Source: Bolinopsis microptera (Eukaryota; Ctenophora; Tentaculata; Lobata; Bolinopsidae). From it: a stretch of 64,000 bases of DNA. Made by a program: the position numbers and the translations under genes. The notes beneath the pieces were generated by a model. The model worked only from the letters and a program-made list of their open reading frames with translations, made no database searches and was not told where the DNA came from. The stretch is from contig NC_087082.1 in assembly GCF_026151205.1 (NCBI RefSeq), positions 19,740,494-19,804,493 on the forward strand, given 5' to 3'. This document shows, piece after piece, positions 1 to 64,000 of this stretch. Each line of letters starts with the position of its first letter. Position 1 is the first letter of the stretch.

Positions 1-159
1 AAGTTGATTTCAAATCCCCTATGGGTACCAGAAATACTGGTTTCACAACAACAACATCACTTTTTGGCTCTATATCAGGTTGGTATTCATAGTAAATCTG
101 CAGTAATTTGTTGTGACACTGCACTTGTTTATGGTCATGGAGAAGTTCGTTATTAGAGT

Positions 160-900
160 AATAGTGGAATCAATAATCACAAAACACTGATTTTAAACTG
201 ATTAAACTAGGCAAGTACTTTTACTACTCAAGCCATGATAATTTTGTCTCCATACTGTGACAAATGAATCAATCAGTTACGTATAATACATAATTGAATT
301 TTTGAAATGTGATTATCGATTCATTACCTTTCTTTTCAAAATGTCATTACAACTTGAACATTACATATGATTCAATTGTCATACTTTAAAGAAAATTACA
401 TAGTTGGTAGCCAGATTTGTGTGATTTTTGAATCATTTAACCACCCAGAAAAAAAAATAAGCTTAGACATGGATTCAAAAATCACATAATAAGAACCATA
501 GAATGGATATATGTTGTCATATTGTGCACTTAATTTAAGGCTTACTATAGTGTGACTTAATAGCGCACCAATAACGAAAACGTGATTTTTGAATCATATT
601 AACTGGTTTTAATACTATTTATAATACTATTTTGTACCCTAAAAAATGATAGAAAGCCAATAAAAACGTAAGATGATTCAATAATCACTGCTCAAAATAG
701 GCTCATTTCCAATGTTTAAGTTGTGATTTTTGAATCATTTTGGCACCAATAACAATTTCAGATAAGTCATTTTATTCCTTACATGCATTTTAGTCACCAT
801 ATCAATTTTGGCGTCTTTGTGAATAGTGCTTTTCAGATTATCTAGTGTTGATTCATCTTGCATTTCTAATTGTGTGACTTTTGAATCATTGGCACACAAA
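160..900. repeat. Cluster of a TGTGATTTTTGAATCAT motif in both orientations
   Basis: About nine copies or near-copies of a 17-base motif, consensus TGTGATTTTTGAATCAT, lie within roughly 740 bases in both orientations. Clear copies start near 419, 580, 720 and 870, with reverse-oriented copies near 165, 474 and 672 and weaker ones near 255 and 305. The core TGATT-N4-AATCA is an imperfect palindrome. The spacing is irregular, so this is not a simple tandem repeat. No convincing ORF overlaps it. It may be subterminal protein-binding sites of a decayed DNA element or a cluster of regulatory sites; I cannot tell which. Confidence 0.6.
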
Positions 901-1078
901 TAACGATAACTCCTGTGATATAAGCACTACAGACTCCGTGATTTCAGGATCATGAAATTTAATCGAATTTCTTAAGGTATAGATAGATATATCAACCAAC
1001 AAAGAGCAATGACCATTTTTAAAACTCATTTAAAAAAAATCAATCTCTAGTGCCACCTTTTTTTGAACGTGTCCACTT

Positions 1079-1905
1079 GGAATCTATCTGGTATGGTAGA
1101 AGGACACATGCACATGTACTAACATTTCCAGCCACTTAGAAGTGCAAAATACTCCCCTGGTTCATGGAATGAATGAAATGAACACAAAATGAACATTTTC
1201 CTAGAATCCCCTGAATTGGGCTTTAACCAATTGGAATCGGTCGGTATTGATACCAGGAGTGTCCCTGAGAAGTTTGGTGTGCCTAGCATGTTCAGAAAGG
1301 GCTCTGGGGCAATGTTTCTATTTTGGTTTCAGAGTAGTTGAGATGGTGGAAACAATTGACACGAATTTAGAAACATGCTTTTTAGCGGTAATTATGCCTG
1401 GACTGGCATGGAATCGATATGGTATGGTAGAGGGGCATATTGTTTACTAACATGTTCAGCAACTCAGAAGTTTTTTTCTTTGAAATGTAATACTCCACCG
1501 AAGGGATAGGGTGCGTCAAGAATCATCCAGTTTCACATCGAAAGCACTATTTTCACACATCAAATTGTGACATTTTTTGTTCAACTTTAAAAAAACCTTT
1601 TTAGTGCAAAATGATCCCCTGGTTCATGAAATGAACAAAAATGAACTTTACCCTAAAATCGCCTAAACTGAGTTGAAGGCGATCAGAATCGATTGGTATC
1701 GATACCAGGAGTGTCCTTGAAAAGTTTGGTGGCCCTAGCATCCTCAGAAAAGGCTTTGTGGGCAATGTTCCATTTTGGTTTCAGAGAAGTTGGGATTCTG
1801 GAACAGAATTGAGACAAATTTGGAACAGGCTTTTTGGGCAGTAATTATGCCTTGGCTGACTTAAAATCGATCTGGTATGGTGGAGGGGTATATTAACTAC
1901 ATTTT
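1079..1905. repeat. Tandem repeat with a unit of about 452 bp
   Basis: Two units and the tail of a third are visible. The landmark TACCAGGAGTGTCC occurs at 1251 and 1703, a period of 452. The landmark CTGGTATGGTAGA occurs near 1088 and again in variant form near 1420 and 1870. The copies differ by substitutions and small indels. A 67-codon ORF at 1247-1450 lies inside one unit and has no counterpart in the other, so I do not call it a gene. Function is unknown; it looks like low-copy satellite DNA. Confidence 0.75.
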
Positions 1906-4084
1906 AGGGTGTTTTCAAATTAAAGATTTCAAAGCCAGATTTTCGGCTTAAGTTGGCTGGGACATGCCCAAATTGTATATGCTTTGATCGTGATCGGGTT
2001 TTCAAAAATAAACGATTTACCTTTCGCATATGATGGACTTTTTCCCGAAGAAGGTGGGTATTTTATCCTTGTAGTTTTCCAGAGAAGGAAGTAGTCTTTT
2101 CCACATCTCTGTCATCAGAGAAGTCCTCTCGATTAACGGGCCCTGTTTGGCACTCCTGAGATAATTGACTGTCTTATACACAATGGTTTTACCGTTTACA
2201 ACATTTGCAGTAATATTTATTACCGAATTTAATTATTAGAATTTAACCCATACATTTTAAACACATGAACTGCTGTATCAGTAACCATCAAAATAGAGAC
2301 AAACCTATGAATTTGATGTTTATCTTGTTAAGTGGAAGGTTAACCTCTTCTTGACACAAAATACCCAGTCGTCTCCTGAGATCTCCGACATGACAGAGGA
2401 AGCTACTGTCGAGTTCGATATTACAGCTAACCTAAGTGGGATCAATTTTAAGCATCACAAATCAGCTAATGTGATGAAAGAGCCATTATTGAAATGTAAG
2501 GCAGATCTAGATTATTATTATTATTAAATCTAAAATAGCTAATAATTTATTAAATTATTAACAGGCCCCTTAACGTGGGCAATAATATACGCTTTTTAAA
2601 TTATATAAACAAATTGAAGTCTATTTTTCCAATGTTGTTAAGTGTCTCTTTAGATCTGTTTTGGTCTTTCGTGGGAGTTCCCACATTTGTTGGTTGAGAA
2701 TGCTCAACATAACATACATGATGCTTGACTGCTTTATTGACCCGGACAGGCACCGGGGGCAGACATCCCAACACCAGTGCGTTGGGACATAGTGTTGGTC
2801 TGCTTCAGGACGTGTTAGATCCTAGAGAAGCCGCCATCCCCTCTACTGCTTTAGCTCAGCGGCAGCATGAAGAAAGAAAGGCAGATCTAGAGCTAGGAAT
2901 GTGTTTCGGCGCATCAAAGAATAAGTATCTGTGTACTGTTCTTTACCATACCATTTAAACGATTTAATACATGGAAGTATCACAATAATATACTTTTTCA
3001 AAAAAATAAACACATTTAAAAAAAGGCTTGAATGGGTTATCGATATATCCATATAATGCATGATTGAAATAATCTGTTTAGGAGTAATACGTTCAGATTC
3101 GATCCTGATCTACAAAAGTGTAACATGATAGCAAAATCCGCTGTGCTTTTCTATACTAGAACAAGTTTTAGTAGTCTCCAGCACATCACAGCTTAAAGGC
3201 AGTAACACTAAATCGATTACATTAAATAACCTCTCAAGATCATTTAGTAATATCTGTATTTCAATGTGCAACGAAACAGCTTCTATACTACTTTACTACT
3301 TCTATACTACTTTACTATCAACTAGATATACGGTTTGAGCATTGAAGCTCTATGCTGTGAGCAGCAACGAAAAGAAATGGGATTGCAATATATCGACTCA
3401 CTTGTGAAAATAATGATTAAATCTCAAATCTCCTAATTACGATTTCTAACTGCGCGGCGTAGTGCGTACTTTGAAATCCAAATAAAAATTATTTTTGAAA
3501 ACAAAATTACAACATGATGCAAATCTTGTGTAAAAAAATGTAATAAACAATATGCTGTTAAAAACTTTCGTGAAAAATTTTAAAAAGCATGATTTCCACC
3601 CGATTATGTAAAGTTATCATTTTTAAGACTTTTACAGGTTATAATTTTTGTCAAGAGCTTAGCCATTTGTCAAAATTTAGGTCATGGTATCATGTTATGT
3701 GAATATACAATGAGATTATAAGCCGTTGATGTATAATACCTTGGAGTTTATCAGGGGATAAACAATAAAATTATTTGTAGGTTTATAAACTACCAAAACG
3801 CGCGCTGGGTTGGACTCGTTGTATAATAATAATGTATGACTATCCACTATCAATACATGATACACGATAACGTAAAACTATATAAATCGATAACATATAA
3901 GATCAAATAAACCATATGGTACCAAGTTACATTAATTAATGAAATCTTTCCATGTTTTAGAATGAAAATCCATACACAAATATTCCTAGCTTTAAGTATT
4001 TCAAAAGGATTTCAAAAGGATTTCAAGGATTTCAAAATAAAATGATCATTACAATAAACATTGTGTCGGATCTAAATATTAAAA
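1906..4084. other. Unassigned AT-rich interval between repeats and LINE-A
   Basis: I see no supported gene here. A GC-richer block at about 2640-2950 stands out from its surroundings and holds a 77-codon ORF that I do not recognise; it may be a transposon remnant. The string AAGGCAGATCTAGA occurs near 2496 and again near 2879, suggesting an old duplication. Near 4005-4035 there is a short tandem run of AAGGATTTCA. The rest is AT-rich sequence without visible structure. Confidence 0.4.
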
Positions 4085-4334
4085 AATAAAGATAAAATGA
4101 AAGTCAAAAACGAAAAAACCGAAACCAGTCCTGAAAAATGCACGGTTGACGGTTATAGTCTAAAGAGTTTAAAAACCGAGCTATTCTAAAAAGGAATGTT
4201 CATGACGCGAACAACCAGTCCTTTGTGTCCATGCCTAAGATCCACACATAAATTCCACACTAAATCAAAAGTGTGAAACGCACACGAAAAATAACACACT
4301 GTCGGATCCACGTTTCGCATGTTGAGTCCGTGAG

Positions 4335-7300
4335 TCATGTTGTAGGTCCTTCCTTTTCTTTTCTGTCACTCGGGGGGAACCTCCGCTTGTTCACTTTACT
4401 CAAGAATCTGGCAGTTTCTCTGATCAATAGGATATCCTTGAAGAGGTCGGCAAAGGTCTCCGCTCCAGAGGTGATCATGGTTCTCGCCTGCTGACCTATG
4501 TTTCGCCTCAGGTCGTCGTAAAGCGAACAATCCGTGAGAACGTGTTTCTCATCTTCAATGATCGGCTCAAACATCGGTAGTTCGGCAAGTATACCGACAG
4601 CTTCAAGGTCTGATGAAGAACAGTGCTTACAAATGCGACTGAGCGGATTTTCACGGTTGATGGCGTATCTACCGGTCTCGATGTTGAACTTATGAGCACT
4701 CATTCTGAACTGCGCCAGCCGCTTCACCTCTTCTCCACTGAGCTGCAGGTTCAGGTACGCTTCAGCTGTAAATTCACTTTTGATAGTGTTGTAGAAACTG
4801 AGCTTCCGGTTGTTTTGCCGCTCATCGTTCCAACAGTTAATAAAAGTACTACGTAGTGCTGTTTTGAATTGGTTGGGGTAGGTCAACCTGCGAGATGATA
4901 CTGACTGAAGGCTTTGTCGGAGATCTTCTATACCTTTGTACCATGGCAGATTGAGTGTGCGTTGTTCTATGAACGCCTGTCTGGCTAGACTTGTGCAACC
5001 AGCTCTGTCCATTTGCTCAAGTCGGTTGAAATACCCAAATACTTGCTTTGATGCCTTTATCACTAGGGGGCAGCGGCCTGTATCACCCCATACACTCGCA
5101 TTTGAGGTTTTTCTGCCCACTCCTAAGGTCCACTTGAGGAATGAGAGATGAAGCTTTTCGAGAGGATCTCTTGCAGTCTCCTTCAGGAGAGATTTGGTGT
5201 TGATATTATCTTGATAGTTTCTGACAAAGAGAGTCTCTGGGAGCCACACCTGACATCCGTATGTCACAATCGGTACCACAAGCGCGTCGAATAGCTTGAA
5301 TATGATTGTTCGCCTGAAGTGTCTTAAGTCAATACTGCTTTTTAGCGCGAAGTAGCTTCTGAGACCTTTTTGCTTCAGTTTGTTCTGTGCTACTGCTGAA
5401 GAACCGTTGAGGGTAAAGGTTATCCCGAGGTAGCAATATTCTCGAACTGATGTGATGTTGGTTTCGCCGAGTTGGAATGTCAGACTCTCTTTAAGGAGCC
5501 TCCCGGAACGGTTGAACACCATCACTGCCGTTTTTCCGATGTTAACGGTTAGTCCCCATTCGATACAGTAACTGTGTAAAACGTTTAGAAGTTTCTGTAG
5601 TCCAGTATGGTCAAGGGCAAGAAGTATAAGATCATCAGCCCAGAGGAGATGAGTGATATTAACATTATTCAGTTCAGGGACGTTGACTTCCTCAGCGTTA
5701 TCCAGATCTAGGGAGAGTTGGTGGATGAAACACTTGAACAGCTCAGGAGACATCGGGTGACCTTGCTCAGTCCCACAGTGAATGTCGATTGTCTCTGACA
5801 ATCTGTTCAACAGTTTGATTTTTGCTGAGGAATGTGAATACATCTGCTCGATACATTGAAAGTATCGACCTCTTACTCCTAGCTCCCAGAGTTTATAGAG
5901 CATGGCATCTCGGCACACAGAGTCGAACGCCTTCGCGTAGTCGACGAAGCATCCATATAGCCTCTTTTTCCGTTGCGTTACATACTTTTGGATGCAAGTT
6001 GAGAGTGTTAGTATGTGGTCACTCGTCTGTGCTTTTTTACAGAACCCTAGCTGGTTTATGGTGTCTGGACAGTTCAGTGACCGGAATGTGAGTAGGCGCT
6101 GTAATAAGATAGTTGAAAACAGCTTCCCAACATTGCTCGCCACGGCTATCGCCCGGTAGTTGTTCGGATCGTATACACTCCCCTTTTTGTGCAAGGGGGT
6201 AACTAGAGAGGTCGTCCATGGATACTCCCCGAGTTTCAAACAGTGGTTGAACAGGTTGAGAACAGCTGACAGCATTGGTTCATCTGACGAAATGAGGAAC
6301 TCATTCAGGATTTTATCTTCGGCGATGGCTTTCCCTTTCTTAAGGCCTTTGATGGCGGTCCGAAGTTCCTCTATTTCGATATCTTTGTCCAGAACTTCCA
6401 CGAGTTCATGAACACGAAGTTCAGTCTTTCTGCGTTCCGTGAAGTCAGCAGTTTCTTCATTCGGGATGGAAGGTTTTGAGTACAGCTCTTTGAAGAATTT
6501 ACAGAAGTTCATCATATCGAAAACGTCCAGCTTTGAGCCATTTGAGGAGAAGCTTTTAAGTTTCTTAAAGCGACTCCAGTTTATGTCGCGCCCCTCGTCA
6601 ACATCACGACAAAGAGATTCCACGAACTTGGCCTTCTTCTGTCTCACGAGCTTTCGGTATTCGCGGCGTTTGTTGTAGTAGCTGTCTCTCAGTTCTTTAT
6701 CAAGAGGACTTTTACCGTATGTTTTAGCTAATCGATTTAGTTCACGTTTTTCGATGATGCAGGCAATATCAAACCATGGAGACTTCGGTTTTGCCCTTTT
6801 GTATCCCCGAGTTTTCCTATTGAGGGGTTTTTGTTTATGTTTTCTAGGTCTTGGTAGGGCCTGATCAGCCATATCACGATAAATGCCGACGATGTTTTCA
6901 TTGAGCTTAATGACATCCTCCTTTTTTACGCAAACAGCTTCAACCAGTTCCGCGATTCTGCTTGCAAACTGGGGTTCTTTTTGGACATCTAGGAACTGCT
7001 GTTTATTCTCTGAAGCATTCTCGTCCCATTTGTGTTTTATTGGGGCTGGCTGGAGTGAGGATAGAATTTCGTCCGGATCAATTATATAATTATGACTCAG
7101 TTTCAGTGTGCATAAGCATGGGCGGTGGTCTGAGAATTTCGTAAGATCTAAGACCTTAAGACTTTGCACCGATTCCCTTAGCATGGGGGATGCTGTTACG
7201 TAGTCTACAACGCTGTGTCCATTGTAATTAATTGAGGTGGGTTCCCCGAAGATGTCTCCTAGTGTATCACCATTAAGAATGCTAAGGTTCAGACTGGATA

Positions 7301-7961
7301 TGAAGTCCAGAAAGAGTTTTCCCCTTGGGTTTATCACAGAGTCTTTGCTTGATCTTGTTGATTTTTCTGGAAAGCTTGCGATCGTTGAGAAAGCCTCGAT
7401 GTCAGCTGGAGGTTCATCATCAAAGTTAAAGTTGAGGTCCCCTGTTCTTGCATTGAAGTCTCCTAGAACCAGTTTCTCGCCGAGATCTGTGTTTTCAGCA
7501 ACAAAGTCAATAATGGATTCGAGTGTTGACTGGGATGGTCCACCATTGCTGTTTTTCAGTCTCTTTTTGTAGGATGACTGCTCTGGGGAGTCGTATACGT
7601 TGATTATTGTGAACTTAAGAGTATCATCAGTGGCGGGGCAAAAAGTCACCGCTTGAATATCTGGATGGGAGCTTTTTACGGGCTTGAAGTCTCCTGACAG
7701 GGATCGATGGACCCCCACACATAGCCCACCGGAGCGCGAGCCAGTTCTAAGGCTATTGTAGCATTTGAAGTTTGGAAGGTGGAACTCAGCCTTCGTTTCC
7801 TGCAGGCAGAATATGTTACACCCAATGAGAAGTTTGACGAAGTCCTCATCATCGGCCTTGGGGCCCTCTTTGAAGGACATTGCGTCATGAATGTTCCACG
7901 ACAAGATCCTCATAAGGTCTTGTTGGTGGCTCGTAGTCCTATCAGGTATAGAATTAATCAT
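4335..7961 (-). CDS. LINE-A ORF2: endonuclease-reverse transcriptase (1208 aa)
   Basis: This protein would nick target DNA and copy the element RNA at the nick (target-primed reverse transcription). The N-terminal 290 residues form an exonuclease-endonuclease-phosphatase domain: SWNIHD near residue 20, QET in the Mg-binding region near 55, LGDFNAR near 165, SVVDYV and then SDHRP near 280. The reverse transcriptase spans about residues 560-850, with FVDYAKAFDSV, GTEQGHPMSPE and the catalytic LLWADDL near residue 773. A C-terminal Cys/His knuckle is visible as CKHC followed much later by HVLTDC. All key motifs are present and the frame is open, so the enzyme could be active. The first ATG gives a natural start 135 bases after the ORF1 stop. 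Its length equals that of the LINE-B ORF2, although the sequences have diverged. Confidence 0.93.
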   Translation of the reverse strand: MINSIPDRTTSHQQDLMRILSWNIHDAMSFKEGPKADDEDFVKLLIGCNIFCLQETKAEFHLPNFKCYNSLRTGSRSGGLCVGVHRSLSGDFKPVKSSHPDIQAVTFCPATDDTLKFTIINVYDSPEQSSYKKRLKNSNGGPSQSTLESIIDFVAENTDLGEKLVLGDFNARTGDLNFNFDDEPPADIEAFSTIASFPEKSTRSSKDSVINPRGKLFLDFISSLNLSILNGDTLGDIFGEPTSINYNGHSVVDYVTASPMLRESVQSLKVLDLTKFSDHRPCLCTLKLSHNYIIDPDEILSSLQPAPIKHKWDENASENKQQFLDVQKEPQFASRIAELVEAVCVKKEDVIKLNENIVGIYRDMADQALPRPRKHKQKPLNRKTRGYKRAKPKSPWFDIACIIEKRELNRLAKTYGKSPLDKELRDSYYNKRREYRKLVRQKKAKFVESLCRDVDEGRDINWSRFKKLKSFSSNGSKLDVFDMMNFCKFFKELYSKPSIPNEETADFTERRKTELRVHELVEVLDKDIEIEELRTAIKGLKKGKAIAEDKILNEFLISSDEPMLSAVLNLFNHCLKLGEYPWTTSLVTPLHKKGSVYDPNNYRAIAVASNVGKLFSTILLQRLLTFRSLNCPDTINQLGFCKKAQTSDHILTLSTCIQKYVTQRKKRLYGCFVDYAKAFDSVCRDAMLYKLWELGVRGRYFQCIEQMYSHSSAKIKLLNRLSETIDIHCGTEQGHPMSPELFKCFIHQLSLDLDNAEEVNVPELNNVNITHLLWADDLILLALDHTGLQKLLNVLHSYCIEWGLTVNIGKTAVMVFNRSGRLLKESLTFQLGETNITSVREYCYLGITFTLNGSSAVAQNKLKQKGLRSYFALKSSIDLRHFRRTIIFKLFDALVVPIVTYGCQVWLPETLFVRNYQDNINTKSLLKETARDPLEKLHLSFLKWTLGVGRKTSNASVWGDTGRCPLVIKASKQVFGYFNRLEQMDRAGCTSLARQAFIEQRTLNLPWYKGIEDLRQSLQSVSSRRLTYPNQFKTALRSTFINCWNDERQNNRKLSFYNTIKSEFTAEAYLNLQLSGEEVKRLAQFRMSAHKFNIETGRYAINRENPLSRICKHCSSSDLEAVGILAELPMFEPIIEDEKHVLTDCSLYDDLRRNIGQQARTMITSGAETFADLFKDILLIRETARFLSKVNKRRFPPSDRKEKEGPTT

Positions 7962-8096
7962 TGCGCTTCCTTTTCGGTTTGTATCCAGTTTCGTCCTCGT
8001 AATTCCCGTGACTGGTCTCCATGTCTACAGTTCTATAAAGAGAATCACGAAACTTCAGCCAGGTTTTCCGTTGGCCTCTTTCTGAGAGGAACAGTT

Positions 8097-11000
8097 CTAC
8101 GCCATTTTTCCTGTCCCTTTGTTTATGAATCCACCGAGATTACGATTACACGATGTAAAGACACGGTTTCGGTATTTTTGTCCTGATCTGAGGTTGCTCA
8201 CAAAAGTTGACAGCAAGCCATTAAAGGATTCAATCTCCTCGGTCAGACGAGGGTAGCCAGGGATTGGGATGATCGCTGATAGGCAGAGTTTAGCCGTTGT
8301 CGATTCGAGGATGTTGTAGACCATCTGTTTATATTTACCGAAAAGATCGTCAGCAGAAAGTTTGAGCCAGAATAGGTCTTGAAATCCTGTATGCACGAAC
8401 ACGACATCTGGTTTTGTGTTTCGCACTTTTGATACGAGGCCTCCTTTCGAAATGATATCGTCGACCGAGAAGGCTCGATATGTGCTGATCTCAAAACGAC
8501 TGCTAAATTTGGTCCCGTCAAATTTGTTGAAAAAATCATCGTGAACAAGGAGACATTTTCGGTTCGACCGCTGGGTCGGATGTGATCTTCCTCTTGGTGT
8601 TTCTGGGCTGGTCTGGGCATTCTCCTTTGGTGATTTTTGTGCTGGCTCCTTGTGGCTTAGGTTGTTAGCAGATACGGTTTCTCCATGAGTGCTATTTACT
8701 GTTGCCACATGGCTAGTTGGGATAGAATCTCCTGTATTTTCAGTTTGATCTATTCCTGGAGTCTTATCCTTATCAAGATCGGTTTTCTCGGAGGGGGGCT
8801 GTGATCGACTACTTCCTTCTGGTTCATGTTGTCGGCATTGGCCATTGGTATCGTTGGCTGTTGAAGTTGTGGCTTCTTCCCGGTCCTCCTTCTTGTTTGA
8901 TGGTTTCCTATGTCGTTTAGTACCCAGTGGTGATGGGGCTGTCTCACATGAAAGCCTCGTGTCATGGCTTCCTAGAACCTTGATATTCTGTTGTTTTTTT
9001 GTTCTGTCACTGCAGTGATTGCTTGAGGTCTGGTTATGATCTCTTGTCGAGTTGTCATGTTTAGGTGGACCTCCTGACTTGCCTCTAGTAGGAGCTAGAT
9101 GAGCACTAAGGCGCCGAGGGGAGTACAGCTGGTTGTTTTCAAATCTAGCGGAGGAACCAGGGATACTAGGAATAGGTATACTCTGCACTTCAACCTCATC
9201 CTCAGGAGGGATCATGTACGCAGACTCCTCTATGACTTCACTTTTAGATCCTATTCCCTCGATAACAAATTGTTCTTCCTCGATGAAAACCTGCTTGCTT
9301 CCTTTTGTTGTTGTTCGGCGGTTGTCAATCAAACATTTCATATCATTATTAAAGTGTTTAATTGAGTAATTCAGATAGTCGTAGCCATGGGTTTGTTTCA
9401 GCATTGTTGCGCAAATATCGGCATCAGTGACCCTCTCTAATTCGTGAAGAAGACGGTAATAGTTTTTCACTAAGGCATCCACATCCGCCTGTCGTCTGAG
9501 ATCCGTATATCCAAGGTGGATAAAGATCGCCTCAGGTTTCGTATCCATAATAGTGTTGCAGATGTTGTTAAGGTTTTTTCGGGAGGAAATTGTTCTGAGC
9601 GAATTGACCTGAATGCATTCTATGTCGAAGAATGGGGTCAACTTCTTTTCATTGACTATGATGTTTGGGCAATCGTGCAAAATGATACACTTGTTTTTCT
9701 TGGGACGAGTAGAATTAACTCTACTTCTTAACGGGAGAGCAGTTAGCGTCGAAGTCTTGATGATTGGTATGGCACGAGATAAAAGCTCCGGCGATTTGTT
9801 TTCGTCAAATATTTCAGTCATCTCGCTGACTTCGATTTCTTCCTCGTTGAAAATGACTTCGGTGGTTTCGAGATTCACTTCGGCTTCTCCGATCACGGTT
9901 TCGCCTGGGTTGTCGTCGATTTCTTCATCAACTACTTTAACCAACTTCTTTTTTGGCTTTTCATGCCGAGGCTTACAGTAGGCATGGTCATGTTTGATGG
10001 AACTTTCCTGAAGGTGTGTCTGCCAGCTGTTTTTCCTTAACGTCTTAGTTTGTTGCCAAAGAACAGCGAGAAAGCAAAAGATCTGGGCGAATTTGCTATC
10101 GCAGTCTTTACATCTGAAACCCTCAACATTCTCTGAGTCTGGAGTAGGAAATCTCAATTCGAGGTTGGTATGTGAAACTGTTGGCTCTATTACCATCTGT
10201 TCAGTGCACGCCTGGTCCTGAGGGGATGGCAGCTCAACTGGTTGGTTCCTATGCTCAACGAGTTCATTGAGTGTTTCTTGCTGGATCTTGAGTGCCTCTA
10301 AAAGAGAGTTTACCTTCTGTTTTAGTTCGCGGATTTCTTGCTTTACATCCGGGCTTGTATTAAGGTCGGACTCTTGCCTCTGGCGAAGAGTTTTCAAAAG
10401 AACTTCGTGGCTGGTTGCTGATTCCTGGAGCTTGAGGAGTCCGTCTTCAAGTGTCTTTAGTGGCTTTTCAAACCCGCTTACGGGTGTTGCGGTAGATGCA
10501 GAGACGTTTTTAGCTGCAGCTGGCCCTGGGTTACTTATAGCCGTATTCTTCTTTTCCTTTTTAGGTTTCTTTTGGGCTGGATCTACGGGCGTCTTGTCAC
10601 TGGAATCGGGTTCGTTCGTGGTTTTGGGGATGTTCCTGATCTCGTCGCTGAGGTCATTGGTACCGTCTTTTGTCACTTCAGCTGCTACGACAGGTGAGGC
10701 ACCAGACCTAACTGATTGGTGTCCCTCCTCGCTTGGTGGCTGATAACCTGTGTTCTTAATAGCTTCACAGATCTCTTCTACTGATGCTGGGTTCTTAGTA
10801 TCCAGGAATGATTTTCCTGTGTTACGTCTAGCCTTTTTCTTTTTGCCTTTGATTCGGCTTTTTTCCAGCTTGAAATCTTCACGGCGATCAAGCATATTGA
10901 CTGAAGTAAAGTTTTCGATGAGGTAAGACTGCAGAAGAGTTTTCCTGGACTTAGCAGTTCTTGGTCTGGTTAACCCTATTCTATCCAGCTCTTCGCAGAC

Positions 11001-14000
11001 AGCATTATCGTTAAGTTTTTTCGTGATGTTTTCGATCACGAGAGGAGGAAGTTGTTGTTTGTTTTCTGAAACCAGAGTCAAATGTTTTGAAAGGATCTGC
11101 CTGTTCTTTTCTGCAGTATGACTTGGTTTAAGTTCACAAGCTTTAACCCAGCTGATTAGCGGTTTAGCGTTTAGCTTTTCAACAACATCTTCCAGGTTTG
11201 GTGCGCTAATGAATTTATTGATGGGCCTTTCTTCCCCGACCGTTTCTTTATCAAGATTTTTGGTCGTATCATTGTTGGCCTTCTTCTTGCCGCGAGATAA
11301 ATCTGTATCATCGGAGCACTTGATTTTGATATGGACATTTGTGTCAGTTTCTCCGTCGACTTTCTTCTCGTCACCGGTAATTTCAGCTGTGATTTCGGAG
11401 ATCTTCGCTTCACTCATATTCTCGGGAGAAATCTCCTCACCAGTTAGCTTTAACGGTTCAGATGACCCTTCATCATCGTCTTTCTTGACCGATGGTTCAT
11501 GGGGCTCTGCTTTTTCACCATCTAATTCATGGGGCTCCAGTTTATGGGGCTCCACATTTACCCCATCTGGGCTCTTGTTGGACAAGTTGAAGCCTCGAGC
11601 TGTGACTTCAGAAATCGTTACTTCACTCGCATTCTCGGGAGATATCTCCTCGTCAGTTTGCATTGAAGGTTCAGATAGTCCTTCTTCGTTGTCTTTCTCA
11701 GTGCTTGGTTCACTTTTGTCTATAACAGGTATTTTATTACTTGCACATTCAGTTCCTTCCTCATTGGTGATGATCTCTGGGGCTGCAGTGTTTTTGGTTG
11801 GCGGTGAGTCTAGCCCAGGAACACTTTTTTCGGAATTGCAGTTTCCGATATGAATCTCTTTAACCGGTTCCACAAACTGATCTGTTTGAATATAACACGG
11901 TGAAATTAAGACGTGAGGATCTTGGAGATGGGTACCCTCACTGGCTAGACTGATGTCAAAGTGCTGCAGGGTACTTGGGAAGATCGTTAGAAGGGAAAAG
12001 TTCTCGAGTTGCACATCGCAAATATTTGTCCGAAATGGGTCACGTTTCTTAGGGATAACGTCAACATTTCGACATGTTTTGCCTAGATGGAGGAGAATGA
12101 TGGGTTGCCCATTTTTCTCATTGAGGGTTTCAAGAGAGAACTTTTTAGTCCGATCTGGTAAAACAGTGATCTTCAGTCCATTGAAAGAAGGCTTTGATGG
12201 TAGGAAACGAGCAGAATGGTTAATCATTCTACCGAGGAGGTATAGCAGACACTTTCTTTGATCGATCGGGGATGGCGACTGACCAAAATTTTGCGTCTTC
12301 GAGACGGCCTCTACCTCCTCCGTGGTCCAAGCAAGGCTCACCGAACTAAATTCTTCAAGCTTTGTACAGTCATTAGGTATGGAGAGTACTTTCTTCACTT
12401 CACAGAAGAGTTTCCCTTTATCTATCCTTCCAGTGTCGTGTCTTTCCAGATAATCATGTTCAAGGTGAAAACAGTCTCCTAGTCCGTTACTACTATCGTA
12501 CAGGCCGGAATCTCTTATTCGAACGCATGTTTCTTTTGGTGTTTGTGGGGAGTCAAAACAGAACGACTCAGACCAGTTCCTTCTTCTTGGTGTTCTCTTG
12601 CCAGTCGGAGTCTCATCCAGTTGGCCGCTTTGATTTTTCAGATTCGCTCTTTGTTTTTTCCTCATGATTAGGGTCGGTGGCAATTCGTAAGGCCCAGCTC
12701 TGATGTATGAGCTCTCGGACTTGGACCTTGCCCTGACTTGTGTTAGTTGGGCACCTCTCAGCCTTTGAGAGATGGGTGTTATCTCTGGCTTGGCGATTCC
12801 AGCGTATGAGACGTCGAGAGCGTCAAGTTGCGAGGTGTCGACTGTTTCGTGTTCGACGTGTTCATCCTCTACGTCGTTATCTGACACCTTTTCTTTTTCC
12901 TCCTGTTGACTCTGGTCCAGGGTGTTGGTGTTTTGAACCGTCGTGTCAAACGATATTTCGGAGAAGTCGGGAATACTCCCTAAATCACTAATCATTGACA
13001 GCTCACCTATCGGATCCATATTTTGCTCCCGGCGGCCGAATAGGGACACGTTCTTTGTAGATTCCCATATCGAGCGTGATATTCTGGAGATGCCTTGAAG
13101 TACGGACATATCGAAGATTGGGTAAGCTGATTTGTCATGTTCCACCTGGGTTGAATTAACAGCGACAACCTGGCTGTTATTCATTGCTATTGGAGACATT
13201 TTGGTGAGGTCAACACGCTCCGTAGTGAGGTTCACTATGCTCCTTGTTTCATTCTTGTTTGTATGATCACTGTCTTCTTCTTTATCTTCCTGATCAGTTG
13301 TCACACTAGACTCGCATTCATGGAGTAGGCGAGATCTTTTATTGTTTTCATCCTCCTCGTCATCCCCGTCTCCATTTCCATTTGATCCAGTGGTGCTGCT
13401 ACGGGATCCGTTAAACAATGCTCCTCTGCTCTGGATATGTTTTCTTTTTGACTTTGATGCCGCTGCTGCACTGGAGGAGTTGGTAGAGGAACTGCTATTG
13501 GAACTCTCTCCAGTGCTTCCACCTCCCTCCGAGTCTGATAGGTCATTAGAAGCCCTGAGCAGGTCGTCTTGAGAAGAAGCAGCAGAAACTTGATCATTAG
13601 GGTAATTCACAAGTGGAAGTCCTGAAGGGACACAAACGAAGAGCAAGCTATCAACTGGCAAATGAGAGCTGCAATCAAGAAACAGATCCCCGCTGATGAG
13701 GAGATAAGATACACTGTCAGCCTGCCGATAACGTAGCGTGGTTGGTATGCGCTTATATTTACTAGCAGTCGCAGAGGAGTGCGCGTTGTCATGGCGACGC
13801 TTTTTCGCTAATGTCAATGACGTTAATCCAGCGTCACGTGACGTAGTTAGCGTGCGCACGCGCTCACCTCGTGCTTCTAGGTATAGTTCTAGTTTCGCTT
13901 GATCGAGTGAGTTAGGTGAGTTACTAAATACCGTACACTCCTCATTGTAACTAGAGCTAGATGTGTTATCAAACGATTGTGATGAATAGCTATCGTGAGA

Positions 14001-14945
14001 TTGCATGCAGGTCACCTCCCGCCATGGTGTAGTGGTCCGCAGCTCGGGAGAACACAGTGAGAGGGAGGCCATGCTCCACCCGTGGGCCAAAGTTTTGCGT
14101 GTCCCCTCCGTTTTTTGGATTTCTACAGCAGGAGTGGGAAGCAAGAAATTGGACACAGCGGCGCTTGGCTCCCAATCATCAACATACTTATCAACAATGC
14201 CTTCATTCTTTGAGCACTGTACAGTGTTCGATTCTAGCCTGTGGTAATAGTAATACAGATTTTTACCACGTCTACTGATCTCGGAGTTAATTGATAGTAG
14301 AATCTGGGTAATCATCATAACAATTTGAAGGCTCCACATTGTTTTCAGTTTATTATACAAGATAATATGGACTCTCGCCTTATCAGTTGCAACCTTCATT
14401 ACAAACAAGATAATCGCTTTAACCGCAGTGCGACATACAATGCGTAAGATCATAGTCAGGCGCAAGCCACTTCTTATCACTAACAGTTCACCCAAATAAG
14501 GAATAATAACAGGATAAAGTTTAGGGTAGGTAAGGCAATTGGAGTTTGGTTTAGTGTTTTGTATCGTGATTAATTCTGTTGCTGGCATAGTGATTACCGG
14601 AATAAACATCGTTTCGCTTTGCTCCCTCTGTACGGTTGAATCTGACGTTTCGTAGTCACGTGATTTGCTCCAGCTCGTCTCTTTATCGTCACTGGGGGGT
14701 TGTGGGGAGCAAATCCAAGCGTTTGGGAAGGAATCAGAGAAATCCACTAAACTTCGGTAGTACACATACAATGAATAAGGTGACTTGCCTTCCGGGAGGA
14801 GGAGAGGAGCCAGTGCGGCAGTTGTCCCAGATGTACAGGGGTCTCCTCGGAGCTTGACCAGAAGGCAGGTGTTGCGAGTTTCGGTGTTGGGGGGCTTTCC
14901 TCTAAAGAATCTGTCGGAGATTCTCAGTGTGTGATGATAGTTCAT
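8097..14945 (-). CDS. LINE-A ORF1: large multidomain protein with tandem esterase-like regions
   Basis: This unusually long ORF1 (2282 codons from the first ATG) probably binds the element RNA or chaperones it. The first 300-400 codons are low-complexity or unrelated in character and may be 5' UTR read as open frame; an ATG near 14072 (codon 292) is one possible internal start. A Ser-rich stretch follows at about 470-510. A region at about 915-1020, with LLHLGKT and DVIPKK, parallels part of the LINE-B ORF1 and looks like a degenerate AlkB-type fold. Two short SAP-like helical segments lie near 1250-1345 and a coiled coil near 1485-1565. CKDC near 1620 starts a Cys/His cluster. Two SGNH/esterase-like regions follow at about 1750-1880 (IFIHLGYTDL) and 2130-2250 (VFVHTGFQDL). 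Both lack an obvious catalytic Ser and the DxxH block. Esterase domains in CR1 ORF1 proteins are established; the AlkB and SAP calls are inference. Confidence 0.8.
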   Translation of the reverse strand: MNYHHTLRISDRFFRGKPPNTETRNTCLLVKLRGDPCTSGTTAALAPLLLPEGKSPYSLYVYYRSLVDFSDSFPNAWICSPQPPSDDKETSWSKSRDYETSDSTVQREQSETMFIPVITMPATELITIQNTKPNSNCLTYPKLYPVIIPYLGELLVIRSGLRLTMILRIVCRTAVKAIILFVMKVATDKARVHIILYNKLKTMWSLQIVMMITQILLSINSEISRRGKNLYYYYHRLESNTVQCSKNEGIVDKYVDDWEPSAAVSNFLLPTPAVEIQKTEGTRKTLAHGWSMASLSLCSPELRTTTPWREVTCMQSHDSYSSQSFDNTSSSSYNEECTVFSNSPNSLDQAKLELYLEARGERVRTLTTSRDAGLTSLTLAKKRRHDNAHSSATASKYKRIPTTLRYRQADSVSYLLISGDLFLDCSSHLPVDSLLFVCVPSGLPLVNYPNDQVSAASSQDDLLRASNDLSDSEGGGSTGESSNSSSSTNSSSAAAASKSKRKHIQSRGALFNGSRSSTTGSNGNGDGDDEEDENNKRSRLLHECESSVTTDQEDKEEDSDHTNKNETRSIVNLTTERVDLTKMSPIAMNNSQVVAVNSTQVEHDKSAYPIFDMSVLQGISRISRSIWESTKNVSLFGRREQNMDPIGELSMISDLGSIPDFSEISFDTTVQNTNTLDQSQQEEKEKVSDNDVEDEHVEHETVDTSQLDALDVSYAGIAKPEITPISQRLRGAQLTQVRARSKSESSYIRAGPYELPPTLIMRKKQRANLKNQSGQLDETPTGKRTPRRRNWSESFCFDSPQTPKETCVRIRDSGLYDSSNGLGDCFHLEHDYLERHDTGRIDKGKLFCEVKKVLSIPNDCTKLEEFSSVSLAWTTEEVEAVSKTQNFGQSPSPIDQRKCLLYLLGRMINHSARFLPSKPSFNGLKITVLPDRTKKFSLETLNEKNGQPIILLHLGKTCRNVDVIPKKRDPFRTNICDVQLENFSLLTIFPSTLQHFDISLASEGTHLQDPHVLISPCYIQTDQFVEPVKEIHIGNCNSEKSVPGLDSPPTKNTAAPEIITNEEGTECASNKIPVIDKSEPSTEKDNEEGLSEPSMQTDEEISPENASEVTISEVTARGFNLSNKSPDGVNVEPHKLEPHELDGEKAEPHEPSVKKDDDEGSSEPLKLTGEEISPENMSEAKISEITAEITGDEKKVDGETDTNVHIKIKCSDDTDLSRGKKKANNDTTKNLDKETVGEERPINKFISAPNLEDVVEKLNAKPLISWVKACELKPSHTAEKNRQILSKHLTLVSENKQQLPPLVIENITKKLNDNAVCEELDRIGLTRPRTAKSRKTLLQSYLIENFTSVNMLDRREDFKLEKSRIKGKKKKARRNTGKSFLDTKNPASVEEICEAIKNTGYQPPSEEGHQSVRSGASPVVAAEVTKDGTNDLSDEIRNIPKTTNEPDSSDKTPVDPAQKKPKKEKKNTAISNPGPAAAKNVSASTATPVSGFEKPLKTLEDGLLKLQESATSHEVLLKTLRQRQESDLNTSPDVKQEIRELKQKVNSLLEALKIQQETLNELVEHRNQPVELPSPQDQACTEQMVIEPTVSHTNLELRFPTPDSENVEGFRCKDCDSKFAQIFCFLAVLWQQTKTLRKNSWQTHLQESSIKHDHAYCKPRHEKPKKKLVKVVDEEIDDNPGETVIGEAEVNLETTEVIFNEEEIEVSEMTEIFDENKSPELLSRAIPIIKTSTLTALPLRSRVNSTRPKKNKCIILHDCPNIIVNEKKLTPFFDIECIQVNSLRTISSRKNLNNICNTIMDTKPEAIFIHLGYTDLRRQADVDALVKNYYRLLHELERVTDADICATMLKQTHGYDYLNYSIKHFNNDMKCLIDNRRTTTKGSKQVFIEEEQFVIEGIGSKSEVIEESAYMIPPEDEVEVQSIPIPSIPGSSARFENNQLYSPRRLSAHLAPTRGKSGGPPKHDNSTRDHNQTSSNHCSDRTKKQQNIKVLGSHDTRLSCETAPSPLGTKRHRKPSNKKEDREEATTSTANDTNGQCRQHEPEGSSRSQPPSEKTDLDKDKTPGIDQTENTGDSIPTSHVATVNSTHGETVSANNLSHKEPAQKSPKENAQTSPETPRGRSHPTQRSNRKCLLVHDDFFNKFDGTKFSSRFEISTYRAFSVDDIISKGGLVSKVRNTKPDVVFVHTGFQDLFWLKLSADDLFGKYKQMVYNILESTTAKLCLSAIIPIPGYPRLTEEIESFNGLLSTFVSNLRSGQKYRNRVFTSCNRNLGGFINKGTGKMA

Positions 14946-15319
14946 CGTTAGTAGTTACAGCGTAAAAATCGCAACAAAACTGCGCGCAGTAAAGATATAT
15001 AAGTATGACACACATTATTACATGATAACGAATTGATTTAACGCGCATATGCAAAATATATTGTATAATAATCGACCTTGTTTTTTAAAGATTAGTCATT
15101 TAAAGTATCGATGAGAAAATCCCTGTACAAATAGCTTCTACTTATAATCCGATAATTTATGTTGTATGATGCAATGAAAATACTCATACCGCGCGCGCAG
15201 CTTGAACTACGACATACGCAAGCGTTCAGTTGCAAATTATAAGGTCTACCGAAGTTTGTAGGGCGCGAAAAATTTTATGTTGACGTGCTCGCGCATTCTG
15301 AGTAGTCAGCTCGCGTTGG
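14946..15319. other. AT-rich interval, probable LINE-A 5' UTR plus flank
   Basis: There is no gene call. GC-rich alternating strings such as CGCGCGCAG near 15190 and GCTCGCGC near 15290 interrupt otherwise AT-rich sequence. On the minus strand this lies directly upstream of LINE-A ORF1, so it may contain the 5' UTR and internal promoter of that element. I could not find the 5' boundary or a target-site duplication. Confidence 0.35.
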
Positions 15320-16440
15320 GTTATTCTGGTTTACATCGTTTCCGGTTTTGTTTGATATGAGTTTATAATTTTATATAAGGCGGCAAGACATTATTTATAA
15401 TCTCAGGGAATAGTGATCGTGAATCTATTACCTCTCCTATTCCAATGACCATAGTGCGTGATGAAGAATCACATCCTTTACGAGGTGCTGCTATTAAGTG
15501 TGTTAATCTGTCCTGGGTGAACAGATGACGTGCAACAAAACACTATGGATCTAGACAGGTTAAGGTCGATAAATAACCGGGTGCGAGATGCTAGCAACTT
15601 TTCCTCTCTAAACCCTTGCTTCTGAAACATCACATATTTATACAGCAGGTCAGCAATTTCACTTACTTACAGCAGGTCAGCAATTTCACTGACTTGGGTG
15701 CTATCATCAGTGCGGATGGGCAAATAATTAAAGAACTAACAGATCGAATTCAAAAGGCCTCTGGGGCATTCTATCAGCTTAGCAGTATACTGTATATGGT
15801 AGAGTCGCAACATCAAGACACCAACTAAAATCAGGATATAAAAAGCGGCTATCCTCACTATACTGTTTTATGGAAGTGAGGTATGGAATACCACGCAGAT
15901 GCAGATAAAAAGATTTGAGGTGTTCCATCAAAGATGTCTGAGAAGAATCCTGAAAATTGAAGGGTTTTATCACGTATTTAATCCTGACGTACTTAAGCGG
16001 GCCAACATCGCCCCTGTTGATACTTTCGTAAGAGCAGCTAGGCTCAAATGGTTTGGCATGGTAAAAAAAAGCATGGTAAAAGGTCAAGAGGCAGACCTCA
16101 GAAAAAATGGTTGTCTGAGCTTCGCTGAACTGCTTTCCATAATTATTCAATCGTTATAAGACATTAAGGCCAGAGGGCCTTTAATGTGTTACATCTTTAT
16201 ACTTTTATATACCATATTATGTCAAGTGCAATGGTAATGTCGCCAAATCTGTTAATGTGTAGCAGAGAACGCAACATTTTGCTTGTAAGGCCTTCTACTA
16301 GTACTATAGGGCCTGTGATAATGCAATTGTATTTATATTTGATATTGACTCTGATTAGTTTATTTGAAAGAATTGAGCCAAAATTTGAAAAAAAAAAGAA
16401 AGTTCGGTCACTGGCCCTAGTTTGTTGGTCAAACATGGTT
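15320..16440 (+). mobile_element. Decayed LINE 3' portion, copy 1 (reverse transcriptase C-terminus)
   Basis: Fragments in shifting frames encode the C-terminal part of a LINE reverse transcriptase: FTDLGAIISADG near 15685, LTILFYGSEVWN near 15855, then RFEVFHQRCLRRILKI and KWFGMV. Frameshifts show it is dead. The same segment occurs inverted at 29155-30866, where the stretch carrying the RGRPQKNW motif is present. Here that stretch is deleted, and around 16065 a short repeated AGCATGGTAAAA marks the junction. The 3' tail (about 16155-16440) has AGGCCAGAGGGCCTTTAATG and ends in a block shared with four other places in the window. I cannot assign the LINE clade from this piece. Confidence 0.75.
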
Positions 16441-17513
16441 TGGCACAGTCAAACAAAGATTAAGTTCAAACAAACCGTCACAATCATCCTCGTCTGATCC
16501 GTCATTACAATCTTCTTCTCCGTCACACAACCATTTTGTTAGAATACAACCGTCACCATCTGAACATGGTTCTCTGCCATTCGCACAAACTGATTGAATA
16601 ACAAGGCAAAATTAAGTTCACTATAAAAACATAGTTGTCGAGAGATTTATGCATATTTATCATACTTAGATTTTATATGACTTGACCCAGAAGTACAAAT
16701 ATTTGCCGGTGAATTTCATATCAATACAATTTACAAAATAAGTCTTGTGTTCATTATCTTAAATGAAGTTGAAGTGATATGGCAAAGAGGAGCGGCAATC
16801 AGCATGGCTAAAGTACCATGCAGCCTTTTTAATTTAAGGGAAAAATCATTTTCTTTTTCTGAGCCATATATAGTTAATGATTACTACTGCTTAAAAAAAC
16901 AGATTGATTTAATGAAAGAATTTTAGAAACATGATTTAAAACATGTGGATAAAATTAAAAACGAACGCTCACCTGTTTCGTAAGTCAGATGAAACAGCCA
17001 ACACACGAGAGCACCAACAAGTAAATTCATTAATCTAAAATTAAATATTAAATCATAAAATATGCACAGTAGTTGGTATAACTTCATTAAAACGGGCCCC
17101 GCTAATTCGCTATGCGGATGCTTATAACCAACAACGCATGGAACCATGAGAACCGTGTTGCACGTCTCTGCACAGAACTCGTTATAAGGTGGTTTTTGGG
17201 AAAGTTGTTTCCTTCCTCATTTACCCCATTTGCAAAATAAAATAGTACGTGAACCCACAATTTTAATCTGCACAGCATAACATACTATACTACAAAGCTC
17301 TTCCAGTGTACCACTCGCAATAACGACTAAATTTTAAATATTCCCTATAATAGCCTTACTTTTCCCGTTGGATAACATGGTTTCTTTCTGTACTGGTCTT
17401 ACTGGTTCCCAATTATGTTATGGTTCACTAGCAATCAATTAATAAGGGGTTATTATATTAGGGGAAGTGACAAGCCGGACAACGGACAAGCTCGCTTGAC
17501 GAGGAGTTCCTGG
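16303..17513 (-). repeat. Inverted duplication, copy 1 (partner at 58906-62105)
   Basis: Read on the minus strand, this segment matches 58906-62105 on the plus strand almost base for base from GTCAAGCGAGCTTGTCCG to CCCTATAGTACTA, apart from a 1970-bp insertion in the other copy. It contains a putative promoter region, a signal-peptide exon, an intron, an LDLa exon and part of a repeat tail. The upstream limit at 17513 coincides with the start of Penelope-like sequence. Near-identity implies a recent duplication, or possibly two haplotypes joined in assembly. Confidence 0.85.
16476..17030 (-). CDS. 5' fragment of an LDLa receptor gene: signal-peptide exon and LDLa exon, copy 1
   Basis: Exon 1 coding part is 17030-16973: ATG, a hydrophobic signal sequence starting [15 protein letters not shown], then a GTGAGC donor. 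Exon 2 is 16589-16476 (114 bases), bounded by a TTCAATCAG acceptor and a GTTTGT donor. It encodes one LDL-receptor class A module with six cysteines ending in [10 protein letters not shown], the acidic calcium-binding motif. Both exons end after the first base of a codon (phase 1). No downstream exon follows on this strand; the sequence runs into repeats. The thrombospondin exon at 33031 needs exactly this phase, but it lies on the opposite strand about 16 kb away. It is probably the 5' end of a receptor of the 33 kb type, cut off by rearrangement. Confidence 0.75.
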
Positions 17514-18850
17514 AGCGGCAGATGCACTGCCGATCTGTGGTGGGTTCTGGGTTTCTGGTGCTGACGAGAAGCAATGTTGTTCGGGTTTTTATGAGGGGCA
17601 TTCCATGTTTTTATAAGCTGTATGAGACTTTTACATCTGTGCCGGTTCAAGAATCTTGTGTAGTGGATTGTCCTGGGGAAGTGTTCTCAACGATTGCAGA
17701 TTTTCCTTCAACTTGGTCTCCCACAGTGAAGAGAAGGGGGGATTGAACCTAAGGACTGCGTTTCACTTCTATTACGTGGTGGTTTTGCTCGCCTGTGGGT
17801 GTTGTAGGGTCATGCACGGTATATAGCCGATTGACTTCAATGCATCTCGTAGTAAGGTTGGCGTCGTCGATCACCTCCTTTCAGGATGATATGCTGTTGA
17901 TTAGGTCAGCGATCATTCGGGATGTGCGGATGATGGACGGTGGGTGATTTGACTGGCGGTGTACATATTCGTTACCTTTCCGTTTGCGGAATGGCCGGAA
18001 GAGCATCCGATCGGAAGCCTGTGACGTGAGGAAGTTCAACAGTGTGGATTGGGTGGGGGACACAGGATCTTCAAGCCCTCTCTCGGAATGTAGCAAACCA
18101 ATTCCTTCGAATCCGCTTCCATTTCTGGGGCCGGGTGTGTCTGTCAGCATCACGAAGTCCAAGCGTCCTATAGAGGGAGTGGGATTGTTTGTGGGGATAT
18201 CTCCGATTCTGGGCTAGTAGGTATCACCAACCAGCTCGCATACTTCTGAGCCGTCGGGGGCACCCATTGTTACATCGAACCGGGAGTTCCTTTCTCTGCA
18301 AGGTTTCCCCTCGCGGACAGATCAAGGGGAGGAGTCGGCTGTGTTGATGGTGTCGATGTCTTCCTCTGAGATGTTGATGTGTTCTTGTGCAAACTGGGGG
18401 GCCCTGTTAGAAGATTCCTCACTGATGGAAGGATAGAAAGATCTATGTCGAATGGAGACACTGGACATGCCGGGTGTACAGTTGTCTCGAACAAGAAATA
18501 CTCTCCGGTGCTCCGCCACTGGTGACAGAGGAAAGAAGTACGGAGTTGGGCGGTGAATTTCTCGAGGAATCATTTTAGAATTTAAAATTGATTTTTATGA
18601 AAAGGGGATTATTGATTGATTTATTTTTGCTAACTGTTAAATCTGACTTGCTGGATTTATCAGGCGACAAGGAAGGTTTAGTAGCGAAATTGCTTTTTGG
18701 TCCTTGGGCAGTACGATGCCTGGGACGTTTCGAAGCGTTGATCGTTCCTTCAGGTCTAAGCGGGCGGCGATGGTGCTGCTTTTCTCAAAATGCTCTGCGG
18801 TGGCTGCGGGGGCCTTACGTTATTCTGCTGTGATGCTGGATCAATGAGAC
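17513..18850 (-). mobile_element. Penelope-like retroelement, decayed copy on the minus strand
   Basis: On the minus strand, pieces of a Penelope-like reverse transcriptase appear in order: FYPSISEESSNRAPQFAQEH (about 18450-18390), then the FDVTMGAPDGSEVCELVG block (about 18270-18215), then MLTDTPGPRNGS (about 18150), then EYVHRQSNHPPSII (about 17970-17930). A start of the linker before the GIY-YIG domain lies near 17500, where the copy ends. These blocks are typical of Penelope-like elements and differ from LINE reverse transcriptases. Many frameshifts and stops show it is not functional. Its 5' part, down to about 18850, corresponds to 19790-20030 of the plus-strand copy. Confidence 0.7.
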
Positions 18851-19322
18851 GTTGCTAGAAGCACACTTTACTCGGATGACGGGGGCACATTCAAGGACCG
18901 GTACAACGGGCACACGTCATAATTTAGCCTGGAGCGGTACGAAATAGACCAAACTTGTCGCGAAGCTTGGTCCTTCAAAGAGTGGTTAGATTCATGATCG
19001 ATGGAAATAATCGACGTGGAACGGGGATACAGAGCCGGCCAGAACAGCTGCGATCTGTGCAGTCTGAGAAATTAGAATCTACTCGATCCTCTGACCCACA
19101 CTTACTTAATAGGACGGAAATCTCACAAAATGGCCGCATAAACGAAAATTCCTTATATAATCTATAGGATATACATCTAACCCTAGTATTGTTTCACGTT
19201 GATTGTTTATGTTAAATTTTAGCTTTGTAATTTTGTTTAGTTCCTAATAAATCAGTTGTCCATGATGATATATGGTTTTGTTATGATTGAAACATTTGTT
19301 GACTCAATCCGGTCGTTTCTTT
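18850..19322 (+). mobile_element. Penelope-like retroelement, 3' fragment on the plus strand
   Basis: This fragment repeats the last part of the plus-strand copy at 21240-21670. Shared landmarks are GGATACAGAGCCGGC (19026 and 21376), CTGCGATCTGTGCA and GATTGTTTATGTTAA. The coding remains correspond to the C-terminal end of the GIY-YIG endonuclease region, with HLLN near its end, and are followed by an AT-rich 3' UTR. It sits head to head with the minus-strand copy at 17513-18850. Such mixed orientation is common for Penelope-like insertions. Confidence 0.65.
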
Positions 19323-21670
19323 TGTATCAAGCTCTCGGCTAGCCGATTGATCACTGTAAGAGACGACGCCACCACAATTAACTAGCTCTCCCTGGGAATA
19401 CCAGAGATTGAGCACTTTTCGTCACCTGCCTTCATGGAATTGCACCTTACGGTTACTCCTAAAACATTCCCCGATGCTCCAAAAGACGCCTACTAAAGCC
19501 CTGATTACCCGAACTGAAGACTTCCTGATCGCTGCGTTGAAGGCTTTCTTGTTCCTTCTCGGCCCGAGCAACCAGGACGAGGAGTGAAGGAAACTACGGC
19601 TTCCGCTCCAAAACAAAATTCCCCTGTGGTCAATGAGCTTGTGGCGTTCGAAAAGCGACATATACCAGCTAATCGAGATAAAGTTTAGGCACGCTCCAAG
19701 TACTTTCCTAGACGTCTCGATCGGGGACGCTGCCGCAGTAAAATCATCGACCAAGCCCTTATCCTAACCGATAAAACCAGCCAACATTCTCGGATCCCTA
19801 TCGAGAATATTCAACGATCATTGAGTCAGCATCACAGAGAATATCGTAAGGCCCCGCAGGGCCGCAGAGCATATTGAGAATAAGGCAGCTCCATCGCCGC
19901 CCGCTTAGACTGAAGGGACGGATGCAACGCTTCGAAACGTCACAGGCATTCGTATGCTCAGGACCATAAGGCCAAATTCGCTACTAACCTTCTTGTCGCC
20001 TGAATTTTCGCCAGTCAGATTTGTTGGACGAGTTAGCAAAAAAATCTGAGAAATTCACCGCCATCCGTACTTCTTCCTCTGTCAACAGTGGCGGAGCACC
20101 GGAGAGGTTATTTCTTGGTTCGAGCAATGTCACCCGGGCCCTGTCAGTTTCTCCAGTTGACATTGAGTCGTTCTATCCTTCCATCAGTGAGAATCTTCTA
20201 GACAGGGCTCAGTTTGCACAAGAAAATTCAAATTCAGAGGAAGACTTCGGACACCATCAAACCAGGACTTCTTTGTTCTGTTCGAGGGGAAATGGAGAGA
20301 AAGGCTCTGTATTTGGTTAACCTAAAATCGCTTTTGTAAAAAGTTTTCGCCCCCCCTTCCACGCTACTGCTCTAGATATTTGTTGTAATATTTGGTTGTA
20401 TTCAGACTCTATCCAGTCGGAGATAACCTCCACAACAATCCACGGCTCTATAGGGAGATGGATCGTGATGCTGACCAGACCACACCCGGCCAGAATGGAA
20501 GCGGTTCGGAAGGATTTGTTTGCTACTTTCGGAGAGAGGCTGATATCACGCTTGAAGATTCACTGTGTCCCACCATCCACATCTGTTGGACTTCCTCGAG
20601 TACTTCCGATCGGATGGCTCTTCGGCCAGTCCGCAAAGCGGAGAGGTAACGAATATGTACACCGCCAGTCAACTCACCCACCGTCCATCTCCGCAACATC
20701 CGGAGATGATCGCTGACGAATCAAACAGGCATATCTTCTGTAAGGAGGTGTTCGACGTCGCCAAGCCTTATACGAGGATTCTTTGAAGTCCAAGGGCTAT
20801 ATGGACTCGTGCATGACCTACAACACCAGGCAGTCGAGGCAAAACCACAACGTAATAGAGGGGAAACGCAGGGGCCTTTGGTTCAATCCCCCCTTCTCTG
20901 TCCACTGTGGAGACCAATGTTGGAAGGTAATTCTTCAAATCTGTTGGAGAAACACTTCCATCAGGACAATCCATACACAAGATCTTGAACCGGAACAGTG
21001 TAAAAGTTCATACAGCTGTATGAAAAAAACATGGAATGCTCATAAAATCCCGGGAACATGCAGTTGCTTCGTCAGCACCAGGAAACCCAGGAACCACCAC
21101 ACGGAGTGCAACTGCCGCTCCAGGAACTCCTGCCCACGAGACGGAAAGTGCCTATCGATGTCAGTGGTAAACATGGCGACCCTCCGTACGGAAAATGAGG
21201 AAGCACCCACATCGATTGGAACGGGGCACATCGAGGACCGTACAACGGGCACACGTCATCATTTGCCTGGAGCGTACCGAAATAGAACCAAAACTGTCGG
21301 AGAAGATCTGGGCTTCAAGAACCGTGGGGTTAGGAATTCAGGATCGAATGGAAAAATAATCAGACGTGGACACGGATACAGAGCCGGCACCAAAACAAGC
21401 TGCGATCTGTGCACGTCTGAGAAAGTGAATCTACTTCGATCCTCTGACCACCACTTACTTAATCCGGACGGAAATCCTCACAAAATGCCCGCCATAAACG
21501 GGTAATTCTATTATAATCTAATGACTCATACATCTAACCCTAGTATGTTTCACGAGTGATTGTTTATGTTAATTTGTAGCTTTGTAATTTTGATTTTAGT
21601 TCCTATACCTCAGTTGTCATGATGATGTCATGTTTTTGTATCATGATTGAAACATTTGTTGACCACCGGT
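19323..21670 (+). mobile_element. Penelope-like retroelement with GIY-YIG region, longest copy, decayed
   Basis: The longest of three Penelope-like pieces. Recognisable blocks in order are ILDELAKKSEKF-type sequence (about 20021), DIESFYPSISENLLDRA (about 20160-20210), MEAVRKDLFATFGER (about 20490), EYVHRQSTHPPSI (20650-20700), RGLWFNPPFSV (about 20870), SYSCMKKTWNAH (about 21010), CNCRSRNSCPRDGKCL (about 21108-21155) and CDLCTSEKVNLL (about 21415). The Cys-rich linker and following region match the GIY-YIG endonuclease part of Penelope-like elements. The expected catalytic YRDD is damaged (YREMD near 20450). Frame changes every 100-300 bases mean it cannot encode one protein as written. The 3' UTR ends near 21670. 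Confidence 0.75.
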
Positions 21671-23049
21671 CGTTACATTCTCATATAGACATTATATATA
21701 TACATATACCTAGTGTAACCCGGCCTACGGCCGGGATTTCCACTGCCGCTGTTAAAAAGGGTAGGAGTAATTTACCGAGGGAGTCAAAACCCGATTAGGT
21801 GACCAATAGTTTCTTAAACCAATAATCTCAAAATCTGTTAGTTCTTGGGGAATAATTAAGTATTATTAGCCATGAGGCACACACTCCTTGATCATAAGGT
21901 ATGATCACCGATTTTTACACCTCTTCACTCCCGTCTTGAACCGTTTCTATTTGTATTTAAATCGTTTTAGAAATTACCCTTGTTAACTCCGCACCTCACG
22001 CATATTAAATTTTGAAAACACGCATACAATTGTCGTATGAAACTCTCTCTTCTCTCTCTCTCTGCGTCCAAACAGCCCCAAACACTAATACAGTCCCCCC
22101 TCCCTTATAAGCTGTAAGGTATAACATTACAGCAAATCTTCAGCTAACCAATTTGACGCTACTTAATTGCAGCTATAACTATTACACTGTAATGGTGGGG
22201 GGGTGGAAGAGAGAGAGAAGCATGTCCCGTAACTTTCCGTTTGGCTCACGCAATTTTATGTAACATTTGTGGTACAAAACCATCAATTAAACACTTACCA
22301 TCGGCGATTTAAAAAAAATTTCCTAGGCGTCATCAGAGTTTTGTCGACACTATACCGAAAAATTCAGTCCGTAATCTTACCGTTTTTTTTGTTAACCGAC
22401 CGGAAAAATTACACACGGACAGGATCAGACAGACGACACCACACACAAACACACCTTTGGTGTTATTAAGGGATAGCTTCACGGACGAATCTGTTGTAAA
22501 AAGGGGTTCCAGAAAAAACCCACTTCCGATACTCCTGCAACATGAAATTTTTTTTACAGTCGAGTTGGACATGGTCTAGTACGCTCTGCAAAAGTTTCAG
22601 ATCTATCACCTCAATTTTAACATGGTTTTTAAGGCACCTGAATATGGCGATTTTGGGTTTTTTACTAAGTTCGTATAAAAACATGCTTGGCGCGTATTTG
22701 CGCAAATTTCTTAAAAAACCTCCACATAAACTTTTCTTAATTTCCGTCATCATTAACATTGATTAGAATGTTTTGAACTTAAATATACCTGCTGATCTAC
22801 TTTCGATGAGTCTTTAATGCCTGGAAAAACAATAAAGGGATAGAATAGTATAGGGGGTAATAGTTTGTTGTGAATATAAGGGCAACGGTTATGCTTGCCA
22901 GCATTGTGATAAGCATATTCGTATATATACGAATATTGCTTATTACGATCCAAATTTGTATATTATAACAGGGTGGGCCAAACGTCATTGGAACATCGTT
23001 GGCCGTATAGCTCAGTTACTGAGTGCCAGTCTGCCTGTATGACTTATTA
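21671..23049. other. AT-rich non-coding interval with simple repeats
   Basis: There is no supported gene. A palindrome CCCGGCCTACGGCCGGG lies near 21720. A CT-rich microsatellite lies at 22048-22068 and a GA-rich run with a G7 tract near 22195-22220. Near 22976 the string ACAGGGTGGGCCAAA resembles the end of a mariner-type element, but no partner was found. Short ORFs at 22269-22766 on both strands are AT-rich and show no recognisable domain. Confidence 0.35.
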
Positions 23050-26000
23050 TTATAGGACTCAGGCGGAAGATGATTAATTAAAATTCCAACAGCATCTTGT
23101 TCCCTTCATTGTGCTGATTCCGGGAAGGCATTCTCTTTACGCTTCATCAGGATCTTATTCCTATCACGCGATCTTGATTCGTAAATCCTTCGGCACGCAA
23201 TCACATTTCGTTAACGTGTCGTATGCCGGCTAGGATGTCGGCATACGGACTACGTCACCAGGCTCAAGTACATGATCAGGCTTACTATCAAGGAATATAT
23301 GGTGTGTTATGCGTGTGATGGATCCAATTATAGGAGCTGCGCAATTATAGCAGCATCTTGATATTGTATCACCTTCCATGAAAACTAAGTCATGGAGTGG
23401 GCCAAAATTTGAAGATAGAAGGATTCTTTTGTTAATGAATATCGAAGGATCATCATGTAACCCGTCTATGTTTTCGAGGGACGCGGAAACCCAGGGAGAA
23501 AATGGTTATATTTATCATACTCAAGGACACCATTGCTTTAAAATGCACTCGGATGTCATAGATGTTATTATAAGCTAAGTTAAGGCCTGAGCGGTGATCG
23601 GATGGCATTAGTTCCCTTGCCGGAACTCAGTAAGTGTAAACCCAATGACTCTAGTCTCAGCTAATGATCGGGCTTTAATGAAGGAAAGATCTCGAGTTCA
23701 GAAGGACGAAAAAATTTTTTTCAAATATTTGACTTAAGATCAAACGAATACGATATTCAACCAATATCGAAAAGGATACAAGGATTGTATCGGGACTTCT
23801 ATTAAGCAGTACTCACGTCTTAATAGCGTTTTCAGGATGCACTAGCAGTATTATAGGATTGTGTGAGGGCTACTTACCGGTTGGTTGACGCTCTGTTATA
23901 TGAATGGCTTTATTATGTAGGATACGGGTATCTTAGAACTTTAGGACGCATAATAAACCAATTGATATATGTATCAATTTACGATAAATAGCAGGAACCG
24001 TATAACCCTAAATAAACAAAAGGTCGTCAAGACTTCAAGACCTAAGAGACTCAAATAATTATTACCAACCACATGTGATGCTAACTCGCGCTTTGAAACA
24101 TCCTATCCTTGAAACCGGGGACCACGTCTTAAATGAATGGCCCCGCTACCAACTCCTCCGGTCAACCTCTCAGACAACCTTAAAAGCTTCATAATGCTCA
24201 AGAATCTGGGGGCCATCATGAACTCATTACATGCAACTGAAATAAACTGAAAATCTGGAACGTACCTCACAGATCTTTCACCTTGACATCCTCCTGAAAG
24301 AAGTCTTAGTATCACCTACTAAGAAGTCCTAGTAGTGTAATCACCACCTAACAGTCTCTCAAACCTTCGAAATCCTATGAAATAAAGTCCTAATCCTCGC
24401 TTCACGTTCCCCTACTCTTCCTTCATCGTCCATCAACTGATGGAGTTTTTTAGTCTAACCTATCTCCTTGGACTTGCTTTTTTGCACACATCCAGAAATT
24501 TTTATTAGCATTTAAAATTATTATAATTTTGATTTTATTTCAACTCGGGATTGTAAACGCGGTTAAATTTTAGATTTTAAGATAATTTCATACTTTTATT
24601 CGGATTTTGTTTTTATCTGAGCTTATTTATTATTATGTATAGCCAAAAAGAGTTCGTTAGTGTCTCCTTGGTAATTTCAAAGTTTAATTCCAGTTTATAT
24701 TCCAGTTATATTCCCATTAATTCGCGTTTTTGACACCACTTGGGGTCCATTTTGGGCTCTAAAACTCCTATTCCTTGGCCATTTTTTATTTTTGATGGAT
24801 GATTTGGAGGCCATTAAAGCATTTGACCCAGTCAAAAAAGGTTCAGTTGTATATCCTTTAGTTTTTTGCGGGAAAGTCGCGTTAAAGTTGATAACGTGGT
24901 GTCAGTAATATGTACGGATCCATCCATAGATATCGTCCGCTATATATATAGTGAGATATTGATATTGGTGAGCTTGGGCAAAACTCGCTTTATCAGGGGG
25001 ATTAATATAGTTCGCAATAAACATCTTAAATCGTAACGGATTATAACAGCGAATTGATTAAACAAACACGTGGCACTTGAGTGGAAAATTTGAACATCAG
25101 GCGCTTGAAAAATTTATTCCTGCAGAGCACAAATTTAGGTAGGAGGTGGAGAAACTAAGCGAGTTAATTTCGAGCCGCGCTTGTAAAAATCGTAATCGGA
25201 CAATTGCTCTCCTTTTTGCCGTAATTATTGGCTTTGAAAATCATGTCTTCAGCCACAAAAGTCCCATTGCCGAAGGATAGAGCTGGAGTAATTTTCCAAG
25301 AAAACGTTCTGTATGTAAATGATTATTTTTCCAATTTTCGACTAATGATTACTTTAGATGTGTGAAAAATCGCTATCATGATTCGTAAGTTATATAGAAG
25401 AAGCCACTACTAGAAAATTTCAAAAACATTTACTGTTACAAGTCCAGCTGTTTGATTGTGGGTGACAACTTGTTAACGTTACGCTACAAGCACTCGTACA
25501 TAACAATGTCTTGGTTTGATGCGGCTAGTGATCATTTATTAACATTTGCTAGATGTGACCACTGACCACGTGCCATACCTTCGTCAGACAATTATAATAG
25601 AACAATTATTTTAATTAAAGGTTATTTTTATCTATATAGCGGACATATGAATGCAATTGACCACTCATATTTATGAGTTTTACCACTTTAATAGTTTCCC
25701 ATTTGGTTATTTCATTATTTCTTTATTCATTATCTTATAAGATTTGTTGTGAGGAAAATTTAAAAAAATCAGTTATGTTTGAATTTCTCATCATCATTCT
25801 AGCTCTGTCTTGTAGTATGGCTTTTATTTGGCATCGACAAAATAGGGTTACATGATTTTCGCTTCGATAATTCATTAACATATAAAATCCTTCTATCTTC
25901 AAATTTCTGGCCCAGCTGCGTCCTAGGTTTCAAAGTGTGATACAAGATAAGATGCTGCAATAATTGCGAGCTCCTATAATTGGATCAATTTTATAACACG

Positions 26001-26960
26001 GATTCACTATTACTGTTCTGTAGGCCGCAATCACACGTTATGAATGTGATTGCGTGCCCGGGATTTAAAATCAAGCTCGCGTGATAGAATCAGGCGGTCC
26101 GCGGATAGGGGCCCTGTACTGTCCAAGTGACCTCAGTTATCCCTTATATGCACGAGTTGCTACAATTGATAAGCTTGCTCTTATCCAGGTTGTTAATCGT
26201 CAAAAATTTTGTGAAGAATACGTCGTATTCGGTTCTATAAAGGAATACGTCGTAATACGCCGAATACGGAAATTTCTATGGATTGTTAAATACGTCCAGA
26301 ATACGCTAATACGCCGTAATTACGTGATTTGTCAAAATTAAACATTACAGCTGCGCGACCCTCATCATTGATCATGCATTAAAGGAGTGCAGTTATACAT
26401 GATAACTTAAATTTGTAATCAAATTTCATGGATAATCCGATAAGCTAACATTTTTTGCGATATTATCAATTACATATTACTACATATTTAATGAGTTGTT
26501 GATAAGGGAGCGAGATGTTCGGGTCAAGATCAGTCAGCTTCACATGTGCACTACTCCGGTACTGGGAATTAATTTTTCAGTTTGTTATGCCGTCAGTAAT
26601 TACTATTAGGGATTAGAGGCTGCTCCTAAAAGGATCTCGCAATTATCTAAGTTTAAGACCATTGTTCTAAAAGTTCAGTCCCCTCAACATATTTGAATTT
26701 TTGAATTTTTTGAATAAAGAATACGTGTAATAACGTCAATTGTCGTGGGATTAATACGTATTCGTATTCCCAATTCGTATTCCCTTCCAAATACGTATTT
26801 TAACAACCTTTGCTCTTAACTGGGCTGGCATCCTTGACAGGCCATTAATACCCAATTTTAAATTAACGATATCTCATTCTACAGTAGGTTGTGATGGTAA
26901 AGAGAATGCTTCCCTGAATCAGCACTATGATGGTAACAAGATGCTGTTGGAATTTTAATT
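23050..26960. repeat. Large imperfect inverted repeat, arms about 23050-23470 and 25845-26960
   Basis: The left arm reads in reverse in the right arm. Examples are GGATCCAATTATAGGAGCT (23320) against AGCTCCTATAATTGGATCAA (25970), the CACGCAATCACAT strings (23193 and 26047 reversed), and AAAATTCCAACAGCATCTTG (23080) against CAAGATGCTGTTGGAATTTT (26938). The arms differ by many small indels. The right arm is longer because a small element is nested in it (26191-26811). The interior holds no intact gene. A stretch near 24110-24300 in one frame faintly resembles the end of a retroelement RNase H domain, but it is too weak to call. This may be a foldback element or an old inverted duplication. Confidence 0.6.
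26191..26811. mobile_element. Small non-autonomous inverted-repeat element nested in the 23-27 kb repeat
   Basis: The left end GGTTGTTAA and the right end TTAACAACC are inverted. Both ends lead into AATACG-rich sequence (AAGAATACGTCGTATTC on the left, CCAAATACGTATTTTAAC on the right). The nearby strings TTGCTCTTA on the left and TTGCTCTTA on the right flank the ends, displaced by a few bases, and may be the target-site duplication. Length is about 0.6 kb and there is no coding capacity. The element class is unknown. Confidence 0.5.
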
Positions 26961-27004
26961 ATTAGTTTTCATCTTCCACGTTAGTCCCTACAAACTTTAC
27001 AAAT

Positions 27005-28290
27005 AGAATAATACCGGTTACGTACTGTAGTGCGAACGTACTCTAGTGCGACACGTACATAGTGCACGAAACCTCATGATCGACACTGTGGGGCAGTAGA
27101 GTACGCTCCTGGGAGTAGTGCGAACGTACCCAGTGCGACAGAGAAATTTCAAGGCCGACACTGTCCGCACTACAGTGGCTACTGGACTGTAGTGCGACAC
27201 GTACTAAAGTGCGACAAAACACTTTACACATTCAATTACCAAATTTTATTACCATTTTTAATGACAAGGTTGTTAGTCGTGTATGGTAATGGGGTGAAAT
27301 ATAAAATCAAAAGATTGCAATCACCAATATTCAATTCAAATCATTGTTCCAACACACTTTCAACTAATCCATCTGTCATAATTCATCAGTAGCTATCAAT
27401 ACAGCGTTCATGCGGGACGGTTCGTAATCAGTCCACTCCTGCATTCGGAGAGGAGGTAGTTGTCTGAGCATCGTCATTTTGGGTTGATTTCCATTGGGTA
27501 GATCTGCTCCTTCTTCAGGGACGTTCGATAAATGCCAGATAGTAGGGTTGGTGCCGCCCATCAAGGGGAGAGGAGGTTTGTGTTCGACCAGGTTACGTTT
27601 CGTATAGTAGTCATTGGCTGCAAGGAATCCATCTCGAGGGAAAGGGATGCTTCTGCTGGTCCAGGTCACAGTTGTGCTGTTCGTCAGATGAGACTCTCGG
27701 AGCAGGTCTTCTCAGGGCTCGCAATTGTTCTGTCGTCGCATTTCTTATCCAGGCAGTTGCGGTATCCGTGTGGAGAACGTTTCTTGAACCAGTAGTGCGT
27801 CCAGGAATGCGGGTGATTGAAAGAAGAATGTTGATGTTGTTCGATGCTTGGGTAGAATCATCGTGACCTTAATTATGGCCCAAGCGATATGAACTTGTTA
27901 TCCCAATCGGAGATATACATCTACGATGCAGTGTGATAGGAATGAGGATCATATGCTGCTTAAGAGTTACCCAGTGGATCACACATGCATACGTGGCTTG
28001 AACTGACCCGAAAGGATTATGATCAGTGGTAACTTCGAAACACGTGATGTGAAACCGACGAATGTATTCAGCAAGATCACTTCGAAATAAGTGACGTGAC
28101 CAGACCCGTCGAATCACTAATGGTTTCCATAAGAAGGATAAGTTGTGCCTGAACTTGGATATAAGTCGGATATTTTGTGATTTGAGTACGCTACCTGAAT
28201 CGTTTTGTGCGGACACGTACGTTAGTGCGACAGAGGGTGTTTTTGTCGGACTTCGCACTAAAGTACGTGTCGCTTAGAGTATGTGTCGAA
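27005..28290. repeat. Repeat module bounded by AGTGCGACA/ACGTAC motifs, with an unrecognised ORF
   Basis: Both ends carry clusters of AGTGCGACA and related strings alternating with ACGTAC: about 27028-27220 on the left and 28200-28275 on the right. The core is GC-richer than its surroundings. A 97-codon minus-strand ORF (27669-27376) is the longest in it; I recognise no domain and there is no second line of support. A similar GTCGAACTA motif cluster occurs near 58260-58410. This could be an unclassified transposable element whose ends bind a transposase. Confidence 0.4.
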
Positions 28291-28380
28291 CTACAGTCGA
28301 ATACCCCTCCACTGTACAGGTCCCAGTTAGCTGGTTCGCTGTGGAGTGTAGTGATGTCTTCTACTGTGGAGGTACTGGTC

Positions 28381-29090
28381 TGTTGGAGCTGCTTTCTGGT
28401 ATTGTGACGTATCGACTAGATAACGGAAGTACTGTGATGTCATCACTAGAAACGGCTAGTTACTGTGACGTCATTCACTAGATAAAACGGCTAGTTCGTG
28501 ACGTATCACTAGATAACGTCTAGTTACTGTGACGTCATCATAGATAAACGGCTAGTTACTGTGACGTCATCACTAGATAAGGCTAGTTACTGTGATGTCA
28601 TCACTAGATTACGGGCTTGTAGTTACTGTGAAGTCCATCCACTAGATAACGGGCTAGTTACTGTGACGTCATCACTAGGATAATGGCTAGTTACTGTGAG
28701 TCATCACTAGATAACGGATTGTTACTGTGGTAAAAACGGTTTTTCATCACTAGATAACGGCTAGTTTACTGTGATGTATTCACTAGATTACGGCTTGTTA
28801 CTGTGACGTATCACTAGTTAAGGATAGTTACTGTGACGTCATTCCACTAGATACACGGGCTAGTTACTGTGACGTCATCATAGATAACGGTAGTTTACTT
28901 GTGAGTCATGGCTAGATAACGGCTAGTTACTGTGACGTCTCGCTAATAACGGATTGTTACTGTGATCGTCATCGCTAGATAACGGATTGTTACTGTGACG
29001 TCATCACTAGATTACGGCTAGTTACTGTGGACGTCATCACTAGATTACGGTAGTTACTGTGACAGCATCATAGATATCGGCTTGTTAATA
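28381..29090. repeat. 32-bp minisatellite with a TGACGTCA core, about 21 units
   Basis: About 21 tandem units of roughly 31-33 bases are present, each built on TGTGACGTCATCACTAG followed by ATAACGGCTAGTTAC. The palindrome TGACGTCA, the full cAMP-response element bound by CREB/ATF proteins in animals, is intact in about a third of the units and altered by one or two bases in most others. Indels are frequent, which may reflect age or poor consensus quality. There is no gene within. Confidence 0.85.
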
Positions 29091-29154
29091 AGCCATGACG
29101 TTAAGCATAGTATAATAATTTACAGAAAAACTTTTTTAATCAAGCCTGTAATAT

Positions 29155-30866
29155 ATTTTAGCTGAGCACATCTGATGCACTATTTTGAAGCCTGCCCAAA
29201 CCATGTTTGACCAACAAACTAGGGCCAGTGACCAAACTTTTAAGCGGTCGTGGACTCCGAGCGCACAATTGCATTATCACTGGCCCTATAGTACTAGTAG
29301 AACGCCTTACAAACAAAATGTCGCGTTTTCTGCTGCACATTAACAGATTTGGCGACATTACCATTGCACTGGACATAATATGGTATATAAAAGTATAAGG
29401 ATATAACACATTAAAGGCCCTCTGGCCTTATACGTGGCCGGAAAATCATCGGCGGCGTTTGGCGGTGGCGTGCAGCACTGTCATATAAACTCTTACTTAC
29501 TTGTACTTGAAAATTATTGTTCGTACCTTGTTCCTAAGTCGGCTATCAACAAGCTATGAACTTGAAGCCCATATGCGACCATGGTAACCATGATTCAGGA
29601 GAGTGAAAAGTGGAAAATAACAACCTCTAGAAATATCTCTAGTTACCATGGAGATACTTACTTGTACTAATTGTACTTGAAAAGTTCTCCTCCTAGTCGT
29701 TGGAGTGGCCTGCACCACACAGTAACTCTTTTTCCGGCGAATTAGACCTCTCCAATGTATCCTGTTTGTTACTCTAACAACTCTAAAAGCGCATTAATAT
29801 GACAATTTCAACTAAAGGCAACTTTATATGTGCTCAGCTATGTTTTGTTCGACAAGCTCCATGATATACATTTTAATCGTTTTAATGAGATCTAATCTTG
29901 TGTGAGTTTTGAGCTTGAATTGATAACACTCGTTGTTCTGCATCTTCTATCGTGATGTTATCGACACCTGTGAAGATAGCTGCATCCTCCAGGCCACATG
30001 ACAGCCAATTTTTCTGAGGTCTGCCTCTTGACCTTTTACCATGCTTTGGGATCCAGTGCAGAAGATAGTTAGGTATTTTTTCTTCTGGCATCCTCATTAC
30101 ATGGCCAAACCATCTGAGCCTAGCTGCTCTTACGAAAGTACCAACAGGGGCGATGTTGGCCCGTCAAGTACGTCAGGATTAGATACGTGATAAAACCCTT
30201 TAATTTTCAGGATTCTTCTCAGACATCTTTGATGGAACACCTCAAATCATTTTATCTGCGTCTGCGTGGTATTCCATACCTCACTTTCATAAAACAGTAT
30301 AGTGAGGATAGCCGCTTTGTATATCCTGATTTTAGTTGGTGTCTTGATGGTGCTACTCTACCATATACAGTATACTGCTAAGCTGATAGAATGCCCCAGA
30401 GGCCTTTTGAATTCGAGCTGTTAGTTCTTTATTAATTGTTCCATCCGCACTGATGATAGCACCCAAGTCAGTGAAATTGCTGACCTGCTGTAAAGAAGTG
30501 AAATTGCTGACCTGCTGTATAAATATGTGATGTTTCAGAAGCAAGGGTTTAGAGAGGGAAAGTTGCTAGCATCTCGCACCCGGTTATTTATCGACCTTAA
30601 CCTGTCTAGATCCATAGTGTTTTGTTGCACGTCATCTGTTTATACTGGAGTCACCCAGGACAGATTAACACACTTAATAGCAGCACCTCGTAAAGGATGT
30701 GATTCTTCATCACGCACTATCTCACTATGGTCATTGGAATAGGAGAGGTTATAGATTCACGATCACTATTCCCTGAGATTATAAATAATGTCTTGCCGCC
30801 TTATATAAAATTATAAACTCATATTAAACAAAACCGGAAACGATGGAAACCAGAATAACTACATAA
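29155..30866 (-). mobile_element. Decayed LINE 3' portion, copy 2 (inverted partner of 15320-16440)
   Basis: Read on the minus strand, this begins with a string matching 15320-15400 (CTGGTTTCCATCGTTTCCGG) and proceeds through LINE reverse transcriptase C-terminal fragments: FTDLGAIISADGTINKELTA (about 30490-30425), LTILFYESEVWN-type sequence (about 30280), WFGHVMRMPEEKIPNYLLHW (30115-30055) and HGKRSRGRPQKNW (30045-30005). It then reaches the 3' tail with the shared CCAACAAACTAGGGCCAGTG block near 29212. Unlike copy 1, the stretch from 29440 to 30110 is kept. Frame breaks show it is dead. With copy 1 it forms an inverted pair about 13 kb apart. Confidence 0.75.
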
Positions 30867-33030
30867 GTAGTTGTTCTAAAAAAGGTGTTTGATGTGAAAA
30901 TGGTGCGAGTGATGGTCAACGAATTTCATAAGAATAAATTTGGGCTAGACAGACTTAGTTTATGCGGGCAGACCGGAAGAATGTTCGATTGAACCAAGTA
31001 CTAGTTTTTAATAATCATTTAAGTATGTAGTTAGTTGAACCACATATTCGACGACCACATAGTTTTTCTGGTTATCTATACTATATTTTAAACTTGACGA
31101 AATCCCCCCGGAAACAGGGGCATCGACCAAAAAATGTCCATCTGGTAAGCTAATTTCAGCTCGCAAATGGGTTGCTTTTTGGCAGGGTTGTAAAAAAAGG
31201 ATAGGAATAGGTATATACTTATATAGCATTCTTAGAATTTTGATTTAGGCTTTAGATTTCTTATACCTTATTCGGGAATATTATAGCGGGTTAATTTATG
31301 ACTGGGAAAATTAATGACCGGGAAAAATATGGCGGACTTTCCCAAAACCCGCCAAATTATCCCAGTCATGAATTTACCGGTGGCCGACCTTTCAAGTTTT
31401 TTTTCAGAGGTCAACAAATTTTCAACCGAAATTTCTGTTTTTTGTTACTTGTTAAAGAAGTTATTTCAATTTACAGTTATTGATATTACTCATAAATAGA
31501 AAAAAAGACACGTCTATTTAAAGGAAAATAAATCTAAGCAATAATAAGTCAAATCTTCATTAAAGCGTATTCTCATTCTCATTATCGCTAATGTCCCCTC
31601 CATTATCATTATTGATATCCCCCTGCTGCTGAGCGTCAAATTCGAAGTCGTATTGTTGTCTTCACAAGACTTTCAATTTGTCCGCTAGTGGGGCTACTGC
31701 TCTGAAGGTCAGCCGGAGCTTGATTTCCTGCCCACCGCTTGGTATTGGGGAACGTCTTGGCTTTGCATCTTCAACTGCTCCAGTAATCAATCTACCGTGG
31801 ACCATGAAATAGTGGCACAGTTTACTCACTTCTAGCGGGATGTGACCACAAGTTAATTTAACGAAAAACTCCCTCTTTCTTTAGTCTACACACTGCACAC
31901 GAGAAGCGATCAATCTTTAGCGACTCAGCTGATGTCTCTCGCTCCAAGTCCATTCATGGGCAAGAGAAATGAGAATCACGGTTTATCCTGAAATCTGATT
32001 TCTATAACCAAATTGTGATTTTTATAACGAAATTATGGTAGCAACAGCCAATAAAGTTACAGCCCTCCATCCACTGCTTCAAAAGTCTTCTCTAGCACAT
32101 ATGAGACTTCAGGTAAAATATAATGATCACCACCCCCTTGGAACCCCATAATCTGACTCGGCGGGTTTTATTTGACATACGTTGCATGCCACTTTTCGCG
32201 CGCGAAGCGCGCGCCGCCGAAGGCGGTGAGGTAAAATAAACGTTAGATAAAAAAAAAATATTATCTCTGATATTGGGATACGAAACATGTATCAAGGTTT
32301 TATTATGACTGGTAAAATTTTTGACCGGGAAAAATATGGCGTAATTTTCAAAAACCCACCACTTTATCCCAGTCATAATATTCCCGAGTAAGGAAATTAA
32401 CGTCGGTGAGGTAAAATAAACGTTAGAATAATGCCGTAATTTCGTCAAAGGTTACCTGCGCCCGTGCGCCGTTGCGCAGCAACATCAAAACATTGCCAGT
32501 GCGCGAGCAACACAGATTTGCAACGTGCGTTGTTATGTTTTATGATATTTATATACTTCATGATTAGCTCACGCTATAACTATTCATAACTTTTTTTGTG
32601 ATTGATATTTTTGATGCGGTAAAAGGTATCGATTAGGGAATTCGATTACTTATAACTTACTTACTTTGGTTACTTTGGTTGTGTTTATCCTCGTAGCAGG
32701 AAGGGTCATCAGATTTCTGACCACCTCGATGGCGAGTAGTCTACCAGGGAATTAGACCAGCTGCAGCTATAACCGGAAGTCGGAGGGTTGTCCGGTATCA
32801 AAGCAATAAACTTGGACAAACTAACTAACTTTGTCGTCAATTTCAAATACAATCCATACTTTTTGCAGTACAGAGCTTAAACTTTAAGCTTTAACTTTAA
32901 GTTAAAGCTAAATGGTGAAGAGATTAGAGAAATTTAAACATAAATGATTTTGTAAATTTCTTCGAACAAAGCTTTCGACTTGCGGGTTTTTAGTATACTA
33001 TGTATAGTCATGTATACATGACTGTTTCAG
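30867..33030. other. Repeat-rich interval upstream of the receptor gene
   Basis: No gene is supported. Two related blocks share ATGACTGGGAAAATTAATGA-type ends: 31296-31375 and 32306-32385. Each ends in an inverted CCCAGTCAT, so they look like short hairpin-type elements. CGCGCGCGAAGCGCGCG near 32197 and GCCGCCGAAGGCGG near 32210 are GC-rich palindromes. A 24-base string beginning CGGTGAGGTAAAATAAACG occurs at 32223 and again at 32404, flanking the second block. The remainder to 33030 is AT-rich and, if the gene model is right, would be intron or upstream flank of the receptor. Confidence 0.45.
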
Positions 33031-36000
33031 GTCTTGAAAGATTTTCTTGGGGTGATTTCTATAGCTGGTCAGATTGTTCAGCCGACTGTGGAGGAGGCAC
33101 TAGATCCAGATATAGGCTGTGTGAAATTAGAAAAAAAAATGCAATGATTGCTATGGATACCCCATTGGGACAGTCATATTGTGAAGGGAATAGTACCGAG
33201 TACCAGATCTGCAACTCAAAGAAATGCCCTAGTGAGTGTAACAAAACAATTCGCGACATGATTCTAAGTTAGGAATAAGTTTTACCAACATTGCTTTTGT
33301 AACTACTCAACTATATATATCTGACCATATATTTTGGACATTTTAAAGTTAGATGCTGTTAGTGTTCAAATTAATGAAGTACAGCAAAAATTCTAAAACT
33401 TGCCAGATTATATACCGTCGAATTTTGTGTACCGTTATACCATTGTTTAATCCCCAGAAATGTGCGACTTCGTAAATGGGAAGAGTTCTATCCCATGTAC
33501 GACATGGGATATAATGTTAAATAAAATGAAAAATCTTAATATATAACGTATTAAAATTGGACTTTCTGTATTTAATAAATATAATCGTCTAAAGCATTGC
33601 TTACTATTACAGATGAAGTTCAGTTTTCTCTTTACGGGACGGATGGTAAACCAAGCAACGGAAGTGCTGGAGTAGTTTTGGTTAAAGTGCTTAACCGGGT
33701 TTGGCTACTAATGTTTTATATTGTATTATTGTAACTGTCTTAATGTGAAAGTAACTAGTATAAAGGCCCCGTGAACGAATATTTAATATTATATTATATC
33801 TTTATAATATGTGTATTTCAAAACGTCTTTACTGCACCAGCTCAAGGAATAAAAATGTGTATCCGAAAATATTGAAAGAGTTGGAAAATGTTTCAGTTTA
33901 TAAATATTTATAAAATTGTCAATCAAAACATTGTTAATTTTTATTGATATTCAGCACAAACTGCGTTTTCACAACATTCTTTTGTGTGGTTTGGCCTAGT
34001 CGAACAAAAATATATTTGATAAATATCTAAAATTTGACAATATTTTTCATCTGTTTTTGTTTTCAGACAGCAACCGTCTCTCTGTCGAACTTCTCAGACT
34101 ACAAAGCAAATGTCATATGCAAGAAGCTTGGGTATGATTATGCCGAGGATTGGTTTGATTTAGATAACGAGTACTTTTGGGGAGCGATAGAAACCTGGTA
34201 AGGAACGCTTTATTTATAACTGTTTTAGTGCTTAATGACAAACTTTGTGGCGATGTTAAACAATGTGCTTCTGTGAAAGCGGGAAAACTTTTGACTTAAT
34301 TTTTATTAGAATTGATTATTTGATCAATGAATAGAGACTTTGTATTTAATTAACGAGCAAATTTTGATTTTGCGGCTTGGATCAAATTTGTCTGATTTTT
34401 ATTTCATTTTGCTCAATCCCGTTTCTCAAGATGGTCAAAAATACGGTCTCTTTTGCTCCTAAGCATTTAATTTCAATATCAACTTCAACTTGAGGACTGC
34501 TCCAACAAAAAATCCCTTTTAAACAAGTGCTGAATTATAATTGTGCAAGTGTACATTATGTTCTCATCAATTAAATTCCAAACACAGGATCACTGTATTA
34601 GATGATGCACCAGAACGATACCAAGAAATCCTGAAACATGGCGATAACAAAGAAAATACAGCAATGAGAAATCTGCTAGATCATGCTAGAGTGATGACAA
34701 ATTTTTCTTGTGATAAAACTAAAAGTGATTTTGATTTCGATAGCTGTTCTTATTCCTTGGAGAGGAGACATTTCCGTACGGGCAATAAATATAATAACTA
34801 TACATTGGGACTTCTTTGCAATGTACAGCCTGGTAAGTCCTAAATATACCATTTATCTTAGCATATTTCTTTTTATTTGTTGTGTCTAACAATTAATAAT
34901 ATAAAATATTAAAGAATATACAAATGGACATTTATTACTTATTTTCAGTTTATTCTTATTTTCACCTTTAGCGGCTGAAAAATATTTACGCTGCACACTG
35001 CACACTGGTTTTGAAGCAACATTGATATTGTTATTTCTTTAAAAATTATTTCAGGATCGTGTAACATTGCCGAAACTAACGGATTTTTTAAAAATGTTTG
35101 TCAACAAGACGAAAATTTTAAAATTATTGAATGCATCGATTCCTCAAAATATTACGTATATCTTCCACGTAAGCGACCGAAATCAGCAAACTACCGCTAC
35201 CCTGAAGTAACAAAGCTCTGTTCTAAGGATCCTCGCATTTATCAAGGTTGTATAGATGACGAGCAAAACACCATATCATTATCACTGATGTTACAATCAG
35301 GAGACAATTCGAAATCTTTTTGTAACAGAAATTTTACAAAACAGATTAGGGTAGTAAAACCTGATGTTTTCACCCTTATCCCTGATGATCCATTTTATAT
35401 GGCCAGGGGTTTTTTTATGACTAATTTTACTACATGTAATGGATTATGTGAAGTTCATGGTTGTCTTGATGAAGCGTTGTGTAATGGTTATCGTTATGGT
35501 ATATTTTGTGAGAGTATCACAAATAATATGTCATATGTGAGCGTGCAACAAATATGCGATACCAGAGTTGATTGCGAAAGTGGTGAGGATGAAATTGGTT
35601 GTAACAAGTACAATCATCATATGATAGATCTCTATACTGGTAAGAATGGTTTATTTAACATAAAACCTCGAGGAAATGAAGCCATCAATTATTTGGATTA
35701 CAAAGATAACCTTGCTCAGAAAAAACTGTATGAAGATGTCAAAAAGAGCAAACAATGCCTTCCAACATGGAATCCAATACCGAATCCAGAATGGAATCGA
35801 GAATCATCGTTCTCATACCAGAGGCTTTCTAATTTTACAAGATGTTCTGCGCTAATTATTTATAGAGCTTTCTATATTGATTTATCAACAAACATAATGA
35901 AGCAAGTTGACGGTAAGCCGTATGTGCCATACTGCAAATTCTTTATGGATCAAACCAATTGTACGGACCCAATGAGAGGAGTAGTGTCGTGCATGATTGA

Positions 36001-38707
36001 CGGCTACCCATCTACAGTGTCTAAATTTGCCACCTGCGTTCAGAACCCAGGTTTGTGCGATGATGGGTTTGACAGCTTATGTTTGAGAACCAGTCGCTCT
36101 TGTAATGTCCATAAGCATCGATTTTGCAATGGAATTTCAGACTGTTCCGATAAAAGTGATGAAACATCCAAGATCTGTGACAGAATGACTTTGTCTACAT
36201 GTTCCCGCCGATATCGTCACGACAAAAAACTTCCCATACCCATCTCTTGGCTGATGGACGGAAGTAAAGACTGTCTTAAGGGAGAAGACGAAACAGAAAT
36301 CTGGCCAACATGTGGAATCGGCAGATTGTCTCGTTATGTGCCTGACAGCAGTAAATGTGAAGATGTTTACATCTGCAGCCCTAGATCGTACCATTACGTA
36401 ATGTTCCAAGATCTGTGTAACGGTTATGACATTTGTGATCATGCAAGAGTTTGCGGTCAGACTAGATCATCCGAACATGTTTTCACAAACCCCATCGCCA
36501 TTGGAACAAGAAATCCATTGGAATTTCTTATACATTGTGTTGCCGGAGTGAGTACAAGTTTAGGTCACTATATATCACAATGCGTCAAAAAAGATTTCTT
36601 GCCAGTCTCAATTTTTGGACTCGATGGTATACCAAAGATTGTTTTACCAAAGACCATGGTAGACTGCACAAACGTATATGGAAGAGTGTACGTTTATCTT
36701 AGTTGCTTGAAAAAATGCAAAGAGCAGCCTGTTTGTCCATTGCGACCACTTAACTATGACTCATGTAAGATTGATAATCAATACGAGGACAGGATTTTTA
36801 CAATAGAAAATAAGAATCGCCTGACCTTTTTAAATAAAAATAAGAAAAGTGGACGGTATCAAAATAACATATTTCTCTGCAACAACGATAGATGTGTCGA
36901 TTATGACAAAGTTTGCAATTTGGTAGACGATTGTGGCGATAGCTCAGATGAAGATACATGTATTAACAACTTTTTATGCATATCTTCAAAACGCTTCATT
37001 GGACGGAGCCAGAAATGTGATGGGAAAATAGATTGTGCTGACTACACCGACGAGTGCAATGAGGACTGTAGAACAACAATTATTTCAAAACTCTCTCTAA
37101 AGGTTTTCAGTTGGGTTGTTGGTTGTGCAGCAGTTATCCTAAACTCTGTCAAACTTTTTAAGAATTTTAGACACCTGGCAACCAGACATTTTACGTCTGC
37201 ATTGAACAATAAAGCTCTGACAACTGTCATTCATATTGGGGATCTAATAACGGGACTGTACCTGTTAACCATCGCTACTTTAGACTCAGTCATCTTTGCG
37301 GAATCATACTGTAAAGAAAGATATAATTGGTTATCCAGTGATGGGTGTGCTTTCTTGGGAGTGTTCAGTACATTCGGTGGTCAAATATCCCTCTTTTCAA
37401 TGACAGTTCTCAGCATATTTAGGGCTATCGGTATCATCAAAGTCCAAAAACTGACATCCAAACATGCAGCTGCAAAAATGGTCATCATCATCGCAATAAT
37501 GTCAATTGCATCATTTTATCTAGCCTATATCCCCTTAATGGTCCGATATGAGGATATCTTTGTCAATGGCATGACATATAATCCAAACATTACAATATTT
37601 CCAGCATTTGTGACCAAAGACATGCACATTAACAAGATAAGCAAGTATTATGGAAGACTCGTTGACTCTGCCGTGTACACTTGGGCAAAAATCGATAGTT
37701 TGATAAGCCCAATGTTTTCAAACCAATACGGAGGCATAGGGAGACGCAAAGTTCATTTTTATGGCAATGATGGCGTTTGTCTGTTCAAATACTTTGTATC
37801 AGGAGAAGACTCACAAAAAGTTTATGTATGGTCAAATCTAATCCTGAATTTTGTGTGTTTCACCATCATATTTATCTGCTACAGCAAGGTTTTGTTCTTT
37901 ACAAAGAGCTCAAAACGACGAGATAGAATGTGCAATAACGAAGCCCAAAATAGGCGCTCAAGAGATAAAGAGGAACCCAATCTTCAAATAGCCCTCATAA
38001 TTGCGACAGATTTCTTTTGTTGGGTCCCTTTTATATCGGTGTGTATGTTGCATTCTTTTGAATTAATGGATGCTACAGCCTTGTATCCAATATCTTCGAT
38101 CGTGATTCTACCAATAAATTCTGTTATAAATCCCATTCTATATCATGATTACATAATCGTGACAATCAAGTTGATGGTAAATAAAATTAGATATTGGGTA
38201 TCTCTATTTTACATGTCTTATATAAGACGATGTTTACTATCGATAAACAAATTCGCTAGAACTTTACGAAAGAAAAGAGATGTGGAAAGAAACGTCGCCA
38301 TGACTCCGCAATCTGCTTTCAATGCAAATGAGCTGTCAGGACAAAATGAAGAAATCAGAACTTGTAATAATAACAAAACTGTCAACAAGGAAGATTCTAC
38401 TTTTTTGCACAAAAATGATGATACTATGGACTTGGATTCTGCTTCAAAATCAGATATCACAAAAAAGAATTCCACCACATTAAGGGGGGGGGCCAATGGA
38501 TATTTTTTTGTGAAACTTGATTTCGAGATAGCAGTTGACCAACAAACTAGGACCAGTGACCGAACTTTTGAGGGGGTCCCGGACCCTAACCGCCAAACGG
38601 TGCCTGCGGGGCAGCCACGCCCATATTTGGTCCAAATTAGGCCCAATTTAGCCAAATACCCTGAACATGCCCAAAACCCAAATTTTAGGTGCTCTACTTG
38701 TAGCTAG
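33031..38707 (+). CDS. TSP1/SRCR-like/LDLa class A GPCR, multi-exon, 3' end altered by a transposon
   Basis: Five exons join in phase: 33031-33231, 33613-33686, 34067-34197, 34588-34832 and 35055-38707, with AG acceptors and GT donors (the donor at 33687, GTGCTT, is weak). The exons encode a thrombospondin type 1 repeat (WSDCSADCGGGTRSRYRLC), an SRCR-like segment (ANVICKKLGYDYAEDW), a Cys-containing linker, then a large ectodomain. LDLa-type modules there include CDTRVDCESGEDEIGC, CNGISDCSDKSDE, CNLVDDCGDSSDEDTC and CDGKIDCADYTDEC. Seven hydrophobic helices follow from about codon 598 to 955 counted from the ATG at 35288. Helix 3 ends in FRA instead of DRY; helix 7 has NPILY (NPxxY type). LDLa-class A receptors include the relaxin receptor and GRL101-like groups; no leucine-rich repeats are seen here. 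Ligand unknown. The 5' exon or exons are missing upstream on this strand. The last 74 codons come from an inserted element. Confidence 0.88.
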
Positions 38708-39840
38708 TGGTCTCCTGAACTCGTATATGAAATTTCATCAAGATTGGACAAAAAATGACTGAGTTATGAGCCAAAAACCATATGCCCATATTTGGGCATA
38801 CGCACCAAATTTGGTAGATTTCGTCCCATAAATTGGTCAAATATCAATATTTTTCACTGAAACTTACTTTATATGAAAGGTAAGCCTAAACTACATATTC
38901 TCTGTAAGTTATAGCTTTATATCTGTTTAAATGTGGATACTAAGGCGAAAATACCACAAAAAATGAACTAAATTGCCCATATCTCGGTTCGCGATATTCG
39001 CGGAATTGATCTCATTAAAATTGTAACAACTCGATCAGTTTTCAAAATTTTTCCATGAAATTTTCGGAATCGACTCGAAATCGCATTTCCACCTTAGTTT
39101 GAGAACAGATTTTTGATTTAGGCCTCAAAAAAAATTTGGCGGCCAAATTCCAAAATTTTCCCGGAGAAATTCAGAATTTGGCCGCCAAATTTTTTTTGAG
39201 GCCTTAATCAAAAATCTGTTCTCAAACTAAGGTGGAAATGCGATTTCGAGTCGATTCCGAAAATTTCATGGAAAAATTTTGAAAACTGATTGAGTTGTTA
39301 CAATTTTAATGAGATCAATTCCGCGAATATCGCGACCCAAAATATGGGCAATTTAGTTCATTTTTTGTGGTCTTTTCGCCTTAGTATCCACATTTAAACA
39401 GATATAAAGCTATAACTTACAGAGAATATGTAGTTTAGGCTTACCTTTCATATAAAGTAAGTTTCAGTGACAAATATTGATATTTGACCAATTTATGGGA
39501 CGAAATCTACCAAATTTGGTGCGTATGCCCAAATATGGGCATATGGTTTTTGGCTCATAACTCAGTCATTTTTTGTCCAATCTTGATGAGATTTCATATA
39601 CGACTTCAAGAGACCACTAGCTACAAGTAGAGCACCTAAAATTTGGGTTTTGGGCATATTCAGAGTATTTGGCTAAATTGGGCCTAATTTGGACCAAATA
39701 TGGGCGTGGCTGCCCCGCGGGCACCGTTTGGCGGTTGGGGTCCGGGACCCCCTCAAAAGTTCGGTCACTGGTCTTAGTTTGTTGGTCAACTGCTATCTCA
39801 AAATCAAGTTTCACAAAAAAATATCCATTGGCCCCCCCCC
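38484..39840. mobile_element. 1.36-kb foldback element with TTAA target duplication, inserted in the GPCR coding exon
   Basis: Two arms of 667 bases (38484-39150 and 39174-39840) are near-perfect inverted repeats around a 23-base loop. Each outer end is a run of nine G (or C) followed by CCAATGGATATTTTTTTGTG. TTAA flanks both sides (38480-38483 and 39841-39844), as expected of a target-site duplication of the piggyBac type. The element encodes no transposase. It carries, in both arms, the block ACCAACAAACTAGGACCAGT, also found in other repeats of the window. Transcribed, it would form a very long RNA hairpin. The class is inferred from TTAA only; a G-run end is not typical of known piggyBac ends. 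Confidence 0.93.
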
Positions 39841-39960
39841 TTAAATAAAACAGAAACTGAATATTCGAAAATTTTCCTAACAGGAAAAGTTTTCGCGAGC
39901 AAATTCAGTATTACGCAAACGATATTGACAACCATTCCTGAAGAATGCGAAACATCTTAA
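39841..39960 (+). pseudogene. Displaced native 3' end of the GPCR reading frame
   Basis: If the foldback element and one TTAA copy are removed, the GPCR frame continues from the leucine codon at 38480 into this segment and stays open for 38 more codons, to a TAA at 39958-39960. With the element in place, this stretch is no longer translated and a 74-codon element-derived tail is used. This segment lies in the cytoplasmic tail, after the seventh helix. The continuity of frame is directly visible; the idea that this is the ancestral C-terminus follows from it. Confidence 0.85.
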
Positions 39961-41539
39961 AACGATGATTTTATCTTGGAAAAAGATAAAGGAAAAAGGA
40001 AAGGCTCGATTTTTTTTAACTGAAATTTTTATTTAACTGAAAGAGAATGGTATTATTGCCGTGGAATATACTTGATCGTTAAATGATTGAATAGATATGA
40101 TTATGAAGAGACAATTACTATTTTAGAGAACCGTGAACTTCATTTCAGCAGGCATAAGTCAAGACACTGGTGTACATATCCCAGGCCCGGCTATGCCAAG
40201 TGAAAATCTATATTAAATCACGGCACTTTCTAGTATTAGCCACAATAATCCAAATGAAACTTACAGTTTCATTTAAGCCCCACTCTCAGCCCCGCTCCCA
40301 TTCTGGTAATTAGTGTTTTTGGCAACCCTGAACGGTGCACTATTACATAACACACATTGCACCAGTCCAGCAGAGCGCCAAGCTTCTAGAATCATCCCCA
40401 GCGCAAGCCCCAATTACCAGCAGTATTAGGGAAGCCGACGCGACGCGACTTAAACCCAAGACTAATTTCTCCCAACCAGTTAAATCACGTAAACAGGGCC
40501 AACCCCTGTTGCCGCTTCCGAGCACAAATCCACTGAAAGTTTTCAACACAAAAGTGTCTGGGATCCATGAATCCCGGGGTTCCACGGAGTAAAAATTAAT
40601 TTGATTCAGTTGCTCCCGGACAATTCTTGTTTGCAAGACTTTCATCCCACTATATAAGCCGTGTAACATTGCCCTGGTACAGTTTTGGTAATCCAGCCGT
40701 ATCCCTGGCTGAAGCCAAAACTTACAAAATTCGAAAATCCTCCCCTTACCAACTTTATGGTTTATTGACCCAGATTATCCAATGCTGGCAATAAATCTCA
40801 AACTTAACACATCTTCACTACCACTTTTCCATTCATAGGGTGATCCACATTATTGTTTATTTTTTTTGACGATGCTTGTTTATGTATTTAGCCCCTGCCA
40901 TTTTACGTTGCATTTATCCAAGTCTTTTATTAGTACAATTTAAGGTCAATCCTAAATTAACGATCATTTTATATCCGTAATAAAGTAATAAGCAACGAAC
41001 AAATCTTAAGCACCTCCTAAGCTATACGGACGGCCTTATCATATACGCATTAAGTCTATAGTCCTGGCGGGACATTGAATCCCGTGACCCAGCTAGCTGC
41101 ACGAGCTTAAGATAGGCCACATAAATCATAATTGCTAACCGGGCAAATAATTAGTTTATTGGCGGTCATCCTGGCATGAGGACCAGTAGCCATAATATAA
41201 ATTCTATCCGCCACAAGCTCGTGCCTTGTATCGGTCATCCTCTTATTCATCATGATCCAATCCTGATCTCCTCCTCTTCACCAACTCAACTCTACATCAG
41301 GTTATGTACCCTTTCTTTATTTTATATCCACGCCTAATCAGCTCTAAGAGAATGCTTTTAAGCAAACTAAATACCTTGGTCAATGATCATCACATCACCT
41401 AGCATTTTAGCTAACTTATAGCCCAAGCTCTTAAAAGGCAGCCCTTACAACTGGGTATCGGGTGTAGAACTATCCCTTTACATTTTAGCTTCGAACTCAA
41501 AAACATATTTATTTCCCATTTCATCTATCACCGCGAAGA
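39961..41539. other. Intergenic interval between the receptor and the next possible exon
   Basis: I see no supported gene. The block 40340-40600 is GC-richer and has overlapping ORFs of 85 and 108 codons on opposite strands, neither with a recognisable domain. CTATATAAGCC near 40651 is a plausible TATA box, but nothing downstream supports a transcript. The sequence from 40680 to 41539 looks like ordinary non-coding DNA with moderate GC. Confidence 0.3.
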
Positions 41540-41914
41540 TTGACAAAACCTCACCACTCCACTGCCTCTCACTGGTTCGAGCAACCGCAGGAGAACTTGT
41601 ATCAAATTGACGGAAACTTCGACACCATCTCCCCTCCTAACAGTATCGAGTCTGTCCCCTCCCTGGAGGATCTCTACAGCTTCTTCGAGACCTCAGTCCT
41701 CAGCAAGCCAGCGGAGGAGGAGGTGGCGGGGTTGGTAGTGGGAAACCTGCAGAACCAATCTCTGAGAGAGGACGTGAAGAAGGAGCTGGACTGCGAGATT
41801 AAACAAGAACGTCTGGACGAGTCTGAGGAGATTATGATTGAGAAGATTGTAAATTTTTTCCCGATCCATGACTCAAAGTGCCGAAGGCACAAAAGAGTCA
41901 AGGACAAGGGTTAG
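41540..41914 (+). CDS. Possible host coding exon: acidic protein with SUMO-type motifs, unrecognised
   Basis: A 124-codon ORF with codon use and composition more like a real exon than its surroundings. It is acidic overall, with a stretch PSLEDLYSFFETS and two close matches to the sumoylation consensus (VKKE and IKQE) near residues 80-90. These are common in transcription regulators. A possible splice donor GTAAAT lies at about 41850, after EIMIEKI. If it is used, the Lys/Arg-rich end is intronic and the exon continues elsewhere. No downstream exon can be identified. I do not recognise the protein and assign no function. Confidence 0.4.
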   Translation: MTKPHHSTASHWFEQPQENLYQIDGNFDTISPPNSIESVPSLEDLYSFFETSVLSKPAEEEVAGLVVGNLQNQSLREDVKKELDCEIKQERLDESEEIMIEKIVNFFPIHDSKCRRHKRVKDKG

Positions 41915-42109
41915 CGATCGAGGTTTTTTTTGATATGGTAGCTTTGCGACCGTGCCTGCGTACGTACCTGCCCTTGCGCACTGTTATCGCCCACGTGACT
42001 TCCTGCGCAAAGTTATTTTGCGCACAAATCTGAATTAAATAATTGTTGGTGCGCGGCGCTGAACTGACCAAGTACATTATTAATTTCACGATGTACATAT
42101 CCCACTAGG

Positions 42110-42880
42110 CACTAATTGATAGCATACTATTATTATTTTGAGTTACTATTACTATTTTGCACAGATCCGTGTCGGGTGACAGGTTGCATAAACAATAAGC
42201 ATTATATGGTATGAATGCTTCTAAGACCGAGTTCATGACCATCAATATCCCTGACACTGTCGACTTACATTCTATCTCAGGCCGCCAGATTAAACAGGTT
42301 GATGACTTTAAATACCTCGGCTCTTTCATTGCGGACAGTAGAAAGGATTTCAACACAAGGAAAGGAATGGCCTGGTCAGCCTGTATTAAACTGCAAAAAG
42401 TCTGGTCCTCTGGCATTTCCGAACAACTGAAAGTCAAGTTCTTTAGAGCCTGTGTCGAACCAGTATTGCTCTATGGATCAGAGACATGGACCATAAACAA
42501 GCAGCTTGAGAAACGCCTCAACGGATGCTACACCCGTCTTTTAATGAAGGCCAAGAACATCTCGTGGAAGAAGCATCCAACCCTCAAGCAGATCTATGGC
42601 AACCTTCCATCTATTGCCTCAGTGGTTGCGTCGAGGCGTTCCAGATTTGCTGGGCATTGCATGAGAGCTTCTGACCAAGTTATCTCCACTATCCTCCCCT
42701 GGCGACTTGCCCAATCGGGCCGTGGAAGGAGACCACTCACCTTCCTGGACGTAGTAGCTCGTGACACTGGGCTCCAGTTAGACGACCTTCGAACTGTTAT
42801 GTGCGATCGAGACGTGTGGAGGCAGACAGTGAATGGGATTTCGATTGAGGATCGCCCAAAGTAAAAGTAAAAGTAAGTAT
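42110..42880 (+). mobile_element. 5'-truncated LINE: reverse transcriptase C-terminal fragment with a simple-repeat tail
   Basis: The open frame 42211-42864 (217 codons) encodes the part of a LINE reverse transcriptase after the catalytic palm. MNASKTEFMTIN matches the usual LNxxKTExM block, followed by FKYLGSFI, then VLLYGSETWT and the arginine-rich FAGHCMRASDQV region. The palm motif ADD is absent because the copy is 5'-truncated. The end is a short AAAGT-type tandem (AAAGTAAAAGTAAAAGTAAG, about 42857-42876), a tail type common in CR1/L2/RTE-like LINEs. It differs from both LINE-A and LINE-B and from the 15/30 kb copies. It is not a host gene. Confidence 0.8.
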
Positions 42881-42950
42881 GGTTACATAGAAATATACAC
42901 GATTTTCAAATTCAATATGGAATTATATTAACTTGGTGGCGCTCGGCCTG

Positions 42951-43196
42951 TCACTCCGCTATATCTGCATGCTTATAAACAGTTAAAACTGGGATCTCCA
43001 GGTTGTATGGAATATGATAAAATACGCCATCACGGATCGGGAAATTGAGCGGCCATCCACAAATTAAAAAGCGGCCGCATTTCTTGTTGCCCTGAGAGTT
43101 CTTCCTAAATATATTTTGTTTCATGTTCATATTCGTTCTAATTGCTATTGATCGAATAAAGATAATTGAAATTATAACAAATATTTTCAGAAGCAA
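42951..43196 (-). CDS. Small hypothetical ORF with a hydrophobic N-terminus
   Basis: An 81-codon ORF begins with a hydrophobic stretch (MLLKIFVIISIIFI) that could serve as signal peptide or membrane anchor. A basic segment and a Pro/aromatic-rich tail follow. Nothing in the sequence supports expression, and the AT-rich context makes chance hydrophobic codons likely. It is listed only because it is the best short candidate in an otherwise empty stretch (42881-43631). Confidence 0.15.
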   Translation of the reverse strand: MLLKIFVIISIIFIRSIAIRTNMNMKQNIFRKNSQGNKKCGRFLICGWPLNFPIRDGVFYHIPYNLEIPVLTVYKHADIAE

Positions 43197-43944
43197 GATC
43201 TCCTGAAGTCTCTATTTTACTGCGGCTGATCTCGAGTTTACCTTTTGTTGGATCTTTCTTAAAAATGGACATTGAACAGCGACGTAGATTGTGAATAGAT
43301 AATTTTGTACCGGGGGACGAATGAGACATTTTTATTGTGAAGGATGATTACAGCTCAATACAAAAGAAAAGTTTTAAAAAGTAAATTTATATGCAAAGTG
43401 CTAAAAAACCTCCGGGAAATGTTAAAATAATGCGGACTAGTTTTATGATTTGGGTCGTATCAGACTCCCTTGGTAGTGAAATAGAATAAAGTTGATGAAA
43501 CATGCGATATTTTAAATGTTTTGTTTGCGATTAATGTTAATTAATATGCTAAATGTTTCTATATTTTAGATTAAAATTAGATTAGTTTTGAGTGATGTTG
43601 ACTCTTTATAAAAACTATTTTATTTGACATTTGACCCTGGTCATTAGAAACACCCCTAAAAGTTCGTTTCTGAAAAAAAATTTAAAACATCCGTAATTTC
43701 ATTTCTGTTTTAGTTACGCATTCAATTTTTTGTATGCGTATAGAAAATTAATACGGCTTAAAAATGAGATGTCCGGCGACCTCCTAGCTCACTCACAAGA
43801 CTCAGTAGGAGTGATTGAACTGCGAGGGACAATTGAGGCTAACGAATTTACTCATTATTTTCAAAAAAGAACATTCTCGTGTTACGTCCATGATATCCAA
43901 GTTGCAAGTATAATCCATAGTGATTATACTTGATCGAGATCTAA

Positions 43945-44860
43945 GCTTTAATTATTCGAGGTGAAAATGAGGCTAACCACCTTTTGAGAGGGTGAAATGA
44001 GGCTAACAAGTATACTTTTGTATATATTTTTGAGCAGGTTCGGTATTGTGACTATCTAATATGTCAACAATAAAAATGTATTCATCCTCTTCAAGCTCAA
44101 CATTTCAGAAATCGCCGAGTCTACTTGTAGGAGGCTAAAATGAGGCTAATAAAGAATTCGACCGCATTTTAACTTTAATGTACGGTAACAGGTTAACAAC
44201 TCACAAGTTACTTGATATCTATGTTGCACATGACATTCCGTCGGATTATAGCTTTAAATATTCGAGGTGAAAATGAGGCTAACCACCTTTTGAGAGGGTG
44301 AAATGAGGCTAACAAGTATACTTTTGTGTATATTTTTGAGCAGGTTCGGTATTGTGACTATCTAATATGTCAACAATACAAATTTATTCATCCTCTTCAA
44401 GCTCAACATTTCAGAAATCGCCGAGTCTACTTGTAGGAGGCCAAAATGAGGCTAATAAAGAATTTGGCCGCATTTTAACTTTAATGTACGGTAACAGGTT
44501 AACAACTCACAAGTTACTTGATATCTATGTTGCACATGACATTCCGTCGGATTATAGCTTCAAATTTTCGAGGTGAAAATGAGGCTGACCACCTTGTGAG
44601 AGGGTGAAATGAGGCTAACAAGTATACTTTTGTGTATATTTTCGAGCATGTTCGGTATTGTGACTATCTAATGTGTCAACAATAAAGATTGATTCATCCT
44701 CTTCAAACTCAACATTTCAGAAATCGCCGAGTCTACTTGTAGGAGGCCAAAATGAGGCTAATAAATAATTCGACCGCATTGTAACTTTAATGTACGGAAA
44801 CATGTTATAGACCCACTATAAAACTTGTAATTGTAGCCCGAAGGTTATTGAGACTTTATC
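43945..44860. repeat. Three tandem units of 306 bp inside the 43.6-46.6 kb element
   Basis: The landmark GAGGTGAAAATGAGGCT recurs with a period of 306 bases: GTGAAAATGA starts at 43961, 44267 and 44573. Each unit carries three copies of the GAGGCTAA motif, one of them within GAGAGGGTGAAATGAGGCTA. Units two and three are nearly identical; the first has a diverged leading edge. A 69-codon ORF (44367-44576) lies in one unit and is not conserved as coding sequence. Confidence 0.88.
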
Positions 44861-45535
44861 GAAACTTATGTGAGGTTGGATTGAGGCTACCTTCCCTCCT
44901 TGAGGCAAAATTGAGGCTAACAGATACACTACGCAGACAAACGTCACTGTGCCAGCTGTCAAGTATTTGCTGAGCAGCAGCAGCAGTTAGATGAAGAAAA
45001 TGAAGTTGAGGAAGGAAATGTATTAGAACTGTTGGCTAGAGTAGGCCCCTTACTTCTATGGAGCTCTCTGGCCAATTGCTCTGGCAATGCTCTCCATGGG
45101 GCCATGTAATATCACATGATCTGATATCATGCCAAATTAGGCTCTAAACAATAAAGTATAATAAAAATGGATCTGTTTGAGAAAGTTTTGCAAGGGAAGT
45201 TGTTATTTCGCTTGACACATCTCAAACGCAAGGAAATATTTTAAAACAAATTATAAGTATAAATTTTTCCATATATTTGTAATCACACTGATTAATGCAC
45301 TAAAGAACAATAAACCTACATTAAGTTACTGATTTACACCAATATTTAAATCAATACCTCTTAATGGTAGTACAAATGGCGAGTGAGCTCTAAAAAAGCC
45401 GAGAAATTAGTATTGTAATGTACGATTTTGAAAATTATAAGTGGTTGTCAAATAGGTCAAAAGTAGAGTTATATAAATAAAATAAAAGCATTCAACATTA
45501 AAACTATCGCTCATAAAATATTATAATAAGCAGGA

Positions 45536-46400
45536 GTTAGCCTCAATCTTACCTCTCAAATGAATACAGGTTAGGCAGAAACAATTTGAAATTGAAGGGC
45601 TAGTCCGAAGAAGCAGTAGAACAAGAAATGAACAAAACCTTGATAGTTAGCCTTATTTTACCCTCCATCAAAAGACAAAGGGTAGGTGGAGTCTACCATC
45701 GACCTAAAGTATCCATATAATGTATACCAGGGCAAAGGATAGTTTAAAGGACGTTATTGTTCAAACATAATTCAAAAATCAGAAAATATCTGCTAGCCTT
45801 ATTTTACCCTCCATTAGAAGGAAATGGCTGGGCCAGCTTTCAACTTAGAGCATTCATCTCATGTATTTTAGGTCAGAGGATACCTTGATAGACGTTATTG
45901 TTCAAACATAATTCACAACTTAGTAATGCCTTGTTAGCCTCATTTCCCCCTCCATTAGAAAGAAAAAAGGGGTCGGCTGGGCCAGCCTTCAACCTCGAGC
46001 ATCAATCTCATCTATTTTAGGTCAGAGGATACTTTGATAGACGTTATTATTCAAATATAATTTCAAAATTATAAATAATCTGTTAGCCTCACTTTACCCT
46101 CCATTAGAAGAAAACAAGGGGTCGGTTGGGCAAGCCTTCGATCTAGAGCATCAATCTCATATATTTTAGGTCAGAGGATACTTTGATAGACACTATTATT
46201 CAAAAATAATTCAAAAATTAGTAATAACTTGTTAGCCTCATTGTCCCCTCAATTAGTGAAAAAATTTCCCTCTTCTCTCTGGATTCTGAAAGAGTGAGAT
46301 CTGATGAATCGATTAAACATGTTTAAACTTTTATAGCATGCTTGGAAGCTGTTATTAGGAGACAAAATGTAAATGACTCGTTAGCCTCAATTTGCCCTCG
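45536..46400. repeat. Right-hand array of GTTAGCCTCA motifs, spacing about 147 bp
   Basis: GTTAGCCTCAT-type motifs followed by TTTACCCTCCATTAGAAG begin at 45536, 45646, 45792, 45933, 46082, 46231 and 46380. The last five intervals are 141-149 bases. This is the reverse complement of the motif in the left array. The units between motifs share TTTTAGGTCAGAGGATAC and GACGTTATTNTTCAAA blocks, so it is a true tandem array with drift. Confidence 0.85.
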
Positions 46401-46610
46401 ACTAAATGCTTCAAAACTTTTATTAATCGAAACAAAATTAGTTGAACTATAGATATGTGAAATATCATATGTCTATCTTAAAAGTTCTTCCTGTGACAAT
46501 CTTCTAAAGTTAAAATGGGAAAATGTGGACCATCTCGTGCGAACTTTCCTAATGACCAGGGTCATTTATAGTATTTACACTTTTCAGACGCAGAAATAAT
46601 TTTAGTTGTT

Positions 46611-49600
46611 GTGTACGGAATGAGATCAAACAACTCATACTTTCTCCACATCACGTGTCTTAACACCGATTTAGTTACCATTTATCGTCATCTTCTCACA
46701 ACACTTTTAGAAACATCTCTTAAGTGCCAGCTGGTAAAGTCTAGTGCACACCCGCGCCAACTTTGGATTGCGATTTTCGATCACCGCCGACAGGTCAAGT
46801 CAGATCAATACCGCATAACTAACAACCGTCGCGAACAATCTGACCTTGACAGCTCAAGTGAGCATCACGCTCGCGCAAAGCAGTTAAAAACCAATGTCTG
46901 TAAGCCTGTGTTCAGTGCCAGCGTACCATCTCCGTTTGTCCTCTCTTCTCCCCGTTCTAACACTAGTTTTCCTCTTCGGAAATCAATTGCTAGCACAGTA
47001 TGCTTCCTGGTACCAGATGGTAAATCTCATGCAGATAGAAAGGGCTCCTGCGCCTCAACACCAACTAACAAAGATGATTCTAGGGAATCTTCAAGTCAGG
47101 AAGGTGAAAACGGAAGTGGAAACTCTCCCAACAGTGTAGGACAGGACTCTTCGTCAAGCGGCCCCCAGGACAAAGGGGACAGTGATGATGACGACGATGA
47201 CCCTAAAAAATCTGGTAGAGAATCCTTTAAAGATACCAGCCTCTCACCCGATCAGGATAACAAGGATGAGGAAACGGAGCCCGAAAGCTCCAATCACCCT
47301 ATTAACTATAACAGTGAACATGATGGCTACACTTCAAACCAAATCCAGAGTCAAGATAAGAACTTTCTCACGAGTACCTTGGCTTGCTCCGGAAAGCTAG
47401 AACTCAACTTTGGACCTGAAGAGTCGGAAGAGGACCTACGCTGCAGATTAACACCAACGGAGGATAATCTCAGCTTTTGTGATGAAATAACAACTGTAAG
47501 ACGGTTAAATACGCTACCAATCATAACAGGGCTAAACGACCCTATCATCAGACTGAGAAACCTCTCATCATCTCCAGGATACACCTCGGTCAGCTCAGGA
47601 AGTCATTCTGCTGAGCCCCCTCGAGACATATTCCACTGCAAAGCTCTCTTCCCAACTCAGCCTGCGAACATCCTTTACTGGTCGACAGACAGTACAGTAT
47701 CCTTCAGGAAATATGGAATTCACCAGCGTGAGTTCTGTCTATTCAGCTCTCGCTACTACCCGAACAAATCATGGGACACATATGATGCCAAGGAATTCAA
47801 AGAAGTACCTATCTTACTTCAGTGCATGAACCAAATCATAAGCGATCATCGCATCGATGAGAACCCCTCTCTCAACAGCTGTCTGGTCGAAAAGATCAAA
47901 ATGAATGAACACACACCAGAGTCAACAGTCTTTCCCCCCGAGCTCGATTCATATGCAGAGGAAAACTCCGCACTGGCAATCCTCTGTCTGGGTGAACAGA
48001 ATGCTATCGATGTCATACCCAAGGCACACTCCGGAACTTTGCTTGATAAAGTTGAAGCAGGGAGGCTTTCTCCGGATCATGGGGCAGCAGTATTCTTGTC
48101 GAAAGATGCACTCAAACGTCACCAGGTCCGGTCAGGGGTTGGACTTGATAACTCTAAAAGAACCGATGCAAGAACTTCTTTCAGACTTGTCTTCTTTCGC
48201 TCAAAAATAGACCCTGACGGCACGTTGTCATGGGACAGTGAAGACATTCCCAATGAGAGCATCAGAGCATCCAGATTCTGTAATACTCTAAGCTTCAGAA
48301 TGGGCCAAGTACATATATACCAACAAATATTGGATAAGCTTACCCTAGCTGACTTTACTCTGATACTGGATGCCATGGATCAACCCACATCTAGTAGCGA
48401 CTCTCTGAATGATATGAAAACTAGAACAGAAACTCTCTTAGCAGACCCTTACTCACCCCCCAGCTATGCTGCTGTAAGTGTGATATTAACTAAGATGAAA
48501 CTGAAAGACGCGAAGGAGGAGCTTGCTGCATGCAACCAGGAAAACAATGGTGCTGTAGCTCTATTAAGACAGAGACTAGGTAGATACCTAACTAGGGACA
48601 CCGAACAGTCACGGGACACAAGTGGAGATCTCTTCTCTTACTCCCCTGAACCACCACTCTCCGAAACTGCCCCAGTTCCAAACAACGATGTGTCTCCTAA
48701 TGAATTCTGTTTTACTAGCTCACTGCCCAACGCTAAGGACTTCCTAAGATCGCAGCTGGACAAAAACTCCTCTACCCAGCAGAAATCCAAAACAAAGAGA
48801 AAAAGAGTTCCAGCTGACACCACCTCTGGACTAAGTTTTCGAGGACTTGAAACTTACATCAAATCACTCGAATCAGTTACAGAAAACGAACTCACAAAGG
48901 AACTCGGATTCCTCAAACTGAGTAGTGAAGGAAGCTCAAAAATCAGGAAAAAGAGAATCACTCAACACCTGAAGAACCCTAATAATCTCTCCGCTGCTAC
49001 ATCTGAGCAACTCAGTGATGTGCAGAATAGACTGGAAGTGATGGAAAGGTCTAATGTGTCAATCAGCTCTATTCTTACCGAAATAAAAACCGAGATTAAA
49101 GAGCTAAAACTCACGATAACTGAGATGACCCCTGCAACTAAATCAACCGGGAGCTGCCAGGTAGCAACAAAATGCTCAAGTGGCGCAGATCTACTGAAAA
49201 ATCTGTCAAAAGCTACCCAAGACACCAGCATGCTCCTGGAGAAATCTGAAATAGGTCTGAAAGGGCTCACACAAACCCTCAAAGACACTATGTCTGTAAA
49301 GAAGGATCTGGAAGTTTGGAGTCAGAGTGTCTTCAAAAGGGAAGAGAATGAAAAAATCAATGAAATCCATGAAATCATCTCTGCCTCAAATTTCAGAAAC
49401 AACCAGGCAGACCCAGCTCCAAATGTTAGCCAAAGCTATGTGAGACATATCCCCAGGTCACCAGCTGACACACGGACTAACAGTGACATCCCCGGGCTGT
49501 CACCTAATCAGGGACGGTCTTCCTACAGGAGAGAAGACCTAGAACCCAGACAAAAAGGCAAGATAATCACAAAAGAAAGTGCAACAACTCCTCGCAGCAC

Positions 49601-50210
49601 AGGGAGATCCAAAAGAGCGAGTAACCCAGTACAGCGCCAACAGAAAATTGTTCTCCTCTGTGACTCGACCATGCGAAGCTTTAAACCTGACGAGTTTCCA
49701 AAGAGGTACAATGTCTCTGTAATATACAGGCCAAGTTTGAAAGAACTTGACTCGTGCCTCGAACGAACAGTAGAAGAGATCTCAAACCTCAATCCAGATG
49801 CAGTGTACATTCACCTTGGTACTCGGGACATCCAGGAAGGCAACAAGGCTGATATTGTGGTGGGGTCATTAATCAAGTCTACTGAAAAGATTCTTAGACA
49901 GACCTCACAACACTGCCAAATATTCATCTCTCACCCCTTTCTCCGCGACCATCCTGGAGAGGAATGGGGTAAGAATAGTCGACTCATCACAGAGGCAATC
50001 AGAAATCTTAAAGATGACAGTGAAAAGGCTGATTTCTGGATGAGATCAAGAGAAAACAGAAACAACAACTTCTACCCGGGGGGATCGGATATCCCACACG
50101 ACTATCTGTTTGTCCCAGATCAACCTCATCTAAATGACAGAGGTATCAGAGTAATCATGGGAAACTTCAAGACAAGTCTCAATAGTACATTTAGCAGGGA
50201 CCGTACTTGA
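46611..50210 (+). CDS. LINE-B ORF1: SGNH/esterase-like protein with coiled coil and AlkB-like region
   Basis: A 1199-codon ORF1. After a variable N-terminus comes a Ser/Asp-rich low-complexity stretch (about 140-240). Residues about 400-530 contain FPPELDSYAEENSALAILCL and later GAAVFLSKDALKRH and RLVFFR. These resemble the core of AlkB-type 2-oxoglutarate oxygenases, but with the metal-binding His replaced. Two SAP-like helical segments lie near 615-650 and 760-795 and coiled coils near 800-930. The C-terminal 190 residues form an SGNH/esterase-like domain: LLCDSTMRSF (Ser block), YIHLGTRDI (Gly block, the usual Asn replaced by Arg) and VPDQPHLNDRG (Asp-x-x-His block). Ser and His are kept, so esterase activity is possible. 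The start is the first ATG of the frame; the true start could be further in. Confidence 0.82.
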   Translation: MYGMRSNNSYFLHITCLNTDLVTIYRHLLTTLLETSLKCQLVKSSAHPRQLWIAIFDHRRQVKSDQYRITNNRREQSDLDSSSEHHARAKQLKTNVCKPVFSASVPSPFVLSSPRSNTSFPLRKSIASTVCFLVPDGKSHADRKGSCASTPTNKDDSRESSSQEGENGSGNSPNSVGQDSSSSGPQDKGDSDDDDDDPKKSGRESFKDTSLSPDQDNKDEETEPESSNHPINYNSEHDGYTSNQIQSQDKNFLTSTLACSGKLELNFGPEESEEDLRCRLTPTEDNLSFCDEITTVRRLNTLPIITGLNDPIIRLRNLSSSPGYTSVSSGSHSAEPPRDIFHCKALFPTQPANILYWSTDSTVSFRKYGIHQREFCLFSSRYYPNKSWDTYDAKEFKEVPILLQCMNQIISDHRIDENPSLNSCLVEKIKMNEHTPESTVFPPELDSYAEENSALAILCLGEQNAIDVIPKAHSGTLLDKVEAGRLSPDHGAAVFLSKDALKRHQVRSGVGLDNSKRTDARTSFRLVFFRSKIDPDGTLSWDSEDIPNESIRASRFCNTLSFRMGQVHIYQQILDKLTLADFTLILDAMDQPTSSSDSLNDMKTRTETLLADPYSPPSYAAVSVILTKMKLKDAKEELAACNQENNGAVALLRQRLGRYLTRDTEQSRDTSGDLFSYSPEPPLSETAPVPNNDVSPNEFCFTSSLPNAKDFLRSQLDKNSSTQQKSKTKRKRVPADTTSGLSFRGLETYIKSLESVTENELTKELGFLKLSSEGSSKIRKKRITQHLKNPNNLSAATSEQLSDVQNRLEVMERSNVSISSILTEIKTEIKELKLTITEMTPATKSTGSCQVATKCSSGADLLKNLSKATQDTSMLLEKSEIGLKGLTQTLKDTMSVKKDLEVWSQSVFKREENEKINEIHEIISASNFRNNQADPAPNVSQSYVRHIPRSPADTRTNSDIPGLSPNQGRSSYRREDLEPRQKGKIITKESATTPRSTGRSKRASNPVQRQQKIVLLCDSTMRSFKPDEFPKRYNVSVIYRPSLKELDSCLERTVEEISNLNPDAVYIHLGTRDIQEGNKADIVVGSLIKSTEKILRQTSQHCQIFISHPFLRDHPGEEWGKNSRLITEAIRNLKDDSEKADFWMRSRENRNNNFYPGGSDIPHDYLFVPDQPHLNDRGIRVIMGNFKTSLNSTFSRDRT

Positions 50211-50305
50211 ATTCTAGTCTCTCATTCTCAGCTCCTCCAAGTCTTCCGAGTTCTTTTCTTCTTTCCTCCTCTCCTCTTGCCTCTCTCATCTTCTATACCT
50301 GACTG

Positions 50306-53300
50306 ATGAACATCGTCAACGGTATAATTTCCTGGAATGTTGCAAACATTCATGGCTTGCTCGGAAACAAAGTTGAGGATCCCGAATTTGTCAAAATCAT
50401 CAGTCCAAATGATATAATCTGCCTCCAAGAAACCGGATGCGAAGTTTCCCTGAAAGGATACAAATCCTATAGTGACATCCGCAAATCAGGTAAAGGAGGA
50501 GGAGTAACCACTTTGGTTAGGAACACAATTGTGGAATATTGCTCTCTGGATAAATGCACACTCACTGCGGACCATACAATGAATATTGTCATTGTTAAAA
50601 TCACTGATCCCGACAGCAATCTCAACACCTTTGTTGTCAATAGCTACATCCCACCTACAAATAGCAAACAGAAAAACCGCACTAACTGCTCCGAGGCAAA
50701 CTTTGATGTCCTTCAGGAAAAAATAACCAGCATCAAGAATAACCCCAGTGATGAGCTATTACTTCTTGGTGACCTTAATGCCAGGATAGGAGTAGCTCCA
50801 GATTTTCATATGTATGACAGAGCGGACGAATTCGAGCTCTTTCCAGAAACTGGCAGGTCTTCCGACTTCATGGTTATACCTGACGTGGCACCTATATCTC
50901 AAAATAGGAACAGCCAGGACAAAATTACCAATAGACACAAAAACCTTTTGCTTGACCTCTGTGGATCACAAAACCTCCTGATCCTTAATGGACGTACCAT
51001 CGGTGACTCTGCTGGAAAATACACATGCTACAAGTGGAACGGAAACAGCGTAGTGGACTACTTCATTGCATCAACATCCTTTCTTCACCGTGTCAAGAGC
51101 CTCTCAGTGGGTGAACACACTCTGTTCTCCGATCACAATCCAATCTTACTCAGCCTTTGGCATAGACGAAGGGCCTCTCAAAGGAATAGTCAAGCTCCCA
51201 CCAGTATCTACGAGGAAGCTCCCTTTCGATACAAGATCACAGAAGAGGGTTTAGCCAACTTCACAAAATCATTTGAACAGCCTGAGTTCATTCAAAGAAT
51301 CTCCCAACTGACCAAAGATGTCGAATCCACTCCAAAAACCCATGAGGCAGTTGAAGCACTGAATAGGCATATTACAGAACTCATAAACGATGTCGCTAAA
51401 AAAGAGTTCGATATCTCTAAACAAACTAAGAATCCAAAACCTAAGTTCGCCTCATGGTTTGACGGCAAGTGTCACACTGCACGACGCCTTTTCAAACGGT
51501 CAATAAAAATTGTCGACAACAATCCTGATAACCAGAGAATCAAAACACGGCATCGCGCCAACTCTAGAGGATATCGAAAGATTGTCAACAAGAAAAGGGA
51601 TGACTTCTTCAATAGCCTTAACAAGAAGATTAAAAACGGTAAAACTATATCCTGGAGAGATTTCAAGAAGCTTAAGAACTACAAGAAGGAAGAAGTCCAA
51701 ACTGAAACGGAGCAACTCAACTCTTTCCATCAGTTCTACTCTGAGCTATATTCTGACAATCATCCAACCGTAGACACTTTCACTAAAAGAGCTCTCCTCG
51801 AAGAAACCAACGCCCTATCCGAGGGATCTGCCCCTAATGAGTCACTGAACAGCCCATTTACTTTGGATGAGCTGAACGCTGCGCTAAGGGAACTCAAATC
51901 GGGCAAAGCATCTTCTTTTGACCACATCAGCAACGAAATGCTCCGGGGTCTGAGCGTAAATATGAGGTCGCTCCTCCTCAAACTCTTCAACCTGTGCCTG
52001 GAGACAGGAGTCTACCTCTGGAGCAAAAGTGTGATCACACCAATTCACAAAAAAGGGTGCATCAGGAACCCTGACAACTATAGAGCAATAGCAGTCTGTA
52101 GCTGTATCGGAAAACTGCTCTCTACGATGCTGCTATCTCGGCTCGTTAATCACCGCCAAATCTCACATCCTGATCCACCCAACCAAGCAGGCTTTACCAA
52201 AGGAAGTCAATGCAATGACCATATATTTACGCTGATGTCCACCATAGAAAAATACAAGAAAGTCAAAAGTAAAATATATGCAGTATTCATTGATCTTCGC
52301 AAAGCTTTCGATCTAGTCTGCAGACAAGCTCTCATGTTCAAACTAGCCTGCTATGGTGTCAATGGTGGCTACTACGACATCATCAAAGACATGTACAGCA
52401 AATCAGAGGGTCATATTAAGATGAATGGTAAAATCAGTGAAGCATTCAAGATCCTTAAAGGAACTGAACAAGGACACCCACTTAGCCCTGAGTTTTTCAA
52501 AGTTTACTTTAAAAAGCTTTCTGACCTCCTTAACGAAGCTACTACGAACTGTCCGACACTCGCTGGACTTTCAGTGACTCACCTAGCGTGGGCTGATGAT
52601 CTAGTTATACTTGCCCTAGATGCTGAGTCCCTCCAAAAGTTGCTTACGATTATTGGGGACTACTGTAACGAATGGGGTCTGGAAATCAATATCTCCAAAA
52701 CCAAATTCATGGTCTTCAATGGTAAAGGACCAGACATTCCAAATTGGCGTCCTTCCATTCACGAAAGAGATATCGAGATGGTCTCCAGCTACTGCTATCT
52801 TGGGATTATTATAAGCAGCACAGGGAAATTTCGGCAAGCAACTGACTCTCTATACCGAAAAGGACTTGGAGCTTACTTCAGCTTGAGAAGCACTATAGAC
52901 CGGAGATTCGTTGATGCATCCTGCCTCAACAAATTATTTAACACCCTTGTTAAGCCAATTCTACTTTACGGCTGTCAAGTTTGGGCCCCGGTTCTACCCA
53001 CCGTCAATAAGGTCCTCTCTAGCTTCAGCAAGTTTCACAATCTTGATCATGCGGTCTCTCACATCGCTAAACAGCAACTTGAGCAAGTGCATCTACGACA
53101 CCTAAAATACCTTCTTGGTATAAACAGAAGGGCAGTCAATGCTACAGCCTGGGGAGAAACTGGCTCATACCCAATCATTATTGAAATGTTGAAACTGAGT
53201 ACTAAATATTTCAAAAGAGTTATGAGCCTCCCCTCTACACAACTAGTCAAAGCTGCAATGACTGAGCAGATTAACCTCAAATTGTCATGGTTTGTAGGCA

Positions 53301-53932
53301 TCGAATCAATCATCAAATCATTCAACAACATCGACCTCCTTGAAAGGAATTCATCGTCGCTGCTGAACGCAACCTCACTCGCAGACTCCTGCAGCCCTGA
53401 ATTAATCACAGAGAACCTGAAAAAACAGTTCCGCGATTCCTGGGGTTCTCTTGTGAAAGATTCTAGAAAGCTATCATTCTACAGTGAAGTCAAAACAGAA
53501 TTTGCATGGGAGCCATATCTAACCTATGCTAAGTCTTTTCAGGACAGAAGGGCAACCACACAGATTCGGTCCAGTTCTCATCACCTTAGAATTGAAAGGG
53601 GGAGATATGACAAAACTCCAATTGATGAAAGGACCTGCAACTATTGCGAGCTTAACACCAACCAGCTATTCATCGAGGACGAGAATCATATGCTCCATTT
53701 CTGCCCCCTAGGGAAAGGTCCTAGGGACAAATTTCAAAATCTCAGTGGAAACCTACTCAACAATGTTGGTAATGGTAGCTTCAATCTTGCCTCCACGTTC
53801 ATGTCGCAGTCTGATTGCAAGGATACTCCCAGTGATGAGGACGTAAGTTTGATCAAACTCTCAACCAGCACCATTAACAAGATCTACAGACTAACCCTCA
53901 ACTTCAAAGACAGTCTGAAAGCAGATAATTAG
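50306..53932 (+). CDS. LINE-B ORF2: endonuclease-reverse transcriptase (1208 aa)
   Basis: The N-terminal endonuclease domain shows IISWNVANIHG at the start, CLQETG near residue 47, LLGDLNARIG near 155, SVVDYFIAS near 250 and FSDHNPI near 275. The reverse transcriptase lies at about residues 550-840, with FIDLRKAFDLV, GTEQGHPLSPEFF, AWADDLVILALD (catalytic Asp pair near 763) and INISKTKFMVFN. A C-terminal Cys/His knuckle reads CNYC, then HMLHFC. Every expected catalytic residue I can check is present. The start ATG lies 95 bases after the ORF1 stop, in a different frame. It would cut target DNA and prime reverse transcription there. Length equals LINE-A ORF2 (1208), though many residues differ. 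Confidence 0.94.
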   Translation: MNIVNGIISWNVANIHGLLGNKVEDPEFVKIISPNDIICLQETGCEVSLKGYKSYSDIRKSGKGGGVTTLVRNTIVEYCSLDKCTLTADHTMNIVIVKITDPDSNLNTFVVNSYIPPTNSKQKNRTNCSEANFDVLQEKITSIKNNPSDELLLLGDLNARIGVAPDFHMYDRADEFELFPETGRSSDFMVIPDVAPISQNRNSQDKITNRHKNLLLDLCGSQNLLILNGRTIGDSAGKYTCYKWNGNSVVDYFIASTSFLHRVKSLSVGEHTLFSDHNPILLSLWHRRRASQRNSQAPTSIYEEAPFRYKITEEGLANFTKSFEQPEFIQRISQLTKDVESTPKTHEAVEALNRHITELINDVAKKEFDISKQTKNPKPKFASWFDGKCHTARRLFKRSIKIVDNNPDNQRIKTRHRANSRGYRKIVNKKRDDFFNSLNKKIKNGKTISWRDFKKLKNYKKEEVQTETEQLNSFHQFYSELYSDNHPTVDTFTKRALLEETNALSEGSAPNESLNSPFTLDELNAALRELKSGKASSFDHISNEMLRGLSVNMRSLLLKLFNLCLETGVYLWSKSVITPIHKKGCIRNPDNYRAIAVCSCIGKLLSTMLLSRLVNHRQISHPDPPNQAGFTKGSQCNDHIFTLMSTIEKYKKVKSKIYAVFIDLRKAFDLVCRQALMFKLACYGVNGGYYDIIKDMYSKSEGHIKMNGKISEAFKILKGTEQGHPLSPEFFKVYFKKLSDLLNEATTNCPTLAGLSVTHLAWADDLVILALDAESLQKLLTIIGDYCNEWGLEINISKTKFMVFNGKGPDIPNWRPSIHERDIEMVSSYCYLGIIISSTGKFRQATDSLYRKGLGAYFSLRSTIDRRFVDASCLNKLFNTLVKPILLYGCQVWAPVLPTVNKVLSSFSKFHNLDHAVSHIAKQQLEQVHLRHLKYLLGINRRAVNATAWGETGSYPIIIEMLKLSTKYFKRVMSLPSTQLVKAAMTEQINLKLSWFVGIESIIKSFNNIDLLERNSSSLLNATSLADSCSPELITENLKKQFRDSWGSLVKDSRKLSFYSEVKTEFAWEPYLTYAKSFQDRRATTQIRSSSHHLRIERGRYDKTPIDERTCNYCELNTNQLFIEDENHMLHFCPLGKGPRDKFQNLSGNLLNNVGNGSFNLASTFMSQSDCKDTPSDEDVSLIKLSTSTINKIYRLTLNFKDSLKADN

Positions 53933-54780
53933 TTTCCTTTCTCAGTTTTCTTTCTTTGTATTCTTTCTTTTTTTTCTTCCTCTCCTCCCTTTTTTCCTTC
54001 CAGCTTTGAATCTGTGATGGATGTGATGGAGGGCTTGCGTTCACTTTTATCCCTACATGGGCTCCCGGCCGTGCGTCCATGTAGGAGCTGTGGGGCCTTC
54101 CGAGTGATAGGGTTACAGTGACTGCTAGTAGAGAAAATATGAAGGTTCCACCAGTAGACATAAGTATCGAAAGCAGGGCATTGGCTCGACCTCCGAGGCG
54201 GGGTATCCGTGAGGACCCTGGTCGTAATCAGCTCTGCACTGTTTCAGTGTATCCTGATGCCTGAAATCTCGGACACTGCCTACGTACGGGGTAGACAGCC
54301 ACGGATGATTTTGTCTGTGAGCTTTCCATCACTTCCTGACATGAGCCAGACCTCAGCTGGATCCTTCCTTTTCCTTTTTCTTTACTTCCCGTTCAGTCTA
54401 CCTCTTCATCATCAGTTTGAGTTGCTTCGCCTTGCATTCGAACTTTGCCTCCACAGTTCACCACGGCACCTCTTTTGGATGCCTCCTACCGGGCAACACT
54501 AGCTCTCAGACACTGGCTTGGTTACCGCGCACGGCTTAGTTTCTGTGTCTTTTCTGTGGCCGTGTATTCCGTTTTATGCCACCCTCTCTGCCGTTCTCGC
54601 GCTTGCGCTCACCCACTCCTCAGTGGGCTGTTCATTTGACAGAGTTACTGGCTGGCACTCCCATCATCTTCTCACTCACCATCACTGCCCAATCAAATTT
54701 ATGCAATCAAAATCACTATACACCCATAATCATATGATCAAAACACAAAGCTTTGAAATATACTTTTTTCTGTTTGAGAT

Positions 54781-55319
54781 TTGAATAACGTTACTGTAAT
54801 GTTCCAAATTATATTTTAAATGTTCAAAAAAATGTTCAAAAAATGTTCAATTATATTGTTTTGACTTTGAATCTGAAAAGCTAAACATGACTTTCTGTTA
54901 ACCTTCATTTCGTCCAAATCTAACGTTTTCTACAGCTAAGGAACTAATAAGATTTTTATACGATAATAACAAGCTTTTGTCAACAATAAGTTCTGTCAAA
55001 TTGATATTTTGATTTTTAACAGTCCAAATTCCAATCATCTTAATTGATATTAACTTTTATATTGTTTCCGTTTAAGGTGTGATTGATTATGATAACATTT
55101 ACTAGTTTTGTACTCGTTAAAATATTGAAGCATTTACTCTGCAGCCGAATGATTAAATTTTACCCAATCCGATACAGTTGATCCCGATTTGCTGGAAATT
55201 CCAGGAGAAATGTTTGAGAAAAGTTTATTTGGAATTTAAACTAGACTATAGAAAAACTTAGCACTTATGGGTGTAATCAAAATTTCACGTTAAGTCGCCA
55301 TATCGTTAAATCGTGCCAG
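54781..55319. other. AT-rich interval after LINE-B
   Basis: There is no gene. Short repeats of AAAAATGTTCAAAA lie near 54825-54855. No target-site duplication for LINE-B could be identified. The sequence is otherwise unremarkable AT-rich DNA. Confidence 0.3.
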
Positions 55320-55770
55320 CCCCAGTCGCCCAGAGCACCTTGCTCTGGGCCTGGCGCAGAGCAAGGTAATTTACGCCTTTTAATTTTTGGTGTTAAATCT
55401 AGAAAGTTCCCCTGGAGATTTAATTCGATTTTGTTAATTTAATTTAGTTCAATAGATTGATATGTAACAATTATAATATCATGATTGGTGAGCTGATGAT
55501 TAGCAGTATAATATTTGAAAACAAAAAGTGATTATGACAACAACAACAACACAACAATGGCGAACCTAGCAAGCTAGGATCGAGGGGCCGATCTCCTTTT
55601 CTTTTGCGATAATAATTTTTGGTGTTAAATCTAGAAAGTTCCCCTGGAGATTTAATTCGATTTCGTTAATCTAATTTAGTTCAATAGATTGATATGTAAC
55701 AATTATAATATCATGATTGGTGAGCTGCTGATTAGCAGTATAATATTTGAAAACAAAAAGTGATTATGAG
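55320..55770. repeat. Hairpin CCAGAGCACCTTGCTCTGG and a 153-bp direct duplication
   Basis: A 152-154 base segment starting TAATTTTTGGTGTTAAATCT occurs at 55381-55533 and again at 55614-55767, nearly identical, with 80 bases of different sequence between. Just upstream, CCAGAGCACCTTGCTCTGG (about 55330) is a stem of eight base pairs, and a related GCAGAGCAAGG follows it. The spacer includes a CAA run and a GC-richer AGCAAGCTAGGATCG. It could be a tandem duplication with an insertion; no coding sequence is seen. Confidence 0.7.
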
Positions 55771-55849
55771 ATTATTATCAATATTCAATAACATGTTTAC
55801 AATTAATTATGATTTTCGTTATTTTTGACATCTTATAGTTAGGGCAAGA

Positions 55850-56520
55850 ATTGCTGTTTATGGGTCAATCTGTGAACAAATTCGTAACAAAGGTTTGTCT
55901 ACAGGAATGTGTTGTCCATAGTCCCAGGAACCACAAAAAAAAACCGTCCAGCCGAAACTTTTGGGCAAAAATATTTATAGTCATTTTTCTCCAGGAACCC
56001 ATACGCCCCACCCCTAATATTGGTTATTCGGCTGTCGAAGGTCTTGAGATCTCCATAGGGGGTGCAAAATGACCGCAATGGCCACATTATGGCAGGCGAA
56101 TGATAGTTTCAGAACGATTGGAACTTTTTTTTCGAAATAAGTGGAATTTTTCGAAATTTTTCTCAATTTTATTGAAATTTCGAAAAAAAATACACCAAAT
56201 TATTTTTAACGCTGATTTCAAATCTATTTAAAAACTCATCTACAAATAACAAATACAGTTAATCTAAAATGTGTATTCTCAGTAAATACCATGACAATTA
56301 TTAATACACAGTTAATATTAATCAAAATTCGCTTGTTCTTCAGGTTCATCATGTCTAATGTTTGTGCAGTTCATACCATGGCATCGTCCACAAGCTGGCA
56401 AACAATTGAAGCCATATTTCCTACATGAACATCTGAAAGTCAAACAGGCCTGTTCCACATCGACAGAACAGTTACAACATATAAGGTTCAAAATAGAAGT
56501 TCTGGAGCAATTATAGCGTT
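55850..56520 (-). pseudogene. Decayed Cys-rich (CXC-like) protein fragment plus conserved flank
   Basis: On the minus strand from about 56520 to 56340 the sequence encodes a Cys-rich segment with CRKYGFNCLPACGRCHGMNC, closely matching the fragment at 63480-63330. Downstream (55850-56100) a non-coding block with CATAGGGGGTGCAAAATGAC also matches the other copy at 62740-62990. The upstream coding sequence seen at 63.5-64.0 kb is absent here because a TCC microsatellite begins at 56685. No start codon or long open frame remains. It is an old truncated copy of the same gene-like or element-like unit. Confidence 0.6.
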
Positions 56521-56684
56521 TGTTGCAACTGGTTCGTAAGTGCCAGGCCAGGGGGGATCATGATTTTTGTCCGTTTTTGTTCGTTTGGTACCTATATTTT
56601 CAAAACGAACAAATAATGAAGCGGACAAAAACGGACAAAAACGGACAAAAAATAACAAAAATGGAAATAACATTTAGATGCTTC

Positions 56685-57835
56685 TTCCTCCTCCTCCTCC
56701 TCCTCCTCCTCCTCCTCCTCCTCCTCCTCCTCCTCCTCCTCCTCCTCTTCCACCTCCTCCTCAGTCATCCGCCTCAGTTCTCCTCCTCCTCCTGAGTCCT
56801 CCTCCTGGGTCCTCCTCCTCCTGAGTCCTCCTCCTCCTCTTCATCCTCCTCCTCTTCATCCTCCTTCTCTTCCTCCTCAGTCCTCAGTCCTTCTCCTCAG
56901 TCCTCCTCCTCAGTCCTCCTCCTCATCCCTCTCCTCAGTCCTCTTCAGTCCTCCTCCTCAGTCCTCCTCCTCATCTTTATCCTCAGTCATCTTCAGTCCT
57001 CCTCCTCAGTCCTCCCCAAGTCCCCCTCCTCCTCCTCCTCCTATTCAGTCCTCCTCCTCATCCTCCTCAGTTCTCCTCCTCAGTCCTCCTCCTCAGTCCT
57101 CCTCCTCATCCTTCTCCTCAGTCCTCTTCAGTCCTCCTCCTCAGTCCTCCTCCTCATCTTTATCCTCAGTCATCTTCAGTCCTCCTCCTGAGTCCTCCTC
57201 CTGAGTCCTCCTCCCCCTCCCTCTCAGTCATCCTCCTCAGCCATCCTCCTCAGTCCTCCTCAGTCCTCCTCAGTCCTCCTCTCTCTCCTCTGCAGTCCTC
57301 ATCCTCCTCCTCAGTCCTCCTCCTCCTGTGTCATCATCCTCCTCTTCATCCTCCTCCTCAGTCCTCCTCCTCCTCAGTCCTCCCCCAGTCCCCCTCCTCC
57401 TCCCATTCAGTCCTCCTCCTCCTCCTCCTCAGTTCTCCTCCTTCTCATTCCTCCTTCTGAGTCCTCATCCTCCTCTTTCTCCTGAGTCCTCCTCCTGGGT
57501 CCTCCTCCTGACCTCCTCCTCCTCCCTCTCAGTCATCCTCCTCAGCCATCCTCCTCAGCCATCCTCCTCAGTACTCCTCAGTCCTCCTCCTTCTCAGTCC
57601 TCCTCAGTCCTCCTCAGTCCTCCTCTTCAGTCCTCCTCCTCCTTTTCCTGGTTCCTCCTCTCAGTCCTCCTTCTCTTCCTCAGTCCTCCTCAGTCCTTTC
57701 CCCAGTCACCCTCCTCCTCCTCCTCCTCAGTTCTCCTCCTTCCTTCGGAGTCCTCATCCTCCTCTTTCTCCTGAGTTCTCCTCCTGGGTCCTCCTCCTCC
57801 TCCTCCTCAGTCCTCCTCCTCCTCCCTCAGTATTA
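56685..57835. repeat. 1.15-kb TCC/CTCCTCAGTCC microsatellite
   Basis: The interval is almost wholly CTCCTC and CTCCTCAGTCCTC repeats on the plus strand, strongly pyrimidine against purine. A pure TCC run of about 60 bases begins it. Long ORFs of Ser/Leu/Pro (for example 57328-57774) are by-products of the repeat. Such polypyrimidine tracts can form triplex DNA. Confidence 0.97.
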
Positions 57836-58905
57836 CCTGAAAACTAAGTTCCAAAATAATTTCGTACTTGATTTCCAAACTTAAATACCTGATAGTATTA
57901 GTAACTGCATCGGTTGTCAAAAAGTCCAAAGAAAGAAATGGAAATATCTTAGCATGAGTATTAATATGTTTAGTCCGTTTGATCAAACGTAGTACTATTC
58001 TCCAACTCCTGAAACTGTGTGACTGTACTGCAAGATGACTGATGAGCCCCAGGAGGGAAATTAGGGACTTTGTAGATTTTGATTAATTCACTGTGCATAC
58101 GTGATTTCTTTTTAACCAGAGCCACTGGTATTTTTAACATCTTCCCACGATGCACGCTGTCGAAAGACCAGTGACTTAGTGGAAATTGAGGGATCGTTCC
58201 TTTGATGGTAGCACAGTAGGTTATCGGATAACTTATCCTACTCTACTTCTAGATTGTGTAGGCTGACCGTAGTACTGTTATCGAACTTCCCTACGAGTCG
58301 AACTACCGTCCATGTATCAACATAGTTCAGGGCTTGTCGAACTTTTATATTTAGTATGTGTCAAACTATTTAGTATTTGTCAAACTTTATTGTGCGTCGA
58401 GCTACAATACTTCTTTTTGTAGTTAACAACTGTGTCGTTTGTAGACAAAAGAACTCATCACTTGTTGGAGTCGAAGCTTGACTGTACTTGCCTATCAAAT
58501 ATATATATAAATATACTTTCTCATGATTGCAACTCTTAGCTTCGATCGAATAACTCATCATCTTGGAGAGCCTTACGTCGATGGGGATATAAATTTGCAT
58601 CACGTATTATCACAAACTGCTTTTAAGATTTTGTGAGTTCTAGGAGCATACAATTGTATTTTTAACAAAAATTGCGCCCGTTTTCTCGGAGGGGACGGAC
58701 GCGAAGATTTGCATCCCCTGCCCATACTCAGAATCAGATCATTTATACATTTTTAACTTCATCATAGACTTTGACTTACAGTTTAACCCCGATTTATCGT
58801 TCCCATATTTACAGCCGTACCCAGTACGATCTAGTTTCTACCCTTTCCCCAAAATTTGTAAATTAGATCTCACGCAATCCTTGGAAATACGAGTTATATC
58901 ATGAC
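57836..58905. other. Non-coding interval with GTCGAACTA-type repeats
   Basis: There is no supported gene. At 58240-58410 short strings such as GTCGAACTA, GTCGAACTTT and GTCAAACTAT recur, resembling motifs at the end of the 27.0-28.3 kb module. The remaining sequence, up to the inverted-duplication boundary at 58906, shows no structure I can interpret. Confidence 0.35.
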
Positions 58906-59398
58906 AACGGTCAAGCGAGCTTGTCCGTTGTCCGGCTTGTCACTTCCCCTAATATAATAACCCCTTATTAATTGATTGCTTGTGAACCATAACATAATTG
59001 GGAACCAGTAAGACCAGTACAGAAAGAAACCATGTTATCCAACGGGAAAAGTAAGGCTATTATTGGGAATATTTAAAATTTAGTCGTTATTGCGAGTGGT
59101 ACACTGGAAGAGCTTTGTAGTATAGTATGTTATGCTGTGCAGATTAAAATTGTGGGTTCACGTACTATTTTATTTTGCAAATGGGGTAAATGAGGAAGGA
59201 AACAACTTTCCCAAAAACCACATTATATTTATAACGAGTTCTGTGCAGAGACGTGCAACACGGTTCTCATGGTTCCAATGTTCCATGCGTTGTTGGTTAT
59301 ATAAACTATAAGCATAGCGAGGCCCGTTTTAACAAAGTTATACCAACTACTATGCATATTTTATGATTTAATATTTAATTTTAGATTAATGAATTTAC

Positions 59399-61928
59399 TT
59401 GTTGGTGCTCTCGTGTGTTGGCTGTTTCATCTGACTTACGAAACAGGTGAGCGTTCGTTTTTAATTTTATCCACATGTTTTAAATCATGTTTCTAAAATT
59501 CGTTTATTAAATGATAAATCGATCTGTTTTTTTAAGCAGTAGTAATCATTAACTATCTATGGCTCAGAAAAATAAAATGATTTTTCCCTTAAATTAAAAA
59601 GGCTGCATGGTACTTTAGCCATTCTGATTGCCGCTCCTCTTTGTCATATCACCAGGGGTGTAGGAAGCGGGGGGGCAGGGGGGGGCCATCGCCCCCCCCC
59701 CCATGAAATCTGGGCAAGGGGCCAAAAAGGGCCAACTTTTTAATTTAGGTTTCTAAAAATTTTTTAAGTCAAAAATTTTTTAAGTCAAAAATTTTCTGAT
59801 TCAAAAATTTTCAAAGTTTTCTTGAAACTTTGAACAAAATACTTTTGTTCATGTTTCATGCTACCCTGATCATTATGAGCCAAAAATATTTTTTTCGGTT
59901 TTCGAAGTTCAATATACGATTTTGGACTCGAGGGTTCCCCTTTGTAATGCGATCTCGGAAGGCAGGCCTCCCTTTCGCAATACGAGCTCCGAAGCTCTGC
60001 TTTCAGAGGTACGTATCGAGAATGACTCGGACCGAAAATTTTCTAAGTCAAAAATTTCCAAATTTTTTCTGGAAACTACTTTTGTTCATGTTTCATGCTA
60101 CCCTGATCATTCTGAGCCGAAAATATTTTGTTCGGTTTTCGAAGTTCAACATACGATTTTGGACTCGAGGGTTCCCCTTTGTAATGCGATATCGGAAGGC
60201 AGGCCTCCCTTTCGCAATACGAGCTCGGAAGCGGGAGCTCTGCTTTCAGAGGTATGTATCGAGAATGACTCGGACCGAAAATTTTCTAAGTCAAAAATTT
60301 CCAAATTTTTTCTGGAAACCACTTTTGTTCATGTTTCATGCTAACCTGATCATTCTGAGCCGAAAATATTTTTTTCGGTTTTCGAAGTTCAACATACGAT
60401 TTTGGACTCGAGGGTTCCCCTTTGTAATGCGATCTCGGAAGGCAGGCCTCCCTTTCGCAATACGGGCTCGGAAGCGGGAGCTCTGCTTTCAGAGGTATGT
60501 ATCGAGAATGACTCGGACCGAAAATTTTCTAAGTCAAAAATTTTCAAAGTTTTCTTGGAAAATACTTTTGTTCATGTTTCATGCTACCCTGATCATTCTG
60601 AGCCGAAAATATTTTTTTCGGTTTTCGAAGTTCAATATAAGATTTTGGACTCGAGGGTTCCCCTTTGTAATGCGATCTCGGAAGGCAGGCCTCCCTTTCA
60701 CAATACGAGCTCCGAAGCGGGAGCTCTGCTTTCAGAGGTATGTATCGAGAATGACTCGGACCGAAAATTTTCTAAGTCAAAAATTTCCAAATTTTTTCTG
60801 GAAACCACTTTTGTTCATGTTTCATGCTAACCTGATCATTCTGAGCCGAAAATATTTTTTTCGGTTTTCGAAGTTCAACATACGATTTTGGACTCGAGGG
60901 TTCCCCTTTGTAATGCGATCTCGGAAGGCAGGCCTCCCTTTCGCAATACGGGCTCGGAAGCGGGAGCTCTGCTTTCAGAGGTATGTATCGAGAATGACTC
61001 GGACCGAAAATTTTCTAAGTCAAAAATTTTCAAAGTTTTCTTGGAAAATACTTTTGTTCATGTTTCATGCTACCCTGATCATTCTGAGCCGAAAATATTT
61101 TTTTCGGTTTTCGAAGTTCAATATAAGATTTTGGACTCGAGGGTTCCCCTTTGTAATGCGATCTCGGAAGGCAGGCCTCCCTTTCACAATACGAGCTCCG
61201 AAGCGGGAGGTCTGCTTTCAGAGGTATGTATCGAGAATGACTCGGACCGAAAATTTTCTAAGTCAAAAATTTTTGAAGTTTTTCTGGAAATTACTTTTGT
61301 TCATGTTTCATTCTGAGCCGAAAATATATTTTTTGGTTTTTTTGAAGTCTATATACCTACATTCGGAAGGTTGTGGATGTGATACTGATTGGTTTCATAT
61401 ACTAATTATAGAAAATTTGATATTTGGCCCTCAGATTTAAAGGAAAATGCGCAATTTGATGCGGAAAACTGAAAAAATCGCGATTTGTCGTGAGGCCAGG
61501 ATCTGAAAACTCGAAATTCAGGCTTTGGCGCGAAGCGCCAAAAAATTTAGGCTGTGGCGCGAAGCGCCAAAAAATATTTAGAATTTGGCCCCACCATGAA
61601 GAAAATCATTCCTACACCCCTGCATATCACTTCAACTTCATTTAAGATAAAGAACTCAAGACATATTTTGTAAATTGTATTGATATGAAATTCACCGGCA
61701 AATATTTGTACTTCTGGGTCAAGTCATATAAAATCTATGTATGATAAATATGCATAAATCTCTCTAAAACTATGTTTTTATAGTGAACTTAATTTTGCCT
61801 TGTTATTCAATCAGTTTGTGCGAATGGCAGAGAACCATGTTCAGATGGTGACGGTTGTATCCTAACAAAATGGTTGTGTGACGGAGAAGAAGATTGTAAT
61901 GACGGATCAGACGAGGATGATTGTGACG
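59399..61928 (+). CDS. 5' fragment of an LDLa receptor gene: signal-peptide exon and LDLa exon, copy 2
   Basis: Exon 1 coding part is 59399-59456, encoding the hydrophobic signal peptide that starts [15 protein letters not shown]. Exon 2 is 61815-61928, encoding one LDLa module with six cysteines and the acidic DGSDEDDC end. Donor GTGAGC, acceptor TTCAATCAG and donor GTTTGT are the same as in copy 1. The intron is 2358 bases instead of 383 because of a hAT-like insertion. The exon 2 end phase fits a thrombospondin-type exon such as 33031-33231, but none is found between here and 64000. It may continue outside the window or be a truncated copy. Confidence 0.75.
59653..61622. mobile_element. 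Non-autonomous hAT-like element with 8-bp target-site duplication CATATCAC
   Basis: The ends are inverted: CAGGGGTGTAGGAA at 59653 and TTCCTACACCCCTG ending at 61622. CATATCAC flanks both sides (59645-59652 and 61623-61630). The unoccupied site with a single CATATCAC is present at 16774-16781 (reverse strand) in the other copy of the duplication. An 8-base duplication and CAGGGG ends are hallmarks of the hAT superfamily. There is no transposase; the interior is a 243-base tandem array. Near the right end the palindrome GGCGCGAAGCGCC occurs twice (about 61528 and 61558). Confidence 0.93.
59840..61310. repeat. 243-bp tandem array (about six units) inside the hAT-like element
   Basis: About six units of roughly 237-243 bases, each starting near CTTTTGTTCATGTTTCATGC. 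Later units alternate in type with a 486-base higher-order period: the reading at 60402-60830 is repeated at 60888-61316. Because 243 is divisible by three, one frame stays open for 536 codons (59830-61440), and a second frame is open for about 140 codons per pair. I regard these as consequences of the repeat length, not as a protein-coding gene. Confidence 0.9.
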
Positions 61929-62118
61929 GTTTGTTTGAACTTAATCTTTGTTTGACTGTGCCAAACCATGTTTGACCAACAAACTAGGGCCAGTGACCGA
62001 ACTTTCTTTTTTTTTCAAATTTTGGCTCAATTCTTTCAAATAAACTAATCAGAGTCAATATCAAATATAAATACAATTGCATTATCACTGGCCCTATAGT
62101 ACTATAGTTAGGGACAAT

Positions 62119-62707
62119 CTAAGATGGCAAGTACGTACGGTACGTACCTTTAAATTAGCTGTACGGTACGTACTTAATAAAGTAGGCTGAAAGGTACAAA
62201 GCTCATTAATCAGTCAATATACTGGAAATATTTTGGAGGAGAACTTTTTCTGCTTAAACAGTTGGCCCAAATAGTATTCAGTGTTTTAAGTTCTTCGTCA
62301 ATTTGTGAGACCAATTTTAGAGATTACGAGTATATTATGGACAAGCGTAGATTAAGGTTGCGACCTGAGCTAGCTGAAAAGCTGTTGTTCGTATACTGCA
62401 ACAAAAGGATGAAGCTTTGAGTTTAACGATAATTACAAGTAGTAGTAGTGTAGTACCGGTTAAGAGCGATCCGGTACACAAATTTTCCTCTTAAATCTTT
62501 TATTGTTTTAACCACTGTGTTTATTTTCGACTTCTATCTCAAAAATTATGATGATAATACTAATCAAAAATTGCAAGTAATTCACTGAAGTTGATTCTAA
62601 AAATTTGAAAAAAATTGTACCTTACAGTGCCTGTACGGTACGTACCTTTAAAAGTAGCTGTACCGTACGTACTTAAAGCCCTGTACCGTACGTACTTGCC
62701 ATCTTAG
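62119..62707. mobile_element. Small inverted-repeat element with GTACGGTACGTAC ends and 8-bp target duplication
   Basis: The left end CTAAGATGGCAAGTACGTAC and the right end GTACGTACTTGCCATCTTAG are inverted repeats. GGGACAAT flanks both sides (62111-62118 and 62708-62715), giving an 8-base target-site duplication consistent with hAT-type or similar transposition. Subterminal GTACGGTACGTAC strings recur twice on each side. The 0.59-kb interior has no significant ORF. The element is non-autonomous. Confidence 0.88.
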
Positions 62708-62715
62708 GGGACAAT

Positions 62716-63279
62716 TAACATTAATACAGGACCATCTGGGAAAAAATTTGCAACAAGCTGATTTTTACAGGAATATGTTGTCCATAGTGTCAGGAACCAC
62801 CCCAAAGAGTTTCCAATCTGGATCTGTTGAGCAAAAAAAGTTACAGCCAATTTTCTTCAGGCGCGTATGTCAGCCTGAGGACTGCACTTGAAAAACTCGT
62901 AACTATCGTAATAAAGACCCCCAGGAGCACCATAGGGGGTGCAAAATGACCGCAATAGTGACATTATGTGGGGCGAATCAGTGTTTCAGGGTCGTCAGAT
63001 CTTTGCTTATTGAGATAATTTCATTTTTATAGGCTAACCTCTCAAAAATTTACTAAAATTTTGAAATTTTACTTAAATTTGGAAATTTAGCAAAATTGTT
63101 GTACAATTAAAACATTGTCTAGTTATCAGTATTCAAATTCTAAAATTTACTTTCAATTGTCAATTGATCCTTATATTAGTATAGTTAATAATATACATAT
63201 CACATCAAATTCTGTAAAAAAAGGTCCTGAATTATTAGCGTGGTGTCTTTGATTGGCAACTATTAGGTCACTTCTGGCT
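62716..63279. other. Flank of the Cys-rich gene, similar to 55850-56100
   Basis: This contains a block (62740-62990) that shares GGAATATGTTGTCCATAGT-type and CATAGGGGGTGCAAAATGAC strings with 55880-56090. It lies downstream of the minus-strand Cys-rich coding fragment, so it may be the 3' UTR of that unit. The rest is AT-rich without features. Confidence 0.45.
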
Positions 63280-63999
63280 ATCCCATTTCCTCAGAGTTAT
63301 TTGATTCTCCTGAATCGTCCTGTCTTTCGAGTGCATTAGTGCAACTTAATCCATGACATTGGCCACATGCAGGTAGACATTTAAAGCCATACTTCCGTCA
63401 GGAACACCTTAAGTACTTACAAGGGTTCTCAACCTCCACCGAGAAATTGCAGCAAATGAGGTTGAGCATCCCTGCCGGGGCAATCGCAGCTTTAGTCGGG
63501 ATTGGCCGGTAGTATCCTTCAGAACTCATCTCCCATCCATAATGTAGTGGATTTAGACTTGCAGTGTCCAGTGTCACCCAGTTATGGTACTGAAGATATG
63601 ATCTTAATATATGCTCAGTTGCAGAGGATGTAGACGGTGGTAGCCTTGATGGGTTGAGTTTTTTCTTTGCTATCATTCTACTGTAGCTGTAAGCTGAGAA
63701 ATCTGAGAGTTTCAAGTGCCTTGGTTTTATCTCCATAGATATGTTGAAACAAGGAGTTAGGAGAGGCCAGCTTCAATTACTTCATTTGTTGAAACTCTCA
63801 CAGTGAGTAATGATGCTAAATGACCCTCCTCATGAAAAGATACTGCCTTTTTCAATATCTTCACCTTACCAAAGCCATGTATACTGCTGACCGTGTCACA
63901 TCCTGGGAAATTGTGAACAAACAGTAATATGCGTTTTATGTTGGCATCAAGAGCATTTACTATTTTACTGATCGAGTGTGAGCCGTTTCTGGTCGTCAT
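63280..63999 (-). pseudogene. Interrupted Cys-rich (CXC-like) protein gene, runs off the window
   Basis: Coding sequence on the minus strand enters from beyond 64000. The segment 63999-63757 encodes RILLFVHNFPGCDTVSSIHG, a block I associate with a widespread but uncharacterised family of invertebrate proteins. A frame change follows near 63757; then 63736-63398 encodes LPPSTSSATEHILRSYLQ, a tryptophan-containing segment and a Cys-rich part (NLICCNFSVEVENPC). A TGA near 63400 interrupts the next block, which would continue with RKYGFKCLPACGQCHGLSC to about 63310. The same Cys block exists at 56.4 kb. The frame break and stop suggest a pseudogene, or sequencing errors. Function is unknown. Confidence 0.6.
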
Positions 64000-64000
64000 C

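Follow-up and report, generated by a model that had tools for sequence, protein, structure and literature searches.

A young palindromic element, probably of Kolobok type, near the end of a receptor gene from a duplicated ctenophore family

We analysed a window of 64,000 nucleotides from the ctenophore Bolinopsis microptera (contig NC_087082.1, positions 19,740,494 to 19,804,493 of the forward strand), in which the open frame at window positions 35015-38707 encodes an LDL receptor class A (LDLa) domain and a 7tm_1 domain together, as detected with Pfam. By this domain content the host gene is an LDLa-containing rhodopsin-type receptor, and relaxin receptor 1 gave the lowest E-value among PDB sequences for the same frame. 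The last exon appears to start at about 35055, as judged by an acceptor signal (TTATTTCAG) that ends at 35054; a donor, CTG/GTAAGT, was read by eye directly after 34832. An upstream exon candidate carrying a thrombospondin type 1 (TSP1) domain presumably belongs to the same gene, given its order and strand. The receptor family is large, with at least 71 matching pieces in the genome (40 of 745 candidates scored), long open last exons and close copies along C11. Coordinates of the features are collected in Table 1.

Table 1. Features of the receptor gene and of the inserted element (window positions).
Feature	Position	Strand	Details
Upstream exon candidate, TSP1 domain	33015..33272	+	PF00090, E 3.6e-09; exon ends unproven
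Native part of last exon, LDLa/rhodopsin-type receptor	35055..38479	+	open frame; paralogs match through residue 1154
LDL receptor class A domain	36866..36961	+	PF00057, residues 618-649
Matched part of 7TM domain	37673..38143	+	PF00001, residues 887-1043, E 6.3e-15; ends at NPILY
NPILY motif	38129-38143	+	end of matched 7TM part
New conceptual C-terminus	38480..38707	+	75 codons + TAG
TTAA target-site copy, left	38480..38483	.	read from sequence
Left arm of palindromic element, 678 nt	38484..39161	+	starts with 9-G run, 38484-38492
Single central base between arms	39162..39162	.	inverted-repeat search
Right arm, 678 nt	39163..39840	-	last bases are 9 C
TTAA target-site copy, right	39841..39844	.	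read from sequence
Displaced native end of receptor frame	39845..39960	+	TAA 39958-39960; stop common to paralog L009

A preliminary description of this DNA had placed a transposon of 1.36 kb, flanked by TTAA on both sides, in the last coding exon of the receptor. This is indeed the case: the element proper occupies 38484-39840 (1,357 bp) and is a near-perfect palindrome of two 678-nt arms around one central base. The inverted repeat, 38480-39161 against 39163-39844, measures 682 nt per arm when the TTAA is included, and over this length 20 mismatches leave the arms 97.1% complementary. The arm length of 667 bases given previously was therefore slightly short. With long inverted arms and almost no spacer (678 + 1 + 678), the sequence is a foldback element in the structural sense. 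A search with its terminal 21-mer, allowing up to three mismatches, returned two matches in the window, which are the two element ends, compared with 0.00 expected from 100 shuffles. The long hairpin that had been proposed is likewise predicted by RNA folding of the element, which yields a single long hairpin at -1202.8 kcal/mol (a value obtained with no shuffled control and at a length above 1,000 bases).

The receptor frame enters the element and continues for 75 codons if the TTA within the TTAA is taken as the first, or 74 after it, before TAG at 38705-38707, in agreement with the 74 element-encoded codons described earlier. When the flanks are joined over one TTAA, the frame instead runs for 39 codons including the TTA (38 after it) to the native TAA; the restored 38-codon frame of the preliminary description is thus upheld, and paralog L009 uses the same stop and has no element. 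The insertion lies 112 residues beyond NPILY. On paper, then, the receptor would keep its core and these 112 residues, lose its last 39 residues and gain 75. The claim that the cytoplasmic tail is replaced holds only in part: the conceptual C-terminus is altered, but because 112 native residues after NPILY stay and the loss is confined to the distal 39, the tail is modified rather than replaced.

Five close paralogs (L006-L010), with DNA identities to the window of 94.9-96.5%, were read across the insertion site, and the element is absent from all five. The site is a single TTAA in L010 and TTGA in L006, L007, L008 and L009. Natural tail ends differ among these genes: L009, like the window copy minus its element, stops at codon 1194, compared with codons 1213, 1214, 1214 and 1209 for L006, L007, L008 and L010, respectively. 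Over 1,122 codons, dN/dS between the window copy and the five paralogs is 0.45-0.52 (dS 0.065-0.081), and the paralog-paralog pairs give 0.40-0.61, so that the window copy upstream of the insertion falls inside the range of its family. Because the frame is open up to the insertion and dN/dS is well below 1, the receptor gene may still be used, and a new tail could be tolerated or useful; the existence of near-identical paralogs means equally that loss of the tail end may have little effect. Early stops in L008 (codon 8) and L010 (codon 3) precede the inferred exon start at 35055 and are therefore uninformative about the protein. Stops inside the match are present in two more members of the family, at C11:18461792 (two TGA and two TAA) and C11:19997378 (one TAA). 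Among the matches listed in each search, only one is 100% identical to the locus, so that the assembly shows no second allele, although the animal itself may still have one.

The element belongs to a repeated family. In genome searches, for which only the best candidates were scored, we found 49 ends with the exact 9-G run, 101 with a G-run of any length, and 54 further ends of a variant in which CCAATGG is followed by a base other than A. We counted 466 occurrences of an internal 28-mer, compared with 0 for its reversed control, and because the window copy carries this 28-mer or a near form in each arm, we estimate the family at about two hundred copies or more. For pairing we used 100 of the 101 any-run ends and 53 of the 54 variant ends, leaving out C4:4501412 with its interrupted G-run. 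These 153 ends formed 47 inward pairs within 10 kb, of which 44 span 1,364-1,371 bp and the remaining three 2,277, 3,186 and 6,802 bp. None of the three longer pairs provides an autonomous partner. The 6.8-kb pair (L026) is a foldback copy containing frames that look, by eye, like reverse transcriptase; the 2.3-kb pair (L039) has a 907-bp insert with listed frames of 71 and 61 aa; and in the 3.2-kb pair (L027) a partial copy stands next to a full one, the right end of which had already been counted within a pair of 1,367 bp.

To compare full copies, we applied a pattern demanding TTAA and a G-run at both ends to 13 fetched copies, 11 of which fitted and were combined with the window copy. Note that TTAA at 12 of 12 copies is consequently no independent test of the target site, because the pattern itself requires it. 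When aligned in whichever orientation matches better, the 11 others share 98.2-99.1% identity with the window copy, and their flanks are unlike. Each of the 12 differs from the consensus by 5-13 substitutions, the window copy by 11 in 1,365 (0.8%), 8 of them private, and the two consensus arms differ from each other at 11 positions. Set against a paralog dS of 6.5-8.1%, this 0.8% indicates that the window copy is young. Older copies are also present, at about 95% (L027) and 91% (L025) in comparison with the consensus. The two copies that failed the pattern, L022 because its G-run is too long and L023 (the same as L048/L049) because its left end reads TTCA, are 98.4-99.6% identical to the consensus, and L044/L045 has no TTAA at its right end. 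Such exceptions to the TTAA rule could reflect mutation, deletion or recombination.

We next consider what may have moved the element. MITEs mobilised by piggyBac have 5'-CCY termini, which the foldback element lacks. Kolobok transposons produce TTAA duplications and have 5'-RR/YY-3' ends, which differ from those of piggyBac (PMC9587614), and T2-MITEs are described as having a TTAA target and AGGRR termini (PMC6004289). In the window copy, TTAA stands on both sides; 11 of the 13 copies tried have a TTAA end pair of the form that the selecting pattern demands, and the empty site of L010 holds a single TTAA. The ends are GG...CC in the window copy and the 11 other pattern-selected copies, and the entire element is one inverted repeat. 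Taken together, the TTAA and the 5'-GG...CC-3' ends suit a non-autonomous Kolobok-type element better than a piggyBac one. THAP/Kolobok-like elements are present in the genome: frames with THAP and a Mutator-like transposase match lie in four elements of about 4.3-5.2 kb with TTAA/AGG ends (L029-L032), two of which are 99.5% identical (L029/L030) and two 99.1% (L031/L032). These are probably recently active relatives of Kolobok, as judged by their ends, THAP and DDE-type match rather than by a Kolobok model. The THAP elements start with A and the foldback element with G. Two further loci, L041 and L042, have TTAA/AG inverted ends, and none were found for L040 and L043. The TTAAGGGG start is absent from the eight THAP/transposase loci read (L029-L032 and L040-L043); CCCCTTAA occurs once in L029, just outside its element, and once in L042.

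The main alternative is that the foldback element is a MITE mobilised by piggyBac, which shares the TTAA target; four genome matches, located in open frames of 678-681 aa, cover the piggyBac domain model from end to end. Nevertheless, the element begins with GG, and the foldback consensus has no match in the five piggyBac loci fetched (L011-L014 and L028), so we consider this origin unlikely. The consensus gave no match to the THAP loci L029-L032 either, and a transposase-coding element with the exact foldback ends was not found among the piggyBac and THAP loci read.

Other copies also sit within coding frames. The copies used for reading flanks were mostly picked for long frames, and their count is not a rate. 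Among the 12 sites parsed (8 of 10 fetched pairs, L002-L004 and L034/L035, leaving out L033, L044/L045 and L048/L049), two have a junction-crossing frame with a Pfam domain above the cut-off. At one of them (L052/L053, C6:8724845-8726210), the foldback copy lies nine codons past the ATG of a RAI1-like gene (PF08652, 2.1e-15), and at the other (L034/L035, C6:2065542-2066906), it lies within a TSP1 frame (PF00090, 2.4e-14) with a hydrophobic N-terminal stretch noted by eye. Pfam matches above the cut-off were absent from two more junction-crossing frames (107 and 104 aa) and from a 144-aa frame before the L033 copy, and a PDB search with the RAI1-like frame gave no match. Because PF08652 has 24 matching pieces in the genome, the interrupted RAI1-like gene is likewise in a multicopy family.

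The length of the new receptor end depends on the terminal G-run. When run lengths from 6 to 13 were tried, the long tail (74-76 codons) was preserved at 6, 9 and 12, and the lengths 7, 8, 10, 11 and 13 gave only 10-14 codons (10-13 at 8, 10 and 11); the window copy has 9 G and hence the long-tail frame. Among the element ends listed, the run varies from 8 to 13 G, and this homopolymer at a transposon end is unstable. Three loci (L022, L044 and L046) have terminal runs of at least 20 G, as against 9 in the window copy. We also scored 150 arm frames out of 1,960 candidates, and only that of the window sits in an open frame longer than 219 aa. The other 149 scored arms contain the same arm frame, within open frames of 73-219 aa, and the 75-codon extension is therefore a by-product of the element.

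These observations bear on the idea that the insertion was an adaptive exon capture, in which a new functional cytoplasmic end alters coupling, trafficking or stability. The 75 open codons inside the element, the open upstream receptor with its ordinary dN/dS, and the singular length of the window frame among those scored would all be in keeping with such a capture. However, the copy is young by its 11 substitutions from the consensus (8 private), the tail hangs on a mutable G-run, and the arm frame is common to the other scored arms, and we regard adaptive capture as very unlikely. A further conjecture, that an expressed element-derived tail is switched by G-run slippage between 75-codon and 10-13-codon ends, so that a transposon end would work as a mutable switch of the C-terminus in this multigene family of receptors, strikes us as extremely improbable.

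Introners carry a splice donor and acceptor at or beside the element ends. If the element were spliced out in this manner, the protein would be nearly unchanged, and there are AG sites just past the right TTAA, at 39852-39853 (8 bases after it) and 39882-39883, such that some weak donor-acceptor pairs restore the native frame. The best donor among the 15 GTs between 38201 and the stop, however, has only 6 of 9 consensus matches; by comparison, 101 of 3,559 GT sites in the window score 7 or more, and the gene's own CTG/GTAAGT scores 8 by a hand count. Moreover, the element ends have no GT or AG. We set this explanation aside on these splice signals and assign it very little probability. An assembly artefact, for which the arms were to be checked, has almost negligible probability: near-perfect palindromes can form during library making, but the same palindrome occurs at many unrelated genomic places with unlike flanks, both arms carry differences that recur across the family (11 when the consensus arms are compared) and 44 pairs fall at 1,364-1,371 bp, and the artefact is rejected for the element family.

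The explanation that we favor, and hold to be probable, is that a recently amplified Kolobok-type palindromic MITE inserted into a TTAA within the codons for the distal tail of one duplicated receptor. A family of non-autonomous palindromic elements would recently have expanded to some two hundred copies or more, a Kolobok-type transposase would have moved this element in trans, and cut-and-paste insertion would have struck one gene of a receptor family that itself duplicated recently. If the allele is transcribed, its product would retain the seven-helix core together with the 112 residues that directly follow NPILY, lose the last 39 and gain up to 75 residues of non-coding origin, the number being set by the G-run. 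The long mRNA hairpin would be likelier to lower expression than to add a function. Given the close paralogs and the youth of the copy, we think it most likely that the allele either still segregates or was fixed recently, with an effect that is close to neutral or slightly deleterious. To judge from sequence comparisons, a redundant gene has most likely received an ordinary insertion, one that is recent and probably not adaptive.

The locus nevertheless offers a clean natural experiment, with one receptor gene carrying the palindrome beside close paralogs with an empty site, so that one can compare directly what the tail end does and how a 1.36-kb hairpin affects expression. In addition, it brings to light a palindromic Kolobok-type family that has been active recently and has interrupted coding frames with some of its copies. 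A limited search of the Kolobok, MITE, Bolinopsis and ctenophore literature, which included sources available in part, found no earlier description of the palindromic element, and a similarly limited search on ctenophore GPCRs with LDL receptor class A domains gave no match.

Drosophila Foldback elements and Galileo have very long inverted arms like those of the window element, but differ from it in target-duplication length and superfamily. The Xenopus T2-MITE/Kolobok families, like the window family, have TTAA targets and purine-purine termini and are non-autonomous and recently active (PMC6004289). Their terminal motif is AGGRR (PMC6004289), whereas the window element has a G-run (8-13 in listed ends) followed by CCAATGG, and the window element, unlike a T2-MITE, is one whole palindrome with a single central base. 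KolobokP shares Kolobok ends with the window element, and its long repeats measure about 450 or 660 bp, but these are direct and flank a coding interior, whereas those of the window element are inverted and enclose no interior (PMC9587614). The same source relates the C-terminal region of P2X7 to the Kolobok KolX protein, which likewise gives a receptor a Kolobok-related C-terminal part; P2X7, however, represents an old fusion with a folded domain, in contrast to the recent insertion in the window receptor, whose frame is of non-coding origin (PMC9587614).
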